Origin: Chthonomonas calidirosea
GTDB lineage: Bacteria > Armatimonadota > Chthonomonadetes > Chthonomonadales > CAJBBX01
Direction: 5' to 3'
DNA: 64,000 nucleotides
Assembly (NCBI GenBank): GCA_020722705.1
Contig: DYKI01000011.1
Span: forward strand, 1 to 64,000
Shown piece by piece: positions 1-64,000 of the stretch. Under the pieces are notes generated by a model. It was not told the origin of the DNA. It worked only from the letters and a program-made list of their open reading frames with translations, and made no database searches. Made by a program: the position numbers and the translations under genes. Position 1 is the first letter of the stretch; each line of letters starts with the position of its first letter.

Positions 1-56
1 TCCGCGAAGGCGGCCATACCGTCGGCGCCGGCGTCGTCACGAAGATCATCGAGTAG
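1..56 (+). CDS. tuf: Elongation factor Tu, C-terminal end only (partial)
   Basis: Reads ..REGGHTVGAGVVTKIIE*, the characteristic EF-Tu C-terminus; located before rpmG/secE/nusG. Confidence 0.85.
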   Translation, partial: REGGHTVGAGVVTKIIE

Positions 57-63
57 GGGCGAC

Positions 64-228
64 ATGGCGGCGAAAGAGAACCGGATCGTTATCACGATGG
101 CGTGCACCGATTGTCGTGCGCGCAACTATACAACTTCGAAGAACCGGATCAAGCATCCGGAACGCTTGGAGCTTCGCAAGTACTGTCCGTCTTGCCGCAG
201 GCACGTGCCTCATCGTGAGGCCAAGTAG
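64..228 (+). CDS. rpmG: 50S ribosomal protein L33
   Basis: 54 aa MAAKENRIVITMACTDCRARNYTTSKNRIKHPERLELRKYCPSCRRHVPHREAK; two CxxC pairs; canonical context (not in the ORF track because it is short). Confidence 0.9.
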   Translation: MAAKENRIVITMACTDCRARNYTTSKNRIKHPERLELRKYCPSCRRHVPHREAK

Positions 229-282
229 AGCGGACGACGGGATCGTGGCCCGGGCGGGTCAATAACGTTCGGGCCGCCGCGC

Positions 283-358
283 AGGGGTGTAGCTCAGTTG
301 GTAGAGCACCCGCCTCCAAAGTGGGTGGTCGCGGGTTCGAATCCTGCCACCCCTGCCA
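283..358 (+). tRNA. tRNA-Trp (anticodon CCA), CCA encoded
   Basis: AGGGGTG acceptor pairs with CACCCCT; GCTC..GAGC D arm; CTCCAAA anticodon loop; GCGGGTTCGAATCCTGC T arm; sits before secE. Confidence 0.93.
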
Positions 359-475
359 ATGCCGCCAGGAACGGAGCGGAAGCGCGAGGGCGCTAAGCAT
401 CTCGCCCTTCCGCTCTCGGCATGTGAATCAGGACGCGCGAGCACTGATGCATTGTTGCGCTCGAGAGGATGACCG

Positions 476-691
476 ATGGCCAGCGACGAAAAGCCCGCAG
501 TTGTAGCCCGCGGGCGCAGCTTCATCCACGAGGTGATAGTCGAACTGAAGAAGACCACGTGGCCTACGCCCAAAGAGGCGTGGAGGCTAACGGTCGTGGT
601 GCTCATTGTCATTGTGGCAGTAGCCGTCTATGTTGGTGTGATTGACTTCATCCTGACCAAACTAACCGTCGGGCTGAAGCTGTTCAAGTAG
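476..691 (+). CDS. secE: Preprotein translocase subunit SecE
   Basis: 71 aa, FIHEVIVELKKTTWPTPKEAWR.. motif and one TM helix; precedes nusG. Confidence 0.95.
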   Translation: MASDEKPAVVARGRSFIHEVIVELKKTTWPTPKEAWRLTVVVLIVIVAVAVYVGVIDFILTKLTVGLKLFK

Positions 692-700
692 GATGGCCAT

Positions 701-1231
701 ATGAGTACGCAGCGACATTGGTATGCCGTGCACACATACTCGGGTCACGAGAACAAGGTGATGACGAGCATTCTGCGTCAAGCCGAGGCTCGGAGCCTGA
801 GGCATAAGGTGTTCGACATTCGCATCCCGACCGAGGTGGAGGTGCGCAGTCGAGGCGGCAAGACAACCGAGTACAAGCGCAAGGTGTTCCCAGGCTACAT
901 CCTCATTGACATGGTCCTGGACGAGGACACCTGGTATCTTGTGAAATCCACCACCGGCGTGACCGGTTTCGTCAGTTCCGGTAACAAGCCGGTTCCGCTC
1001 CAGGCGCGCGAAGTGGAAGCGATTCTGCAATCGGAAGAAGGAGCGATGCAGCGCCCGAAGGTCCAGTGGTCGAAAGGCGACATCGTTCGCGTCGTTCAGG
1101 GACCCTTTTCGGACTTCACCGGCAAGATCGAGGACGTGCATGCTGAGAAGCAGAAGCTGCGCGTGTTCATCTCGATCTTCGGCAGGGATACGCCTGTCGA
1201 GCTTGACTTTACGCAGGTTGAGAAGGCCTGA
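701..1231 (+). CDS. nusG: Transcription termination/antitermination protein NusG
   Basis: WYAVHTYSGHENKV, FPGYILIDMVLDEDTWYLVKSTTGVTGFV and KOW-type C-terminus. Confidence 0.97.
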   Translation: MSTQRHWYAVHTYSGHENKVMTSILRQAEARSLRHKVFDIRIPTEVEVRSRGGKTTEYKRKVFPGYILIDMVLDEDTWYLVKSTTGVTGFVSSGNKPVPLQAREVEAILQSEEGAMQRPKVQWSKGDIVRVVQGPFSDFTGKIEDVHAEKQKLRVFISIFGRDTPVELDFTQVEKA

Positions 1232-1246
1232 GCAGGAGGACGTTTC

Positions 1247-1672
1247 GTGGCGAAAAAAGTGACTGCCGTCGTAAAGCTCCAGATTCCGGCGGGGAAGGCA
1301 ACTCCCGCGCCGCCGGTCGGTTCCACCCTGGGCCCGTACGGCATCAACATGATGGAGTTCATCAAGACCTACAACGAGCGCACGGCCCAGCAGGTCGGCT
1401 TCATCGTTCCGGTTGAGATCACCATCTTCGAAGACAGGTCCTTCACGTTCGTAACCAAGACGCCGCCCGCCGCTGACCTGATCAAGAAGGCGCTTGGGAT
1501 CGAGCGCGGCTCGGGGACGACCGGCAAGACAACCGTCGGTACGCTTACGCGGGATCAGCTTCGCGAGATCGCTGAACAGAAGATGCAGGACCTGAACGCA
1601 CATGACCTGGACGCCGCGATGCGCATTGTCGCGGGTACCGCACGCTCGATGGGCGTCGCAGTCGAGCAGTAG
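1247..1672 (+). CDS. rplK: 50S ribosomal protein L11
   Basis: [34 protein letters not shown], canonical L11; GTG start. Confidence 0.97.
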
Positions 1673-1726
1673 CAGAAACACAGGGTGGGAGGGGCTCAGC
1701 CCCGACAGCACCACAGGAGGACCGGA

Positions 1727-2494
1727 ATGCCGGGACCAAAGGTCAGCACAAAGCAGAGGCGCGAGGCCAAGGCTGGTCGAGCGCGATACAGCAAGCGGTT
1801 CGAGAGCCTGCTGAAGCAGACCAACAAGAATGAAGCTCTCGAACCCGCAGCCGCACTTGCCAAAGTCAAGGAACTGGCTACAGCCAAGTTTGACGAGACT
1901 GTCGAGGCCGCCATCAACCTTGGCGTAGATCCTCGGCACGGCGATCAGGTCGTGCGCGGCACGGTGAACCTGCCTCACGGCACGGGCAAGTCGCGCAGGG
2001 TCGCAGTGTTCGCCCGCGGCGATCGAGCTGAGGAGGCCAGGGCCGCCGGAGCAGATGAAGTCGGAGCCGAGGACCTGGTCGAGCGGATCCAGAAGGGTTG
2101 GACCGGTTGGACGCAGTTCGATCTGTTTGTTGCCTCTCCCGATATGATGTCGCTGGTGGGGCGCGTGGGAAGCATCCTGAAGCAGAAAATGCCGAACCCC
2201 AAGGCAGGAACGGTCACCCCAAACGTCGCTCAGGTGGTTCGCGACATCAAGGGAGCGGCACGAGCTGAGTATCGGGTCGAGAGGGCTGGGATCATCCATT
2301 GCCCGATCGGGAAGGCCAGCTTCACTGTGGAGCAGTTGACCGAGAACCTGCTGGTACTGGTTGGCGCCCTCATCAAGGCCAAGCCTGCGGCTGCCAAGGG
2401 GCGGTATCTGAAGAGGATCAGCGTGTCGCCGTCCATGGGGCCGAGCGTGGCGGTTGACACGACGCTGGCCCAGAAGGCGGCTGAGAAGGTCTAG
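1727..2494 (+). CDS. rplA: 50S ribosomal protein L1
   Basis: Start at 1727 after [41 protein letters not shown] motif. Confidence 0.96.
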
Positions 2495-2512
2495 CGCAGC
2501 ATCACGGAGAAA

Positions 2513-2583
2513 CTGGGGGACCAGGATTCGAACCTGGGTCAACGGCTCCAAAGGCCGCTGTCCTGCCGCTGGACGATCCCCCA
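2513..2583 (-). tRNA. tRNA-Gln (anticodon TTG)
   Basis: Reverse complement TGGGGGATCGTCCAGCGGCAGGAC..CTTTGGA..CAGGTTCGAATCCTGGTCCCCCA folds as a tRNA. Confidence 0.92.
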
Positions 2584-2601
2584 ATACGGGGAGCATTATA
2601 C

Positions 2602-2642
2602 CTCGCGCGGCCTGGTCGGCATAACCGATCAGCCGCGCGAGT
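2602..2642 (-). terminator. Long GC-rich hairpin spanning the ychF stop codon
   Basis: CTCGCGCGGC-CTGGTCGG-CATAA-CCGATCAG-GCCGCGCGAG, about 18 bp stem with one wobble; no following T tract on the minus strand. Confidence 0.55.
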
Positions 2643-3723
2643 TGCGTATGTGGACGATCTCGCCGTCACGAACGACGTAGTCCTTGCCTTCGAGCCGCAT
2701 CTTCCCGGCAGCGCGGGCAGCATCCCACCCGCCGGCAGCCTGAAAGTCGGCGAACTCCATGACCTCGGCCCTGATGAACGTCCGGGCAATATCCGTATGG
2801 ATCTTCTCGGCGGCGCCGACGGCGGTCGTGCCTGCCTTGATTGTCCAGCAACGGACCTCGTCGGAGCCGACCGTCAGGAAGCTGATCAGCCCGAGCCGGC
2901 TGTAGGCGATGCGGATGAGGGCATCTCGGGCCGAGACAGTGAGACCCATGGCGGCAAGGTAGTCACGCTCCTCGGCAGGATCCATCTGGGCGATCTCGGC
3001 CTCAAGTTTTGCGCATAGCACGATCAGGGGTAAGTCCGCCGCGGCGGCGTACGCCTCAACCGCGGCGATGTGCGGTCCTCTGCTCCCGACTGCCGACTCA
3101 GCGACATTGAGGACAAGGATTAGCGGCTTTGCCGTGACGAGGGCGAAGGCCTTCGCCACGCGCTCTTCGTCAGGGGTCAGCTCTGAGGACCGCAAGGGCT
3201 GCATGGCGTCGAGCTTCTGATGCAGCGATCGTACGGCAAGCTCCTCGGCCGCTTCAGCCGCACCCTGGCGCTTGGCTGCCTTGGTCTTCTCGAGGCGGAT
3301 CAGGCGGTTATCAAGGACGGTCAGGTCGGCGAGGAGCAGCTCCTGCGCCACGATCTCGGCGTCGCGGATGGCGGACTGCCCGGGATCGCCACCGGCAGGG
3401 TCCGTCCTGAACGCCCCAAGGACCAGAACGAGGGCGTCAACCGATCGGACGCCTGCGAGGAAATCAGTGCCGAAGCTGCGGCCATGAGCGTCCGACTCGA
3501 TACGCGCGGCACCGTCAACGACCTCGATGGATGCCTGGACTTGCTTCTTCGGCCGGCATATCTCAACGGCGATATCGAACCTGGGATCCGGCACAGGTAT
3601 CGTAGCCAGGTTCACTGCCGTATCGTGCGCGTCGTATTCGTGAGTGCGCGCCTGAGAGCGTGTGAGCGCATTGAAGAGAGACGTCTTCCCTGATCCGGGA
3701 AGCCCGATGAGCCCAACTTTCAT
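2629..3723 (-). CDS. ychF: Redox-regulated ATPase/GTPase YchF (OBG family)
   Basis: MKVGLIGLPGSGKTSLFNALT P-loop and TGS-like C-terminus GKDYVVRDGEIVHIR. Confidence 0.92.
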   Translation of the reverse strand: MKVGLIGLPGSGKTSLFNALTRSQARTHEYDAHDTAVNLATIPVPDPRFDIAVEICRPKKQVQASIEVVDGAARIESDAHGRSFGTDFLAGVRSVDALVLVLGAFRTDPAGGDPGQSAIRDAEIVAQELLLADLTVLDNRLIRLEKTKAAKRQGAAEAAEELAVRSLHQKLDAMQPLRSSELTPDEERVAKAFALVTAKPLILVLNVAESAVGSRGPHIAAVEAYAAAADLPLIVLCAKLEAEIAQMDPAEERDYLAAMGLTVSARDALIRIAYSRLGLISFLTVGSDEVRCWTIKAGTTAVGAAEKIHTDIARTFIRAEVMEFADFQAAGGWDAARAAGKMRLEGKDYVVRDGEIVHIRNSRG

Positions 3724-3735
3724 CGTCTGTAACTC

Positions 3736-3885
3736 CTACCGCGGCACGGAGACACCGACGGGGACCTTAGGAGGGAGTTTCGCCCACCGTGAGAACCAGG
3801 CAACATAGATCACACCGGCCATCACGGCTACCAGCATCAGAGCTGTGAGCCATCTTCGGGGCGGTCGGCTCTCAGTTGTTCCCAT
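3736..3885 (-). CDS. Small single-TM protein
   Basis: MGTTESRPPRRWLTALMLVAVMAGVIYVAWFSRWAKLPPKVPVGVSVPR; start overlaps the tatC end. Confidence 0.45.
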   Translation of the reverse strand: MGTTESRPPRRWLTALMLVAVMAGVIYVAWFSRWAKLPPKVPVGVSVPR

Positions 3886-4666
3886 CAGCTTTGGCTTCGC
3901 GTTTGCGTTCGATGATCCGCACAAGCCCGATACTGCCGAGGTACAGAGCGAACACCGGTATCACCATCATCATCATGGTGAAGGCGTCGTTGCTGGGTGT
4001 GATCATCAGTCCCATGAAGGCGATGGCAACGATGGCATGACGCCACGACCGTTTCATGCTGGCCGATGTGAGCAGTCCGGCCCATGCAAGGAACATGAGC
4101 ACTACGGGCATCTGGAAGACGAGGCCGAAGATTCCCATAAGCTTGAGCATGAACAGCACGTATGTCTTCGGGCCTTGATAGAGGACGGCCTTCGGAAAGA
4201 GGGGTATGAACTCCAGGAAGAAAGACATCGCAAACTGAGCGATCCAGTAGGCGAGAAGCACACCCAGGATGAAGAGGGTCACGGACAGCGGCACAATCCA
4301 GCGCAGGGGCCTGCGCTCCTGGCGGGTCAGCGCCGGTCTGACGAATCCCCACATCTCCAGGATCACAAGCGGCGAGACCATGATCAGACCCGCGACCACT
4401 GAAATCTGCAGGACGACGAAGAAGGGCTCCATGAAATGGCCGAAGGCGATCTTGAACTCGACATGGGCGTCGCCAAGAGCTCGCGCCATGGGGCTGTAAA
4501 GCAGACGGTAGATTCTGTGGAAGAGGTAGTAACCCGCGATCGAGCCGATGATCGCATACACGATCGAACGAACAATGCGCGTGCGAAGCTCAGCGAGATG
4601 CTCGGTGAGCTCCATACGCTTGTCGTCTTCGGGTTCTGTTCGGCCTTTGATGCCTTCAGCGGCCAC
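3872..4666 (-). CDS. tatC: Twin-arginine translocase subunit TatC
   Basis: MELTEHLAELRTRI.. N-terminal signature and multiple TM helices; GTG start with upstream AGGAG. Confidence 0.92.
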   Translation of the reverse strand: MAAEGIKGRTEPEDDKRMELTEHLAELRTRIVRSIVYAIIGSIAGYYLFHRIYRLLYSPMARALGDAHVEFKIAFGHFMEPFFVVLQISVVAGLIMVSPLVILEMWGFVRPALTRQERRPLRWIVPLSVTLFILGVLLAYWIAQFAMSFFLEFIPLFPKAVLYQGPKTYVLFMLKLMGIFGLVFQMPVVLMFLAWAGLLTSASMKRSWRHAIVAIAFMGLMITPSNDAFTMMMMVIPVFALYLGSIGLVRIIERKREAKADGNN

Positions 4667-4702
4667 GCCTGTGGCTCCTATCCGTGTGGTCGCCGAGAGT
4701 CG

Positions 4703-4745
4703 GCGGGGGTGACAGTATTATACCTGTCACCCCCGCGGATGTCCG
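4703..4745 (-). promoter_or_regulatory. Putative tatC promoter with the -10 box inside a 13-bp inverted repeat
   Basis: Minus strand CGGACA-N17-TATAAT; TATAAT lies in the 8-nt spacer of the perfect repeat GCGGGGGTGACAG / CTGTCACCCCCGC. Confidence 0.55.
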
Positions 4746-4770
4746 GGTGTGCCGCTCGAGGCGGCTCCGG

Positions 4771-6384
4771 TCACTCCGCCGGCTTCCGGCTGAGCTCCGT
4801 CACGGTCTTCGAGCGTAGCGTGATCTTCTGGGCTGTCTGGGCCTGACCCGGGTTCATGCCTCCGCCCATAGAGTAGCCGCCACGGGCGCCCATGCCGCCC
4901 GAGCCCATCATCGGAGGTCCGCTAAGGCCCATCGAAGAGCCGCCCATGCGGGGAGAGATCCCTGTGCGGCCTCCACCGCGGGGCCCTTCACGTCCGCCGC
5001 CCGGGGCCGTCATGCCGGCGGCACCGCCGCCAGGGTTGACCAACCCCATTCCGGGCCCGCCCATCATTGGGGGACCGGACATACCCGTCAATGGCATACC
5101 GGACGCCGAGGTCATGCCGCCACCCATCAGCGGCGGAGCACCGCCTCCCATCATGGACATGCCGCCGGCCATCGGACCGCCCGGAGCGGACATGCCTGCA
5201 CCGCCGACCGATCCTGCCACGGTGCCTGTCGTCGTGCCGGAAACCTCAAGGCTGCGCTCGATCTTCACAAGGACGCCCGAGCGGTAGGCCAGATACACGT
5301 CACGAGTGAACTTGATCCGAGGCTTGTCCACCACCACGTTGCCGAAAACGATGGATTTCTCCTTCGGCGTCCCCTCGTAGGTCTGGGTGATCTTCGCGGT
5401 CTGGAGATTTCCTTCCCACTCGAAACCGACGAGCGTGCTCTTGACGGTGACCTTGGGCTGCTTCTCCGGAGCGGTGCCCGGTATATCCAGAACGACATCG
5501 GGGGTATCCCATTTGTCGCCGACGCGGACTTCGCGGGCAGGGAGGATGGGCAGATCGAGCGTAGCGCTGACAGGAATGCCCATCTGCCAGAAGATATCGC
5601 TCGATGGGCGGTCCTGAGGCGGATAGTGAACGACGCCGCGCGGATCAAGCTCCTGGTAGATGGACTTGGGCAGATAGTCGGTTGGGTAGACGGTCTCCTG
5701 GCCGCCCTGCTTGATGGCCAGACGGGTCAGCCGGTTTCGGACAATCGCCCTGCCGTTGTCGTAGACGTCCTCGACGGCCAGGAGAAGGTTGCTCGACTGG
5801 CCGACCAGCTCCACATCGCCAACGGCTGCAAGGCCCTGCGTGACGCCGCCGACGATGGCGGTCGTTCCGGTACGCGCATAGGTACGGTTGGAGCCGTCCT
5901 CATACCGGTACCTGAGGCTCAGAGGACCAGGGTCAGTGGTGATGCGATTCTCAAGGTTGACGGTGATCTCACTGGTCTCGGCGACATCAGAGCCTCCGGC
6001 GGACCCGCTCTTGGGCACAAAGAGGGTGGCTGTGATCTTATGGGGGCCGTCTTTCGGCGCCTCTTCCTTGTTGCTCCGCTGAATCTTCACCACCTGCTTG
6101 GTATCCCACATGTACTCGAACATCTGGCCCGCCTTGGCCCGTTCGCGTTGCTCTTCTGTGGGGGCGAGGGCCACGCGAAACTGGCCGTCAATGCTGAACG
6201 CGACATAGGCGCCTTCAGGGATGGCGGCCAGGGGCACGCGGATCGGGACTTTCTCCCGGACTGTAGCCCCGTCCGGTGGGAACCGAATGGTGAAAGGCGC
6301 AACGTTCTGGGCGGAAACACGCTCCGCACCCAATGCTAAGCATGCAGCCCCACCAATGACGGCCACTAGGGCTCTCAGGTGCAT
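4771..6384 (-). CDS. Secreted protein with Gly/Met/Pro-rich C-terminal region
   Basis: Signal peptide MHLRALVAVIGGAACLALGAERVSA; C-terminal ~140 aa low complexity (MGGGMSMMGGG.., PPMMGG..). Confidence 0.8.
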   Translation of the reverse strand: MHLRALVAVIGGAACLALGAERVSAQNVAPFTIRFPPDGATVREKVPIRVPLAAIPEGAYVAFSIDGQFRVALAPTEEQRERAKAGQMFEYMWDTKQVVKIQRSNKEEAPKDGPHKITATLFVPKSGSAGGSDVAETSEITVNLENRITTDPGPLSLRYRYEDGSNRTYARTGTTAIVGGVTQGLAAVGDVELVGQSSNLLLAVEDVYDNGRAIVRNRLTRLAIKQGGQETVYPTDYLPKSIYQELDPRGVVHYPPQDRPSSDIFWQMGIPVSATLDLPILPAREVRVGDKWDTPDVVLDIPGTAPEKQPKVTVKSTLVGFEWEGNLQTAKITQTYEGTPKEKSIVFGNVVVDKPRIKFTRDVYLAYRSGVLVKIERSLEVSGTTTGTVAGSVGGAGMSAPGGPMAGGMSMMGGGAPPLMGGGMTSASGMPLTGMSGPPMMGGPGMGLVNPGGGAAGMTAPGGGREGPRGGGRTGISPRMGGSSMGLSGPPMMGSGGMGARGGYSMGGGMNPGQAQTAQKITLRSKTVTELSRKPAE

Positions 6385-6596
6385 GGACTAACTCCCTCCT
6401 GAAAATGGCGCGCTACGCATGAAGTGTAGCATAGGCCATTCACGATGTCAACGCGAACGGACCTGCGTTGACAGGCAACGCTCATTACTGTACACTTCAG
6501 ACGCCACAGCGCCGGCGTGCGTTACCGGAGCGGGAACGCGGGTATCGGTGCGAACGTCGTACTGATTGCGGCGAGGTCGGTCTGCTGGCAACGAGC

Positions 6597-7583
6597 ATGT
6601 TCCGGAAACGTCCTAGAGCACCTGGTTTGACTGACGTGGCGGCGCAATGCTGCCTCGCGGCCTTCGCGTGTCTGGCGACGGCGATCCCTTCCTCAGCCCA
6701 GGTCCCGCCGGTCGCAACCGGGGGCACGGATCGAACGGTGAAGGTTTTCGGCGCCTCCGGAATGGAGACTCAGAGCTTCATCGCACATGAGGGGCCTGTG
6801 ACCGCGCTCTTGTTCACGCCGGACGGACGCCGGATCATCTCGGCGGGTGAGGACAAGACCGTCAAGATATGGAACGTGGACGATGGCTCGCTCGAGAACA
6901 GCATTGACGCTCATGAAGGAGCAGTGACAGCGCTGTCGCTGTCGCCGGACGGAAAGGTTCTGGCATCGGGTGGAGCCGATGGGCGGATCAAGTGGTGGGC
7001 TCCGGCCACAGGCAAGCTGCTGCGCACCATCATGGCGCACGCGCGTCCTGTCCGGTCACTCGCCTGGAGCCCCGATGGCAAGCTGCTGGCGTCAGGCGGC
7101 GAAGACCGCGTCATCCAGGTCTGGAGGGCCGACGGTTCGCAGGCCGCTTCAGTGGTTGGCCATGACGAGGCGGTGACCGGTGTGGCCTGGACGGCAGACG
7201 GCAAGGCGCTCATCAGCGGCGCTGCCGACGGTTATGTCAAGGTCTGGACGGTCGGCGACTTCGGCCTCGCTTCGCGGCACAAGACGCCCGACAAGTCCCT
7301 CTCGACGCTCGTCTCCAGTGTGGATGGACAGATGCTGGCCACTGCCGGGGCCGATGGGCGCATCCGCATCTGGACCATCACGGGCTCGAGCATCAGCGAA
7401 CTCGTGTCCAGAATCCTGGACCGGCGGGTGCACTGCATGGCGTGGAGCCGGGACGGCAAGGTGCTCGTGACCGGCGGTGCGGACCGCTCACTCAGGTTCT
7501 GGAACAGTCAGGATCTGTCCGTCGTGATGCGCGTGAGCGCCAACGAGGGCACCGTCACTGCTGTTGCCGTGACTCCCGAATGA
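6597..7583 (+). CDS. Secreted WD40-repeat beta-propeller protein
   Basis: Signal-like N-terminus, repeated HxxxVxxLxxxPDGxxLxSGGxDxxIxxW units; start chosen at 6597, ORF open from 6468. Confidence 0.85.
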   Translation: MFRKRPRAPGLTDVAAQCCLAAFACLATAIPSSAQVPPVATGGTDRTVKVFGASGMETQSFIAHEGPVTALLFTPDGRRIISAGEDKTVKIWNVDDGSLENSIDAHEGAVTALSLSPDGKVLASGGADGRIKWWAPATGKLLRTIMAHARPVRSLAWSPDGKLLASGGEDRVIQVWRADGSQAASVVGHDEAVTGVAWTADGKALISGAADGYVKVWTVGDFGLASRHKTPDKSLSTLVSSVDGQMLATAGADGRIRIWTITGSSISELVSRILDRRVHCMAWSRDGKVLVTGGADRSLRFWNSQDLSVVMRVSANEGTVTAVAVTPE

Positions 7584-7595
7584 CGCCGCACTCGG

Positions 7596-8651
7596 TCAGA
7601 GCTTCGGAGGTCTGAACGCCTCGAGATCAGCGGGGTTTGCCGGTACCTTGATCAAGCCATCGGCGATCATCTTCTTCGCGGTGTCGAGGCGGCCGAACAC
7701 TCCTGAGGGAACCAACTCCTTTGTGTAGCGCATGGGAGAGAGGCTAAGGCCGCCATCCTTGATGCCAAGGACCCGCTCGCCGGGCTTCCACTTGCCGTCC
7801 TTGATATCGTTGACCGCGCGGAAAACGGCTCCATTCACATCCTTGAGCATGCTCGTCAGCACGCGGCCCGGATGCTCCTCATCCTGGTCACGGTCAACCC
7901 CGATGCCGAAGACCGTGCCGGTCGCCTCGGCTGCGGCATCGAGCACGCCCAGACCCGCTTTGCCTGCCGCATGGAACAGCACATCAGCCTTCTGCTGCAC
8001 GGCCGCGCGAGCGAGCTCCTTGCCCTTCGGCACATCGGTCCAACTGCCGACATACTTGACGATCACCCGAGAATCCGGTCGGGCGCTCATGGCGCCGGCC
8101 CGAAATCCGCATTCAAACTTCCTGATCAGCGGCCCCTCCATCCCGCCGATGAAACCCAACGTCCCTGTCTTGCTGACGGACGCGCCGATGAAGCCGACCA
8201 GAAACGCGCCCTCCTCCTCTCTGAACTTCACGGACTGGCAGTTGTCCAGCTTCGGCGCACTTCCGTCCACGATCACGAACTTCGTCTTGGGGTAGCGTGG
8301 CGCCACCTCCTTCAGTGCATCCTCCATGAGGTAGCCGATGGCGAAGACGACATCGTTGCCCTGATCGGCCAGGGCCGATAGGTTGGTCTTGTAGTCGCTC
8401 TGCTCCTTGCTCTCGACGTACCGGGCCGTGACACCAAGCTCAGCCCTGGCCCGTTTCAGTCCTTCCCATGCCGATGCGTTGAACGAACGATCGTCTATGC
8501 CGCCCGCGTCGGTTACCATGGCCGCCTTGAAACGACCGGCAGCCTTGTTGTCTGCGGTGGAGGCAGGTTTGGATGTGCAGCCGAAGCATGCAGCCAAAAC
8601 GAACAGCGCTGCCAGTCCTGCGGCAAGGTGTGTGCCCATTCTTGATCTCAT
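7596..8651 (-). CDS. BMP (PnrA/Med) family ABC transporter substrate-binding lipoprotein
   Basis: Lipobox ACFGC; MVTDAGGIDDRSFNASAWEGLKRA and GGMEGPLIRKFECGFRAG family signatures. Confidence 0.9.
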   Translation of the reverse strand: MRSRMGTHLAAGLAALFVLAACFGCTSKPASTADNKAAGRFKAAMVTDAGGIDDRSFNASAWEGLKRARAELGVTARYVESKEQSDYKTNLSALADQGNDVVFAIGYLMEDALKEVAPRYPKTKFVIVDGSAPKLDNCQSVKFREEEGAFLVGFIGASVSKTGTLGFIGGMEGPLIRKFECGFRAGAMSARPDSRVIVKYVGSWTDVPKGKELARAAVQQKADVLFHAAGKAGLGVLDAAAEATGTVFGIGVDRDQDEEHPGRVLTSMLKDVNGAVFRAVNDIKDGKWKPGERVLGIKDGGLSLSPMRYTKELVPSGVFGRLDTAKKMIADGLIKVPANPADLEAFRPPKL

Positions 8652-10066
8652 GACCGCATCTTGTGGATCGCCATGCCGTGAACGTCGAGCGCGGCTTCCA
8701 TGATCGCTTCGGGCAGCGTGGGATGGGCGTAGATCATGTGCTTCATCTCGTCCACCGTGCTCTCGAGCTCGATCGCCGCCACCGCCTGATGGATCATGTC
8801 CGACGCATGAGGACCGACGATGTGGACGCCGAGGATCTCGCCGTATTTGCGCTCGGATACGATCTTCACGAGGCCGTCCTGCTGGTCTATGGCCATGGCC
8901 TTGCCCAGCGGACGGAACGGGAACGTGCCGACAATCACGTCATGACCCGCCTCACGAGCCTGCGCCTCAGTCATACCCACGGTGGCTAACTCAGGTTCCG
9001 TGAACACCGGAGCCGGAACGGCACGATAGCTCATCTTGGATGCATGGCCCATGGCGTTCTCTGCAGCGACAATGCCCTGATGGGAGGCCACGTGGGCGAG
9101 CGGGAACTTGCCCGTGAGATCGCCGATGGCGTAGATGCCGGGCACGCTGGTCTCCATGCGCTCATTGACGGTCACGCCGGCCTTGGTGAACTCAACGCCC
9201 ACTGCTTCGAGCCCGAGTCCCGCGAGTACGGGACGGCGCCCGACGCCGACAAGGACAACCTCGCAATCAACCTGGGATTCGCCTTTCGGACCGGCCACGG
9301 TCGCCGTGAGCTTCCCTCCGGCTCGATCCACTTTGGCCACCTTGCTCTCGAGGACGAACGAAATGCCTTGTTTGGTCAGGCTCCTGCGCAACTCACGGGC
9401 AACGTCAGCGTCGGCTGTGGGCAACACTTCCGGCATCAGCTCGACAACCGTCACCCTGGCGCCGAGCGCATTGAATACGTAGGCGAACTCCAGACCGACG
9501 GCTCCGGCGCCGATGACGACCATGGAGTTCGGGACGTACGGTGCGGTGACGGCCTCGTTGCTGGTCCAAACACCGTCTCCCTCGAGGCCGGGCACCGGAA
9601 GGCGGACTGGTTCGCTTCCCGTTGCCAGGATGATGGACTTGGCTCGTATAGACTGGGTCGTTCCATCGGGAGCAGCCACCCGAACTCGGTCGGGCGCCTC
9701 GAGAGTACCCATCCCGATGACCTGCCGTACCTTGTTCGACTTCAGGAGAGCCTGAACGCCGCCGCGCAGTGTCTGAACGACTTTGTTCTTGCGCGCCATC
9801 ACCTTCGCAAAATCGAAGCCGACATCGCCGGTCAGGATGCCCAGCTTCGATGCCTCCCTGGCTGCAGCAAGGCGCTCCGCGCTCGCGATCAGCGTCTTGG
9901 TCGGGATACAGCCCCAGTTCAGGCATACGCCTCCCCATTCCCTGTCGTCACGCTCGACGCAGACGACGCTCGCTCCGAGCTGCGCTGCTCGTATGGAGGC
10001 CACATACCCTCCGGGTCCCGATCCCACCACGACGATATCGGCGTCATACGAGCCTGCGTCTGCCAT
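8648..10066 (-). CDS. lpdA: Dihydrolipoyl dehydrogenase
   Basis: GSGPGGYVASIRAAQLGASVVCVE, redox motif GGVCLNWGCIPTK, C-terminal HPTLPEAIMEAALD; start taken at MADAGSYDAD; ATGA overlap with the BMP gene. Confidence 0.93.
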   Translation of the reverse strand: MADAGSYDADIVVVGSGPGGYVASIRAAQLGASVVCVERDDREWGGVCLNWGCIPTKTLIASAERLAAAREASKLGILTGDVGFDFAKVMARKNKVVQTLRGGVQALLKSNKVRQVIGMGTLEAPDRVRVAAPDGTTQSIRAKSIILATGSEPVRLPVPGLEGDGVWTSNEAVTAPYVPNSMVVIGAGAVGLEFAYVFNALGARVTVVELMPEVLPTADADVARELRRSLTKQGISFVLESKVAKVDRAGGKLTATVAGPKGESQVDCEVVLVGVGRRPVLAGLGLEAVGVEFTKAGVTVNERMETSVPGIYAIGDLTGKFPLAHVASHQGIVAAENAMGHASKMSYRAVPAPVFTEPELATVGMTEAQAREAGHDVIVGTFPFRPLGKAMAIDQQDGLVKIVSERKYGEILGVHIVGPHASDMIHQAVAAIELESTVDEMKHMIYAHPTLPEAIMEAALDVHGMAIHKMRS

Positions 10067-10158
10067 TGTCTCATCCCTCCACCTTATTGCTTTGAGCACA
10101 CTGAGCGTGCGCCATGACAGCACGCATTGTAGCATAGCGCAGGTGAGCCCTATCCCCC

Positions 10159-10188
10159 TTGAAACGCGTACGGCCATCCGTGTATACT
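10159..10188 (+). promoter_or_regulatory. Predicted sigma70-type promoter of groESL
   Basis: TTGAAA-N18-TATACT. Confidence 0.6.
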
Positions 10189-10198
10189 TCGGTATGCG

Positions 10199-10225
10199 TT
10201 AGCACTCAACCGCCGAGAGTGCCAG
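10199..10225 (+). promoter_or_regulatory. CIRCE element (HrcA operator)
   Basis: TTAGCACTC-AACCGCCGA-GAGTGCCAG: exact left half, N9 spacer, 7/9 right half; between promoter and groES. Confidence 0.93.
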
Positions 10226-10297
10226 CAGCGCTCGGCGGGCATCTACCCGGCGGCTCGCGTCGTTGAGCCGCACATCTACCAGTATGGAGGTACAAGG

Positions 10298-12224
<1,927 letters not shown>

Positions 12225-12265
12225 TCGGTCCGCACAGAACCAGACCGATTGCCGTCGCAACAAAC

Positions 12266-12298
12266 GAGCCCCGGGCTACCCGGGGCTCGCTTGCTTTT
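12266..12298 (+). terminator. Intrinsic terminator of groESL
   Basis: GAGCCCCGGG-CTA-CCCGGGGCTC, 10 bp perfect stem then GCTTGCTTTT. Confidence 0.85.
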
Positions 12299-12372
12299 GG
12301 TGCCCGCGATGGGCTGTGATAGGCGCGTGACGTGCCAACTGCTTGTTCGGTGAAAAAAGTTCATCAGAGCCC

Positions 12373-12421
12373 TTGACGGCCGGCGTAGGCCCATGGTATA
12401 CGATTGATGAACTCAGTTCAT
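12373..12421 (+). promoter_or_regulatory. lacI-family promoter plus putative autoregulatory operator
   Basis: TTGACG-N18-TATACG followed at about +1 by the perfect palindrome ATGAACT-C-AGTTCAT (12407-12421). Confidence 0.65.
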
Positions 12422-12447
12422 TTCTCGTGTGCGAGATACAGGGCCCA

Positions 12448-13482
12448 ATGGCACGCCATCCAACGATCAACGATGTTGCACGAGCAGCCGGGGTGTCCGT
12501 AGGCACGGTTTCCAACGTGCTGAACGGCAAGGGACGCCATCGCGATACGACCCGTGCTCGTGTGAGGCGCGCCGCGGCATCCCTGCACTATCGCCCGAAC
12601 GCGTTGATCCGGTCGCTCCAGACGGGCAAGACAAACACCGTCGGCGTGTTCACCTGGCGGGTCCACACGGAGTACCTGGGTGACTGGCGCAATGTGTCGC
12701 TTGACCTCCTGCGGGGCATCTCTGAGGGGTTGTCCCGTTCGGCGCGCGACGTTCTCCTGTATGCCCGCCATCCGCACGAAGGGGGCGTGGATCCGGCCTA
12801 CTTCCTTGACGGACGGGTAGATGCGGTCATCCTGGCCCCGGGTGGTCTTTCGGCAGACGGTCTAGCGCAGCTTGCCGCGACGGGCCTGCCGATCGTGACT
12901 CTCTACCAGGCGGGCGTGCCTGATGCAGTCGCATCCGTCAGGATAGACAACGCATCCGGCATCCGCGCTGCGGTGTCCCATCTGGTGGAGCTCGGCCATT
13001 CACGGATTGCATTTGTGTCGCCTGGATACAACGACGACTTCCGTGAGAGGCGTCAGGCCTACCTCGATGCCATGGCGGAACATGGCCTGGCACCATCGCA
13101 AGACTGGGAGCCGTTCGGAGTGATGGAGCGGGAGATAGACGTTGTCGGCGCCATCGAACGGATGATGCATCTCCCCGAACTGCCGACAGCTCTGATCTGC
13201 GGCAACGATGGTGTCGCCACCGAAGCCGTGCGGCTCCTGGGCGACCGGGGCATAGAGGTTCCCGGAGACATGTCTGTGTGCGGGTTTGACGACTCAGAGG
13301 CCGCCAGGTCGGCTGACCTCACATCGGTGTATCAGCCGGCGGAGGATGTCGGTGCAACGGCGGCTCGTTTCGTGGAGGCGTTGCTGGACGGGGCGAAAGG
13401 TCATGAGTGTCGAGCCGTTCTGCCGGTCCGATTGATGACGCGGAACAGCACAGGCGCGCCTCGCGAGCAACGCGGGGTCTGA
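12448..13482 (+). CDS. LacI-family transcriptional regulator
   Basis: TINDVARAAGVSVGTVSNVLNGKGRHRDTTRARVRRAAASLHYRPN HTH plus periplasmic-binding-like effector domain. Confidence 0.95.
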   Translation: MARHPTINDVARAAGVSVGTVSNVLNGKGRHRDTTRARVRRAAASLHYRPNALIRSLQTGKTNTVGVFTWRVHTEYLGDWRNVSLDLLRGISEGLSRSARDVLLYARHPHEGGVDPAYFLDGRVDAVILAPGGLSADGLAQLAATGLPIVTLYQAGVPDAVASVRIDNASGIRAAVSHLVELGHSRIAFVSPGYNDDFRERRQAYLDAMAEHGLAPSQDWEPFGVMEREIDVVGAIERMMHLPELPTALICGNDGVATEAVRLLGDRGIEVPGDMSVCGFDDSEAARSADLTSVYQPAEDVGATAARFVEALLDGAKGHECRAVLPVRLMTRNSTGAPREQRGV

Positions 13483-13517
13483 TTGGCCGGAATGGCACGA
13501 AAGGGAGGGATATTGCC

Positions 13518-13757
13518 GTGAAGCGCACGCGAGTGCTGCTGTTGGCCATGCTGGTGACGGGTGCTGGGGCTCTGGCGCTCGGGGGCTGCAAGTCAAACAG
13601 CCAGTTAAGCGACAAGGAGCTGCAGCAGATGAGGGAGGGGCCGCCGGCTGAGATGCCGGCCGAGGCCCGGAAGGCTATGCAGGAGATGGGGACCCGCCGT
13701 GGCCCCGCGACGCCTCCGCGACCCAAGGGGCAACCAGGGCCGGGAGCGCCTTTCTAA
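13518..13757 (+). CDS. Small Pro-rich lipoprotein
   Basis: GTG start; [27 protein letters not shown] lipobox; 79 aa. Confidence 0.7.
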
Positions 13758-13852
13758 AGCAGACCGCGCACTGGGCGTCCGCGGTGAGACGCGGCCGCGA
13801 GGGCGTCCCTGTCATTAGAGAACCGCAGCGTCACGAACAAGGAGGTCGTAAC

Positions 13853-14629
13853 GTGAGAGAGAAGCATCGAGGCTTCACCCTGATCGAGCTGCTGGTGGTC
13901 ATCGCCATCATCGCGATTCTGGCAGCGATCCTGTTCCCGGTGTTCGCGCAGGCACGAGAGAAGGCACGCGCGACGTCATGTCTGAGCAACGCAAAGCAGC
14001 TCGGACTGGCAGTCCTGATGTATGCGCAGGACAACGACGAGATGTACCCGATGGGATGCGACAACAACTGGTGGGCCCTGAACTGGCCAACGACGACGCA
14101 GCCTTACATCAAGAACGAAGCTATCCTGAAGTGCCCGAGCGATTCGAATGGACGGCAGGCTGACGTGGACTGGGCCGGACCGCGCATCTCCTGGGCTTCC
14201 AATGGTCTGATCAAGTGGGTCAACAACGCGAACCGCATGATCGGCGTCATAGGCATGGTGCAGAGCTGGATCTCCGACAACACGGCCTCCCTTGCCAAGG
14301 TGGGCCGGCCCGCGGACACCATCATGCTGGCCGAGAAGCATGATGAAGACAACGTCATGTGGTGGGGGCCCCGTTCGATGTTCTACAGCAACTCGGTGTG
14401 GAACTGGTACTGGGGATGCGGCTCGATCCCCGAGGGCAAGCGAGCCCCCGCGGACTACCCGAATGACAAAGCCGGATGCGTGCCAACCAAGCACTCCGGT
14501 ATGGCCAACTTCACCTTCTGCGACGGCCATGCCAAGGCCATGAAGCCAGAGGCAACGAACCCGGGCTGGCTGTACGATGGCGACCCGGCGATGCTGGACC
14601 TCAACATGTGGGACGCGACGCGCCCATAG
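13853..14629 (+). CDS. Pseudopilin-like protein with type IV prepilin N-terminus and H-X9-DG motif
   Basis: [47 protein letters not shown] and [14 protein letters not shown] (H-X9-DG); GTG start after GGAGG. Confidence 0.92.
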
Positions 14630-14656
14630 CAGAAGCCGCAGACTCAACCGACGATG

Positions 14657-14683
14657 GGGGCGATCAAACGATCGCCCCTTCTT
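14657..14683 (+). terminator. Intrinsic terminator
   Basis: GGGGCGATC-AAAC-GATCGCCCC then TTCTTGCT. Confidence 0.8.
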
Positions 14684-14892
14684 GCTCATATGGGCCTGCG
14701 CAGTGGCCTGTCCGACAGCCGGAAGCGGCCGCCTTCTGGAGTATAATCCTTGGAGTGCGCTCGCGTTGCGCCGGCCCCCGGCGCTCCGTTCGTCATGCCC
14801 CGACGTGGCGCCATCATGGCTCCCAAAGACGCGTCAGCATGCCAGGATTGAACACGCGAAACGCATCCGTCGGTTGAAGACAGGAGGATCGG

Positions 14893-17800
14893 ATGCAGGG
14901 CTACTACCGATGGCCGACCATACACGGCGACGAGGTTGTGTTCGGTTCGGAAGACGATCTGTGGTCGGTACCGGTTGCAGGCGGCACAGCACGACGACTG
15001 ACAGCGAACCTGGGAGTCGTCTCGCATCCGTTCTTCTCACCCGATGGCGCGACCATCGCGCTTTGCGCCCGCGAAGAGGGCCACCTCGAGGTGTACACCA
15101 TGTCGGCAGCGGGGGGTGTCCTGACCCGTCTGACCTACCTTGGTGCATCAAGCACGGTCATCGGATGGTCACCCGACGGGGAGCGCGTGTTCTTCTCATC
15201 GGACGCAACGCAGCCTTTCGGCGGGTTCGGCGTCGTGATGTCTGTGGAGGCCGGCGGCGGCATGCCCCGTCTCGAGCCGTACGGACATGCTGTGAGCTTG
15301 AGCTTCGGACCGAACGGCGCGGTCGCGCTCGGAAGGCATACCAACGACCCGGCTCGATGGAAGCGCTATCGCGGAGGGACGGCCGGCGACATCTGGATTG
15401 ACGCCGACGGCAGCGGCGCATTCAGACCGCTCGAGGGCATCGCCGGTAACCTTGCGCGCCCCATGTGGATCGGCAACAGGCTGTTCTTCCTGTCGGATCA
15501 TGAAGGCGTCGGCAACATCTACTCGTGCGAACCCGATGGATCGGATGTTCGGCGTCACACCGACATGCTCGACTATTTCGTCCGATTCCCCAACAGCGAC
15601 GGCCGCAGGATCGTGTTCCATGCCGGGGCGGACCTCTACGTCCTTGACCCTGCCGCCGACCGGGTCAGTCGGATCGAGGTTGACTATCGCAGCCCGCGGG
15701 TGCAGCGTCAGCGCAAGTTCGTGAGCGCCTCTCGTTATCTCGAGAGCTACGCCCTGCATCCGGAAGGTCATTCGCTTGCCCTCGGTGTGCGAGGGCGCTG
15801 CGCGGTCATGGGCAACTGGGAGGGTGGAGCTGTTGTCCTGGGTGAGTCAGACACCGACTCCACACTCGGCTCCGAGGTGCGCTACAGGTGCAGCCGATGG
15901 CTGAACGACGGCAAGCGACTCGTGACCGTGGCCGACACTGGCGGCGTGGAAAACCTCGAGGTTCACAGCATCGAAGACGGCACATGCCAGAAAATCGAAA
16001 CGCCCGACCTGGGCCGCATCTATGCCATCCGGGTCTCACCCACGGCTGACGAAGTTGTGCTGTGGAACAACAGACACGAGCTCTGGTTCGTTGACCTTGC
16101 CGGCGGGGCTGCGCGTTGTGTTGATCGCAACACCCAGGGTCATCTTGGCGGCGCATGCTGGTCGCCGGACGGCAAGTGGATCGCCTACGACGCAGCGGTC
16201 CAGCCGGGTGTGACGGCGATCTATCTCTACAGGTTGGGTTCCGAGGCTCCCATCAGGGCGACCGACCCGATCCTTGGCGACCGGAGCCCGTGTTTCGATC
16301 CGGAAGGTCGGTACCTGTACTTCATAGGCCAGCGAGACCTGAACCCGGTCTACGACCGTTTGTGCTTCGACCTGGGGTTCCCGCGCGCGTCGCGCCCATT
16401 CCTCCTGACGCTCCAGGCTGAACTGCGCTCTCCATTCGAGCCGGCGCCGAAACCGCTGTCTCCGCCTGACAAGAAGGGCCAAGACAGCGATGGAAAACCG
16501 AGCGCCAACGGCGGCGACATCAAGACGCCAAAAGAGGTGCGCGTGGACCTTGATGGATTGCGTGAGCGTGTTGTGGGGTTCCCTGTTCCGGAGGGAAACT
16601 GCGAGTCGCTTGCAGCGCTCAAGGACAAGGTTCTCTGGCTGTCGTGGCCCATCCAGGGCGCACTGGGGCGCGACTGGTTCGAGAACGGCCAGGAACCGAA
16701 GGGATCCATCGAGTGCCTGAGTCTCGAGACGCGCAAGGTTGAGACGCTGATATCCGGGGTGACGGACTTCGAACTGGGTCCTGATGGAAAGACCCTCGCC
16801 TATCGCAGCAAGGATCGGCTCAGGGTACTCAAAGCCGGTGAGAAGCCTGACGAGAAGGCATCCGGCGAAGGTCCGGGCCGCGCGAGCGGATGGGTTGACC
16901 TGTCCCGGGCCGCGGTTCCTGTCGTACCCGCGTGCGAGTGGCGTCAGATGGCCCGTGAGGCCTGGCGACTTCAGGCCGAGTACTTCTGGACTCCCGATAT
17001 GTCGGAGGTGGACTGGCAGGAGGTCTGGAATCGCTACGCTCCGCTGATAGAGCGCGTGGGGACGCGCGGCGAGTTCTCGGACCTGATCTGGGAGATGCAG
17101 GGAGAGCTGGGAACGTCGCATGCCTACGAGTTCGGCGGCGACCACAGGCCTGAACCGTCGTATCCGCAGGGCAGCCTTGGCGCAGATATCCGTTGGGATG
17201 CCGATGTGGGTGCGTACCGGATCGTGCGCATCCTTCGCGGGTCTCCAGGCGAGCCGAATGCTCAGTCGCCCCTGCTTGCGCCCGGCATCAATGTGCATGA
17301 GGGAGACCTGTTGCTGGCCGTCGCCGGAAGACGGCTGGGACCGTCACTGTCGCCGCATCAGGCACTCGTCAACCTGGCAGGTGTCGAGGTTTCCCTGACG
17401 GTGCAGCAAGCAGATCAGCGCCGAACCGTTACCGTCAAGACGCTTCGCAGTGAGCACCCTCTGCGCTATCGTGAGTGGGTCGAGACCAACCGGCGTATCG
17501 TGCATGAACGCACCAATGGGCGGTGCGGGTACGTGCACATACCCGATATGGGTCCACACGGCTATGCGGAGTTCCACAGGCTCTACCTGTCCGAGTGCGA
17601 CCGCGACGCGATGATCGTTGACGTTCGGTTCAACCGGGGTGGGCATGTTTCGCAACTGCTGCTCGAGAAGCTCGCGCGTCGGCGTGTCGGCTATGACATG
17701 CAGCGATGGGGTCCGCCCGAGCCCTATCCCAGCCACTCCGTTGCCGGGCCAATGGTCATGCTCACGAACCAGTTTGCCGGTTCCGACGGTGATATCGTGA

Positions 17801-18165
17801 GCCACTGCTTCAAGCTGATGAAGCTGGGTCCGCTGATCGGCACCCGAACCTGGGGCGGCGTGATCGGCATCTCCCCCCACAACCCGCTGGCCGACGGCAC
17901 CATCACCACGCAGCCCGAGTTCTCCTTCTGGTTCCGTGATGTCGGATGGGGTGTTGAGAACTACGGCACGGATCCCGACATAGAGGTGCAGATGCGTCCG
18001 CAGGATTTCGTCTCGGGATCCGATCCGCAGCTTGCCAGGGCCATAGACGAGATCACGCGCCTGCTCGCAGAGAACCCGCCGTTCCGTCCAACATTCGGCG
18101 ACCGGCCCAGCAGAGCGTTGCCGCGCGCGCTGCCCGATAGAAGGCGAGCAGCCAACCCTCAATGA
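14893..18165 (+). CDS. Tricorn-type S41 protease (beta-propeller, PDZ and S41 domains)
   Basis: N-terminal propeller (FSPDGATIALCAREEGHLEVYTM), ELGTSHAYEFGGDH, PDZ, DVRFNRGGHVSQLLLEKL and TNQFAGSDGDI Ser motif. Confidence 0.9.
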   Translation: MQGYYRWPTIHGDEVVFGSEDDLWSVPVAGGTARRLTANLGVVSHPFFSPDGATIALCAREEGHLEVYTMSAAGGVLTRLTYLGASSTVIGWSPDGERVFFSSDATQPFGGFGVVMSVEAGGGMPRLEPYGHAVSLSFGPNGAVALGRHTNDPARWKRYRGGTAGDIWIDADGSGAFRPLEGIAGNLARPMWIGNRLFFLSDHEGVGNIYSCEPDGSDVRRHTDMLDYFVRFPNSDGRRIVFHAGADLYVLDPAADRVSRIEVDYRSPRVQRQRKFVSASRYLESYALHPEGHSLALGVRGRCAVMGNWEGGAVVLGESDTDSTLGSEVRYRCSRWLNDGKRLVTVADTGGVENLEVHSIEDGTCQKIETPDLGRIYAIRVSPTADEVVLWNNRHELWFVDLAGGAARCVDRNTQGHLGGACWSPDGKWIAYDAAVQPGVTAIYLYRLGSEAPIRATDPILGDRSPCFDPEGRYLYFIGQRDLNPVYDRLCFDLGFPRASRPFLLTLQAELRSPFEPAPKPLSPPDKKGQDSDGKPSANGGDIKTPKEVRVDLDGLRERVVGFPVPEGNCESLAALKDKVLWLSWPIQGALGRDWFENGQEPKGSIECLSLETRKVETLISGVTDFELGPDGKTLAYRSKDRLRVLKAGEKPDEKASGEGPGRASGWVDLSRAAVPVVPACEWRQMAREAWRLQAEYFWTPDMSEVDWQEVWNRYAPLIERVGTRGEFSDLIWEMQGELGTSHAYEFGGDHRPEPSYPQGSLGADIRWDADVGAYRIVRILRGSPGEPNAQSPLLAPGINVHEGDLLLAVAGRRLGPSLSPHQALVNLAGVEVSLTVQQADQRRTVTVKTLRSEHPLRYREWVETNRRIVHERTNGRCGYVHIPDMGPHGYAEFHRLYLSECDRDAMIVDVRFNRGGHVSQLLLEKLARRRVGYDMQRWGPPEPYPSHSVAGPMVMLTNQFAGSDGDIVSHCFKLMKLGPLIGTRTWGGVIGISPHNPLADGTITTQPEFSFWFRDVGWGVENYGTDPDIEVQMRPQDFVSGSDPQLARAIDEITRLLAENPPFRPTFGDRPSRALPRALPDRRRAANPQ

Positions 18166-20150
18166 CCCAAATGCAATGGCTCGGCGACACCGATCCCGGC
18201 GCGCTTGCCGGGCTCTTGGTGCTATCACCGGCCTTGCTTGGCCTGTTTGTCTATTTGATCCGCACCAAGTGGTCGCGCAAGGGGGGTGTCACCTGCACCG
18301 GATGGGTGCTCTCACTGTCGGCGCTCGCCCTTTTCGGGGTAGGGGCGATCAGCAGAGGGACCGCAGCATTCACTCCATCACCGCTGTTCGGTCTCTCCTG
18401 GGGCGTAATCATCATGGCGGCGGACTTCGCGCTGCTGCTCGCCTTCGGCGTCATCGGTATCGTGATCGGCAAGCCTGCCATCGTGCTGCTCGCGGCCCTT
18501 CAGGCTGTCGCGGTCGTGTATCTTGAGTTCGGTCCCCTTCACAGCGTGGCTGACCGGCCCGCCATGTACATGGACTGGCTCACCGTCATCATGGTGATGA
18601 TCGTCTCGGTGATAGGCTCGATCGTCGCGGTCTACGGTCTGCCCTATATGAAGGAGCACGAGAAGCACGCTGGAGTGCCCGAGCACCTGAGCAAGAGACC
18701 ACGGTTCTTCCTGACGATCCTGGTCTTCCTTGGTGCCATGAACGGCCTCGTGCTCTGTGACAACCTGCTGTGGCTGTTCTTCTTCTGGGAGGTCACGACC
18801 CTCTGCAGCTACCTCCTCATCCGTCATGACGGCACCCCGGAAGCGACAGCCAATGCGTTTCTTGCCCTGTGGATCAACATGCTGGGAGGCGTATGCTTTG
18901 CCGTTGGTATGGTGATGCTCGCTCGTACCGTTGGCACCATATCCATTCAGGGCGTGGTCGAGGCGCAGGCTCGCAGCCTGAACGGACCCATCGTCCTGAT
19001 CGCGTTGGGTCTGCTATGTGTGGCCGGGTTCACCAAAGCGGCGCAGATGCCGTTTCAGAGCTGGCTGCTCGGAGCCATGGTGGCGCCGACGCCGGTTTCG
19101 GCTCTCCTTCACTCCAGCACGATGGTGAAGGCCGGTGTGTACCTGATTGCGCGCCTCGCGCCGGCGTTCTACGATACCGGTATGAGCGGGATGATCGCCG
19201 TAGCCGGTGGTTTCACCTTCGCCTCGGCAGCGCTGCTGGCCATAGGCCAGACGAACGCCAAGAAGGTCCTCGCATACTCCACAATCTCGAACCTTGGGCT
19301 CATCATCTCCTGCGCCGGACTGAACACGCCGCTCTCCATGGCGGCTGCCGTCATGCTGCTCATCTTCCACGCAATATCGAAGGCGCTGCTCTTTATGGCC
19401 GCAGGCGTAGTCGAACATGGCATATGGAGCAGAGATATCGAGGACATGCAGGGGCTCGTGTCACGCATGCCGCTGACGACTTTCGTCATGGTCATCGGGA
19501 TCCTCTCGATGCTGCTTCCTCCGTTCGGCGTTTTGATAGCCAAACTTGCGGCCATTGAAGCATCGGCTCGGATGCCGGCGGCGTTGCTCCTGCTGGTTGC
19601 GGGCAGCACGTTGACGGTCGTATTCTGGACCAAATGGACGGGGCGGCTCTTGACGTCCGATCCGTCCGTGGTGTTCCCCAAGATCGAACACCTGCACCGC
19701 ATGTACTTCGTTCCGCTGCTGTTGCTGGCCGTCGGCGCTGTGGGATTCAGCCTGATGGTTGTGCCGCTTCTGACGCAACTGATCGTCCCTGCAGTCGAGC
19801 AGTACTATCGCAGCGTGCGCACGGACGCGCCTGCGATCATCCAGTTCGACAATGTCCTGGGTGTGCCATGGGCGCTCGTGTTTGCCGCCCTGTCGCTGGC
19901 CGTTGTCCTGCCGCTCCTGTACTTCCGCGGATCGAGAACGCAGCGAGGATCGGTCTACCTGTGCGGCGAGCAAGTGAGTGACGCTCCCGCCACTACGTTC
20001 CGCACAGCCGCCGAGTTGGCCACGCCGGTGACGGTGCGAGGCCACTACTTCGAGCGGGTTGTGGGCGAGGCCATCCACGTTCGATGGATGACTGCGGCCG
20101 CGACGCTTGCACTGGCGCTGATGTTCGGCGCGGCGTTCCTGCCCCGATGA
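18162..20150 (+). CDS. echA: Ech-type hydrogenase subunit A (NuoL/Mrp antiporter-like)
   Basis: Polytopic proton-conducting family: LCSYLLIRHD, GFTKAAQMPFQSWLLGAMVAPTPVSALLHSSTMVKAGVYL; ATGA overlap with upstream gene. Confidence 0.88.
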   Translation: MTQMQWLGDTDPGALAGLLVLSPALLGLFVYLIRTKWSRKGGVTCTGWVLSLSALALFGVGAISRGTAAFTPSPLFGLSWGVIIMAADFALLLAFGVIGIVIGKPAIVLLAALQAVAVVYLEFGPLHSVADRPAMYMDWLTVIMVMIVSVIGSIVAVYGLPYMKEHEKHAGVPEHLSKRPRFFLTILVFLGAMNGLVLCDNLLWLFFFWEVTTLCSYLLIRHDGTPEATANAFLALWINMLGGVCFAVGMVMLARTVGTISIQGVVEAQARSLNGPIVLIALGLLCVAGFTKAAQMPFQSWLLGAMVAPTPVSALLHSSTMVKAGVYLIARLAPAFYDTGMSGMIAVAGGFTFASAALLAIGQTNAKKVLAYSTISNLGLIISCAGLNTPLSMAAAVMLLIFHAISKALLFMAAGVVEHGIWSRDIEDMQGLVSRMPLTTFVMVIGILSMLLPPFGVLIAKLAAIEASARMPAALLLLVAGSTLTVVFWTKWTGRLLTSDPSVVFPKIEHLHRMYFVPLLLLAVGAVGFSLMVVPLLTQLIVPAVEQYYRSVRTDAPAIIQFDNVLGVPWALVFAALSLAVVLPLLYFRGSRTQRGSVYLCGEQVSDAPATTFRTAAELATPVTVRGHYFERVVGEAIHVRWMTAAATLALALMFGAAFLPR

Positions 20151-21010
20151 GCCCTTTGACCCTTGGCGCACTGACCGTGCTCGGTGCCCCGATCGTGGGC
20201 GGAGTGCTGATGGGGTTGGACCGGCGATTGACGGCTCGTCTCCAGGGGCGGATGGGCCCGCCGATTCTCCAGCCGTTCTACGACATCTTGAAGCTGGCCG
20301 GAAAGCAACCCATGGTCTGCAACACCGTGCAGGGCATCAGTGCGTCGCTCTACTTGATGACGAGCATCCTGGCGCTGCTGATGTTCGTTCTGGGTCAGGA
20401 CCTGCTGGTCCTTCTGTTCGTGCTGGCATTGGGCGCCGTCATGCTGATACTCGGCGGCTTCAGCGTCAAATCGCCATACTCGCAGCTCGGGAGTCAACGC
20501 GAGGTCCTGCAGATGATGGCGTACGAACCGCTGCTCGTGTTCATGGTTGTGGCGATCTACCTGCAGACAGGCAGTTTCTCGGCAGAGAGCGTGCTGCAGC
20601 TTAACAAACCGCTGCTCCTCTCGATGCCGGCGTTTCTGTTCACCCAGATGCTCGTCATGGCCATCAAACTCCACAAATCGCCGTTCGACGTGTCGGCGTC
20701 GCACCATGCGCATCAGGAGCTCGTTCGCGGCATCTACACGGAGTTCCCGGGGCTGCAGCTTGCGCTCATCGAGCTGGCGCACCTCTACGATCTCGTGCTG
20801 CTGCTCGGGTTTGTCTGGTTTCTGTGGCACACGAACTGGGTCATCGGAGCTATCCTGGCGCTCGGTGCGTACATAGCGACGGTAGTGATTGACAACGTGA
20901 CTGCTCGGATGACCTGGCGATGGCTGGTGACGTATGCCTGGACATGGGGGGCAGGACTTGCCGTCGCGAACCTCGCCATGATCTACTGGACCATAAGGGG
21001 GCCGCGCTAG
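20147..21010 (+). CDS. echB: Ech-type hydrogenase subunit B (NuoH/HycD-like)
   Basis: RMGPPILQPFYDILKLAGKQ, AIKLHKSPFDVSASHHAHQELVRGIYTEFPG. Confidence 0.9.
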   Translation: MSPLTLGALTVLGAPIVGGVLMGLDRRLTARLQGRMGPPILQPFYDILKLAGKQPMVCNTVQGISASLYLMTSILALLMFVLGQDLLVLLFVLALGAVMLILGGFSVKSPYSQLGSQREVLQMMAYEPLLVFMVVAIYLQTGSFSAESVLQLNKPLLLSMPAFLFTQMLVMAIKLHKSPFDVSASHHAHQELVRGIYTEFPGLQLALIELAHLYDLVLLLGFVWFLWHTNWVIGAILALGAYIATVVIDNVTARMTWRWLVTYAWTWGAGLAVANLAMIYWTIRGPR

Positions 21011-21019
21011 GGGGCGGCT

Positions 21020-21481
21020 ATGGACATTATCAGCAAAGCACGGGCACGATCGCCCTGGATACTGCACTTTGACGCGGGTGCATGCAACGGATGCGACATA
21101 GAGGTTCTCGCCTGCCTGACGCCTGTCTACGACGTCGAGCGGTTTGGGATGATGAACATCGGCAATCCCAAGCATGCCGATATCCTGTTGGTCACGGGCA
21201 CCTGCAACCTGCGCAACGCACGCGTGCTGCGGAATCTCTATGACCAGATGCCTGAGCCGAAGGCAGTGGTTGCCATCGGGGCATGTGCCCTCTCCGGCGG
21301 CGTGTTTCACGAGTGCTACAACGTCCTTGGCGGCGTCGAAGGGATCATCCCCGTTGACGTGTGGGTACCCGGATGCGCGCCAAAGCCGGAAGCCATCATC
21401 GAGGGCGCTGTGATGGCGATCGAGCGGATGCAGGAACGCGCGGCCCGAATGCGCGCTCGCGGAGGCTCGGAGAATGGCTGA
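21020..21481 (+). CDS. echC: Ech-type hydrogenase small subunit (NuoB-like)
   Basis: DAGACNGCDIEVLACLTPVYDVERFG..VTGTCN..GACALSGG..VPGCAPKPEAI: proximal 4Fe-4S ligands. Confidence 0.92.
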   Translation: MDIISKARARSPWILHFDAGACNGCDIEVLACLTPVYDVERFGMMNIGNPKHADILLVTGTCNLRNARVLRNLYDQMPEPKAVVAIGACALSGGVFHECYNVLGGVEGIIPVDVWVPGCAPKPEAIIEGAVMAIERMQERAARMRARGGSENG

Positions 21482-21872
21482 AGCGACAGCCCACGAGGGC
21501 GCAAGCACGGTTGACATACCTGATGTCCAGACCATCTCGCCCGAGCAGCTCCTGACGAGCGTGAAGGATGCGGCGGATCGCGGCCTGCGATTTGTGACCG
21601 CAACATGCCTCGACGTTCGCGATGGCTTCGAGGTCTACTATCATTTCGCCGACGGCGACCGCCTATCCCACCTGCGTGTTGTCGTCTCGAAAGGCTCAAC
21701 GTTGCCAAGCATCAGCGGCATCTACATGTGCGCCTTCCTGGCAGAGAACGAGATCAAGGAGCTGTTTGGTCTGGAAATCACCGACATCGTCATTGATTAC
21801 AAGGGACACCTCCTGCTCACCGACGGTGGACCCGTTACGCCCATGCTGAAGCAGGCGGCCGGGGCAGGATAG
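21474..21872 (+). CDS. echD: Ech-type hydrogenase subunit D (NuoC-like)
   Basis: NuoC-like FLAENEIKELFGLEITD; 8-nt overlap with echC. Confidence 0.85.
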   Translation: MAEATAHEGASTVDIPDVQTISPEQLLTSVKDAADRGLRFVTATCLDVRDGFEVYYHFADGDRLSHLRVVVSKGSTLPSISGIYMCAFLAENEIKELFGLEITDIVIDYKGHLLLTDGGPVTPMLKQAAGAG

Positions 21873-21878
21873 ACCGGA

Positions 21879-22958
21879 ATGGCAACGCGCACAACGGTTC
21901 CGTTCGGGCCTCAGCACCCGGTTCTTCCGGAACCCATCCAGCTCAAACTGACCCTCGAGAACGAGACCGTCGTCGAAGCGATCCCGCATATCGGCTATGT
22001 ACACCGAGGAGTGGAGAAGGCTGGGGAGCGGATGGACTTCGGCCAAAACGTGTTTCTGGTCGAACGCATCTGCGGCATCTGCAGCTTCATCCATGCTCTT
22101 GCCTACTGCCAGGGCATTGAGAAGCTCCTCGGCATCGAGGTGCCGCCGCGAGCCCGGTATTTGAGGGTCATCTGGAGTGAGCTGCACCGCTTGCAGAGCC
22201 ACCACCTGTGGCTCGGCCTTCTCGCGGATGCGTTTGGCTATGAGAGCCTTTTCATGCAGTTCTGGCGGAACAGAGAGCGGCTCCTCGACATCTTCGAGCG
22301 GACCGCAGGCAGCCGGATCATCATCTCAACGTGCTCGATCGGAGGCGTGCGGCGCGACATTGACGAGGCCGGCATCGAGTATATCTTGAGCGAGCTCGTT
22401 GAGCTCGAGAAAGCGTTGCGCGACGCGGTTGACGTTGTCCTCACTGACCGCACGATCCGAGCACGAACCGTCGGCAAGGGCATTCTGACTAAGGATCAGG
22501 CGCTGTCTCTCGGTGCGGTTGGGCCGGTGCTCCGCGGCAGCGGAGTCGGCGTGGATGCCCGAACCGACGGCTTTGCCGCATACGGCGAACTGGGCATAGA
22601 GCCGATCGTCGAAACCGACGGGGACTCGTTTGCTCGAACGAAGGTGCGCGCGCGAGAGTGCTTTCAGTCTCTTGACTTGGTGCGAAGGGCGATTGCCGGT
22701 CTGCCCGAGGGCGAGATCGCCGTTCGCCCAAAGGGCAGGCCCAACGGTCGGACGATCTCCCGGGTGGAGCAGCCGCGCGGCGAGCTGTTCTACATGATCT
22801 CGGCCGACGGAAGCAACAAGCTGGATCGCCTCCGCATCCGGACACCCACGTTCGCCAACGTACCCCCGCTGATAGCCATGTTGCCCGGCTGTGAGATGGC
22901 CGACGTTCCGGTCATTACGTTGTCCATAGACCCATGCATAAGCTGCACGGAGAGATAA
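21879..22958 (+). CDS. echE: Ech-type [NiFe] hydrogenase large subunit
   Basis: FGPQHPVLPEPIQLKLTLENE..IPHIGYVHRGVEK; RICGICSFIHA and terminal DPCISCTER provide both Ni CxxC pairs. Confidence 0.93.
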   Translation: MATRTTVPFGPQHPVLPEPIQLKLTLENETVVEAIPHIGYVHRGVEKAGERMDFGQNVFLVERICGICSFIHALAYCQGIEKLLGIEVPPRARYLRVIWSELHRLQSHHLWLGLLADAFGYESLFMQFWRNRERLLDIFERTAGSRIIISTCSIGGVRRDIDEAGIEYILSELVELEKALRDAVDVVLTDRTIRARTVGKGILTKDQALSLGAVGPVLRGSGVGVDARTDGFAAYGELGIEPIVETDGDSFARTKVRARECFQSLDLVRRAIAGLPEGEIAVRPKGRPNGRTISRVEQPRGELFYMISADGSNKLDRLRIRTPTFANVPPLIAMLPGCEMADVPVITLSIDPCISCTER

Positions 22959-22963
22959 GAGCG

Positions 22964-23326
22964 ATGATGTTGCGGCGAGTCCTCGAGAACCTTTTCAGCA
23001 AACCCGCCACCCGGCCGTTCCCAAGGACGGCGCGGGAGCCGGTGGATGGCTACCGGGGGGCCGTCGAGTTCAACCGAGAGAACTGCGTGTTCTGCGGCGC
23101 CTGTGCGTTGCGTTGCCCGTCCAAGGCGATTGAGGTGGACCGTCCGTCGAAGACACTGAAGTTCGATCTCTTCAAGTGCATTCAATGCGCATGCTGCGCC
23201 GAGGCGTGCAAGAGGGGCTGCGTTCAGCTTCGATCCGTATACCATGCTCCGGTGTTCGAGAAGCCGGAGTTCGAGTTCAGCGGCGCGCCGGTCCTCGCAC
23301 CGGACGGCGGTCAGACATCGGAATAG
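22964..23326 (+). CDS. echF: Ech-type hydrogenase polyferredoxin subunit (2x[4Fe-4S])
   Basis: NCVFCGACALRCPSKAIEVD and FKCIQCACCAEACKRGC. Confidence 0.9.
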   Translation: MMLRRVLENLFSKPATRPFPRTAREPVDGYRGAVEFNRENCVFCGACALRCPSKAIEVDRPSKTLKFDLFKCIQCACCAEACKRGCVQLRSVYHAPVFEKPEFEFSGAPVLAPDGGQTSE

Positions 23327-23405
23327 GGCTATACGACAAGCCGCTGCCCGTGGGTCGAGACGGGGCAGGACGAGGCAGAGGATATCCGGGGCGGTCCCTG
23401 GGTGG

Positions 23406-24392
23406 TCAACTGTCAGCCTGCAGCGCCGTCCGCAACAGCGCTTGCCAGGGCTCACCAGGCGTTGGGTTTCGGCCCCGCATCTGCTCCACTTCATCAGCAA
23501 CCAGTCCGGCCACGAAGACCCCGAACAGCGCCCTGACATCGGCGCGCGAAAGGTTGTATCGGTGCTCGTAGCGGCCCAGCGCGTCGCCGAACGCCCGTCC
23601 AAGCGGTGTCCGACGATCCCAGAGCGCCTGCGCCCGTGACGGACTAGGGTCCACGTTCGCGGCCGGGTGGAACCATGACGTCCGGGCAAGGGTGAACAGG
23701 TCATACAGAGGCCATCCCGGACCCGAGAACTCCCAGTCTATGACATACAAGCTCCCATCGCCGTCGAGAAGGGCGTTGTTGGGGTTGAAGTCACCGTGGA
23801 TTCTCGCGACCGGCATCGAACTGACATCTGCGGCACGTGCGGCGTCCAGCAACCACTCGGCCTGAGGCGGCGAGACGATCCCGGTGGACATCAGGATGCT
23901 GACCGCGCGCTGTGCGTGCTGGAGAATGCATTCAGCTTGATGGGCGGTGAAACGGTCGCATTGATCGTGAAGGGACCATATCCAGTCGGCAGCGATGCGG
24001 AACAGCTTCGCCAAATGGTCCAGATGCCCCTCGTCTCGGGCGATGCGCATCGCGACCGCAAGCGGATATCCGGGAACGCAGGTCTCCACCGATGACACTG
24101 TGCCTCCAAGGTCGCCGCAGTAGATAGGATGCGGGACGGAGTTCCCGACGCCCGGTTCGCGCGCGACGGCCTCAAGCGATCTGTAGTTGCGTATGAGACG
24201 CTCGGGGTGATCGGGCGTTCTGGGGATGCGGAGGACATATCGAGGTTCGGGCTCGTCGTTCACGAAGAGGAGCATCACCAATGAGCCGCCTGGAAGGGCC
24301 GTTGTGTCCAGTTTGACCGGTGAGACGTGTGCCCGAGTGGGCGCTCCAGGGAGGACCCTGGCCTCAAGGATTTCGGCCAGGATGGTGTTCAT
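23406..24392 (-). CDS. Aminoglycoside phosphotransferase-like (APH) family kinase
   Basis: RIHGDFNPNNALLDGDGSLYVIDWEFSGPGWPLYDLFTL catalytic/Mg motifs; start at MNTILAEILEAR. Confidence 0.8.
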   Translation of the reverse strand: MNTILAEILEARVLPGAPTRAHVSPVKLDTTALPGGSLVMLLFVNDEPEPRYVLRIPRTPDHPERLIRNYRSLEAVAREPGVGNSVPHPIYCGDLGGTVSSVETCVPGYPLAVAMRIARDEGHLDHLAKLFRIAADWIWSLHDQCDRFTAHQAECILQHAQRAVSILMSTGIVSPPQAEWLLDAARAADVSSMPVARIHGDFNPNNALLDGDGSLYVIDWEFSGPGWPLYDLFTLARTSWFHPAANVDPSPSRAQALWDRRTPLGRAFGDALGRYEHRYNLSRADVRALFGVFVAGLVADEVEQMRGRNPTPGEPWQALLRTALQADS

Positions 24393-25450
24393 CGTCCTGC
24401 CTCCGCCACGAGCAGGAAGGAGTCCGAGAGGGCGCGGGCCATCGCGCCGCATACTGCGGCCGGCGTGTGGCCGAACAGCAGCCTTGCGGCCCATCGCCAT
24501 GATCGCCGCCTCAGGTATGCCGCATACCTGCGCACGAGATAGGTGATGGCCCTGTTGTCGTCGGCGGGCACAATGAAGCGCGGATCGCGGTAGTTTGGGA
24601 CGGCGATGAACGCAGCAGGGGGGCGGAAACCGGCCTCCGCGAGCAGCCTTCGGTACCCCGAATAGGAGTAGGTGTACGTTCTGTAGGGCTCACCCTTGCA
24701 GATGCGCGCGATGGCGCTTGCCAGCGTTCGGGGCATCAGGCTTGTGTATCGGAGACCGTTGTGGTCGCGAGTGCCCAGGAAGTACAGGTAGCCAAAGCGG
24801 TTCTCGATCCCAACATACAGAATGCCGTGGGGCTTGAGAACCCGGCGACACTCGGCAAGGCATCGGACCTGGGTCTCGAACGGCGACCCTGCCTCCGTCG
24901 CCGATCCCACGTATTCAAGAACGCCATTCATGGTCACAAGGTCGAAAGTGCTATCGCAAAATGGGAGGCGGCTGTCGTCGAGCGGATCAATCCTCACCGG
25001 CGAAATGTTGCCAATGCCCTCCTGTTCCGCGCGCATGGCGAGGAAGCGCAGGGTGTACGGGTTGGTGTCCATGGCTGTGACCTGAGCGCAGTGTGGGGCC
25101 AATCCGCATGCAACGGCGCCCCAGCCTGCGCCAAGGTCGGCAACATGACAGGATGATGTGATCGGCAGAACCGATCGGAAATCGGCTCGGTTGGCGCCAA
25201 GCGCATATCTCACCAACTCCGGATCCTTGAACCGCCCAAGGATGTTCTCAACGGCGTACCGATAACCGTGAGACCGCGTGATTTCGAGCATGAACTCCAT
25301 CTGATCGGGGGCGAGGTGGTTCCAGTAATGGTCGCGAGAACTGAAGTTGGGGATGCCGTCGTCAAGCGGATAGCGTCTCCGGCACTCGGGACAGAGGTAC
25401 CCTTCGTCCTGAAAGCGAACAACCGTCCGGCAGAAAGGGCAGGCAAACAT
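24389..25450 (-). CDS. Class I SAM-dependent methyltransferase with N-terminal zinc ribbon
   Basis: FACPFCRTVVRFQDEGYLCPECRRRY (two CxxC), HVADLGAGWGAVACGLA motif I; ATGA overlap with the APH gene. Confidence 0.85.
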   Translation of the reverse strand: MFACPFCRTVVRFQDEGYLCPECRRRYPLDDGIPNFSSRDHYWNHLAPDQMEFMLEITRSHGYRYAVENILGRFKDPELVRYALGANRADFRSVLPITSSCHVADLGAGWGAVACGLAPHCAQVTAMDTNPYTLRFLAMRAEQEGIGNISPVRIDPLDDSRLPFCDSTFDLVTMNGVLEYVGSATEAGSPFETQVRCLAECRRVLKPHGILYVGIENRFGYLYFLGTRDHNGLRYTSLMPRTLASAIARICKGEPYRTYTYSYSGYRRLLAEAGFRPPAAFIAVPNYRDPRFIVPADDNRAITYLVRRYAAYLRRRSWRWAARLLFGHTPAAVCGAMARALSDSFLLVAEAGR

Positions 25451-25585
25451 GCTCACCAAACGCGATTTCCTTGCACTGATCGGCCCAGGCGCGCCACGAT
25501 CGGGCGCGCGCCGCACATGGACCTCACAAGCTGAGACGGCATCCATTCACCCTGGTAACCGCACGTCGAGAAAGGGATCGGCTTC

Positions 25586-27532
25586 ATGGGCATCACACGC
25601 AGAGCTTTCGTTCAGGCTGGTGCGGCGGGGATGACAGCGGCATTCGGCGCGACCGATGTGTTCGGATCGCCGGTGGACTACGCTGCACGTGCGCACGTGG
25701 ACGACTGGTGCCACCATCCGGTTCTTGGTGATCCGTCGTGGGACACCTTTGAGAGGGAGCCGGGCAACCCGATTCACCACGGGCGGGAGCCCTACTGGTG
25801 GCCGGTCAACGGGACGCTGTTCCACGACCCGGTCAGCGGGCGCTGGTATGCGTATGTCAGCGTCTACCCACGGGGATACTGGCCTCCTCCGCCGGCGGAT
25901 GTGCTCGTGCTTCGCGAAGGAGCCAATGGCGCATGGGAGGAACTCGGCTACGTCTTCGGACGGCGCCGACCTGCGTTCACCGCCGCCGATGGGCGGGAAG
26001 GGGGCTCAACCGACCTGTACGTGGCGTATTCGGACGGTAAGTACCATGGCGTGTTTGGATGGTGCGATGCTGCCAACCGCCGGGGCGGATTGGGTTATGT
26101 GGTCGCCGACAGCCCCGAAGGCCCCTTCCTCATCGGTGACCAACCCATCCACGATGACGGCGTGAGGAAGCCGGTTCTGGGTCGCTATGTGCGCGCGTAC
26201 GCCTCGACCCTGATCAAGCGCAAGCGCGACTGGCTGATCTTGCACATGATGAGCACGCCAGGCAACGCAGGCGGCACGTGGGGATTGTTCGCGATGGTCG
26301 GCCCCAAAGCGGACGGCCCCTACTCGGATCCGATCCCGTTGGTCGCGCCGCAGCTCGATGGTTACCATCCTCCGCTCGCCGAGTTCTTTCCGGCGTTCAC
26401 GCGCGACGGCATGGTGTATGCGCCGGCGACATCGGTTGCGCTCAACCGTACATTCCAGTCGCTCTTCAGCGCCAAGGTTGAGGATGCCCACCTGCCGGAT
26501 GCATGGCGGATCGAGCGGCTGGGGTCGCTATGGCATGCCGAGCCCGTTGCATGGGAAGCGAAGGGCATCTGGGGGCAGACGATTGCGTGTGTGCCCATGT
26601 CGGGCGATCGCCTCCGAGCGCTCTTCCCGTGCAAGGATCGGGATGACGTGGGCGGAGTAGGCATCGCCCGGCGAAAATGGACTGAACCGTTTCGGGACGG
26701 CTTCGTACTTTCGGCGCCAAATGCGCCTTCCTACGCGATTCTGCGACGCCATTGGCGCGCTTTCACGCTGGCGAGCGCCATGCGCGTCCAGGGCGGAGTG
26801 CGAGTCTGCTGGGCATGTCGCGGACCGATGGGACCGGATCACCCTTATGCGGACAGCCGGCCGTCAACGCTCATGGCACGAGACCGTCGGGAAATCCGGC
26901 TGGCCGGACAGCAATGGTCTGTCGTGAACATGGGCGAGACCGGAGAGGAGGCGCAACTGGCAGCGGGCAGCCTGCCGGCTTTCGGTGAAGAGATGACGGT
27001 CACGCTGAAGCAGACGGAGCTGGAGATTGAGCTGTCACTCGGCGGACGCCCGGTGTGGCGTGGTCCGTGCGAGGCGCGCGCAGGCAGGATCGAACTGATG
27101 GCTGAGTCCGGCTCAATCGTGCGGGTAAGCAAGTTCGCTGTGGGCGGAGAGAGCCGAAGCCTGGAGGAGGACTGGCTGGGTACCGAGGCTCTGTGCGGAG
27201 CGGCCGTGCCGAGGGGCGAGTGGACCGAGATCAAGTCGCCGCGTTTCCGGTTCGGACTCGGGCATGAGACCAGGCAGAACGGCGCTCGGGCCAAATGGAA
27301 CGTCATTGGAAACAGCTTCACGATCTGGGCGCCGCGCGGTCCCGACTACGGTGAAGCGCAAGTCCTCCTCGATGGCAAACCGGTAGGTCGGTTGAGGCTG
27401 CGCGCCACAGAGGCCGTCGCGAGCGCACCGGCCGCAACGTTCACCGCGCGCCAGGGACGGCATGCCGTGACGTTGGTGGCGGTCGAAGGGGTTGTGCCCT
27501 GCGACTGCCTGACGGTCAACACCGACCGGTAG
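25586..27532 (+). CDS. Tat-exported protein, possibly a glycoside hydrolase of a five-bladed propeller family
   Basis: MGITRRAFVQAGAAGMTAAFGA Tat signal; PYWWPVNGTLFHDPVSGRWYAYVSVYPRGYW and VVADSPEGPFLIGDQPI resemble GH43/GH32-type motifs. Confidence 0.55.
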   Translation: MGITRRAFVQAGAAGMTAAFGATDVFGSPVDYAARAHVDDWCHHPVLGDPSWDTFEREPGNPIHHGREPYWWPVNGTLFHDPVSGRWYAYVSVYPRGYWPPPPADVLVLREGANGAWEELGYVFGRRRPAFTAADGREGGSTDLYVAYSDGKYHGVFGWCDAANRRGGLGYVVADSPEGPFLIGDQPIHDDGVRKPVLGRYVRAYASTLIKRKRDWLILHMMSTPGNAGGTWGLFAMVGPKADGPYSDPIPLVAPQLDGYHPPLAEFFPAFTRDGMVYAPATSVALNRTFQSLFSAKVEDAHLPDAWRIERLGSLWHAEPVAWEAKGIWGQTIACVPMSGDRLRALFPCKDRDDVGGVGIARRKWTEPFRDGFVLSAPNAPSYAILRRHWRAFTLASAMRVQGGVRVCWACRGPMGPDHPYADSRPSTLMARDRREIRLAGQQWSVVNMGETGEEAQLAAGSLPAFGEEMTVTLKQTELEIELSLGGRPVWRGPCEARAGRIELMAESGSIVRVSKFAVGGESRSLEEDWLGTEALCGAAVPRGEWTEIKSPRFRFGLGHETRQNGARAKWNVIGNSFTIWAPRGPDYGEAQVLLDGKPVGRLRLRATEAVASAPAATFTARQGRHAVTLVAVEGVVPCDCLTVNTDR

Positions 27533-27535
27533 CCG

Positions 27536-27594
27536 CTCTCAGCTCTCGGCTCTCAGCTCTCAGCCCTCAGCTCTCGGCTCTCAGCTCTCAGCTC
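27536..27594. repeat. Heptanucleotide tandem repeat (CTCTCAG)n, about 8.4 copies
   Basis: ctctcag ctctcgg ctctcag ctctcag ccctcag ctctcgg ctctcag ctctcag ctc, between two convergent genes and covering the aspS stop codon. Confidence 0.97.
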
Positions 27595-29393
27595 GATACG
27601 ACGCGCAAGCCTAGCTCACGCAACTGCGCCTCGTCCACCGTTGACGGGGCTCCCATCAAGGGGTCGGTGCCGCCGCCGATCTTGGGGAATGCCATGACCT
27701 CGCGGATGTTCTCGGTGTCGGTCATCAGCATGATCAGCCGGTCTATCCCGGGGGCAACCCCGCCGTGCGGTGGCGCGCCATACGCGAACGCATCCAGCAT
27801 GTGACCGAAGCGCTCGCGCTGAACTTCCTCCGACAGCCCAAGTAGAGCAAACACTTTGGCCTGAATGTCCGCTCGGCAGATTCGGATGGAGCCCGATCCC
27901 CACTCGACGCCGTTGCAGACGATGTCATAGCATTGCGCACGGACTCTAGCGGGATCGGTGTCGAGGTAGGGGAGGTCATCCTCGTGCGGCATCGTGAACG
28001 GGTGGTGTTCGGCATCCCAGCGGTTTTCTTCGGCATTCCACTGGACGAGGGGGAAGTCGGTGATCCAGCAGAAATGCAGCACATCCGATGGGGCGAGATT
28101 GAGCCGACGCGCTATCTCCTGCCTGAGTCGTCCGAGAACCGTCGCGGCGACGTCGGCGGCGTCTGCAACGATCAGCAGCAGGTCGCCGGCCTCAGCCTTT
28201 GCCGCACTGAGGATGCGTTCGCGCTCCGTTTCCGAGATGAACTTGGCTATCGGGCCGCGCAGCGTCAAGCCGTGGCCCGAGCCGTCGCTGTCCTCGATGG
28301 CGAGGTGAGCCAGTCCTCTAGCGCCCCATTCCTTTGCCAGGCGCGCCAGATCGTCGGTTTCACGGCGTGATAGGCGCGAGCCGCCCGGATAGCGAACGCA
28401 TCGAATGACGCCGCCCGAAGCCAGCACGTCGCTGAACACTCCGAAGCTCGTCCCACGCATGGCCTCCGATATGTCGGCGATCTCGAGGCCGTATCGAAGG
28501 TCAGGCTTGTCCGTCCCGTAGCGAAGCATGGCGTCGTCGTACGTCAACCGCGCGAACGGGACCGAGCCGAGGCGCTTGTTGGAGCACTCTCTCAGTACTG
28601 CGATCGTCATGTCCTCGGTCAGTTGGAGGACATCCTCCTGGGTGACGAACGACATTTCCAAGTCCAGTTGAGTGAACTCCGGCTGGCGATCCGCCCGTTG
28701 GGCCTCGTCACGGAAACATCGTGCGATCTGGTAATAGCGCTCCACGCCTGCGACCATGAGGAGCTGCTTGTACTGCTGAGGCGACTGGGGGAGGGCATAG
28801 AACAGCCCAGGCGAGAGCCTGTATGGAACCAGATAGTCCCGGGCGCCTTCGGGTGTCGAGCGGGTGAAGATCGGCGTCTCGACCTCGATGAAGCCGCGGC
28901 TGTCGAGGAACCGACGCATGGAAGCAACGACCCGATGCCGCAGCCGCAGTATCTCCTGCATGCGGGGACGCCGCAGGTCGAGGTACCGGTAGCGAAGGCG
29001 AAGCTCTTCATTCACGAGCGACATCTGCGACTCGTCGTTCAGTTGGAATGGCAAGGGCTGGCGGCAAGGGTTGAGTATGCGTACCTCCGACACATGGATC
29101 TCGATCTCGCCCGTGCCGAGCTTGGGATTTGCCATGCCGGGCGCACGCATCTGAACTTCGCCCGTCACGGACAGGACGAACTCGGACTTGACGGCGGCCA
29201 GAGCTTCCAGTACGTCGGGCGAGGATGCCGCATCGGCACGGAGCTGTACGATCCCCGTCCTGTCACGCAGGTCCACGAAAACAAGGTCGCCGTGGCTCCG
29301 CACCGAGTGCACCCAGCCGTTCAACGTGACCTGCCGGCCCGCGTCTTCGGCTCGGAGCTCTCCGCATGATCTCGTTCGTTGCCAGTGTGCCAA
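27588..29393 (-). CDS. aspS: Aspartate-tRNA ligase
   Basis: GELRAEDAGRQVTLNGWVHSVRSHGDLVFVDLRDRTG; RCFRDEAQRADRQPEFTQLDLEMSF; GIDRLIMLM. Confidence 0.97.
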   Translation of the reverse strand: MAHWQRTRSCGELRAEDAGRQVTLNGWVHSVRSHGDLVFVDLRDRTGIVQLRADAASSPDVLEALAAVKSEFVLSVTGEVQMRAPGMANPKLGTGEIEIHVSEVRILNPCRQPLPFQLNDESQMSLVNEELRLRYRYLDLRRPRMQEILRLRHRVVASMRRFLDSRGFIEVETPIFTRSTPEGARDYLVPYRLSPGLFYALPQSPQQYKQLLMVAGVERYYQIARCFRDEAQRADRQPEFTQLDLEMSFVTQEDVLQLTEDMTIAVLRECSNKRLGSVPFARLTYDDAMLRYGTDKPDLRYGLEIADISEAMRGTSFGVFSDVLASGGVIRCVRYPGGSRLSRRETDDLARLAKEWGARGLAHLAIEDSDGSGHGLTLRGPIAKFISETERERILSAAKAEAGDLLLIVADAADVAATVLGRLRQEIARRLNLAPSDVLHFCWITDFPLVQWNAEENRWDAEHHPFTMPHEDDLPYLDTDPARVRAQCYDIVCNGVEWGSGSIRICRADIQAKVFALLGLSEEVQRERFGHMLDAFAYGAPPHGGVAPGIDRLIMLMTDTENIREVMAFPKIGGGTDPLMGAPSTVDEAQLRELGLRVVSS

Positions 29394-29395
29394 TG

Positions 29396-30715
29396 CTATC
29401 CGCCTCCATCTCTCCTCTGACCCGAAATCGCGCCGCGCTGCTGCATTACTTCGGCGACGCGGTCGAGGGGGACCTCATCCTGAGTTCCATCGTCCATGTT
29501 CTTCAGTGTAGCGACGCCTCGATCCATTTCGTCGTCGCCCACGATGACGACCTGACGCGCCCCGATCTTGCCGGCAGCGCGCATCTGCGCCTTCAGGCTC
29601 CGCCCCAGGTAGTCCATGTCTGATGCCACGCCGTTCGACCGCAAGTCGCGCAATGCCCGGACCGCCCACTCCCGTGCATGCTGTCCCAGCGCGGCCAGAA
29701 ACACGTCAGGCGTCTCGCTGTCAATGCCGGGGACTCGGCCCAGTTCTTCGAGTACCATCAGGCATCGTTCGGTACCGATCCCAAACCCAATGCCCGGCGT
29801 GGGCCGTCCTCCGCACGACTCGACAAGGCCGTCATATCGTCCGCCTCCGCCGATGACGTTCTGCGCTCCGAGTTGGGGGCTGACGACCTCGAAGGCGGTC
29901 TTGGTGTAGTAGTCAAATCCGCGAACCAGGTTCGCATCCAGCGTAAACCGGATATTGAGACGGGCAAGGTGGCCCTGCAGCGCCTCGAAGTGATCAGCAC
30001 AGTCAGAGCAGAGGAAATCGGAGAGCCTGGGGCAATCCTCGAGCGCAGCCTTGTCCTTAGGGTCTTTGCTGTCGAGCATGCGCAGCGGGTTCTGCTCGAA
30101 CCGGCGGCGGTTGTCGGCGCTCATCTGAGCCAGCCTCGGCTCGGCAAAGGCAAGGAGCGCCTTCCGATGCTCGGGCCGGCAGATGGGGCATCCAACGGAG
30201 TTCAAGCGCAACTCCGCGTCGGTGATGCCGATTCGTCGGTAGAACTCGATCGCCAGCCCGATCACCTCAGCATCCACCGCCGGATCGCTCGCGCCGATCA
30301 CCTCCGCCCCGGTCTGTTGGTGCTCTCTGTAGCGCCCTCGTTGCCCGTGCTCGTACCGGTATATCGTCGCAATGTAGTAGAGCTTCAGGACGGTGCCGTC
30401 GCCGAGCAGCCCATTCTCGATGGCGGCCCTCACGACAGGCGCTGTGCCCTCGGGCCTGAGCGTCATGCTTCGCCCACCGCGATCGGTGAAGGTGAACATC
30501 TCCTTGCTGACAATGTCCGTCCCGTCACCGATACTGCGCGTGAACAGCTCGGTGGCCTCCATGACAGGCGTGCGTATCTCGCGGTACCCGTAGAGCCTGC
30601 ACGTTTCGCGAAAGATCCGTTCAATCGCCTGCCACCTGGCCGCATGGAGCCATGGCTCCTTCTCGGGTGGGAAGGGCAGAACATCGTGCATATATGGGGG
30701 AGCCGCGTACTTCAT
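29396..30715 (-). CDS. hisS: Histidine-tRNA ligase
   Basis: YGYREIRTPVMEATELFTRSIGDGTDIVSKEMFTFTDRGGRSMTLRPEGTAPVVRA; LVRGFDYYTKTAFEV. Confidence 0.97.
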   Translation of the reverse strand: MKYAAPPYMHDVLPFPPEKEPWLHAARWQAIERIFRETCRLYGYREIRTPVMEATELFTRSIGDGTDIVSKEMFTFTDRGGRSMTLRPEGTAPVVRAAIENGLLGDGTVLKLYYIATIYRYEHGQRGRYREHQQTGAEVIGASDPAVDAEVIGLAIEFYRRIGITDAELRLNSVGCPICRPEHRKALLAFAEPRLAQMSADNRRRFEQNPLRMLDSKDPKDKAALEDCPRLSDFLCSDCADHFEALQGHLARLNIRFTLDANLVRGFDYYTKTAFEVVSPQLGAQNVIGGGGRYDGLVESCGGRPTPGIGFGIGTERCLMVLEELGRVPGIDSETPDVFLAALGQHAREWAVRALRDLRSNGVASDMDYLGRSLKAQMRAAGKIGARQVVIVGDDEMDRGVATLKNMDDGTQDEVPLDRVAEVMQQRGAISGQRRDGGG

Positions 30716-30972
30716 TGGAGTTAACCTGCCGAGGAGCCCAGGCGCAGGAGCGCGAGTGACTCGGGTGGTGCCGAATGAGCGTCCGACCTTCGGCCCAGAG
30801 ATTCAACACAACGGCGACACCGGGTTCACAACCCGCAGTCGTGCGAGCATTGTACCGATATCCGGTCCCCGGTGTCGAGTGAGCGTCCGTTCGGGTATCG
30901 TCATTCATGGTCAGGCGGTGGGATTCTGTGGCCTGCCTGTTGTGTTTCGCATGAGGTGCGGGAGGTTGGCGC

Positions 30973-32166
30973 ATGGGAGCTTTGACGTTCGGTCGGCGCG
31001 AGGCGTTGGCAGGCTCGATCGCAGCGGTGGCCCAGCCGCTGCTGGGCCAGACGCCTGAGACCAAGATTCGTCTGGGTCTCATCGGGTGCGGTCAGCGCGG
31101 GTCATGGATCGGCGGTCTGTTTAGGCGGCATGGCGGCTTCGAGATTCATGCGGTCGGCGACTACTTCGAGTCGGTGGCGAACGAGTGTGGAGCCGCCCTC
31201 GGAGTACCTGAGGCGCGTCGGTACTCGGGGCTGGACGCCTACAGGCGGGTCATCGCGTCGGGCGTCGAAGCCGTCGCACTCGAGACGCCGCCCTACGTCT
31301 TCCCGCTGCACGCCGAGGCTGCGGTCTCCGCCGGGCTGCATGTCTTCATGGCGAAGCCGGTTGCTGTTGACGTGCCCGGATGTCGGCGCGTTGAAGCTGC
31401 GGCTGCACGTGCATCCGAGCGGCAACGTGTGTTCCTCGTTGACTATCAGATGCCGACCGATCCGTCGAACCAGAAGGTTGTGCAGTATATCCGAGCAGGG
31501 GCGATCGGCAAGATCGCAGCAGTGCATACGTACTACCTGGCCGGTTCATGGTCGGATCCACCCAAGACCAGAACCATCGAGGACCGATTGCGCGGACTGG
31601 TCTGGGTCAACGACACCGCGATCGGCGGGGGATACCACGGCAATGCGTGTATCCACGCCGTTGATGCAGCCATGTGGGCCATGGGGCGGGCGCCGGCAGC
31701 GGCGCTGGGGGTTTCGCGCATTGGCAGGCCCAATCCGCACGGCGACAGCCATGATGTCATATCGCTAACGTATGAGTTCGACGACGGGATGGTGATGTGC
31801 CATCGCGCCAAGCACCTTCCGGACAACTACTCGACTGCGGATTTCTGCGGCTGCTACATTCACGGAGATGCGGGCTATGGATGGATCAGCTACAGCGCTC
31901 GCGCCCAACTTGTCTCCGGTGAGGAAGCGTTCAAGGGCGACGTCGTGAACCTGTACGAGGCCGGCGCTTCGCGCAACATAGCGGCTTTCCATGAAGCGAT
32001 CATGAAACGCGACCACTCGAATCCAACGGTCCGAAGGGCCATTGACAGCGCTCTGGTCACCATCATGGGGCGAGAGGCAGCGCTGCGGAAGACACGACTG
32101 ACGATGGCGACAGTTCTCCGGGAGAACAAGTCGCAGCGGGTCAGCCTGGCCGGGCTCCGACGATAG
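30973..32166 (+). CDS. Gfo/Idh/MocA family oxidoreductase with Tat-like N-terminus
   Basis: GRREALAGSIAAVAQPLLG; RLGLIGCGQRGSW Rossmann motif; EKP-like MAKPVAVD. Confidence 0.88.
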   Translation: MGALTFGRREALAGSIAAVAQPLLGQTPETKIRLGLIGCGQRGSWIGGLFRRHGGFEIHAVGDYFESVANECGAALGVPEARRYSGLDAYRRVIASGVEAVALETPPYVFPLHAEAAVSAGLHVFMAKPVAVDVPGCRRVEAAAARASERQRVFLVDYQMPTDPSNQKVVQYIRAGAIGKIAAVHTYYLAGSWSDPPKTRTIEDRLRGLVWVNDTAIGGGYHGNACIHAVDAAMWAMGRAPAAALGVSRIGRPNPHGDSHDVISLTYEFDDGMVMCHRAKHLPDNYSTADFCGCYIHGDAGYGWISYSARAQLVSGEEAFKGDVVNLYEAGASRNIAAFHEAIMKRDHSNPTVRRAIDSALVTIMGREAALRKTRLTMATVLRENKSQRVSLAGLRR

Positions 32167-32249
32167 ACCCGCGCGGCCCGAGACCGGCAGACGATGGCGC
32201 CGCCGAGCTCCGCGTAAGCTCGGCCCGACGGCTGGCGCTGGCGGCGTGC

Positions 32250-33434
32250 ATGTTCCTCATCACCGCGTCATTCGGCTTCCTTCAGCCGTTTGTGCCGCTC
32301 TATTGGGAGGCCTCCGGGCTGAGTCGAGCGCAGATCGGCATCGTCGGAGGCATCGGCAGCGGCGCAGCGCTGCTGGTTCAGCCGCTCATGGGCCGTCTCT
32401 CCGATCATCTGGACTCACGGCGGCTGCTGATGGCGCTTGCGGCGATTACGGCTGCAGGAGCGTACTTCTCGTTTCAATGGGTAGCGAACGCAGCAGCCTT
32501 CGCGGTGTTGACAGCCGTCGGCGTCAACGGCACGATCTACCTCAATGCGGCGGCAGGTGTGGTGTGCGGTCGGCTCGGCGGCAGATTACGCGGCGGAGCC
32601 ACCTACGCGGCGTATCGCGTGTGGGGATCGGTAGGCTACATCGTTGTGGCACTGCTCGCCGGATGGCTGATCAACAATGGCGCCAAGGCCGGAGAGGCCA
32701 TGACGCGGCAAACGTTGATGGATGTATTCCGCTGGGGACCGCTCATCTTCGTTGCGGTTGCCGGGCTGGCGTTGATCATCCCTGACCCGCGCGCCCCCGA
32801 GTGTCCTGTGCTCGCCGGTGGCGGAACATGTGATTCCACAGACGGGCCGAGGCGCAATGGCGCGTTGCTCAAGCCCTTTCTTGTCTGTTTCTTCCTGTAT
32901 CAGTTTGCTCTGTACGGCGCATCCGCGTACCTTAGCCTCTACATGAAGGCGCTGGGCGCGTCGCCCCTCTGGATCACGGCAACGTTCGCATCGGGTGTGG
33001 TGTGCGAAGTACTGGTCATGTCCCGTATCGGAAGGCTTTCGGACTTGCATGGCCGCAAGCCGGTGCTCGCCGTTGCATTCGTGCTGATGCCGATCCGGCT
33101 CCTCTGCTACATCCCTGCGACCGGTCCGCTATGGGTGCTGTTCGTCCAGCTTCTTCACGGGCTAAACTTCGGCATTATGGGTGCCATTGCCGTCGCCTAT
33201 GTGAATGACGTTGCAGACGATCGCACGCGAGGTGCGGCTCAGGCTGCACTTGCCTCTGCGGGCGGTCTGGCCGTGGCGATCGGCCCAGCGGTATGCGGAC
33301 TGATCGCTCAGCGATACGGCCTCGGCTGGATGTTCGCGGCGATGTCCCTTGTCGGTTGGATCGGAGCGATTCTGTTCATCTTCGGTGTGCGCGAGCCCTG
33401 GCGTCCCGGTGCCGCTCAGACGTCTCGGGCCTGA
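32250..33434 (+). CDS. MFS transporter
   Basis: 12-TM-type protein, GRLSDHLDSRRLLM and GRLSDLHGRKPVLA loop motifs; true N-terminus may be further upstream. Confidence 0.85.
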   Translation: MFLITASFGFLQPFVPLYWEASGLSRAQIGIVGGIGSGAALLVQPLMGRLSDHLDSRRLLMALAAITAAGAYFSFQWVANAAAFAVLTAVGVNGTIYLNAAAGVVCGRLGGRLRGGATYAAYRVWGSVGYIVVALLAGWLINNGAKAGEAMTRQTLMDVFRWGPLIFVAVAGLALIIPDPRAPECPVLAGGGTCDSTDGPRRNGALLKPFLVCFFLYQFALYGASAYLSLYMKALGASPLWITATFASGVVCEVLVMSRIGRLSDLHGRKPVLAVAFVLMPIRLLCYIPATGPLWVLFVQLLHGLNFGIMGAIAVAYVNDVADDRTRGAAQAALASAGGLAVAIGPAVCGLIAQRYGLGWMFAAMSLVGWIGAILFIFGVREPWRPGAAQTSRA

Positions 33435-33461
33435 CGGCTTGTGCTATACTGGCAGCCTGCC

Positions 33462-35321
33462 ATGCCGAACACGAACCCATCAAGGCTCTTCACCGACTGT
33501 CGCCTTGAGCAGGTGCTGCCGCATGTGCTGAAGCCCGGAAGGTATATCGGCGGGGAGTACAACGCAATCAGCAAGGACCCCTCAACCGTTGACGTGAGGG
33601 TTGCGCTTGCCTTCCCGGATGTCTACGAGATAGGCATGAGCAACCTTGCGCTCGGCATCCTCTACGAGGTTCTCAACCGACGTCCGGATGTATACGCAGA
33701 GCGTGTATATACTCCCTGGCCCGATGCCGCCAAGGCCTTCAAAGATGCCGGCATTCCGCTGTTCAGTCTCGAAACTCGGACGCCGCTGCGCGATTTCGAC
33801 ATCATCGGCTTCACCCTGGGATTCGAGCTGTGCTACACCAATGTGCTGAACATGCTGGCTCAGGCCGGCCTTCCGTACCGCGCGGAGGATCGCGACGCAA
33901 GACATCCTCTCGTCATCGCGGGTGGTCACTGCAGCGTCAATCCCGAGCCCATGGCTCCGTTCATTGATGCGTTTGTCATCGGGGATGGCGAAGAAGCGGT
34001 TGGCGAGGTTGTTGACGTCTATCGCAAGCATAGAGCGGGTCCGAGGCGTGATCTGCTTGCCGCTCTGGCACAGGTGCCGGGCGTGTACGTGCCTGTGCTG
34101 TACCGTGTCGCCCACGATGGGCAGTTGGAGCCTCTCGACACGGCTGCGCCGCGCAGAGTCGTGCGGCGCGTCATCTCGGACATAGGGTCGCTCCCGTACC
34201 CTGTCGCGCCTATCGTGCCTTCGGTTGAAGCAGTCCACGACCGGATATCCATCGAGGTGCTGCGGGGATGCACGCGCGGGTGTCGGTTCTGTCAGGCGGG
34301 CATGATCACTCGACCTGTACGTGAGCGCAGCGCCGCTGACATCATGAGGCTTGCGGACGAACTCGTACGCAGCACCGGACATGAGGAGATCAGCCTTGTA
34401 TCGCTTTCCACCTCGGATCACACCGAAATCGAGGGGATCCTAACGGCGCTCACGGCCAAGTATCGGGAGAGGGGCATCGGCGTCGCACTCCCGTCGCTGC
34501 GAGCCGACCGCGACTGCGTGGAGCTTGCTCGCCAGATCAGCTCGGTTCGCAAGACCGGCCTGACATTCGCGCCGGAGGCAGGCACCCAGCGTTTGCGCGA
34601 CGTCATCAACAAGGGCGTCACCGAGGAGGACCTGTTCGGCGCGGCTGAGGCCGCATTCTCGTCCGGGTGGCGGCGCATCAAGCTCTACTTCATGATCGGA
34701 CTGCCGACGGAGACCGACGATGACGTCATCGCCATCGGCGATCTCGCCGAGCGGGTGGTGAAGCTTGGACGCAAACTGGGCTATCCAGGAGTGTCGGTTA
34801 CCGCGAGCGTGGCCGGTTTCGTCCCGAAGCCGCACACTCCGTTCCAGTGGCGCGCTCAGGACACGCTCGCAGAACTGAGCCGCAAGCAGTCGCTGCTGAA
34901 GGCGAGTGTGCGGAACCGCGCGGTCCGGCTGAAGTTTCACGATGCGCGGATCACGCACGTCGAGGGTGTCCTTGCCCGTGGCGGGCGGGACGTAGCGCGG
35001 GCCATCGAGACTGTTGTGCGGTTCGGAGGAGGCTTCGACGCGTGGGACACACACTTCAGCTTCGATCGGTGGATGTCTGCATTTGGCCGCGCGGAAGTTG
35101 CGCCTGAGTTGGTGGCGAACCGGCAGCGGGGGTATGATGAACGACTGCCGTGGGACCACATTGACTGCGGTGTCAACAGGGGTTATCTTCGGGCGGAGGA
35201 CAAACGGGCGGAGGCCGGGATCCTGACGGAGGATTGCCGTGCCGGGCGATGCACATTCTGCCAGGCCTGTGATCGGTGGCTGACCGAGCGCAAGCCTACG
35301 GCGGTAACGGTCACAGAGTGA
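33462..35321 (+). CDS. B12-binding-domain radical SAM protein (TIGR03960-like)
   Basis: FPDVYEIGMSNLALGILYEVLN.., EVLRGCTRGCRFCQAGMITRPVRERS (CxxxCxxC). Confidence 0.9.
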   Translation: MPNTNPSRLFTDCRLEQVLPHVLKPGRYIGGEYNAISKDPSTVDVRVALAFPDVYEIGMSNLALGILYEVLNRRPDVYAERVYTPWPDAAKAFKDAGIPLFSLETRTPLRDFDIIGFTLGFELCYTNVLNMLAQAGLPYRAEDRDARHPLVIAGGHCSVNPEPMAPFIDAFVIGDGEEAVGEVVDVYRKHRAGPRRDLLAALAQVPGVYVPVLYRVAHDGQLEPLDTAAPRRVVRRVISDIGSLPYPVAPIVPSVEAVHDRISIEVLRGCTRGCRFCQAGMITRPVRERSAADIMRLADELVRSTGHEEISLVSLSTSDHTEIEGILTALTAKYRERGIGVALPSLRADRDCVELARQISSVRKTGLTFAPEAGTQRLRDVINKGVTEEDLFGAAEAAFSSGWRRIKLYFMIGLPTETDDDVIAIGDLAERVVKLGRKLGYPGVSVTASVAGFVPKPHTPFQWRAQDTLAELSRKQSLLKASVRNRAVRLKFHDARITHVEGVLARGGRDVARAIETVVRFGGGFDAWDTHFSFDRWMSAFGRAEVAPELVANRQRGYDERLPWDHIDCGVNRGYLRAEDKRAEAGILTEDCRAGRCTFCQACDRWLTERKPTAVTVTE

Positions 35322-35334
35322 GAGGAGAGCGCAT

Positions 35335-35670
35335 ATGGGCGCCTATGGCAACGTTCCGGACGAAGATGTCAAGATCATCGAGCGAGCCACCGGCATAGCC
35401 GGTTCGGTCGTGGCTTCAATACCTTCGGGCGCGCCGCATGGATGGGTTGCGACAGCGTATGAGTACGTCCTTGAGGCCATCATCCGCGACTGGGTCGAGC
35501 ACGGTACCGACGATCTCGACAGTGCCGATGCCGACGATCTCGCTGAACTGGTTCGGGCTTCCGCGGACATAGCCCTGACGCAGGAGCCTTCGTTGCAGGA
35601 CGTGACGTTCCGGACAGTCCTCAGAGGCTGGCTCGGTGACTGGGTTCGCAACTGGGGGCTGGACGAGTAA
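35335..35670 (+). CDS. Hypothetical protein
   Basis: 111-aa ORF, acidic, preceded by GAGGAGAG. Confidence 0.55.
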   Translation: MGAYGNVPDEDVKIIERATGIAGSVVASIPSGAPHGWVATAYEYVLEAIIRDWVEHGTDDLDSADADDLAELVRASADIALTQEPSLQDVTFRTVLRGWLGDWVRNWGLDE

Positions 35671-35682
35671 CTCATGTTGACC

Positions 35683-35712
35683 TTGACGCTGATTGCCTTG
35701 TCGTGTTAAAAT
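35683..35712 (+). promoter_or_regulatory. Predicted sigma70-type promoter of the candidate RiPP precursor
   Basis: TTGACG-N18-TAAAAT, followed by a ~135-nt leader containing hairpin CAGAGC-AGTC-GCTCTG. Confidence 0.6.
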
Positions 35713-35854
35713 GCACGTGTATCGCGCTCGGATGCGAACTATTCCGGGCGAGTTATCGTCCTAGAGTGAAGAGGGTCAGAACGCATAAGCCGCAGAGCAG
35801 TCGCTCTGAGATGCCAGGCTGATGCAGCGCCTACAGAAAGGACAAACAGGATTC

Positions 35855-36016
35855 ATGGGAGATTTCGATACCACCAAGCGCGGACGCGCTGCGTACGCGA
35901 AGCCGTCTGCGATGTTCGTCGAGCTGAAGCCTGAAGAGCGACTGATGTCATGCAACAAGACGCCGTCGGATATCGCATGCGACGATCCTACCGGCTTGGG
36001 CTTCGACGCCAGCTAG
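35855..36016 (+). CDS. Candidate RiPP precursor peptide (53 aa)
   Basis: MGDFDTTKRGRAAYAKPSAMFVELKPEERLMSCNKTPSDIACDDPTGLGFDAS; own promoter and terminator; next to PqqD and radical SAM/SPASM genes; alternative start at 35822. Confidence 0.6.
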   Translation: MGDFDTTKRGRAAYAKPSAMFVELKPEERLMSCNKTPSDIACDDPTGLGFDAS

Positions 36017-36061
36017 TCTTTCTCGCGCCTGCTCGTCAATCCTAGTGAAGCGGAAGTCCGT

Positions 36062-36105
36062 CAGAGGCGGCCGACGTGCGTGTCTGCCGCCTCTGTTTTG
36101 TTTTG
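36062..36105 (+). terminator. Strong intrinsic terminator after the precursor ORF
   Basis: CAGAGGCGGC-N14-GCCGCCTCTG perfect 10-bp stem followed by TTTTGTTTTG. Confidence 0.88.
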
Positions 36106-36251
36106 AAGCGGGCATTGGGGGTGGCGGAAACTGCGGCTCGCGTTGTGCGCTCCGCCGGAGTTTGGGGCGGGCCTCTCACCGTAGTAGACACTATCCCTAA
36201 CGATCGGCGCGACGGCTGCCCGTACGGTCGTGCGTCTGGAGGCATATACCA

Positions 36252-36533
36252 ATGAAGGCTAAGAGCGGATTCGTCCTGCGCGAAGTCGGCGAGGGTACCG
36301 TCCTGGTCCCGACCGGCGAGCGCGTGGTTGACATGAACGGCATGATCGTGCTTAACGACACCGGCAAGTTTATCTGGGAACGACTTGACGGCTCTCATAC
36401 CCCCGAGCAGATCGCGGCTGCTCTCGTGGATCTCTACGAGGTGTCGCTTGATGAAGCGGCGTCCGACGTGAACAGCTTCCTGAACGAGCTCGAGAACCTG
36501 GGGATACTTGAGAATGGCGCTGCTGCCAACTGA
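36252..36533 (+). CDS. PqqD-family peptide chaperone (RRE)
   Basis: VLVPTGERVVDMNGMIVLNDTGKFIWERLDGSHTPEQIAAALVDLYEVSLDEAASDVNSFLNELENLGIL. Confidence 0.9.
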   Translation: MKAKSGFVLREVGEGTVLVPTGERVVDMNGMIVLNDTGKFIWERLDGSHTPEQIAAALVDLYEVSLDEAASDVNSFLNELENLGILENGAAAN

Positions 36534-37587
36534 CTACAAGGAGCTGACGCGCGCCATCATGGCGCAGGCGGCGGATGCAGGCCGTCCCGTCAACGGCTCA
36601 TTCGAGCTGACAAGCCGGTGCAACCTCGGCTGCAAGATGTGCTATATCCGCACACGCGCCGGCGATCGGGCCATCAAGGCAACGGAACTCAGCGCCGAGC
36701 AATGGCTGGATCTGGCCAAACAGGGTGTCGAGGCCGGGATGCTGTTCCTGCTCCTGACCGGCGGCGAAGTGTTCCTGCGGCCCGACTTCTTCGACATCTA
36801 CGAGCCCCTGACCGATATGGGCTTGCTGATTACCCTCTTCACGAATGCCACGCTGATCAACAAACGAGCGGCAGAACGACTCGCCAAGCGGCCTCCCAAC
36901 CGCACGGAGGTCACGCTTTACGGAGCCAGCAAGGAGACCTACGAAGCGGTTACGGGTGAACCGGGCAGCTACGATCGGTGCATTCGCGGCATTGATCTTC
37001 TCGTTGAGGCAGGCGTGACGCTCAAACTCAAGACAACCATCAGTCGGATCAACGTTCACGAGTTCGACGAGATGCAGGCGATGGCAGACAAGTGGGGGGT
37101 CGGCTTTGGGGCCAGTTGGCTTCTCTCGAAGCGACGGGACCTTTGCTCCAGCATGGTTGAGGATATCCGCTTGAACGCGAAAGAAGCGGTCGAGCTTGAG
37201 ACGAGAGACGAGCAGGCGGTTGCCAACATGCGGATGATCGCCCAGCGCGAGCCGGAGCCGGTTTCTGAAGATCCGTTCTACTGTCAGGCCGGAAAGTCGT
37301 CCTTCGTGGTCGGTCCGTCGGGCGACATGAATGTCTGCATTGACCTGCCGCTCCCGCGAGCGCGGCCGACGGAGGTCGGCTTCGTCAATGCCTGGGAGCA
37401 AGTGAAGCGCTTCATCAGGACGGTGCCGCAGTCGGAGGACTGCAAGTCCTGCGAGCTCAACAAGTACTGCGTCCGATGTCCGGCGTGGGGTTACGTTGAG
37501 ACCGGTTCGATGACGAGCTCGGTCGTGTATCTCTGCGAGATCGCCAAGGAGCGCCGCGACCGTTACGCAGTGGAGGCTGCCGCTTGA
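36514..37587 (+). CDS. Radical SAM/SPASM peptide maturase
   Basis: ELTSRCNLGCKMCYIR (CxxxCxxC) and C-terminal Cys cluster YCQAG..MNVCIDL..DCKSCELNKYCVRCPAWGY..YLCEIAKERR. Confidence 0.92.
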   Translation: MALLPTDYKELTRAIMAQAADAGRPVNGSFELTSRCNLGCKMCYIRTRAGDRAIKATELSAEQWLDLAKQGVEAGMLFLLLTGGEVFLRPDFFDIYEPLTDMGLLITLFTNATLINKRAAERLAKRPPNRTEVTLYGASKETYEAVTGEPGSYDRCIRGIDLLVEAGVTLKLKTTISRINVHEFDEMQAMADKWGVGFGASWLLSKRRDLCSSMVEDIRLNAKEAVELETRDEQAVANMRMIAQREPEPVSEDPFYCQAGKSSFVVGPSGDMNVCIDLPLPRARPTEVGFVNAWEQVKRFIRTVPQSEDCKSCELNKYCVRCPAWGYVETGSMTSSVVYLCEIAKERRDRYAVEAAA

Positions 37588-38465
37588 ACCGTCTCGCATT
37601 CGGCATAGCCGGCCTGACCATCAATGTCGAATCGGAACAGCCGTTTCCGAGCGGTTTTGTGGGCGAAAAGCTCGCTCCGTTCGTGTTGCAGGAGCCGATC
37701 GCCGTTTCTGATGTCAGTGTCCGCTGGACTGATCGAGACCCACGCGGGATGCCGTTGGGAGAAGAAGTGTTTGCTCCCGGTTCCGTGTGGCGCATGCATC
37801 GTCGCGCAGATCGCAGCGATGGTTGGACGGCCGTCATCTCCTATGCGGATGACGGCCGTTTGACCGACAAAGCCGGCGTCGTCGAGGTGGACGGCGGCTG
37901 GCGCAGCGTGGCTCTGACCGAGCGAAGCCGAGGCGCATCCTGGTCCAGTCTGCTGAACCTCGGGGCAGGCGAGCTGATCGTCCGAACGCGTATCATTCTG
38001 GAAGGCGGCCTGGTGTTCCATGCGTCTGCCATAGACGATTCGGGTTCCGGAGTGATGATGGTCGGGCATGCCGGCGCCGGCAAGAGCACCCAGGCCTCCA
38101 TCTGGAGCCGTCAGGACGGCGTTATTGCCCTGAGCGATGACCGCGTTGGGGTCCGACTGGTGCATGGTATGCCGGTCGCTTACGGCACGCCATGGGGCGG
38201 CACGGCGGGCATCGCCAAGAACCACTCGGTGCCGCTGAAGGCTATTCTGGTGCTGGAGCAAGCGCCGGCCAACGCCATCGAGCCGCTGCCCATCGAAGAT
38301 GCCGCCCCACTTCTGCTTGCCCGCTGTTTCCTGCCATACTGGAGCAGTTCCATGATGGGTGCAGCGATGGATGCGATGACCGATCTTCTCCGAAAGGTCC
38401 CGGTGTACCAGTTCCGCTGTCTGCCGAATGACACGGTGGTGCCGGTCGTCCGCGCCGTGTTGTGA
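37584..38465 (+). CDS. HprK-like kinase/ATPase
   Basis: LVFHASAIDDSGSGVMMVGHAGAGKSTQASIWSRQDGVIALSDDRVGV; TTG start in a TTGA overlap. Confidence 0.78.
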   Translation: MNRLAFGIAGLTINVESEQPFPSGFVGEKLAPFVLQEPIAVSDVSVRWTDRDPRGMPLGEEVFAPGSVWRMHRRADRSDGWTAVISYADDGRLTDKAGVVEVDGGWRSVALTERSRGASWSSLLNLGAGELIVRTRIILEGGLVFHASAIDDSGSGVMMVGHAGAGKSTQASIWSRQDGVIALSDDRVGVRLVHGMPVAYGTPWGGTAGIAKNHSVPLKAILVLEQAPANAIEPLPIEDAAPLLLARCFLPYWSSSMMGAAMDAMTDLLRKVPVYQFRCLPNDTVVPVVRAVL

Positions 38466-38944
38466 ACGTCTCGTGCCGTGATCTCGTGCCGATCATCCAG
38501 GCCGTGCTAAGCGCTGGTTCGCGTGTGCGCTTCACGGCTACGGGCGGGAGCATGATCCCGTTCATCCGGAGTGGCGAGACGGTCGAACTGCAGGCCATCG
38601 AGCACGACGACATCAGGTCGGGCGATATTCTTCTGGCAATGCGTTCTGATGGCGTTTATGTCCTGCATCGCGTCGCTGAACTCGGCGATCGAAAGGTCTT
38701 CCTGGTAAGCGACGCAGGCCGAGCCGACGGCTGGATAGGCGCCGAGAACGTGGTGGCTCGCGCCACTGCGGTCTACAGGCGCGGACGCCGCCATGCGCTC
38801 GATACTGCCAGAGCTCGTCGCATGGGGCTGCTATGGATGCGCCTTGGGTCCCTTGCCACCGGCTCGCTTGCGCTGTGGCTGGCCCTGAGACGCCGACTCC
38901 GGCATGGGGGGCGCGCACAGGGGTGCGACCGGAACCCTGCGTGA
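38462..38944 (+). CDS. S24/S26-family (signal peptidase-like) peptidase
   Basis: RFTATGGSMIPFIRSGETVEL Ser box and DGVYVLHRVAEL box (His where bacterial SPase I has Lys); C-terminal TM; GTGA overlap. Confidence 0.8.
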   Translation: MNVSCRDLVPIIQAVLSAGSRVRFTATGGSMIPFIRSGETVELQAIEHDDIRSGDILLAMRSDGVYVLHRVAELGDRKVFLVSDAGRADGWIGAENVVARATAVYRRGRRHALDTARARRMGLLWMRLGSLATGSLALWLALRRRLRHGGRAQGCDRNPA

Positions 38945-40185
38945 CCTGTTGCGATCAGCCCTCCACTGCCCTCGCAGCAAACAGCGGAGAGGATGAGGAC
39001 AAGCACTCCCGTCTGCTTCTGTCGCTCTCCCTATGGCCGGCCTTCCATCACGTCGTAGATCGAACCTGCGGCAAGCTCACCGAGGACGATTGGCGACGCG
39101 CGCTCGGCCTTGCCAGAATCCACGGACTCACACCGATCCTGTATGCCGCAGCGGTCGAGGGGTGGACCGACCAGCCGGTGCCAGGTCTCGACGGTCCCAA
39201 ACGTTCGTACTTCATCCATGGCGCAAGGTCAGTGTTTGCGCTGGAAGAGCTCCGCGAGATATCCGAAGCCCTGGCCGGCGCCGGGCTGCGTCTGGTGGCC
39301 CTCAAGGGGATCGCTTCGATCCTGAGCGTCTATCCTGACCAGGCGCTTCGCACCCTGAGCGATCTGGATGTCCTGATTGATCTCCCGCAGCTTGGGCGCG
39401 CGGTTCAGGTCTTGAAGGAGCTGGGCTATACGAAGATTGAGAAGGCCACTTCACCCGAAGACGAGTGGCTGACAGTGATGTATCTGGATGGAATCTGCAT
39501 GGTACGCCCGCGCCGACTGCCTGTCGAGCTCCACTGCAGCTTCCTTGGGGGGCTCGGCGACACCGAAACGGCCATTGAGGACGCATGGCGGAGCCCTGTC
39601 ACCCTTGATGCCGGGCCGTGGTCCGTACTCGGTCTTCCGTTCGAACACGCGTTCATCATGGCTGCGTGCCACCTGCGCCGCAACTTCGATCGCGCGTTGC
39701 CCTACCTCAAGGACGTGACGGACCTGGCCCTTCTGTCCAGACGGATCGAAGTGCTCGGCGCATGGGACCGAATGTGGGAGGCTGCGCGACGCTGGGCGGT
39801 TATCGAGCACGTGCGTGGCGTTGCGGCATTCCTGAACGCTTATACGCCCGCGCATGTGCCGGATTGCGAGGATGCGGTGCCGGCATTCACCCCGGCGGAT
39901 CTGGTCTATGCGCTCGAACGGCTCGAAGGGCGAGGGCGGCTAAGCGAGGGGCTAGCGGCGCGCATGCGTCTGGTCGGAAGGCTTCCCGGACTGGCGGCGC
40001 AAGCCCGGTTCATGGCGGGTCTCGCTGTGCCCAGGCCCGGGTTCCTGCGCTGGAGATACCGGCTTGCCGACAACCGATCAGTCGCGCCATACTACGCGCT
40101 GCACATCTTTCGGGCGGTGTTCCGCATGGTTGAGGACGTCGTCCTGCGAACGAAGCAGAGCCGACGCCGCCACACTCGCGGCTGA
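38941..40185 (+). CDS. NTP_transf_5-like nucleotidyltransferase family protein
   Basis: LVALKGIASILSVYPDQALRTLSDLDVLIDL motif; GTG start in a GTGA overlap. Confidence 0.75.
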   Translation: MTCCDQPSTALAANSGEDEDKHSRLLLSLSLWPAFHHVVDRTCGKLTEDDWRRALGLARIHGLTPILYAAAVEGWTDQPVPGLDGPKRSYFIHGARSVFALEELREISEALAGAGLRLVALKGIASILSVYPDQALRTLSDLDVLIDLPQLGRAVQVLKELGYTKIEKATSPEDEWLTVMYLDGICMVRPRRLPVELHCSFLGGLGDTETAIEDAWRSPVTLDAGPWSVLGLPFEHAFIMAACHLRRNFDRALPYLKDVTDLALLSRRIEVLGAWDRMWEAARRWAVIEHVRGVAAFLNAYTPAHVPDCEDAVPAFTPADLVYALERLEGRGRLSEGLAARMRLVGRLPGLAAQARFMAGLAVPRPGFLRWRYRLADNRSVAPYYALHIFRAVFRMVEDVVLRTKQSRRRHTRG

Positions 40186-40195
40186 TCCTGGCGCT

Positions 40196-42040
40196 CTAGT
40201 CCAACACCTTCAGAACGGCCTGAGCTGTCCTGTGGTTGCCGAACGGCGGCATCACATAGACGCCCTGCGTCCGTGACCTGGCCTCGATGAGAAACTGTCG
40301 GGCCACATCCAGGCCGTAATGCCGCGCATCGGCGTCCTCCATGTCGGCCATTCGCGCCCTGATTTCGTCGGGTATCCGGATGCCTGGTACCTCGTTGTGC
40401 ATGAACTCACAGTGCCGCGAACTGCGCAGAGGCAGCAACCCGAAGAGGAGCGGGAGCTGCACGCGTGAGGCAGCATCTGCGGCTGTGTCGAGGGCCTCAA
40501 GGTCAAAGATGGGCTGAGTGTAGATGACATGCGCTCCCTCCATGGCCTTGCGCTCCAGTCGTGCGAGCTCCTTCCCAGGATCGGCGGCGAGCGGATCGAA
40601 TGCGACGGCAATGGTGAACGCAGTGGCCTGGCCGATCCCGGCACCGGCCAGGTCAATGCCCTCATTGAACCTGCGGAGTATCCGCACCAGACCAACCGAG
40701 TCGATGTCATAGACCGAGGTTGCGCTCGGGTAGTCGCCGATGAGCGCCGGATCGCCTGTCACAGCCAGCACGTTGCGCAAGCCCAGGGCGTGGGCGCCAA
40801 GGAGGTCTGCCTGTACAGCCAACAGGTTGCGGTCACGGCAGGCGAAGTGCAGCATAACCTCGATTCCGGCTCGTTCCTGAACCAGATGTGCGACAGCGAT
40901 GGCGTTCATTCTGAGGCGCGCGCGGGCTCCATCGGAGATGTCTATCACATCAACGCCCGACACGTGCAGAGCCGCCGCTGCCTCGATGACCTTCCTGATA
41001 TCACTCCCTCGGGGCAAATCGAGTTCTACAGCCTTGACGTATGTGTTTCCGATTTTGCGCGACAGGCGCGAGTAATCAGTTGGTGAGGCGGGCAGTGGAA
41101 CTTCATGAGCTGGAAGCGTTGCCTTCGGGGCAACCGGCCTCGTCTGAGCAGTCGGCGCCCGCCTCGCCAGAGCCCGAACGACGGCGGCGATGTGCTCCGG
41201 AGATGTTCCGCAGCATCCGCCGATGATCGCGGCGCCCGCGTCGGCAAGCATACAGGCTTGCCGACCGAAGTACTCGGGAGTCACGGCATAACGTATCTCA
41301 TTGCCGACACGCTGGGGAAGGCCTGGAGTCGGCATGGCGCTCAGGGGCAGAGAGGTTTGACCACGCATGGAACGGACGATCTGGACCATCCGCTGGGGAC
41401 CGACGGCGCAGTTGGCTCCGACGGCTACCACTCCGGGCCACGAACTCACCTCGGTGGCAAATCGTGCCGGCAGACCGGAAGAGAGGCTGGCACCGTCCTC
41501 AACGAAGACCTTCTGGACGATGATCGGGACGTCGCCCAACGAACGGACTGCGGCGTGGGCCGTGCGCAGTTCCTCGATATCGTGGAACGTCTCCAGCAGG
41601 ATCAGGTCAACGCCCTCATTGAGGAGGACTTCGGCCTGTTCGCGGAAAGCGCGCGTGGCCTCTTCGGCATGGATGGCACCCGACGGCGCAAGCGCGCGCC
41701 CGCAAGGTCCCATGGCACCGGCAACGATCGTCTGTGGGCCGGCAGCACGTCGCGCGATCAAGACGGCGTCTTTGTTGATGTCCTTCAGTGAGCGTTCGAG
41801 CAAATGGGTCGAAAGTTTGATGCGGTTTGCGCCGAACGTATTCGTCTCGATGAGCTGTGCCCCGGCGGCTACGTATGCCGCGTGGCATCTCTCGACGGCT
41901 GCGGGATTCGTGAGGTTGGCCAGCTCGTACGGAAGCGGGATGCGCTGCTCAGCCAGCAGGGTGCCCATCGCGCCGTCCGCAACGGTGGTACTTTGTCGAA
42001 GTCGTTCCAGTATGTCATCTGCACTGAGCACGGTATGCAC
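40196..42040 (-). CDS. Bifunctional homocysteine S-methyltransferase / methylenetetrahydrofolate reductase
   Basis: N-terminal ADGAMGTLL..ETNTFGANR..GGCCGTSPEHI Zn-Cys motifs; C-terminal MTHFR-like region (VTGDPALIGDYP); GTG start. Confidence 0.9.
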   Translation of the reverse strand: MHTVLSADDILERLRQSTTVADGAMGTLLAEQRIPLPYELANLTNPAAVERCHAAYVAAGAQLIETNTFGANRIKLSTHLLERSLKDINKDAVLIARRAAGPQTIVAGAMGPCGRALAPSGAIHAEEATRAFREQAEVLLNEGVDLILLETFHDIEELRTAHAAVRSLGDVPIIVQKVFVEDGASLSSGLPARFATEVSSWPGVVAVGANCAVGPQRMVQIVRSMRGQTSLPLSAMPTPGLPQRVGNEIRYAVTPEYFGRQACMLADAGAAIIGGCCGTSPEHIAAVVRALARRAPTAQTRPVAPKATLPAHEVPLPASPTDYSRLSRKIGNTYVKAVELDLPRGSDIRKVIEAAAALHVSGVDVIDISDGARARLRMNAIAVAHLVQERAGIEVMLHFACRDRNLLAVQADLLGAHALGLRNVLAVTGDPALIGDYPSATSVYDIDSVGLVRILRRFNEGIDLAGAGIGQATAFTIAVAFDPLAADPGKELARLERKAMEGAHVIYTQPIFDLEALDTAADAASRVQLPLLFGLLPLRSSRHCEFMHNEVPGIRIPDEIRARMADMEDADARHYGLDVARQFLIEARSRTQGVYVMPPFGNHRTAQAVLKVLD

Positions 42041-42124
42041 CTCAATCGTTCTTGGTCGGGCTAACGGCTGGCAGTCTACCCGCACCAATCGTCCGAGTGT
42101 CAATCACATGGGAGAGCGAGTGCT

Positions 42125-42658
42125 ATGAACCTCACAGCCTGCAGAAGCGGACGCGCACTGCTGAGGGCAAGAATCTGCACTGCCGGCGTTCTGGCCGCCG
42201 GCGTCGCGGTGTTCGGGCCGTTCGGACACGGCGGCGTCATGAGAAGCGAAGCCATGACAGTCCGGGGCTGCCATGACGAGACCCTGCAATGCAGTCTCGA
42301 AACGTTCAGTGTCAGGAGGCGTGTCGGCTTTGTTATTGTCTCGGGCGTGGTGCGGAACGTCTCACCTCGAATATGCCGAGCTGTTGAAGTTGTTGCCGAC
42401 GCAGAGAGCCCTGCCGGAATGGCGCTTGACCAGGCTTCCGCCCTGATTGACACGACCGACCTCTATCCGGGGCGCGCGTCGTCATTCAACGTCATATTCG
42501 ATGATCACCCGCGCATTGGAGCGGTCTCGCTTCGACTTCGGCGTCTCAGAAGCTCTTCGCTGACACCACCGCCCTCGCTAACCGTCACACGGGGCACACC
42601 GGGAGACGAGTGTTCGGCTGACCCGGGCCGCCTTCGCGTCACACCGGAGGTACATTAG
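42125..42658 (+). CDS. Hypothetical exported protein
   Basis: 177-aa ORF with hydrophobic N-terminus. Confidence 0.5.
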   Translation: MNLTACRSGRALLRARICTAGVLAAGVAVFGPFGHGGVMRSEAMTVRGCHDETLQCSLETFSVRRRVGFVIVSGVVRNVSPRICRAVEVVADAESPAGMALDQASALIDTTDLYPGRASSFNVIFDDHPRIGAVSLRLRRLRSSSLTPPPSLTVTRGTPGDECSADPGRLRVTPEVH

Positions 42659-42744
42659 CCCCAAGCATAGCGCCCTGGCCCACGTACCTGACCTCACGCC
42701 CAGAGGAGGAGTTTTCAGGCTCGGCAGCGAATATCGGTGCGGTG

Positions 42745-43704
42745 ATGGGCAACGCGAACACGGAGGCAGAGGGCATAGTACTGCGCGCAGTATGCGGTGT
42801 ATACACCGTTCATGCCGACGGGCGCATCGTACACTGCACTCTCCGGGGCAACCTCAAGAAGGAGTTCGAGTACAGCGGCGGCTCTGCTCCTCGTGTCACT
42901 GGCGTCAAGCGTCACCACGGCCGTGACGCGCTCGCAGTCGGCGACAGGGTCCTGTTCGTGCCTGGACCCCATGGCGGCGGGATCATCGAGGCGATTCTGC
43001 CGCGCAGGTCGAGGTTCAGCCGCACGGGTTTCCGAGGCCGTGAACACACGGTGGTCTGCAACCTGGATCTGGTGGTGATCGTGGCTGCGTGTGCAGAGCC
43101 GAACCCGGATATGTGGAAGCTGGATCGGTTCCTCGTTGCCGCCGAGGCTGAGGGACTCGATGCCGTGATCGCTGCCAACAAGACCGATCTCGTATCGGGC
43201 GATGCCGTAGCGATCTTCGTCGAGTACGTCAACGTCGGGTACAAGGTCGTGCCCGTTTGCGCCAAGTCCGGCGACGGTCTGCGTGCTCTGCAAGAGATAT
43301 TGACGGGTCGGATCGCGGCTTTCGTGGGTGCGTCGGGAGTTGGTAAGTCCAGCCTGCTCAACGCACTGCAGCCGGGCCTGAATCTGCGCACAGCGGATAT
43401 CGGCAGGGTGACGTGGAAGGGGCGCCATACGACGACCGCCGCTCAGCTCATTCCGCTGCGATTTGGCGGATGGGTTGCCGATACGCCGGGGCTGCGCCAG
43501 TTCGAACTGACGGACCTCGATCGCGAGGAGATAGCCGACTGCTTCCCTGAGTTCCGGCCCTACATCGGCCAGTGCCGCTTCGACGATTGCCGTCACGAGG
43601 CCGAACCGGGATGTGCAGTTCGCGATGCCGTCGAGTGCGGTCGCATCTCTCCGAGGCGTTACGAGAGCTTTCGTTTGATGGCGGCAGCCGCCGAGAGTCG
43701 GTAG
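42745..43704 (+). CDS. rsgA: Ribosome small subunit-dependent GTPase A
   Basis: Circularly permuted GTPase: AANKTDLV, GASGVGKSSLLNAL, DTPGLRQFEL, Zn motif CRFDDCRHEAEPGCAV. Confidence 0.95.
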   Translation: MGNANTEAEGIVLRAVCGVYTVHADGRIVHCTLRGNLKKEFEYSGGSAPRVTGVKRHHGRDALAVGDRVLFVPGPHGGGIIEAILPRRSRFSRTGFRGREHTVVCNLDLVVIVAACAEPNPDMWKLDRFLVAAEAEGLDAVIAANKTDLVSGDAVAIFVEYVNVGYKVVPVCAKSGDGLRALQEILTGRIAAFVGASGVGKSSLLNALQPGLNLRTADIGRVTWKGRHTTTAAQLIPLRFGGWVADTPGLRQFELTDLDREEIADCFPEFRPYIGQCRFDDCRHEAEPGCAVRDAVECGRISPRRYESFRLMAAAAESR

Positions 43705-43721
43705 CTGCCGCTGGAGGTGGG

Positions 43722-44264
43722 CTATCCGATTGCGTCTACCACCATCTGATCGTTCGTGAAGACGCAGATTTCGGACGCAATCCGCAAGGCCTCCTGCGCG
43801 ATCTCGCGAGCGGACAGCGATGTGAACCGAACAAGGGCCTTGGCTGCAGCCTGGGCATAGGGACCGCCTGATCCGATCGCCAGCACTCCGTCGTCAGGTT
43901 CAAGAACATTCCCGTCGCCGGAGAGAAGGTAAAGCTTCTCGGCATCAGCAACGATCACAAGCGCTTCGAACCTTCGCATCAGCCGATCGGTTCGCCACTC
44001 GCGGACGAACTCGATCGCGGCTTTCGTCAGATTCCCATTTGCCGATTGGAGTTTGGCCTCGAATCTGTCGGCCAGCGCAAGCGCATCTGCAACAGACCCG
44101 GAGAAGCCTGCGAGCACTCGGTCATGGTACATCCGCCGGATTTTTCGCGCGGTGCTCTTGACGATGACGTGCTCCATGCTGACCTGGCCATCGCCCGCAA
44201 TGGCTACCTGTCCGCCGCGCATCACGGCAACAATCGTTGTCGAGCGGGTCTTGCCTGAGCTCAT
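43722..44264 (-). CDS. hslV: ATP-dependent protease subunit HslV
   Basis: STTIVAVMRGGQVAIAGDGQVSMEHVIVKSTARKIRRMYHDRVLAGFSGSVADAL. Confidence 0.95.
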   Translation of the reverse strand: MSSGKTRSTTIVAVMRGGQVAIAGDGQVSMEHVIVKSTARKIRRMYHDRVLAGFSGSVADALALADRFEAKLQSANGNLTKAAIEFVREWRTDRLMRRFEALVIVADAEKLYLLSGDGNVLEPDDGVLAIGSGGPYAQAAAKALVRFTSLSAREIAQEALRIASEICVFTNDQMVVDAIG

Positions 44265-45214
44265 TTGGTCGCTCCTCCATCGTCATTCATTGTCGGGTGT
44301 TCGGCGCCGGCGTGCCTGCGCGCCCGCGGATGGGCTCTGGCATGCACCGCCTTCATACGATCCGAGGTGACGTGCGTATATACCTGAGTTGTCGCGATGC
44401 TCGCGTGTCCCAGCAGTTCCTGTACCGACCGCAAGTCAGCGCCGTGATTCAGCAGGTGCGTTGCAAAGGTGTGACGAAGCACATGCGGCGTGATCTTCAA
44501 GCGGTCGCATGCCTGCCGGGAGTACTTGTCGAAGATGCGGCGAACTCCACGATCGGATAGGCGGTCGCCCCATCGGTTCAGGAACAGCGCCGGGCATGGT
44601 CTCTTCGCCTGTGCGGCCAGGATCGGTCGGCCTGAGGCCAGATAGGCATCCAGTGCGGCTGCTGCCGGCGCGCCGATCAGTGCGATCCGGTCTCGACCTC
44701 CCTTGCCCTCTCGGACAACGACTTCGCGGTTGTCGAGGTCTACATCTGCGCATTCAAGCTGCACGGCTTCGCCTGCGCGAATCCCGCTTGCGTAGAGCAG
44801 CTCCAGAAGCGCTCGGTCGCGCAGCCCTGCAGGTGAGCTGTCCGGCAGAGCGACTAGAGCAAGAACCTCGGCGTCCCTGAGCCACTTCGGCAGCCGCGAG
44901 CCCTTCCGCGGAGCGCGCAGCGATCGTGCCGGGTCCTCACTCACCAGGCCCGCATGAAGCGACCAGCGGAAAAACGACCGGATTGCGGCAAGCTTGCGGG
45001 CGACAGACGCCCTGGCGAGACCTCGTTCTGTGAGGTGAGCCATGAAACCGCGAAGCTGACTGGTTGTGACTGCATCGGCGTCGGCAATGCCTCTGGCTTC
45101 AAGGTACTCGGCCAACTGGGCAAGGTCCAGGGCGTAGGCTGCCAGCGTATGGGGGGAGCTTCCGCGGAGAAGCTGCCGGTACTCGATGAAGCGGTCAATG
45201 CTGTCGCTGATCAT
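44261..45214 (-). CDS. xerC: Tyrosine recombinase XerC/D
   Basis: Catalytic R-K-H-R-H-Y pattern: SGIRAGE, GKGGRDR, HVLRHTFATHLL, LGHASIATTQVYTHV; start within an ATGA overlap. Confidence 0.92.
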   Translation of the reverse strand: MISDSIDRFIEYRQLLRGSSPHTLAAYALDLAQLAEYLEARGIADADAVTTSQLRGFMAHLTERGLARASVARKLAAIRSFFRWSLHAGLVSEDPARSLRAPRKGSRLPKWLRDAEVLALVALPDSSPAGLRDRALLELLYASGIRAGEAVQLECADVDLDNREVVVREGKGGRDRIALIGAPAAAALDAYLASGRPILAAQAKRPCPALFLNRWGDRLSDRGVRRIFDKYSRQACDRLKITPHVLRHTFATHLLNHGADLRSVQELLGHASIATTQVYTHVTSDRMKAVHARAHPRARRHAGAEHPTMNDDGGATK

Positions 45215-46113
45215 GTCCGGCGTGCTACCGGCGTCTGTGTGGCGGCGGCTCCCGCGAGCAGAATCAGCGCAGCCCCCAGGACGGTCAGAGGCGCGATGGG
45301 CTCGCCGAAGAACACGACCCCCGCAGCGGCGGAATAGGCGATCTGAGAGAGCGTCAGCAGGACGCCCTCGGACGTGGCGATGTACCTGTAACCGTATGTC
45401 ATGAGGACCTGGGCGGCGATGCCGGCCGCCGACATGATAATGAGCAAACGCCAGCCGACAGCATCGGGCCAGACAAACGGCGTTTCGGCCATGGCCAGCA
45501 GGGACACAGGGATGCCGACGAGCGAGAAGTAGAAGAACACCGCCGAGGCGGTTTCGCCCTGTCGAAGCCGGCGGACGGCCGTAAGGGCCATGCCGGCGAG
45601 GATGCCGGAGAGCAATCCGTATCCGTCGCCGATCATGAGGGCGCCAGGCTCGGGGCGTGTCACCAGCACAACGCCCACCAACGCCGCGCAGATGCCCGCC
45701 ACTGCGTTGGGCCTGACACGTTCGCCGAGCAACATCCAGGCGAAGAGCGGGGCGAATATGATCGAGGTCATGTTCAGAAGAACGGCCTTGGTCAGGGTCG
45801 TGTAGCGTATGGAGAGGAAGTAGGCGTACACGGCGAGGCCGCCGCTCAGACCTCGCCACAGAAGCCCCAGCCGGTCTTTGCCCAGAAGGGATGCAGACGG
45901 CACGAACGCCAGCGGAGCCATCACCAGAGCGCCGAACGCGAAACGCGCCAGCGTGATCTCACCCGTCGGCAATGGCCGCGTCCTTGACGGATCCGAGAGC
46001 ATCTTGGTGGTCACGGTCATGACGGCGAACAGCATGGCAGCCAACACCATGGCGGCCACCGCCAGCCCGCGGCGGGGCATGTCGGTGTCGGCATGATGAG
46101 GGCCATGTGTCAC
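45211..46113 (-). CDS. EamA/DMT family transporter
   Basis: 10-TM DMT pattern with two EamA repeats. Confidence 0.88.
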   Translation of the reverse strand: MTHGPHHADTDMPRRGLAVAAMVLAAMLFAVMTVTTKMLSDPSRTRPLPTGEITLARFAFGALVMAPLAFVPSASLLGKDRLGLLWRGLSGGLAVYAYFLSIRYTTLTKAVLLNMTSIIFAPLFAWMLLGERVRPNAVAGICAALVGVVLVTRPEPGALMIGDGYGLLSGILAGMALTAVRRLRQGETASAVFFYFSLVGIPVSLLAMAETPFVWPDAVGWRLLIIMSAAGIAAQVLMTYGYRYIATSEGVLLTLSQIAYSAAAGVVFFGEPIAPLTVLGAALILLAGAAATQTPVARRT

Positions 46114-47276
46114 CTGGGATTGACCGGCGTTCCGTTGTGGCGGACTTCGAAGTGAAGGTGCGGGCCTGTTGCCAGACCCGTGCTGCCAACGCGCGCAATC
46201 GGATGACCCTGGGGCACAACGCGCCCTTCGGATACAAGGAGCGCCGAGCAGTGAGCGTACAGCGTTGTCACACCGCCACCGTGGTCGAGTATGACCGTAT
46301 TGCCATACCCGCGCATGTATGATGCCATGATCACCTCGCCCCGAGCGGCAGCGCGGATCGTGGAGCCGTACGGGGCTCCGAAGTCAACTCCGGTGTGCAT
46401 GCGCCGTCGGTGGAGTATCGGATGGTATCTCATACCGAACGGTGATGTGATGGGCCCTGAGACCGGGCGTATGAAGCGCCCGGTCCACGGGCGAAGCATA
46501 CGGGCTCGCCCACTGGGCGTGCGTTGGAGGGCACGAATCCGAGCCTCTATGGATCGTGATGCCTCCTCAAGGACGTCCAGGGCCTCTTCCAGTTCGGCGC
46601 GCTCGCAGCGCACGTCATGCAGCAGGTCGCGCTTCCGGTCAACATCCGCACGGTAGCTCTGACGATCAACGATTAGCCTGGCCTGGAGACTCCGAAGCTG
46701 CGCCGCCTGCAGACGCGCCTTTTCACGATCCCGTTGGAGCTGGCGCTCGTCAGCCTTGATGGAGGCGATCAGGCGCATGTCGGAGTCGACGACGCGCTCG
46801 ACGTAGTAGCTCCGGGTCATGTAGTCGTGCATGCTTCTGGAGTTGAGCAGCACGTGCACCATGCCGTTTCGGCCTTCCTGGTACGTCTGGCGAACACGGC
46901 AGGCCAGGACCCGTCGCCGTCCCGCCAGCCGCCGTTCGGTCTCGGCAATGCGGTTTCGGAGGATTTCCTGCTGGCGCGTCAGGAAGGCGATGCGGGCTTG
47001 TGTGTCTTCGAGCCGATCCTCAGTGGATAGTAGCCGATCCTCTACGGCCTCGATCTGGCCCGTGATGCGCCGTTCCTGCTTCTTGACCGTCCGGATTTGG
47101 CTGCGCTTCCGTGCGATGCCGGCTTTGATGGATCGCAAGCTCGTCTTGAGAGCGGCCGCCGACCTTGGTGCGGCGTTTCTGGGCGCGGCGGACACACGGA
47201 GGCAGCACGTCCCCACGGCAAAGCCGAGAGCCGTTGCAGCGAGTGCGATCCGAGCGAGCGTGCGTGTTGCCTTCAC
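46110..47276 (-). CDS. EnvC-like murein hydrolase activator (coiled coil and M23/LytM)
   Basis: Signal peptide, long coiled coil, GMRYHPILHRRRMHTGVDFGAPYGSTIRAAARGEV..GPHLHFEVRHNGTPVNPR. Confidence 0.9.
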   Translation of the reverse strand: MKATRTLARIALAATALGFAVGTCCLRVSAAPRNAAPRSAAALKTSLRSIKAGIARKRSQIRTVKKQERRITGQIEAVEDRLLSTEDRLEDTQARIAFLTRQQEILRNRIAETERRLAGRRRVLACRVRQTYQEGRNGMVHVLLNSRSMHDYMTRSYYVERVVDSDMRLIASIKADERQLQRDREKARLQAAQLRSLQARLIVDRQSYRADVDRKRDLLHDVRCERAELEEALDVLEEASRSIEARIRALQRTPSGRARMLRPWTGRFIRPVSGPITSPFGMRYHPILHRRRMHTGVDFGAPYGSTIRAAARGEVIMASYMRGYGNTVILDHGGGVTTLYAHCSALLVSEGRVVPQGHPIARVGSTGLATGPHLHFEVRHNGTPVNPR

Positions 47277-48169
47277 TTCAGGAACCGTCGTATGGCGAGG
47301 GCGCTGGTCCCGAGCCCAAGCAGCGCCCCGACGCTCAACATGATACCCACGACGATGCCAACACCGGGCGCCGGGGGCATCATCTCGGTGAACGGGGTCT
47401 GAAAACGCATCACGTACTGCGACGACTGCGACGCAGCAAAGAGCAGGATGCCGGCGGCAATCGCCGCGCCGACGATGCCATGGAACAGCCCTTCCAGGAT
47501 GATCGGCAGCCGAATGAAAGCCGGAGTGGCGCCGACAAGCCGCATGATGGCGATGGCATCCTTCCGGGCGATCAGCGTCAGTCGGAGTGTGTTCTGCACT
47601 ACCATGCTCGTCGCGAGAAGCATGAGGAAGGCCAGCACGCCGCCAACGTTGCGTACGAGCGTGGATGTTGCCAGCAGACGCTCGACCATATCAACCTCGG
47701 AGCGGACCGTCTCGATCTCCGGGAAGCGGCGCTGGTCGGCGAGGGCAGCAGCGACTGACCGTGTGTTGGCCGCAGAGGTTAGCCGTACATCAATGCGATC
47801 GGGCAGGGGATTCGTGCCCCCAAGGGCCGCGACGATCTGCATTCCCCGCTTGGCGTCCTGACGTTTCATCTCCTCCAGCGCCTGTTCCCGAGTCACCAGG
47901 TTGGCCGATGCGACCCCGCGTATGAGCGCCACGCGGTGGCATGCGTCCTTCACATCGGGACGAGGCGTTTCCAGTCGAAAGAACGCTGTAATGTGAAAGC
48001 GCTCGGGCTGTGCGTTGACGAACTGGTGCATGCGGTACAGGAGATAGGACGCTCCGCCGAACACCGCGAGCGAAATCGCGACTGTCGAAAGAGCCGTGAC
48101 GGACATCAGCCCGTTCCGTCGGATGCTCTTGCCGGCTTCCTCGATCAGGAATGCGAGTGAGCTCAGCAT
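47273..48169 (-). CDS. ftsX: Cell division protein FtsX
   Basis: Four-TM permease-like protein next to ftsE; LIARKDAIAIMRLVGATPAFIRLPIILEGLFHG. Confidence 0.92.
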   Translation of the reverse strand: MLSSLAFLIEEAGKSIRRNGLMSVTALSTVAISLAVFGGASYLLYRMHQFVNAQPERFHITAFFRLETPRPDVKDACHRVALIRGVASANLVTREQALEEMKRQDAKRGMQIVAALGGTNPLPDRIDVRLTSAANTRSVAAALADQRRFPEIETVRSEVDMVERLLATSTLVRNVGGVLAFLMLLATSMVVQNTLRLTLIARKDAIAIMRLVGATPAFIRLPIILEGLFHGIVGAAIAAGILLFAASQSSQYVMRFQTPFTEMMPPAPGVGIVVGIMLSVGALLGLGTSALAIRRFLK

Positions 48170-48864
48170 CCGTCCGCGGCCTCGCCTGCGTCGTAGCGTC
48201 CCATCTTGTCGTCTCTGACGATCCTGCCGAACTCGATTTGGACGACACGGCGAGCTTCATGGTCCACCATATGTTTGTCGTGTGTCGAAACCACCACCGT
48301 GGTGCCTCGCTCGTTGATCCGATAGAGTATTTCGGCGATGCCCAGAGAGGTTTCGGGATCAAGCATGCCTGTCGGCTCATCCGCCAGAAAGAGCTGGGGA
48401 TCGTTCACCAACGCGCGAGCGATGGCAACCCGTTGCCGTTCTCCCCCGGACAACTGCTCGGGAAACGCATCTGGGCGATGGATGACGCCCACCAGTTCGA
48501 GCATGTCGGCGACCCTGCGCTTGATCTCGCGACGCCCGGCCCCAACGACTCGCATCGCAAAGGCGACATTCTCGAAAACGTTGCGGTCCTGAAGCAGCCC
48601 AAAGTCCTGGGCGACGACCCCAAGCGAACGACGGAACCGCGGCACATCCGCAGGGCGCATTCGATGGAGACTTCGGCCTGCAACGGTTACCGTTCCTGTC
48701 GTGACAGGCACGTCGCAGTAGAGAACCCTTAGGAGCGTGGATTTACCGGCGCCGGTCGCGCCCACAACGAAGACGAACTCACCCTTGCCAATGTGCAAAG
48801 TGACGTCTCGTAGAGCATTGCGCTCGCCGCCATAGGTGACGTTAACGTTCTGAAGCTCGATCAT
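48163..48864 (-). CDS. ftsE: Cell division ATP-binding protein FtsE
   Basis: [52 protein letters not shown]. Confidence 0.94.
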
Positions 48865-49084
48865 TATCCGGGTGAGCCCCGACGCATGGATGCCCATGGC
48901 CGGCCTTCAGCCGTCGCCATTTAACCATCCGCCTGAGGGCCAAGTCAAGGATGATCGGGCCTGAGGCGTCTGGTATCCTAATGCATCGTGGAATCAAGTT
49001 TCGAGTGCAGCGGCGCCGGCGCCGCGTGTTTCGATCGCCGAGTGCGCATCCGGCGCTCGCTGGGACGGTTTCCGTGACACACCG

Positions 49085-49543
49085 ATGAGCGTAGAAGTGC
49101 GTCGGGCGCACCCAAGACACATCCGTACCCGGCAGCTACGGAGGGCATTGCGGAGGCTCCTCGAGACGGAAGGGATGGGGCAAGCTGAAGTCAGCGTATT
49201 GCTCACCGACGATGAGACCGTTCACCGGCTCAACAGATCGTACAGAGGACACGACAAACCGACCGACGTGCTGTCTTTCTCGTTGCGCGAGCAGGGGGCC
49301 GGTGAGCCGCAGTATGTGAAGCTCGGTCTCGAAACCGAGGCGCTCGGTGACATCGTGATTTCGGTTGATACGGCAGAGCAGCAGGCGCGCGCTGTGGGGG
49401 TCAGCCTCGAACACGAGGTAACCCATCTCGCGCTGCATGGGGCATTGCACCTGCTGGGCTACACTGATGATACAGAAGAGGGCCTCGCGCTGATGGAGCA
49501 CAAAGCCGGAGCGATCCAGGCCGCGAGTGACGGTCCTGCCTGA
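49085..49543 (+). CDS. ybeY: Endoribonuclease YbeY
   Basis: LNRSYRGHDKPTDVLSFSLRE; HEVTHLALHGALHLLGYTD. Confidence 0.95.
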   Translation: MSVEVRRAHPRHIRTRQLRRALRRLLETEGMGQAEVSVLLTDDETVHRLNRSYRGHDKPTDVLSFSLREQGAGEPQYVKLGLETEALGDIVISVDTAEQQARAVGVSLEHEVTHLALHGALHLLGYTDDTEEGLALMEHKAGAIQAASDGPA

Positions 49544-50376
49544 TGAGCGCCCACTCACCTAACGCAAGCTTCAAGTTCGCCGTAGAAGGTGTGCTGCACT
49601 GCTTCCGCACGCAGCGGCACATGCAGCTTCATTTCCTCATGCTCGTGCTGGTACTCGTCAGCGGGCTGATGCTGGCCCTCGACCCGCGCGACATGGTGCT
49701 TCTCCTCTTCGCCATCACCCTGGTCATTGCCATGGAGTTGGTCAACTCGGCGATCGAGGCCGTCGTTGACATGGTTGCCGCCTCGTACAGCGCTCCAGCG
49801 AAGCTGGCGAAGGACATTGCAGCAGGCGGCGTCCTCATCGCTTCGGTCAACGCCGTCATCAGCGGCATCGTTATCTTCTTTGGCGCCACACCCCCACGGC
49901 TCGAAGCAGCTCTCAGGGGCGAGGCGCAGACCCCGGACCTGACGGTTGTGTTGGCTGTCGGGGTACTCGTCATGGCTACGCTGGTCATCATGACCAAGGT
50001 TCTGACCGGGCGAGCCAATCCCGATCTGCTGCGCGGCGGCATCGTTAGCGGGCATGCTGCGATCGGGTTCTTTCTGGCAATGACGATAGTGTTCACGAGT
50101 GGGGATCGGCTGGTGGGCCTGCTGGCGCTCGCGCTTGCCGGCCTTGTCGCTCAGAGCAGGGTTGATGCTGGGATTCACACCATCCAGCAAGTGGTATTGG
50201 GAGCCGTGCTGGCGGTCTTTCTGACTGCCTCCGTCTATTGGGTGATGCCTCGCGTCCGTGCGTTTCTGATCCGGAATGCGGCGCAGCAGCCGACGGCAGC
50301 GGTCGCTCCGTGCCCTGAGGGCGCCGATCTCAACGGAGGATTTGTTGGACGAATCAGATTGCGAACCTCAACGTAG
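49543..50376 (+). CDS. Diacylglycerol kinase-PAP2 phosphatase fusion
   Basis: DgkA-like NASFKFAVEGVLHCFRTQRHMQLH..MELVNSAIEAVVD plus PAP2-like SGHAAIGF and AQSRVDAGIHTIQQVVLG. Confidence 0.85.
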   Translation: MSAHSPNASFKFAVEGVLHCFRTQRHMQLHFLMLVLVLVSGLMLALDPRDMVLLLFAITLVIAMELVNSAIEAVVDMVAASYSAPAKLAKDIAAGGVLIASVNAVISGIVIFFGATPPRLEAALRGEAQTPDLTVVLAVGVLVMATLVIMTKVLTGRANPDLLRGGIVSGHAAIGFFLAMTIVFTSGDRLVGLLALALAGLVAQSRVDAGIHTIQQVVLGAVLAVFLTASVYWVMPRVRAFLIRNAAQQPTAAVAPCPEGADLNGGFVGRIRLRTST

Positions 50377-51874
50377 CCGCGGGTCGGCGTTCCTCTTGGG
50401 CTCGCTGGCCCTGATCGTGTGCGCGGCCTCTCGCGCAACTGCGCAGACCGGATCGCATGGACCCGACATGCCGTCGGGACGGATGTGGACCGACATGCTC
50501 CTCGTCGTCGCGCTCGTTCTGGTGAACGGCCTGTTCTCGATGGCGGAAGCAGCGTTCCTGACCGTTAGGCGTACCAGGATTGAGCAACTGGTCGAGGAGG
50601 GTAACAGGTCAGCCAAGATTGTCGCAGGCATGCTGGCCCAGCCCACGAGAACCCTTGCCACCATACAGGTCGGCATCACCTTCATCGCATTGTTTACCGG
50701 CGGCGCCGCTGCCGACAGCGCCGTCGAGCCGCTCAGCGCTTGGGTGAGCGGCATGGCGCATGGCTCCCTATCGCCCGCCTTCATTCAGGCGCTCTCGTTT
50801 GTCACCGTGATGGCCGTTGTTACGTTTGTCACGCTCGTCTTGGGCGAGATCACGCCAAAGAGCCTGGCCGTCCAACGTGCCGAGTCCATCGTGCTTGCAT
50901 CTGCCCACCCGCTCCGTCTGGTGGAGGCGCTGACATCCCCGGTAGTGACAGTCGTGGCTCGTGTTTCGGATGTCATGGTGCGCCCGTTCGGCGGAAGGGC
51001 GACGTTCCATCCGACTGCCATGAGCGAGGAAGAGCTCAAGCTGATGGTGGAGCAGTCGGAGGAGTACGGTGTGATCGAGCCGCAAGAGAAGGAGATGATC
51101 CACTCGATCTTCGAGTTCAGCGACACTCCTGTACGGCGCGTCATGACTCCTCGACTGGACATTACGGCGGTTTCCGTTGACACGCCCGTTCTGGCTGTGC
51201 TTGGCGTGGTCAAGGAGTCCGGTCATTCACGACTGCCGGTGTACGACGGCGACCTCGATCAGATCGTTGGCATCGTCCATGTCAAGGATGCCATTGACCA
51301 CCTCATTGATCCGACCGAGATGGGTGCGCAAGCCGCAATGTCGGATCGCGGCACGCTCGAGGCGCGCTCACTCATGCGCCCGGCCTATTTCGTCCCCGAC
51401 AGCAAGCGTGTAGACGATCTGCTGGCCGACCTCCGCCGCAACAAGAGCCACATCGCCGTCGTGCGTGATGAATACGGCACCGTAGTGGGCATTGTCACCA
51501 TCGAGGACCTTCTTGAGGAGATTGTCGGAGAGATCCAGGACGAGTACGATCTGGAGGAACCTGAGATCACGCAGCTCGATTCCTCAACGATGATCGTGGA
51601 CGCGCGCATGACCGTCGCCGACTTCAACGACCGCATGGGCACCGAACTGCCTGTTGAGGAAGCAGACACGCTGGGCGGGTTCGTTTTCGGCCTCCTGGGA
51701 CACCAGCCCGAGGAAAGCGAGGAGGTGAAATGGTCCGGCTTCTCGTTCAGGGTCGAGACCACCGACGGGCGTCGCGTCCAGAAGCTGCGCGTAACGCGCC
51801 TGCCCGAGCCGGTGGCGGCGCCGCAGGATGACACACCGCCTAACCACGACGGAAGCCAGGAGACTGCCGCATGA
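50345..51874 (+). CDS. CNNM/DUF21-CBS-CorC hemolysin-type membrane protein
   Basis: DUF21 TM region, MTPRLDITAVSVDTP and CBS pairs, CorC-HlyC domain; TTG start assumed after GGAGGA. Confidence 0.88.
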   Translation: MDESDCEPQRSRGSAFLLGSLALIVCAASRATAQTGSHGPDMPSGRMWTDMLLVVALVLVNGLFSMAEAAFLTVRRTRIEQLVEEGNRSAKIVAGMLAQPTRTLATIQVGITFIALFTGGAAADSAVEPLSAWVSGMAHGSLSPAFIQALSFVTVMAVVTFVTLVLGEITPKSLAVQRAESIVLASAHPLRLVEALTSPVVTVVARVSDVMVRPFGGRATFHPTAMSEEELKLMVEQSEEYGVIEPQEKEMIHSIFEFSDTPVRRVMTPRLDITAVSVDTPVLAVLGVVKESGHSRLPVYDGDLDQIVGIVHVKDAIDHLIDPTEMGAQAAMSDRGTLEARSLMRPAYFVPDSKRVDDLLADLRRNKSHIAVVRDEYGTVVGIVTIEDLLEEIVGEIQDEYDLEEPEITQLDSSTMIVDARMTVADFNDRMGTELPVEEADTLGGFVFGLLGHQPEESEEVKWSGFSFRVETTDGRRVQKLRVTRLPEPVAAPQDDTPPNHDGSQETAA

Positions 51875-52404
51875 GCTATGACAACGGTCCAGAGGGTGTC
51901 GGCTATGGAGCGCGGCGAGGGAGCTCGGTATGGCGCTGGACTGCCATCGCTGCACTCGTCGCTGCGGCGGCGGCATATGGCTATTGGCGCTACGTCTATT
52001 ACCCGAGGACGCCGCAGTATGCTCTACGTGAGTTTCTGGACGCGGCAAAGAATCACGATTACGAGACGGCGTATGGTCGCCTCCATATCACGTCGCCGCT
52101 GAAGCTGGTTGTGCCCTCCGCAAGGGCGCTGGAAACATTCGCCGAGAACGCAGGGGGGCTGATCCCGCAACTGGTCAGCTACCGGCTGGGCAAAGTGGAG
52201 CAGACCGCCGAAGGGGTCCGTATCATGACCATGCTGACTACCGAAGACACGACGGGCGAGGCTCAGCAGGCGCGGACGGACGTCACGGAGGTGTCCATCG
52301 AGCTCCGGCAGGTGGACAACACGTGGAAGGTGGATGCCGGCTGGGCGATGAGGGAAATGGTCAAGCGGGGCGGGACCGACCTGTTACGGTCTTTGTTCCG
52401 ATGA
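51871..52404 (+). CDS. Hypothetical membrane-anchored protein (DUF4878-like fold possible)
   Basis: TM near N-terminus; ALREFLDAAKNHDYETAYGRLH; ATGA overlap with the CBS gene. Confidence 0.6.
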   Translation: MSYDNGPEGVGYGARRGSSVWRWTAIAALVAAAAAYGYWRYVYYPRTPQYALREFLDAAKNHDYETAYGRLHITSPLKLVVPSARALETFAENAGGLIPQLVSYRLGKVEQTAEGVRIMTMLTTEDTTGEAQQARTDVTEVSIELRQVDNTWKVDAGWAMREMVKRGGTDLLRSLFR

Positions 52405-53019
52405 CCCGTCTGCCGGAGACGGCGGCTCAGCGCTGAGCGGAGGGGCGGGTTTGCTGTCCGTGAACTCAGCGATGACACGCCACTTGTCGGCTCGACGGTG
52501 AAGCACAAGCTGAGCAAGTACATCTCCTGTCTGACGATTCGGTGCGGGTCGTACAACGAACACGACCGATGCCGTATCACCTCCGATGAACTGGATGCTT
52601 GCCTGGTCGAACACGATCAGCACGTTGGCTGCAATGCGCTTGCGCTCATCGTCGGTCAGCTTGGCGCTCTGACGTCGGCGGTTGACCTCGGCCACGATGG
52701 AACGCAACGACTTCTCGTCCCTGAGTGTGCCTGAGCCGTTGCGGACCGAGTAGAACGGAAACCCTACGGCCTCGACGCACATCGTCTCATCGCCGAGAAC
52801 CATCCCGGCGTAGTAGCGGAACGCTGCCTGCCTGATCTGCTTCTCGTCCTGCTCCGGTGTGAGTTGCCGAGCAGGCATGCCGGCACTCAGCCACAGGCCC
52901 GCTGCGCACGTCAAACCCACAACGATCGCCGCCGTGAGTGCGGTCGGTCGCCAGGATCGTCGAGCATGATCGGACGCCGGTGACGCGCCCGCATCACGGA
53001 CCCGATCAGCCCACGTCAT
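52384..53019 (-). CDS. Hypothetical membrane-anchored protein
   Basis: One TM then a soluble NTF2/DUF4878-like domain; 3' end overlaps the convergent upstream gene by 21 nt. Confidence 0.6.
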   Translation of the reverse strand: MTWADRVRDAGASPASDHARRSWRPTALTAAIVVGLTCAAGLWLSAGMPARQLTPEQDEKQIRQAAFRYYAGMVLGDETMCVEAVGFPFYSVRNGSGTLRDEKSLRSIVAEVNRRRQSAKLTDDERKRIAANVLIVFDQASIQFIGGDTASVVFVVRPAPNRQTGDVLAQLVLHRRADKWRVIAEFTDSKPAPPLSAEPPSPADGSSEQRP

Positions 53020-53671
53020 CGGCGAACACTCTCCGGAGGTCATGCTCCAGATTGGACTCCACGAGCGCGATGACAGTGTCGCCAGGTTCGAAGCGTGTGT
53101 CAGGTCCGGGAAGCAACGCCTGGTCCGAGCGCAGCACACATACAAGGAGCGCGCCACGCGGCAACGACGCATCCTTGAGGTGCTTATCCAGCACGGGGGA
53201 GTCGGGTCGAATCTCAATCTCGACAATCTCGAGATTGCCGCGTTTCAACGCGGCGAGCGGGATCACGTCTCCGGTCTGGATCTCTTGCTCGATCAGGTTG
53301 TAGATGATCTTCGTCGAACTGACGGTAGCGTCCACGCCGAGCTGCTGGAATAGCTCCTCGTTGCCGGGATTGTTCACGCGCGCGATCGTGCGCGGCACGC
53401 TGAACATGCGCTTCGCCATCTGACAGATGACCAGGTTGTCCTCATCGTCGCCTGTCGCGGCAACGACGACGTCGGCGCGAGCCGTGCCGGCTTCCTCAAG
53501 GAGGCGTACCTCGCACCCGTCACCCTGGATGGCGATCTCGCCGAGTTCCTCGGCTATCACTTTGTGCCTCCTCCGATCCTTCTCCATCAGCAGTATTTCA
53601 TGCGACGAGGATGAGAGGGCCTTCGCGAGGAAGTAGCCGACGTTTCCTCCACCGATAATGACTATGTACAC
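53006..53671 (-). CDS. TrkA family potassium uptake regulatory protein (RCK N and C domains)
   Basis: MYIVIIGGGNVGYFLAKALSSSSHEILLMEKD; TrkA-C region ALLVCVLRSDQALLPGPDTRFEPGDTVIAL. Confidence 0.92.
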   Translation of the reverse strand: MYIVIIGGGNVGYFLAKALSSSSHEILLMEKDRRRHKVIAEELGEIAIQGDGCEVRLLEEAGTARADVVVAATGDDEDNLVICQMAKRMFSVPRTIARVNNPGNEELFQQLGVDATVSSTKIIYNLIEQEIQTGDVIPLAALKRGNLEIVEIEIRPDSPVLDKHLKDASLPRGALLVCVLRSDQALLPGPDTRFEPGDTVIALVESNLEHDLRRVFADDVG

Positions 53672-53701
53672 GGTTCGCGGTCTCCCATTAGTCCGAACAC
53701 G

Positions 53702-54154
53702 CTAGATGTTCATCGCTATGTAGTCTTGGTTGTAGTCATGCTCGATTGCCCAGCGGCCCTCGGTCAGATAGTCTCGCACCAGTCCCGAGATGATGGTGGG
53801 CGAACAGATGGTGACGATGCCCATCTGGCGGTATGCATCGGCTCGGATCGGATCGTTTATTCGCGTGATGACGTGGGCGACATTGTAGACATTCTTCGCG
53901 ATTTGCGCGGTCATGATGTTCCGGTTGTCGCCCTCAGTGACCGAGACGAAAACGTCGCAACTGCTGATGCCCGCCCGTTCAAGCACATCGCGGTCGAGAC
54001 CGTTACCCACGACCCTCTGGCCGCGGAACTTGCTTCCGAGCCGTCGGAATGCTTCGCCCGTAAGGTCCACGACAGTAACGTTGTGCCCGTCATGGTACAT
54101 GCGCCTGGCGAGGGTCGAGCCGACTCTGCCGCACCCGAGTATGATGATGTTCAT
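53702..54154 (-). CDS. TrkA N-terminal domain protein (RCK-N only)
   Basis: MNIIILGCGRVGSTLARRMYHDGHNVTVVDLTGEAFRRL. Confidence 0.9.
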   Translation of the reverse strand: MNIIILGCGRVGSTLARRMYHDGHNVTVVDLTGEAFRRLGSKFRGQRVVGNGLDRDVLERAGISSCDVFVSVTEGDNRNIMTAQIAKNVYNVAHVITRINDPIRADAYRQMGIVTICSPTIISGLVRDYLTEGRWAIEHDYNQDYIAMNI

Positions 54155-54996
54155 CTGCTGGGTCCTTCACTCCTTGCCGATCGGTTGGATCGGCCATCTC
54201 CATTCGATATTCGAGCAACCAGAACGTCACACGGCGCTTTGCGCAACATCATGTCCGCGAGTTCGAGCTGATCCTGATCATCCGGCGTGGGGCCCGCGAG
54301 GGCCAGTACGACCATTCGCGCCTGGTTCTGCGTCAGAAAGGAGACCAACCCTTCACGGGTATCGCGGACACGCTCAAGATGGATGGCGCACGGCAGACCT
54401 AACCGGTGGGCGATCTGAGACCCGCGTGCGCTGTGCTGTTGGGCTTCAGTCTCGGCCTCCGGCTGTGGTGCGCTGAGAGGGAGCTGGCGCGGTATCGTGA
54501 CGAAGGCAACCATGCCAACCGGAAAACCTCGCTCGCGGCTCGCCGTCGCCGCCAGGCGCATGCCCGCCTCGATATCGGTGCCATCAATCAGAGGAACGAT
54601 CACAGCGCCCGGCGGCACTACGTCCGAACAGGAACTGCCGGTTCGGAGTGACTCGCGTGCTGCCTCCACCGACATGGACATGGCGATCTGCGACCTGACA
54701 CCGGGTACGCTCGCCAGCACCTGGCGGACAGAGGCAGGGAGGTTGCATACCACAATCCGAGCGCCCGCGGATTCAATGTCCTTGACCGCATCGAGAAAGG
54801 TCCTGCTGCCCTCTTCGGTGACGCTCTTCAGCTCACCGCCGTCAATCAGGATGCCTTCGGGATGCTGTTTCAGCAGGACCATGGCCGCGGCTTTGATGGT
54901 CGGCCACTGGTTGCGAACGAGCGCTCCGGAAAGCCTGACGGTGTCATCCTTCGTATAGACGATCATCGCGAAAGAATCCAAGCTGAGGTCCGGCAA
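54151..54996 (-). CDS. STAS domain-universal stress protein-like fusion
   Basis: N-terminal VRLSGALVRNQWPTIKAAAMVLLKQHPEGILIDGGELKSVTEEGSRTFLDAVKDIESAGARIVVCNLP (STAS-like); C-terminal USP-like ending APCDVLVARI; ATGA overlap. Confidence 0.65.
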   Translation of the reverse strand: MPDLSLDSFAMIVYTKDDTVRLSGALVRNQWPTIKAAAMVLLKQHPEGILIDGGELKSVTEEGSRTFLDAVKDIESAGARIVVCNLPASVRQVLASVPGVRSQIAMSMSVEAARESLRTGSSCSDVVPPGAVIVPLIDGTDIEAGMRLAATASRERGFPVGMVAFVTIPRQLPLSAPQPEAETEAQQHSARGSQIAHRLGLPCAIHLERVRDTREGLVSFLTQNQARMVVLALAGPTPDDQDQLELADMMLRKAPCDVLVARISNGDGRSNRSARSEGPSR

Positions 54997-55148
54997 GGTC
55001 GCGGACGTACGGTAAACAGTAGGGCAGTACGTTTCATGGTCGCGTCCGTGCGGCTGTGAACGAGTGTGGGATAGTCAGAACCCAGGGGACCTATGGGAGT
55101 CCGCTCCTTGGCGCTTCTTGATCGAAACCGGCAGAGTATACTTCCGGT

Positions 55149-56699
55149 ATGGTTCATTGTCAAACGCCGTCCGCGAACGGCGGTGATCGGCAGACTGCGT
55201 TGGTTCTCAACGGGAACGACGATGTTGCGGTTGCCCTCGTTCCCCTGCGGGCTGGGACGCAGGTTCAGGTTGGCGGCCGGCCGATTCAGATAGTCGCCGA
55301 CGTGCCGATGGGACACAAGGTGGCCCTGCGCGATGTCGAGCGCGGCAACCCGATTCGCAAGTACGGTGAAGTCATCGGCTACGCCACTCAGGACCTCGTC
55401 AGGGGCGAGTGGGTGCACACCCACAACCTTGCCGCCGGGTCGGTAAGCAGGCCGGAGAGGGTGCGATCAGCCGCTGGAATCCTGAAGTCCACAGGTCCCG
55501 AGCAGTGCTTCCTTGGTTACCGACGTGAGGATGGCCGAGTCGGCACTCGCAATGCGATCGCGGTCATCTCGACCGTTAACTGCTCTGCGGATGCTGCCCA
55601 CATTCTGGCGTCTCGGGCACGTGCCGAGATCGTGCCGGCATTCCCGTGTGTGGACGATGTCTTCGCCGTCATCCACAAGGGGGGATGCGGCATTCCGATC
55701 GGAGGGTCCAGTTACGACATCCTGCTGAGATGCTTGATCGGCATGGCGACCCATCCGAATGTAGCCGCGGCGGTTGTCGTCGGCCTGGGATGCGAGGTGG
55801 TAAGCGCCGCTCTGGTCGCTGACGCGGGTTCAAGGGCTCGGAAGCCTTGCGTAGCCATTGGAGTACAGGAGTCCGGCGGCGTGGGCGCGACGGTGACGCG
55901 TGGAATGGAGGTCGTCGAAACGCTGGCGAGGCAGGCAGGCACGGCGCGTCGTACCGAGTGTCCTGTTTCGGAGCTGGTGGTGGGCACGAACTGCGGAGGG
56001 TCGGATGCCTACTCGGGCATCACGGCCAATCCCCTGCTCGGCCGGGTGGGCGAGCTGATCGCCGAAGCCGGCGGAGGATGGGCGCTGGCGGAGAGCCCTG
56101 AGACCCGAGGCGCGGATCACATCCTGGCCGGCCGAGCTGTCTCCGATGAAGTGGCTGATCGGCTGCTGGCGGTGATGGACCGATGGGACGCCTACACGGC
56201 GATGCATGGAGCAACGGTTGACAACAATCCGGCTCCAGGCAACAAGGAAGGCGGCATCACCACCATCTACGAGAAAGCGCTTGGGGCGGTTACGAAAGGG
56301 GGCGAGCTGCCCCTGCGGCGCGTCGTCGAGTTTGCGGAACCGGTAGACAAGCCTGGGCTTACGTTTATGGACACGCCTGGCATGGACGATGTATCCGTGA
56401 CCGGTCTGGCAGCCGGGGGATGCAATCTGATCGCTTTCACGACCGGTCGAGGATCGTGCATGGCTTTCAAGCCGGTTCCTGTCATCAAGATCGCCTCAAC
56501 GACCGATCTCTATCGGAGGATGCCCGATGACATGGACTTCAACGCCGGCAGCCTCCTGGACGGTGTCAGTCAGGAAGAGGCGCGCGATGCGCTGTACGAC
56601 CTCATCATATCCGTCGCGAGCGGAACGCGGACCGCGGGCGAGAGACAGGGACTGGGGGAACATACGTTCGCGCCATGGGACCTGGGTCCGACACTCTAA
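55149..56699 (+). CDS. UxaA-family hydrolase (altronate/galactarate dehydratase-like), SAF and catalytic domains
   Basis: SAF-like N-terminus; GYRREDGRVGTRNAIAVISTVNCSA; VGTNCGGSDAYSGITANPLLG. Confidence 0.9.
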   Translation: MVHCQTPSANGGDRQTALVLNGNDDVAVALVPLRAGTQVQVGGRPIQIVADVPMGHKVALRDVERGNPIRKYGEVIGYATQDLVRGEWVHTHNLAAGSVSRPERVRSAAGILKSTGPEQCFLGYRREDGRVGTRNAIAVISTVNCSADAAHILASRARAEIVPAFPCVDDVFAVIHKGGCGIPIGGSSYDILLRCLIGMATHPNVAAAVVVGLGCEVVSAALVADAGSRARKPCVAIGVQESGGVGATVTRGMEVVETLARQAGTARRTECPVSELVVGTNCGGSDAYSGITANPLLGRVGELIAEAGGGWALAESPETRGADHILAGRAVSDEVADRLLAVMDRWDAYTAMHGATVDNNPAPGNKEGGITTIYEKALGAVTKGGELPLRRVVEFAEPVDKPGLTFMDTPGMDDVSVTGLAAGGCNLIAFTTGRGSCMAFKPVPVIKIASTTDLYRRMPDDMDFNAGSLLDGVSQEEARDALYDLIISVASGTRTAGERQGLGEHTFAPWDLGPTL

Positions 56700-57475
56700 G
56701 CGCGGAGCGCGCTCTCGCGGTTGGTCGGACACTGCGCCGGGCCTTTCGCGCGTGGTGGGATCACCTTGGGATGTCCTGCGCACTGAGTGCTGGATGGGCT
56801 GTCTGCGTGCTGGTCCCGATTGTCGGCGTCCTTCAGCTCGCAACGGCGATCTCACCCGCGCTATGGCCGCTCGCTGTGTCTGTCGGCCTCGCCCTCTTCG
56901 GATTGGGCACAGCGGCTGTCCACCGAGCCGCGTTTCAGGCTGCCGAAGGTGACGAGTTGACGCTTGCAGGCTTGGCTCCGCCAGACCGCAAGTGGGCTGC
57001 CGACTCCGTGATCCTCATCGTGATCCAGGCGCTGGCAGTCGGCGCACTCGGTCTGAATGTCGCGTTCTACCTGGCCCTCAGGTCTATGCTTGGCCTCGCG
57101 CTGACGGTCGCTTTCGCATACGGGCTCGCCATTTGGCTGCTCGCATGCGCCTATCAGTGGCCGCTGTTCATTGCCGGTGAGAGAGGGTTGATCACTCGCG
57201 AGGACGCGAGAAGACCAAGCGTTTTCAGCGTGATCCGCAACAGCCTGATGCTGCTTGTGTTGGCTCCGGGCCATACGCTGGGTGTGGCCGCAGTCGCAAC
57301 GGTCATCCTTGTACCGCTGGTCATCTCGGGAGTGGGGCTGGTGCTGATCGCTCCTGCGCTTGGCGCGTTTCTGTTCACGCAGGCTGTGCGCGACCACATG
57401 ATCCAGATGGGCATGCTGACGCCGCCCGATGAAGGCGGACCGGTTCCCGACAACTGGGTGGTTCCCAGAGAATAA
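56675..57475 (+). CDS. Polytopic membrane protein, possibly DUF624/YesL-like
   Basis: About five predicted TM helices; overlaps uxaA end. Confidence 0.55.
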   Translation: MGPGSDTLSAERALAVGRTLRRAFRAWWDHLGMSCALSAGWAVCVLVPIVGVLQLATAISPALWPLAVSVGLALFGLGTAAVHRAAFQAAEGDELTLAGLAPPDRKWAADSVILIVIQALAVGALGLNVAFYLALRSMLGLALTVAFAYGLAIWLLACAYQWPLFIAGERGLITREDARRPSVFSVIRNSLMLLVLAPGHTLGVAAVATVILVPLVISGVGLVLIAPALGAFLFTQAVRDHMIQMGMLTPPDEGGPVPDNWVVPRE

Positions 57476-57509
57476 GAGCGGCGACGAATGCCGGGATTCG
57501 TCGCCGCTC
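57476..57509. terminator. Perfect 14-bp inverted repeat between convergent genes (bidirectional terminator candidate)
   Basis: GAGCGGCGACGAAT-GCCGGG-ATTCGTCGCCGCTC; begins just after the stop codon, no T tract. Confidence 0.7.
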
Positions 57510-57566
57510 CGACAAACGGAATGCCGGAACCGAGGGCGAAGCCCCCGGGGGCAGTGGACGTGCGGC

Positions 57567-58097
57567 TCAGAGGTGCAAGCGGCCTACGACCGTCACCATC
57601 GTCTTGGCATCGGTGAAGATGATGTTCCCCTCGACTGCCAGGCGCGCGCTCAGTTCCAGACCGACTATCCCCTTGCCGATCAGCTTGGCTTTCCCACCGA
57701 GCAAGGCCCCGGCGCCGGCTCCAACGTAGAGCGAACGGCCTGACATATCCTCGGTATAGCGCATCTGATTGAACGTCACGGGAACGATAGTGCTGATTTC
57801 AGCGAAGTCGGCCTCAAAGATAACGTCCGCATCCAGACGCCCTTCCCACCCGTCGAGCAGTGCGATGCTCGGCACCGGGATGTCAATACCGGCGAGACCC
57901 GCGCCACGAGGCGCGACCATAGCGCCGCCCCGAAGACTCAGGGCTATCGGCACCGTCGGGATCGGCGCACCGAACTGCGCATGGGCGCCGCCGGCCATGC
58001 GTCCACCCGATGCCGTCAGTGTCCGGCTGCCGGAAGCTCCCAGCGCCGGCAGAGCGAGCACGACGACGAACGCAGCAGCACCTGCCAATCTCAGCAT
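57567..58097 (-). CDS. Hypothetical exported protein
   Basis: Signal peptide MLRLAGAAAFVVVLALPALGA; Gly-rich beta-type sequence. Confidence 0.55.
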   Translation of the reverse strand: MLRLAGAAAFVVVLALPALGASGSRTLTASGGRMAGGAHAQFGAPIPTVPIALSLRGGAMVAPRGAGLAGIDIPVPSIALLDGWEGRLDADVIFEADFAEISTIVPVTFNQMRYTEDMSGRSLYVGAGAGALLGGKAKLIGKGIVGLELSARLAVEGNIIFTDAKTMVTVVGRLHL

Positions 58098-58294
58098 GAT
58101 GAATGTCCTCCATCGAGTTGTGGTCAGCCCACCGCGTTCGCCGGCCCAAGCAGCCGTCCCTGTTTCGCTTGCATCGGATTCCTGACGAGGCCTGCGGCGG
58201 CCGATGTGTGTTTATACCCTAACCGTCGCAGGTGAAGCCGAATGGGGTTACGCATTGACAGCAACACACGGCGACGACCACAATAGCGCAGCAT

Positions 58295-59035
58295 GTGCGG
58301 ATGTCGCATCGCCGGGCGCGAATCTTGACGACCAGCAACCCCCCCCACAGACCTGACCCGACTGTGATCGAGCCGATGTTCGCTCAAGTGGCGCCTCGCT
58401 ACGATCTGATGAACCACCTGCTCAGTTTCGGGCGACATCATCGCTGGCGATCTGTTGCGGCACAAATGGCGGAGCCGCAGCCGGGATGCACGGCTGTAGA
58501 TGTCTGCACCGGTACGGGCGACTTGGCGGAGGAGCTGGGGCGTCGAGTGGGCAGTCAAGGGGTCGTGCTGGGATTCGACTTCTGCCCGGCCATGGTGCAG
58601 CGGGCCGAGATCAAGCGGCGAGGCGATATGGTGCGGTACAGTGTTGCGGACGCGCACTGCCTTCCGTGCCGATCGGGTTCCGTGGACTGCGCGACGATCG
58701 CCTTCGGGATCCGGAATGTCGGCGATCCGGAAAGGGTCTTCGCCGAAATGGCCCGCGTGCTCAGAGTCGGTGGCCGTCTGGTCTGCCTGGAGTTCGGCCT
58801 CCCGCAGGATCCAGTGCGGCGCTGGTTGGTCCGAGCGTATGAACGCGCGGTCATTCCGCTCCTGGGCCTGCTCATGGGACGCCGAGAAGCGTACAGCTAC
58901 CTGGCTGGGTCCATTGCGGCGTTTGCGGGTCCGGATTCGGTGCGCGAGATGATGTCACGAGCGGGACTCACGGCATTGGAGACGAAAGAGATGAACCTGG
59001 GCAGCGTGTATGCCCATCGCGGAGTGAAGCTTTGA
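58295..59035 (+). CDS. ubiE: Ubiquinone/menaquinone C-methyltransferase
   Basis: MFAQVAPRYDLMNHLLSFGRHHRWR, DVCTGTGDLAEEL, ATIAFGIRNV, PLLGLLMG; start uncertain. Confidence 0.93.
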   Translation: MRMSHRRARILTTSNPPHRPDPTVIEPMFAQVAPRYDLMNHLLSFGRHHRWRSVAAQMAEPQPGCTAVDVCTGTGDLAEELGRRVGSQGVVLGFDFCPAMVQRAEIKRRGDMVRYSVADAHCLPCRSGSVDCATIAFGIRNVGDPERVFAEMARVLRVGGRLVCLEFGLPQDPVRRWLVRAYERAVIPLLGLLMGRREAYSYLAGSIAAFAGPDSVREMMSRAGLTALETKEMNLGSVYAHRGVKL

Positions 59036-60045
59036 GCGACAGTCGCGCAGGTAACCCCGAGGGGCCGACAGCAGCGCCATTCTTTGATCTGATCCGGACG
59101 GATCTGAACAACGTCGAGCGGTCGCTGCAGGCCGCTGCCGCCTCGGAGGTGCATCCGGTTGATGCGCTCGCTCAGCATGTGCTGCTGGCCGGTGGCAAGC
59201 GGCTGCGCCCGGCGACGGTCATCCTGACCGCCCGCGCGCTCAGCCGTGAACCGGATGCGGATCGCATTGTCACCGTGGCTGCTGCCATGGAGTTGGTGCA
59301 TACCGCAACGCTTGTCCACGACGACGTTGTTGACAACACTTCGGTCCGTCGCGGCGCTGCGACGGCGAATGCCGTCTTCGGCAATGGCGTCGCCGTCATC
59401 AGCGGGGACTTCCTGTTGGCACGTGCGGTGAGCATGCTGGCTCGGGAATCGGACACAAGACTGCTGCGGACGGTTGCCGACGTGACGGCCGACATGAGCG
59501 AGGGTGAAGTGCAGGAGCTGGTCACGACCGGTGAGCCGGAACTGACGGAGAAGGCCTACTTCGGCCTGATCGGGAAGAAGACGGCCTCTTTTATCGAAGG
59601 CTGCTGTCGCTGCGGGGCCATCGTCGCAGGCGCCGACGGACTGGGCGAGAACGCAGTCGCAAACTACGGTCTCAACATGGGCTTGGCGTTCCAACTCGCC
59701 GACGATCTGCTCGACTATGTGGGTGATCCGGCCAAGACCGGCAAAGCGGTCGGCACCGACCTGCGTGAAGGGCGCGCGACCCTGCCGTTTCTGTACGGGC
59801 TGCGTCACGCGTCCGATGGCGCGAGAGAACGCCTGCTGTCCTCCTTTGCCAATCCGTCACTTCGCGAAGCGACGATCTCGACGGTGATCCGAACGCTCGA
59901 TACCCTCGGTGCCTTCGACCATGCGCGCAAGGTCGCCCATGAGCATGCGAATGCCGCGAAGCTCTCTCTCAGTGTGTTGGAGAACTCGGCCTACAGGCAA
60001 GCGTTGTCCGACCTTGCGGACTACGTCGTCAACCGGGACAGATGA
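59032..60045 (+). CDS. Polyprenyl synthetase
   Basis: GGKRLRPATVILTARAL; LVHDDVVDNTSVRRG; FQLADDLLDYVGD; TTG start overlapping ubiE. Confidence 0.94.
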   Translation: MSDSRAGNPEGPTAAPFFDLIRTDLNNVERSLQAAAASEVHPVDALAQHVLLAGGKRLRPATVILTARALSREPDADRIVTVAAAMELVHTATLVHDDVVDNTSVRRGAATANAVFGNGVAVISGDFLLARAVSMLARESDTRLLRTVADVTADMSEGEVQELVTTGEPELTEKAYFGLIGKKTASFIEGCCRCGAIVAGADGLGENAVANYGLNMGLAFQLADDLLDYVGDPAKTGKAVGTDLREGRATLPFLYGLRHASDGARERLLSSFANPSLREATISTVIRTLDTLGAFDHARKVAHEHANAAKLSLSVLENSAYRQALSDLADYVVNRDR

Positions 60046-60836
60046 GCGTCCTCACGGAAATCCGGGTGGCGGTCTTCGACATGGACGGCGTTCTATGGTC
60101 CATGGACGACCCCATTGAGCATGGAGCCGAGGCCATACGCCGTTGTCGCCAGGCCGGCGTTTCTGTCTACTTCCTGACCAACAACTCTTCGAAGACCCGT
60201 GCGGATTACGTCGCCAAACTGGCCGGTTTCGGCATCGAGAGTACGGTTGATGAGGTTGTCACCTCGGCCCACGCAACGGCACAGTGGCTTGAAGCCGATG
60301 GCGCTCGCGGCAAGACGGCAGTGATCATCGGCGAGGCAGGCCTGCGCTGCGAGCTGGACCAAGTCGGGGTCAACGTGGTCGAGTATGTAGAAGGAGATGC
60401 GGTCGCTTATGTGGTGGTTGGATGGGATCGAGGCCTAACCTACGACAAGCTGCTTCAGGCGCATGGGGCGATCACAAGGGGAGGAGCTCGGTTCATCGCG
60501 ACGAACAGGGATGCAACCTACCCGTTGGCGATGGGGCGCACCATACCCGGCGGCGGGAGCATCGTGGCGGCTGTGGCAACCTCGACGGGCGTTGAGCCCA
60601 TCACGATCGGCAAACCTGAGCCGTATACGTTGCTGACCATATTGGAGCGTGAGGGGGTCGTACCTCGGCAGTGTCTTGTGATCGGCGATCGGCTCGATAC
60701 CGACATCGCCATCGCAACGCGTGTCGGCACTCGATCCGCGCTGGTGCTGACCGGTGTCAGCACCGCCGAGGAGGCAGCCGATCTGCCGCCTGCACAGCGT
60801 CCCGAATATGTGTGGCCGGATCTTTCCAGTCTGTGA
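60042..60836 (+). CDS. HAD-superfamily hydrolase, IIA (NagD-like)
   Basis: VAVFDMDGVLWSMDDPIEHGAEAIRRCR..FLTNNSSKTR; IGDRLDTDIAIATRVGTRSALVLTGV. Confidence 0.9.
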   Translation: MSVLTEIRVAVFDMDGVLWSMDDPIEHGAEAIRRCRQAGVSVYFLTNNSSKTRADYVAKLAGFGIESTVDEVVTSAHATAQWLEADGARGKTAVIIGEAGLRCELDQVGVNVVEYVEGDAVAYVVVGWDRGLTYDKLLQAHGAITRGGARFIATNRDATYPLAMGRTIPGGGSIVAAVATSTGVEPITIGKPEPYTLLTILEREGVVPRQCLVIGDRLDTDIAIATRVGTRSALVLTGVSTAEEAADLPPAQRPEYVWPDLSSL

Positions 60837-60854
60837 GGTGAGGTGCGAGCGGAC

Positions 60855-61877
60855 ATGAACCGATGCATTCACACGTTCCGTCTGGCGACGGGAGAGCTCG
60901 GTGAGGTGCGGGAGGTCATCGCGCCGGATGCCGATCACCGCGACACGATTCTGACACTCCTCGCGCACAAGGGCGGTGTATGGGAGAACCATCTCACCGC
61001 AGCTCTCGACGGTCGGACAGACGATCTTGAGACGCGCTGGTATCTCGGCCTTGTGGACGGACGCGCGGTTGCCGACGCCATGCTCGTGGAGCGGCATGGT
61101 GTCGCCATTCTCGGCCATGTGTACACGGTCGAGGCATTTCGCCGTCGCGGCATATGCCGTGCCGTGCTCAGCGCGATGATGGAAGCGTTCAAGGGCCGTG
61201 ACGGGCGCTCGATCATCCTGGGGACCGGGTTCGAGAGCGTGGCTTATCGTATCTATGAGTCATTCGGCTTCCGCTCTCTCAGGGGTGGCTTGATGGCCTG
61301 GTACGCAACGGGACGGTCCGAGTTTGAAGTGGAGTGGTTCGCGCCTGGTCCAGGTTACACGCGCGAGGCGCAATGGGAGCACTGGCCCCTCGTTGCGTCT
61401 CTAGCCACATTCGCGGAGGCTTCGGGCCTGAGGAGTGTCGCCTGGGGCATGCGCGACATCGCCAACCTGGAGTGGCCGTACTGCCACTACATGGCCCATC
61501 GTGCCGAGCCCGGCTACACCGGGGTTGTCTCCCAGACCGAAACCGGCGCAGTGGTTGCCGTTGCGACATGTGTGCCCTTCCGGATCGGAGAGACTGGCGA
61601 AGCGTGGCCAAACGTCTGGCTTGTGGACGCCTTCGCGCATCCCCTGCATACTTTCAAGATGACGGAGTCGCTCGCTCGCCTCTCCCTGCCCCCTGGCAAG
61701 GCCATCGCGTTCGCCGCTGACAGCGACGCCGAGCGCCGGTCTGCCTTTTCCGATGCGGGGTTTGTTCAGGAAGGGCGTCTGCGAGACACCCTGTCCGTCG
61801 GAAGCGTGACATCGGATGTCGCTGTCTACGGCCGCGTCGTCGGTCCGTCGGCGAGCCAACTGCAGTATTGGTCATGA
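60855..61877 (+). CDS. GNAT-family acetyltransferase
   Basis: AILGHVYTVEAFRRRGICRAVLSAMMEAFKGRDGRSIILGT acetyl-CoA motif. Confidence 0.75.
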   Translation: MNRCIHTFRLATGELGEVREVIAPDADHRDTILTLLAHKGGVWENHLTAALDGRTDDLETRWYLGLVDGRAVADAMLVERHGVAILGHVYTVEAFRRRGICRAVLSAMMEAFKGRDGRSIILGTGFESVAYRIYESFGFRSLRGGLMAWYATGRSEFEVEWFAPGPGYTREAQWEHWPLVASLATFAEASGLRSVAWGMRDIANLEWPYCHYMAHRAEPGYTGVVSQTETGAVVAVATCVPFRIGETGEAWPNVWLVDAFAHPLHTFKMTESLARLSLPPGKAIAFAADSDAERRSAFSDAGFVQEGRLRDTLSVGSVTSDVAVYGRVVGPSASQLQYWS

Positions 61878-61983
61878 CGGTCCAAATCCCGCTCCCTGCA
61901 CACCGACGCTGCAGTCGGCTGAATGCGGGTGCGGAGTATGGGCCCATGTTGGCATGGCCACTCACGAGAGGGGTTTTTCTAAA

Positions 61984-63162
61984 ATGGCACGTATAGCTTA
62001 CTTCGATTGCCCGTCGGGCATCGCGGGCGACATGACCCTGGCCGCGCTGTTGGATTGCGGGGCGGATTCTGCCGTGCTTGCAGATAGGCTCCGGTCTCTG
62101 AAACTTGGCCCATGGTCACTGAACGTGACTGACGATGAAGACCATGGCATTGGCGGCCTGCATGTGGAGGTGATCGCCGACGCAGAGCAGGGGCATGGAC
62201 GGCATCTGCATCACATCGTCGAGATCATCTCATCGAGCGATCTGCCGGTTCGCGTCAAGGAGCAATCCATAGCCGTGTTCCGTCGGCTCGGGGAAGCCGA
62301 AGCATCCATCCATCGCGTAGACATTGAGCGTCTGCATTTCCACGAAGTCGGCGCGGTAGACGCCATTGTGGACATCGTCGGCTCCTGTCTGCTGCTTGAT
62401 CTTCTCGGCGTTGAGCGCGTCGTCTGTTCGCCGCTGCCGATGGGCCGGGGCTTCGTGGAATGCATGCACGGAGTGATCCCGCTGCCTGCGCCGGCGACTG
62501 TAGAGCTCACTCGTGGCGTTCCGACGTACGGGGTAGAGCTGGAGGCCGAGCTCGTCACTCCGACCGGGGCGGCTCTGATGGTGAGTCTGGCGGAGCGCTT
62601 TGGATCGCAGTCCGCCATGCGCGTTCAGAGCGTCGGATACGGTATCGGCAAGCGGCGGTTCGCGGATCGTCCCAACGTGCTTCGCGTGATGATAGGCGAG
62701 TCGGGCATGGGCGAAGACGGACATATCGTTGTCGTTGAGACGAGCATTGATGACCTATCCCCGCAGTTCTATGACATCGCCATGGATCGCCTGTTCAATG
62801 CCGGAGCGCTCGACGTGCATACGACGGCGATCAGTATGAAGAAGAACCGTCCTGGGACGCTCCTTACCGTATTGTGCCCCGAAAGCGCCGTGACGGACAT
62901 TGCCGAAGTGCTGTTTGCGGAGACGACCACGCTCGGTGTGCGCATGTACCGGTGCGATCGCCTTTGCATGGAGCGCAGTACGGTTGTCGTTGCCACCGAA
63001 TACGGCCCGATCCGCATCAAGGTGGCGACGTGGGGAACCGGGACTCCGAAGGCGATGCCCGAATATGAGGACGTCAAAGCGGCTGCGTTGAAGCATGGCG
63101 TCCCGGCGCGGGTCGTCGGAGACGCGGCTGTTGCAGCGTACCGCCGAACAGAGGAGGTGTAG
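61984..63162 (+). CDS. larC: Nickel pincer cofactor biosynthesis protein LarC
   Basis: MARIAYFDCPSGIAGDMTLAALLDCG; HFHEVGAVDAIVDIVG; ETSIDDLSPQ; single uninterrupted frame. Confidence 0.92.
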   Translation: MARIAYFDCPSGIAGDMTLAALLDCGADSAVLADRLRSLKLGPWSLNVTDDEDHGIGGLHVEVIADAEQGHGRHLHHIVEIISSSDLPVRVKEQSIAVFRRLGEAEASIHRVDIERLHFHEVGAVDAIVDIVGSCLLLDLLGVERVVCSPLPMGRGFVECMHGVIPLPAPATVELTRGVPTYGVELEAELVTPTGAALMVSLAERFGSQSAMRVQSVGYGIGKRRFADRPNVLRVMIGESGMGEDGHIVVVETSIDDLSPQFYDIAMDRLFNAGALDVHTTAISMKKNRPGTLLTVLCPESAVTDIAEVLFAETTTLGVRMYRCDRLCMERSTVVVATEYGPIRIKVATWGTGTPKAMPEYEDVKAAALKHGVPARVVGDAAVAAYRRTEEV

Positions 63163-63168
63163 TCCGCA

Positions 63169-64000
63169 ATGCGCTATCCCAATATCCCCGTGGACAGGCC
63201 GCATCCGGATGCCGACGAGTTCGTCGCCATGTTGCTGGGACGCGCTCCTCAGCGTCGGACGCCGCTCGTCGAGTACCTCGTTGACGAGACGGTCATGCGG
63301 CCCATCGTGGAGGATTTGCTCGGGATGGCATGGCCCCGGGCCGTATCGGATCGTGAGACCATGGAGCGGTATCTCGACGTGTTCATCGAGTTCTGGCTCC
63401 GACTGGGGTACGACTTCGTTCGCTTCGAGATCGGACTGCCCTTCGCATCCGCCCTGCTCTACGCTGCCGACACAGCTCCTTCCGGCAAGGATCGCGCCTG
63501 GGTGGATGAGCACCACGGCGCCATCATGACTTGGGCCGACTTCGAGGCCTACGAATGGCCGCAGCTCGACAAGTTCGATTTCCACCCGTTCGAGTACGTC
63601 AACGGCCACTTGCCGGACGGCATGGGGCTGATGGCGTGCCATGGCGGCGGCATATTCGAGCATCTCTCGTGGATCATGTCGCTCGAAGGGCTCTCGCTGG
63701 CGCTCTATGAGACGCCCGAACTCGTTCAGGCCGTGGCCGATCGGATCGGCGAGTTGATGTTGGGCTTCTACAAACACCTGGTCCAGCTCGACAGGCTGAT
63801 CGTTGTCTTCCCGGGGGATGACATGGGCTTCCGTTCCGGAACCCTCATCCATCCGTCGGCGTTGCGCCGTTACTGCCTCCCGTGGCACAAGCGATTCGCA
63901 CAGATCGCCCATGACAGCGGGCGACCATACTTTCTCCATTCGTGCGGGAATGTTGCGAGCATCATGTCCGACCTGATCGAGGAGGTGGGCATTGACGGCA
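63169..64000 (+). CDS. Uroporphyrinogen decarboxylase-family (methyltransferase-like) protein, truncated by window end
   Basis: UroD/MtaA-like fold; YFLHSCGNVASIMSDLIEEVGIDG. Confidence 0.85.
   Translation, partial: MRYPNIPVDRPHPDADEFVAMLLGRAPQRRTPLVEYLVDETVMRPIVEDLLGMAWPRAVSDRETMERYLDVFIEFWLRLGYDFVRFEIGLPFASALLYAADTAPSGKDRAWVDEHHGAIMTWADFEAYEWPQLDKFDFHPFEYVNGHLPDGMGLMACHGGGIFEHLSWIMSLEGLSLALYETPELVQAVADRIGELMLGFYKHLVQLDRLIVVFPGDDMGFRSGTLIHPSALRRYCLPWHKRFAQIAHDSGRPYFLHSCGNVASIMSDLIEEVGIDG

Follow-up and report, generated by a model that had tools for sequence, protein, structure and literature searches.

A 53-amino-acid open reading frame (ORF) in the window, the whole 64,000-nucleotide stretch of DNA analyzed here, probably encodes the precursor of a radical SAM (rSAM) peptide that would also carry a phosphate at its C terminus. 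The precursor gene heads a compact operon, in which the genes for a PqqD-type protein, a rSAM/SPASM enzyme, an HPr kinase (HPrK)-like protein, a signal-peptidase-like protein, and an NTP_transf_5 protein follow in this order on one strand. No transporter gene was found between 35855 and 40185. The region contains the following features:

35683..35712, + strand: promoter-like sequence TTGACG-18-TAAAAT upstream of the precursor gene, a consensus match only
35855..36016, + strand: 53-aa precursor peptide (P1), with a predicted leader of residues 1 to about 29/32 and a core from there to Ser53
35894..35905, + strand: codons of Y14-A-K-P17, the putative RRE-binding YxxP motif of the leader; Y and P are invariant in six orthologues
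35951..35980, + strand: C-X8-C stretch (Cys33 to Cys42), where the rSAM enzyme is presumed to act, assigned at the sequence level
36011..36013, + strand: codon of the C-terminal Ser53, putative kinase target; Ser is also the last residue in 55 of 58 relatives
36062..36104, + strand: hairpin with a U-tract between the precursor gene and pqqD, a candidate terminator or attenuator (z -3.1)
36252..36533, + strand: PqqD-type discrete RRE (PF05402, 1.6e-19), with matches to TfuB1, LppB (9x8z), PbaB1, and TbiB1
36514..37587, + strand: rSAM/SPASM maturase (PF04055, 7e-21) with SPASM cysteines; best PDB profile match SkfB
37584..38465, + strand: HPrK-like kinase with P-loop GHAGAGKST, DDR, and YGTPWGG
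38462..38944, + strand: ER/archaeal-type signal-peptidase-like protein, putative leader peptidase (TIGR02228, 1.9e-7, below the cut-off)
~38833..40185, + strand: NTP_transf_5 nucleotidyltransferase (PF14907, 7.3e-36), start codon uncertain

A preliminary description had proposed a precursor peptide at this position, in which a leader half closing with EERLM precedes a two-Cys core at the C terminus, and had placed pqqD and rSAM genes nearby. This layout holds, and translation of 35855-36016 (+) gives exactly the 53 residues proposed, with Cys33 and Cys42; the YxxP motif at residues 14-17, the HPrK-like, signal-peptidase-like, and nucleotidyltransferase neighbors, and the near-invariant C-terminal Ser had all been overlooked. 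The description would have given up the peptide if related genomes had no conserved small ORF at this position, or if conservation were confined to synonymous sites; neither is the case. The window comes from an Armatimonadota MAG, to which Chthonomonadales MAGs are the closest named relatives. Orthologues of the ORF, all at the equivalent place upstream of pqqD, were found in five related Armatimonadota genomes. Identity to the window precursor is 66% in G001 (same genus), 62% in G005, and 48-50% in G008, G010, and G011, whose cores differ from that of the window. Alignment of the six orthologues left 16 invariant columns (M1, Y14, P17, A19, E23, L24, P26, E27, E28, R29, L30, M31, C33, K35, P45, and S53), and the ERLMxC motif suggested earlier as a check was present in 6/6. 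For the window/G001 pair, NG86 gave a dN of 0.22 against a dS of 1.25 over the precursor, and a dN of 0.02 against a dS of 1.4 over the Y14-M31 motif. The precursor protein is thus under purifying selection, which is strongest in the leader motif, and the core is freer; a constrained leader with a freer core is the usual pattern of RiPP precursors. The short ORF, the conserved leader, the variable core, and the adjoining modifying enzymes and RRE are likewise general traits of such precursors. These comparisons confirmed the 53-aa ORF as a real, conserved RiPP-type precursor rather than a chance ORF. No Pfam model matched the window precursor, and no NCBIfam model matched it or six relatives.

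An alternative in-frame start upstream, at 35822, was considered and dropped. The common AAAGGA sits in differing frames among the relatives, and therefore looks like a ribosome-binding site rather than protein. The promoter-like site has a counterpart in G001 (L004) with the same arrangement, TTGACG-18-TACAAT. The strong hairpin at 36062-36104 was absent from the list of the consensus scan that gave this site; with its U-tract, it would allow peptide output in excess of the enzymes. The three housekeeping genes downstream of the cluster are the same in the genome of the window (G000), G001, and G005, indicating that the cluster was inherited in place.

A profile of the leader only revealed 58 distinct relatives (57 after shared tails were removed), whose hosts belong to at least three phyla and include Armatimonadota, Nitrospirota, the phylum of a Syntrophaceae MAG, and a Rokubacteria MAG. 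In the phylum search, precursor-like matches with E above 0.01 are mostly due to chance. The leader pattern of the family is YxxPx(A/V/L/I)...EE(R/A)(L/V)xxC, and its form shifts among the relatives from EERL-xxC to EEAV-xxC to EQAI-xxC. Close relatives all have two Cys with varying spacing; over the whole family, the cores have little in common beyond their 2 to 5 Cys and the terminal position. The genome of the window possesses a second precursor (G000:C116) with the same leader and a different core, as do G001 and G005, and G217 and G221 possess three precursors each.

Several members have features of their own. In G001 (G001:C152:21529-22653, L095) and G005 (G005:C28:20398-21468, L094), the second precursor is immediately preceded by a gene for a secreted thioester-domain protein. 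The G001 copy matches PF08341, and an NTP_transf_5 gene follows the second precursor in that genome. This secreted protein may be a partner or a surface target of the peptide. In the genome of the window, the thioester-domain gene (G000:C116:16041-16406 (-), L093) has decayed to a truncated relic that carries three in-frame stops; the neighboring second precursor is still open. In the Nitrospira group (L028, L030, L034, and L035), related clusters have three rSAM genes each. Between an rSAM gene and the HPrK gene lie one or two precursors, which contain 3-5 Cys and all end in Ser. The core of L147 (G304), CKNSSSFLWRWWRWGCIGRGCGRSWGS, is Trp-rich (WRWWRW) between the conserved Cys, unlike other relatives.

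In the core, only the first Cys is more conserved than the terminal residue. Among the 58 relatives retrieved with the leader-only model, 55 end in Ser, two in Thr, and one in Pro (Ser/Thr 57/58). When the cores were thinned to 36 clusters with <50% identity to one another, 33 ended in Ser, two in Thr, and one in Pro (Ser/Thr 35/36), and the positions neighboring the terminal residue were variable. The Ser background in long ORFs of the same loci is 7.1%. Against a background of 10%, the enrichment of terminal Ser/Thr gave a binomial p of ~1e-34, which is an upper bound on its strength because the lineages are not independent. All six Ser codons are used at this position and all three stop codons occur, indicating that it is the amino acid that is constrained; neither nucleotide-level constraint nor overlap with a downstream gene explains the pattern. 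The loci were gathered partly with full-length profiles, which could favor Ser-ending matches; those reached through the rSAM alone are mostly Ser-ending as well. Two exceptions, both reached through the rSAM alone, are G260, a clear family member that ends in Pro, and G291, a borderline one that ends in Val; each of these genomes contains a distant HPrK.

A C-terminal Ser is the substrate of an HPrK homologue in paeninodin-type lasso clusters, wherein this Ser of the precursor is phosphorylated; paeninodin-type precursors from two phyla have little in common except the C-terminal Ser (PMC8498205). In these clusters, a nucleotidyltransferase puts hexoses on the phosphate. An HPrK is also found in the linear polyphosphorylated peptide (LPP; LppA/B/K/S/N) systems, in which it occurs with an RRE, a SpI-like leader peptidase, an NTP transferase, a transporter, and a YxxP leader, and which are stated to be restricted to Bacillota (Popov et al. 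2026; PMC13381572). LppK phosphorylates the internal core Ser3 and rejects Thr (PMC13381572), so that the LPP site is not the one proposed here and the two Thr-ending relatives are not obviously substrates.

HPrK models match the window kinase weakly. Its P-loop, DDR, and YGxPW motif are kept in every Armatimonadota member aligned, and the fold of its AlphaFold model (pLDDT 88.9) matches PEPCK and HPrK/P with E values of 4e-7 and 6e-6, the whole-chain TM-scores being low. HPrK is present in 23/24 genomes with the rSAM against 13/268 without it, and in 14/14 genera with the rSAM against 8/143 others. Outside Armatimonadota, 14 of the 16 genomes checked that have terminal-Ser/Thr precursors also have HPrK. 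The kinase had seemed to be missing from genus g8 (L124-L126), which was wrong: it is gone from the cluster but retained elsewhere in the genome, as an unlinked gene on its own contig. In L125, this gene adjoins an apparent WecG/TagA-type glycosyltransferase gene, suggesting a polysaccharide locus.

The hallmark of sactipeptides and ranthipeptides is a thioether from Cys to a carbon of another residue. The window peptide is unlikely to be an ordinary member of these groups with the kinase and nucleotidyltransferase as unrelated neighbors. Such a peptide would account for the core Cys, the rSAM/SPASM gene, and the best PDB profile match to SkfB, a sactisynthase, but it would leave the terminal Ser unexplained, and the kinase tracks the rSAM across genomes even where the two are unlinked. 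Moreover, the window enzyme falls far short of the cut-off of every named rSAM maturase model. A conserved Asp acceptor, following the CX3D logic of ranthipeptides, was dropped since relatives do not retain the Asp residues. A thioether crosslink at the Cys core is in itself plausible, with no acceptor residue conserved among the relatives; the preliminary description, which had named it as one of several possible modifications, was rightly cautious here.

The AhbD, NirJ, and MftC models outscore the sacti maturase models on the window rSAM, and anaerobic sulfatase-maturing enzymes oxidize Ser/Cys. These scores and the conservation of the terminal position would fit a different reading, in which the rSAM itself targets the conserved terminal Ser/Thr (e.g., by oxidation or a reaction at the C terminus like that of MftC), with the kinase acting at a later stage or elsewhere. 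We regard this as distinctly improbable: the conserved Cys would stay unexplained, and the same operon holds a kinase family with published C-terminal Ser specificity. It is very improbable that the product is a true LPP, linear and phosphorylated, and that the rSAM has some other substrate; the same four enzymes and the same leader motif are there, but pqqD and the rSAM gene are directly coupled in almost all loci and overlap in the window, and the invariant Cys is a trait of this family and not of LPPs.

For a rSAM peptide with a C-terminal phosphate, the preferred reading, four steps may be envisaged in a presumed order. The RRE would bind the leader via Y14-x-x-P17. The YxxP motif is bound by LppB and lasso B1 (PMC13381572), and N35 and D72 of the window RRE align with N33 and D70 of LppB, its leader-binding Asn/Asp, at one constant offset (the 9x8z chain numbering was taken as 18 ahead of the paper's numbering). 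The rSAM/SPASM enzyme would then act on the core with its Cys residues, a Cys-based crosslink being the likeliest modification. Subsequently, the HPrK-like kinase would phosphorylate the Ser53 hydroxyl, and the NTP_transf_5 protein would add something to that phosphate. Finally, the leader would be removed by the signal-peptidase-like serine protease, in which S30 (GGSM), H69 (LHRV), and D84 are kept across the family alignment. The cut may occur after E27-E28-R29; the LPP register (P-13 to cut) would place it after R29 in the window and after Ala in the EEA/EQA groups. In the LPP system, LppS removes the leader, and LppN has no detectable effect (PMC13381572).

On balance, we favor the view that the family is a multi-phylum RiPP class, in which a rSAM would modify a Cys core, an HPrK-like kinase would (poly)phosphorylate the C-terminal Ser, and several dispersed precursors would share a maturase in some genomes. 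The direct prediction is that the last residue is phosphorylated. If true, tailoring by kinase, nucleotidyltransferase, and SpI would extend beyond Bacillota and beyond lasso and linear peptides, and phosphate tagging in the style of lasso peptides and LPPs would be joined to rSAM chemistry; it would also help explain the role of NTP_transf_5 enzymes. The sequence rule YxxP ... EExxxxC ... C ... Ser-stop retrieves unannotated precursors in poorly studied phyla.

Compared with known systems, the window cluster resembles LPPs in its PqqD-type discrete RRE, HPrK-like kinase, NTP transferase, and variable core. The leader Y14-A-K-P17-S-A19 fits the LPP motif YxxPx[V/L/A], N35 and D72 of the RRE correspond to N33 and D70 of LppB, and S30, H69, and D84 correspond to the Ser-His-Asp of the SpI-like peptidase. 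However, the LPP consensus YxxPxVLxHQxIxFETxxS with core Ser3 is absent from this family, whose leaders end in EER/EEA/EQA instead of FET and whose conserved Ser is the last residue. The MsbA-like exporter of LPPs has no counterpart in the window cluster, whereas LPPs have no further primary modification enzyme comparable to the rSAM; hosts of the family lie outside Bacillota, unlike those of LPPs. The main text of the LPP paper makes no mention of radical SAM (PMC13381572).

The paeninodin-type lasso systems (PadeK, PsmN) share with the window an HPrK homologue with a C-terminal Ser substrate, a nucleotidyltransferase partner, a lasso-like RRE, and a [Y/W]xxP leader; as far as sequences can tell, the C-terminal Ser occurs together with an HPrK homologue here as well. 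Lasso clusters encode a B2 transglutaminase-like peptidase and an Asn-synthetase-like cyclase. Neither the B2 peptidase nor the macrolactam synthetase is in the window cluster, which has a rSAM in their place, and Transglut_core3 (PF13471) had no match anywhere in the genome. The SynChlorMet cassette (ScmC/D/E/F, TIGR04248-04251) also brings together HPrK-like, PqqD-like, and rSAM/SPASM proteins, but the window proteins scored 30 of 125 for ScmC, 34 of 100 for ScmD, and 87 of 400 for ScmE, far under the curated cut-offs. Sactipeptides and ranthipeptides share the rSAM/SPASM enzyme and Cys-bearing core, but the window enzyme falls below their maturase models, the family lacks a conserved acceptor, and the window cluster has a kinase, nucleotidyltransferase, and SpI. 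The literature searched contained no publication on SynChlorMet and no description of a rSAM, HPr kinase, and PqqD together in a RiPP setting.

In sum, the sequences place the window system outside LPPs (consensus, Ser position, and exporter), lasso peptides (B2/cyclase), and SynChlorMet (scores). It probably works like LPP and lasso systems at the recognition and kinase steps, and it is best read as a joining of two known kinds, the phosphorylation set of LPP and paeninodin-type clusters and a radical SAM maturase.
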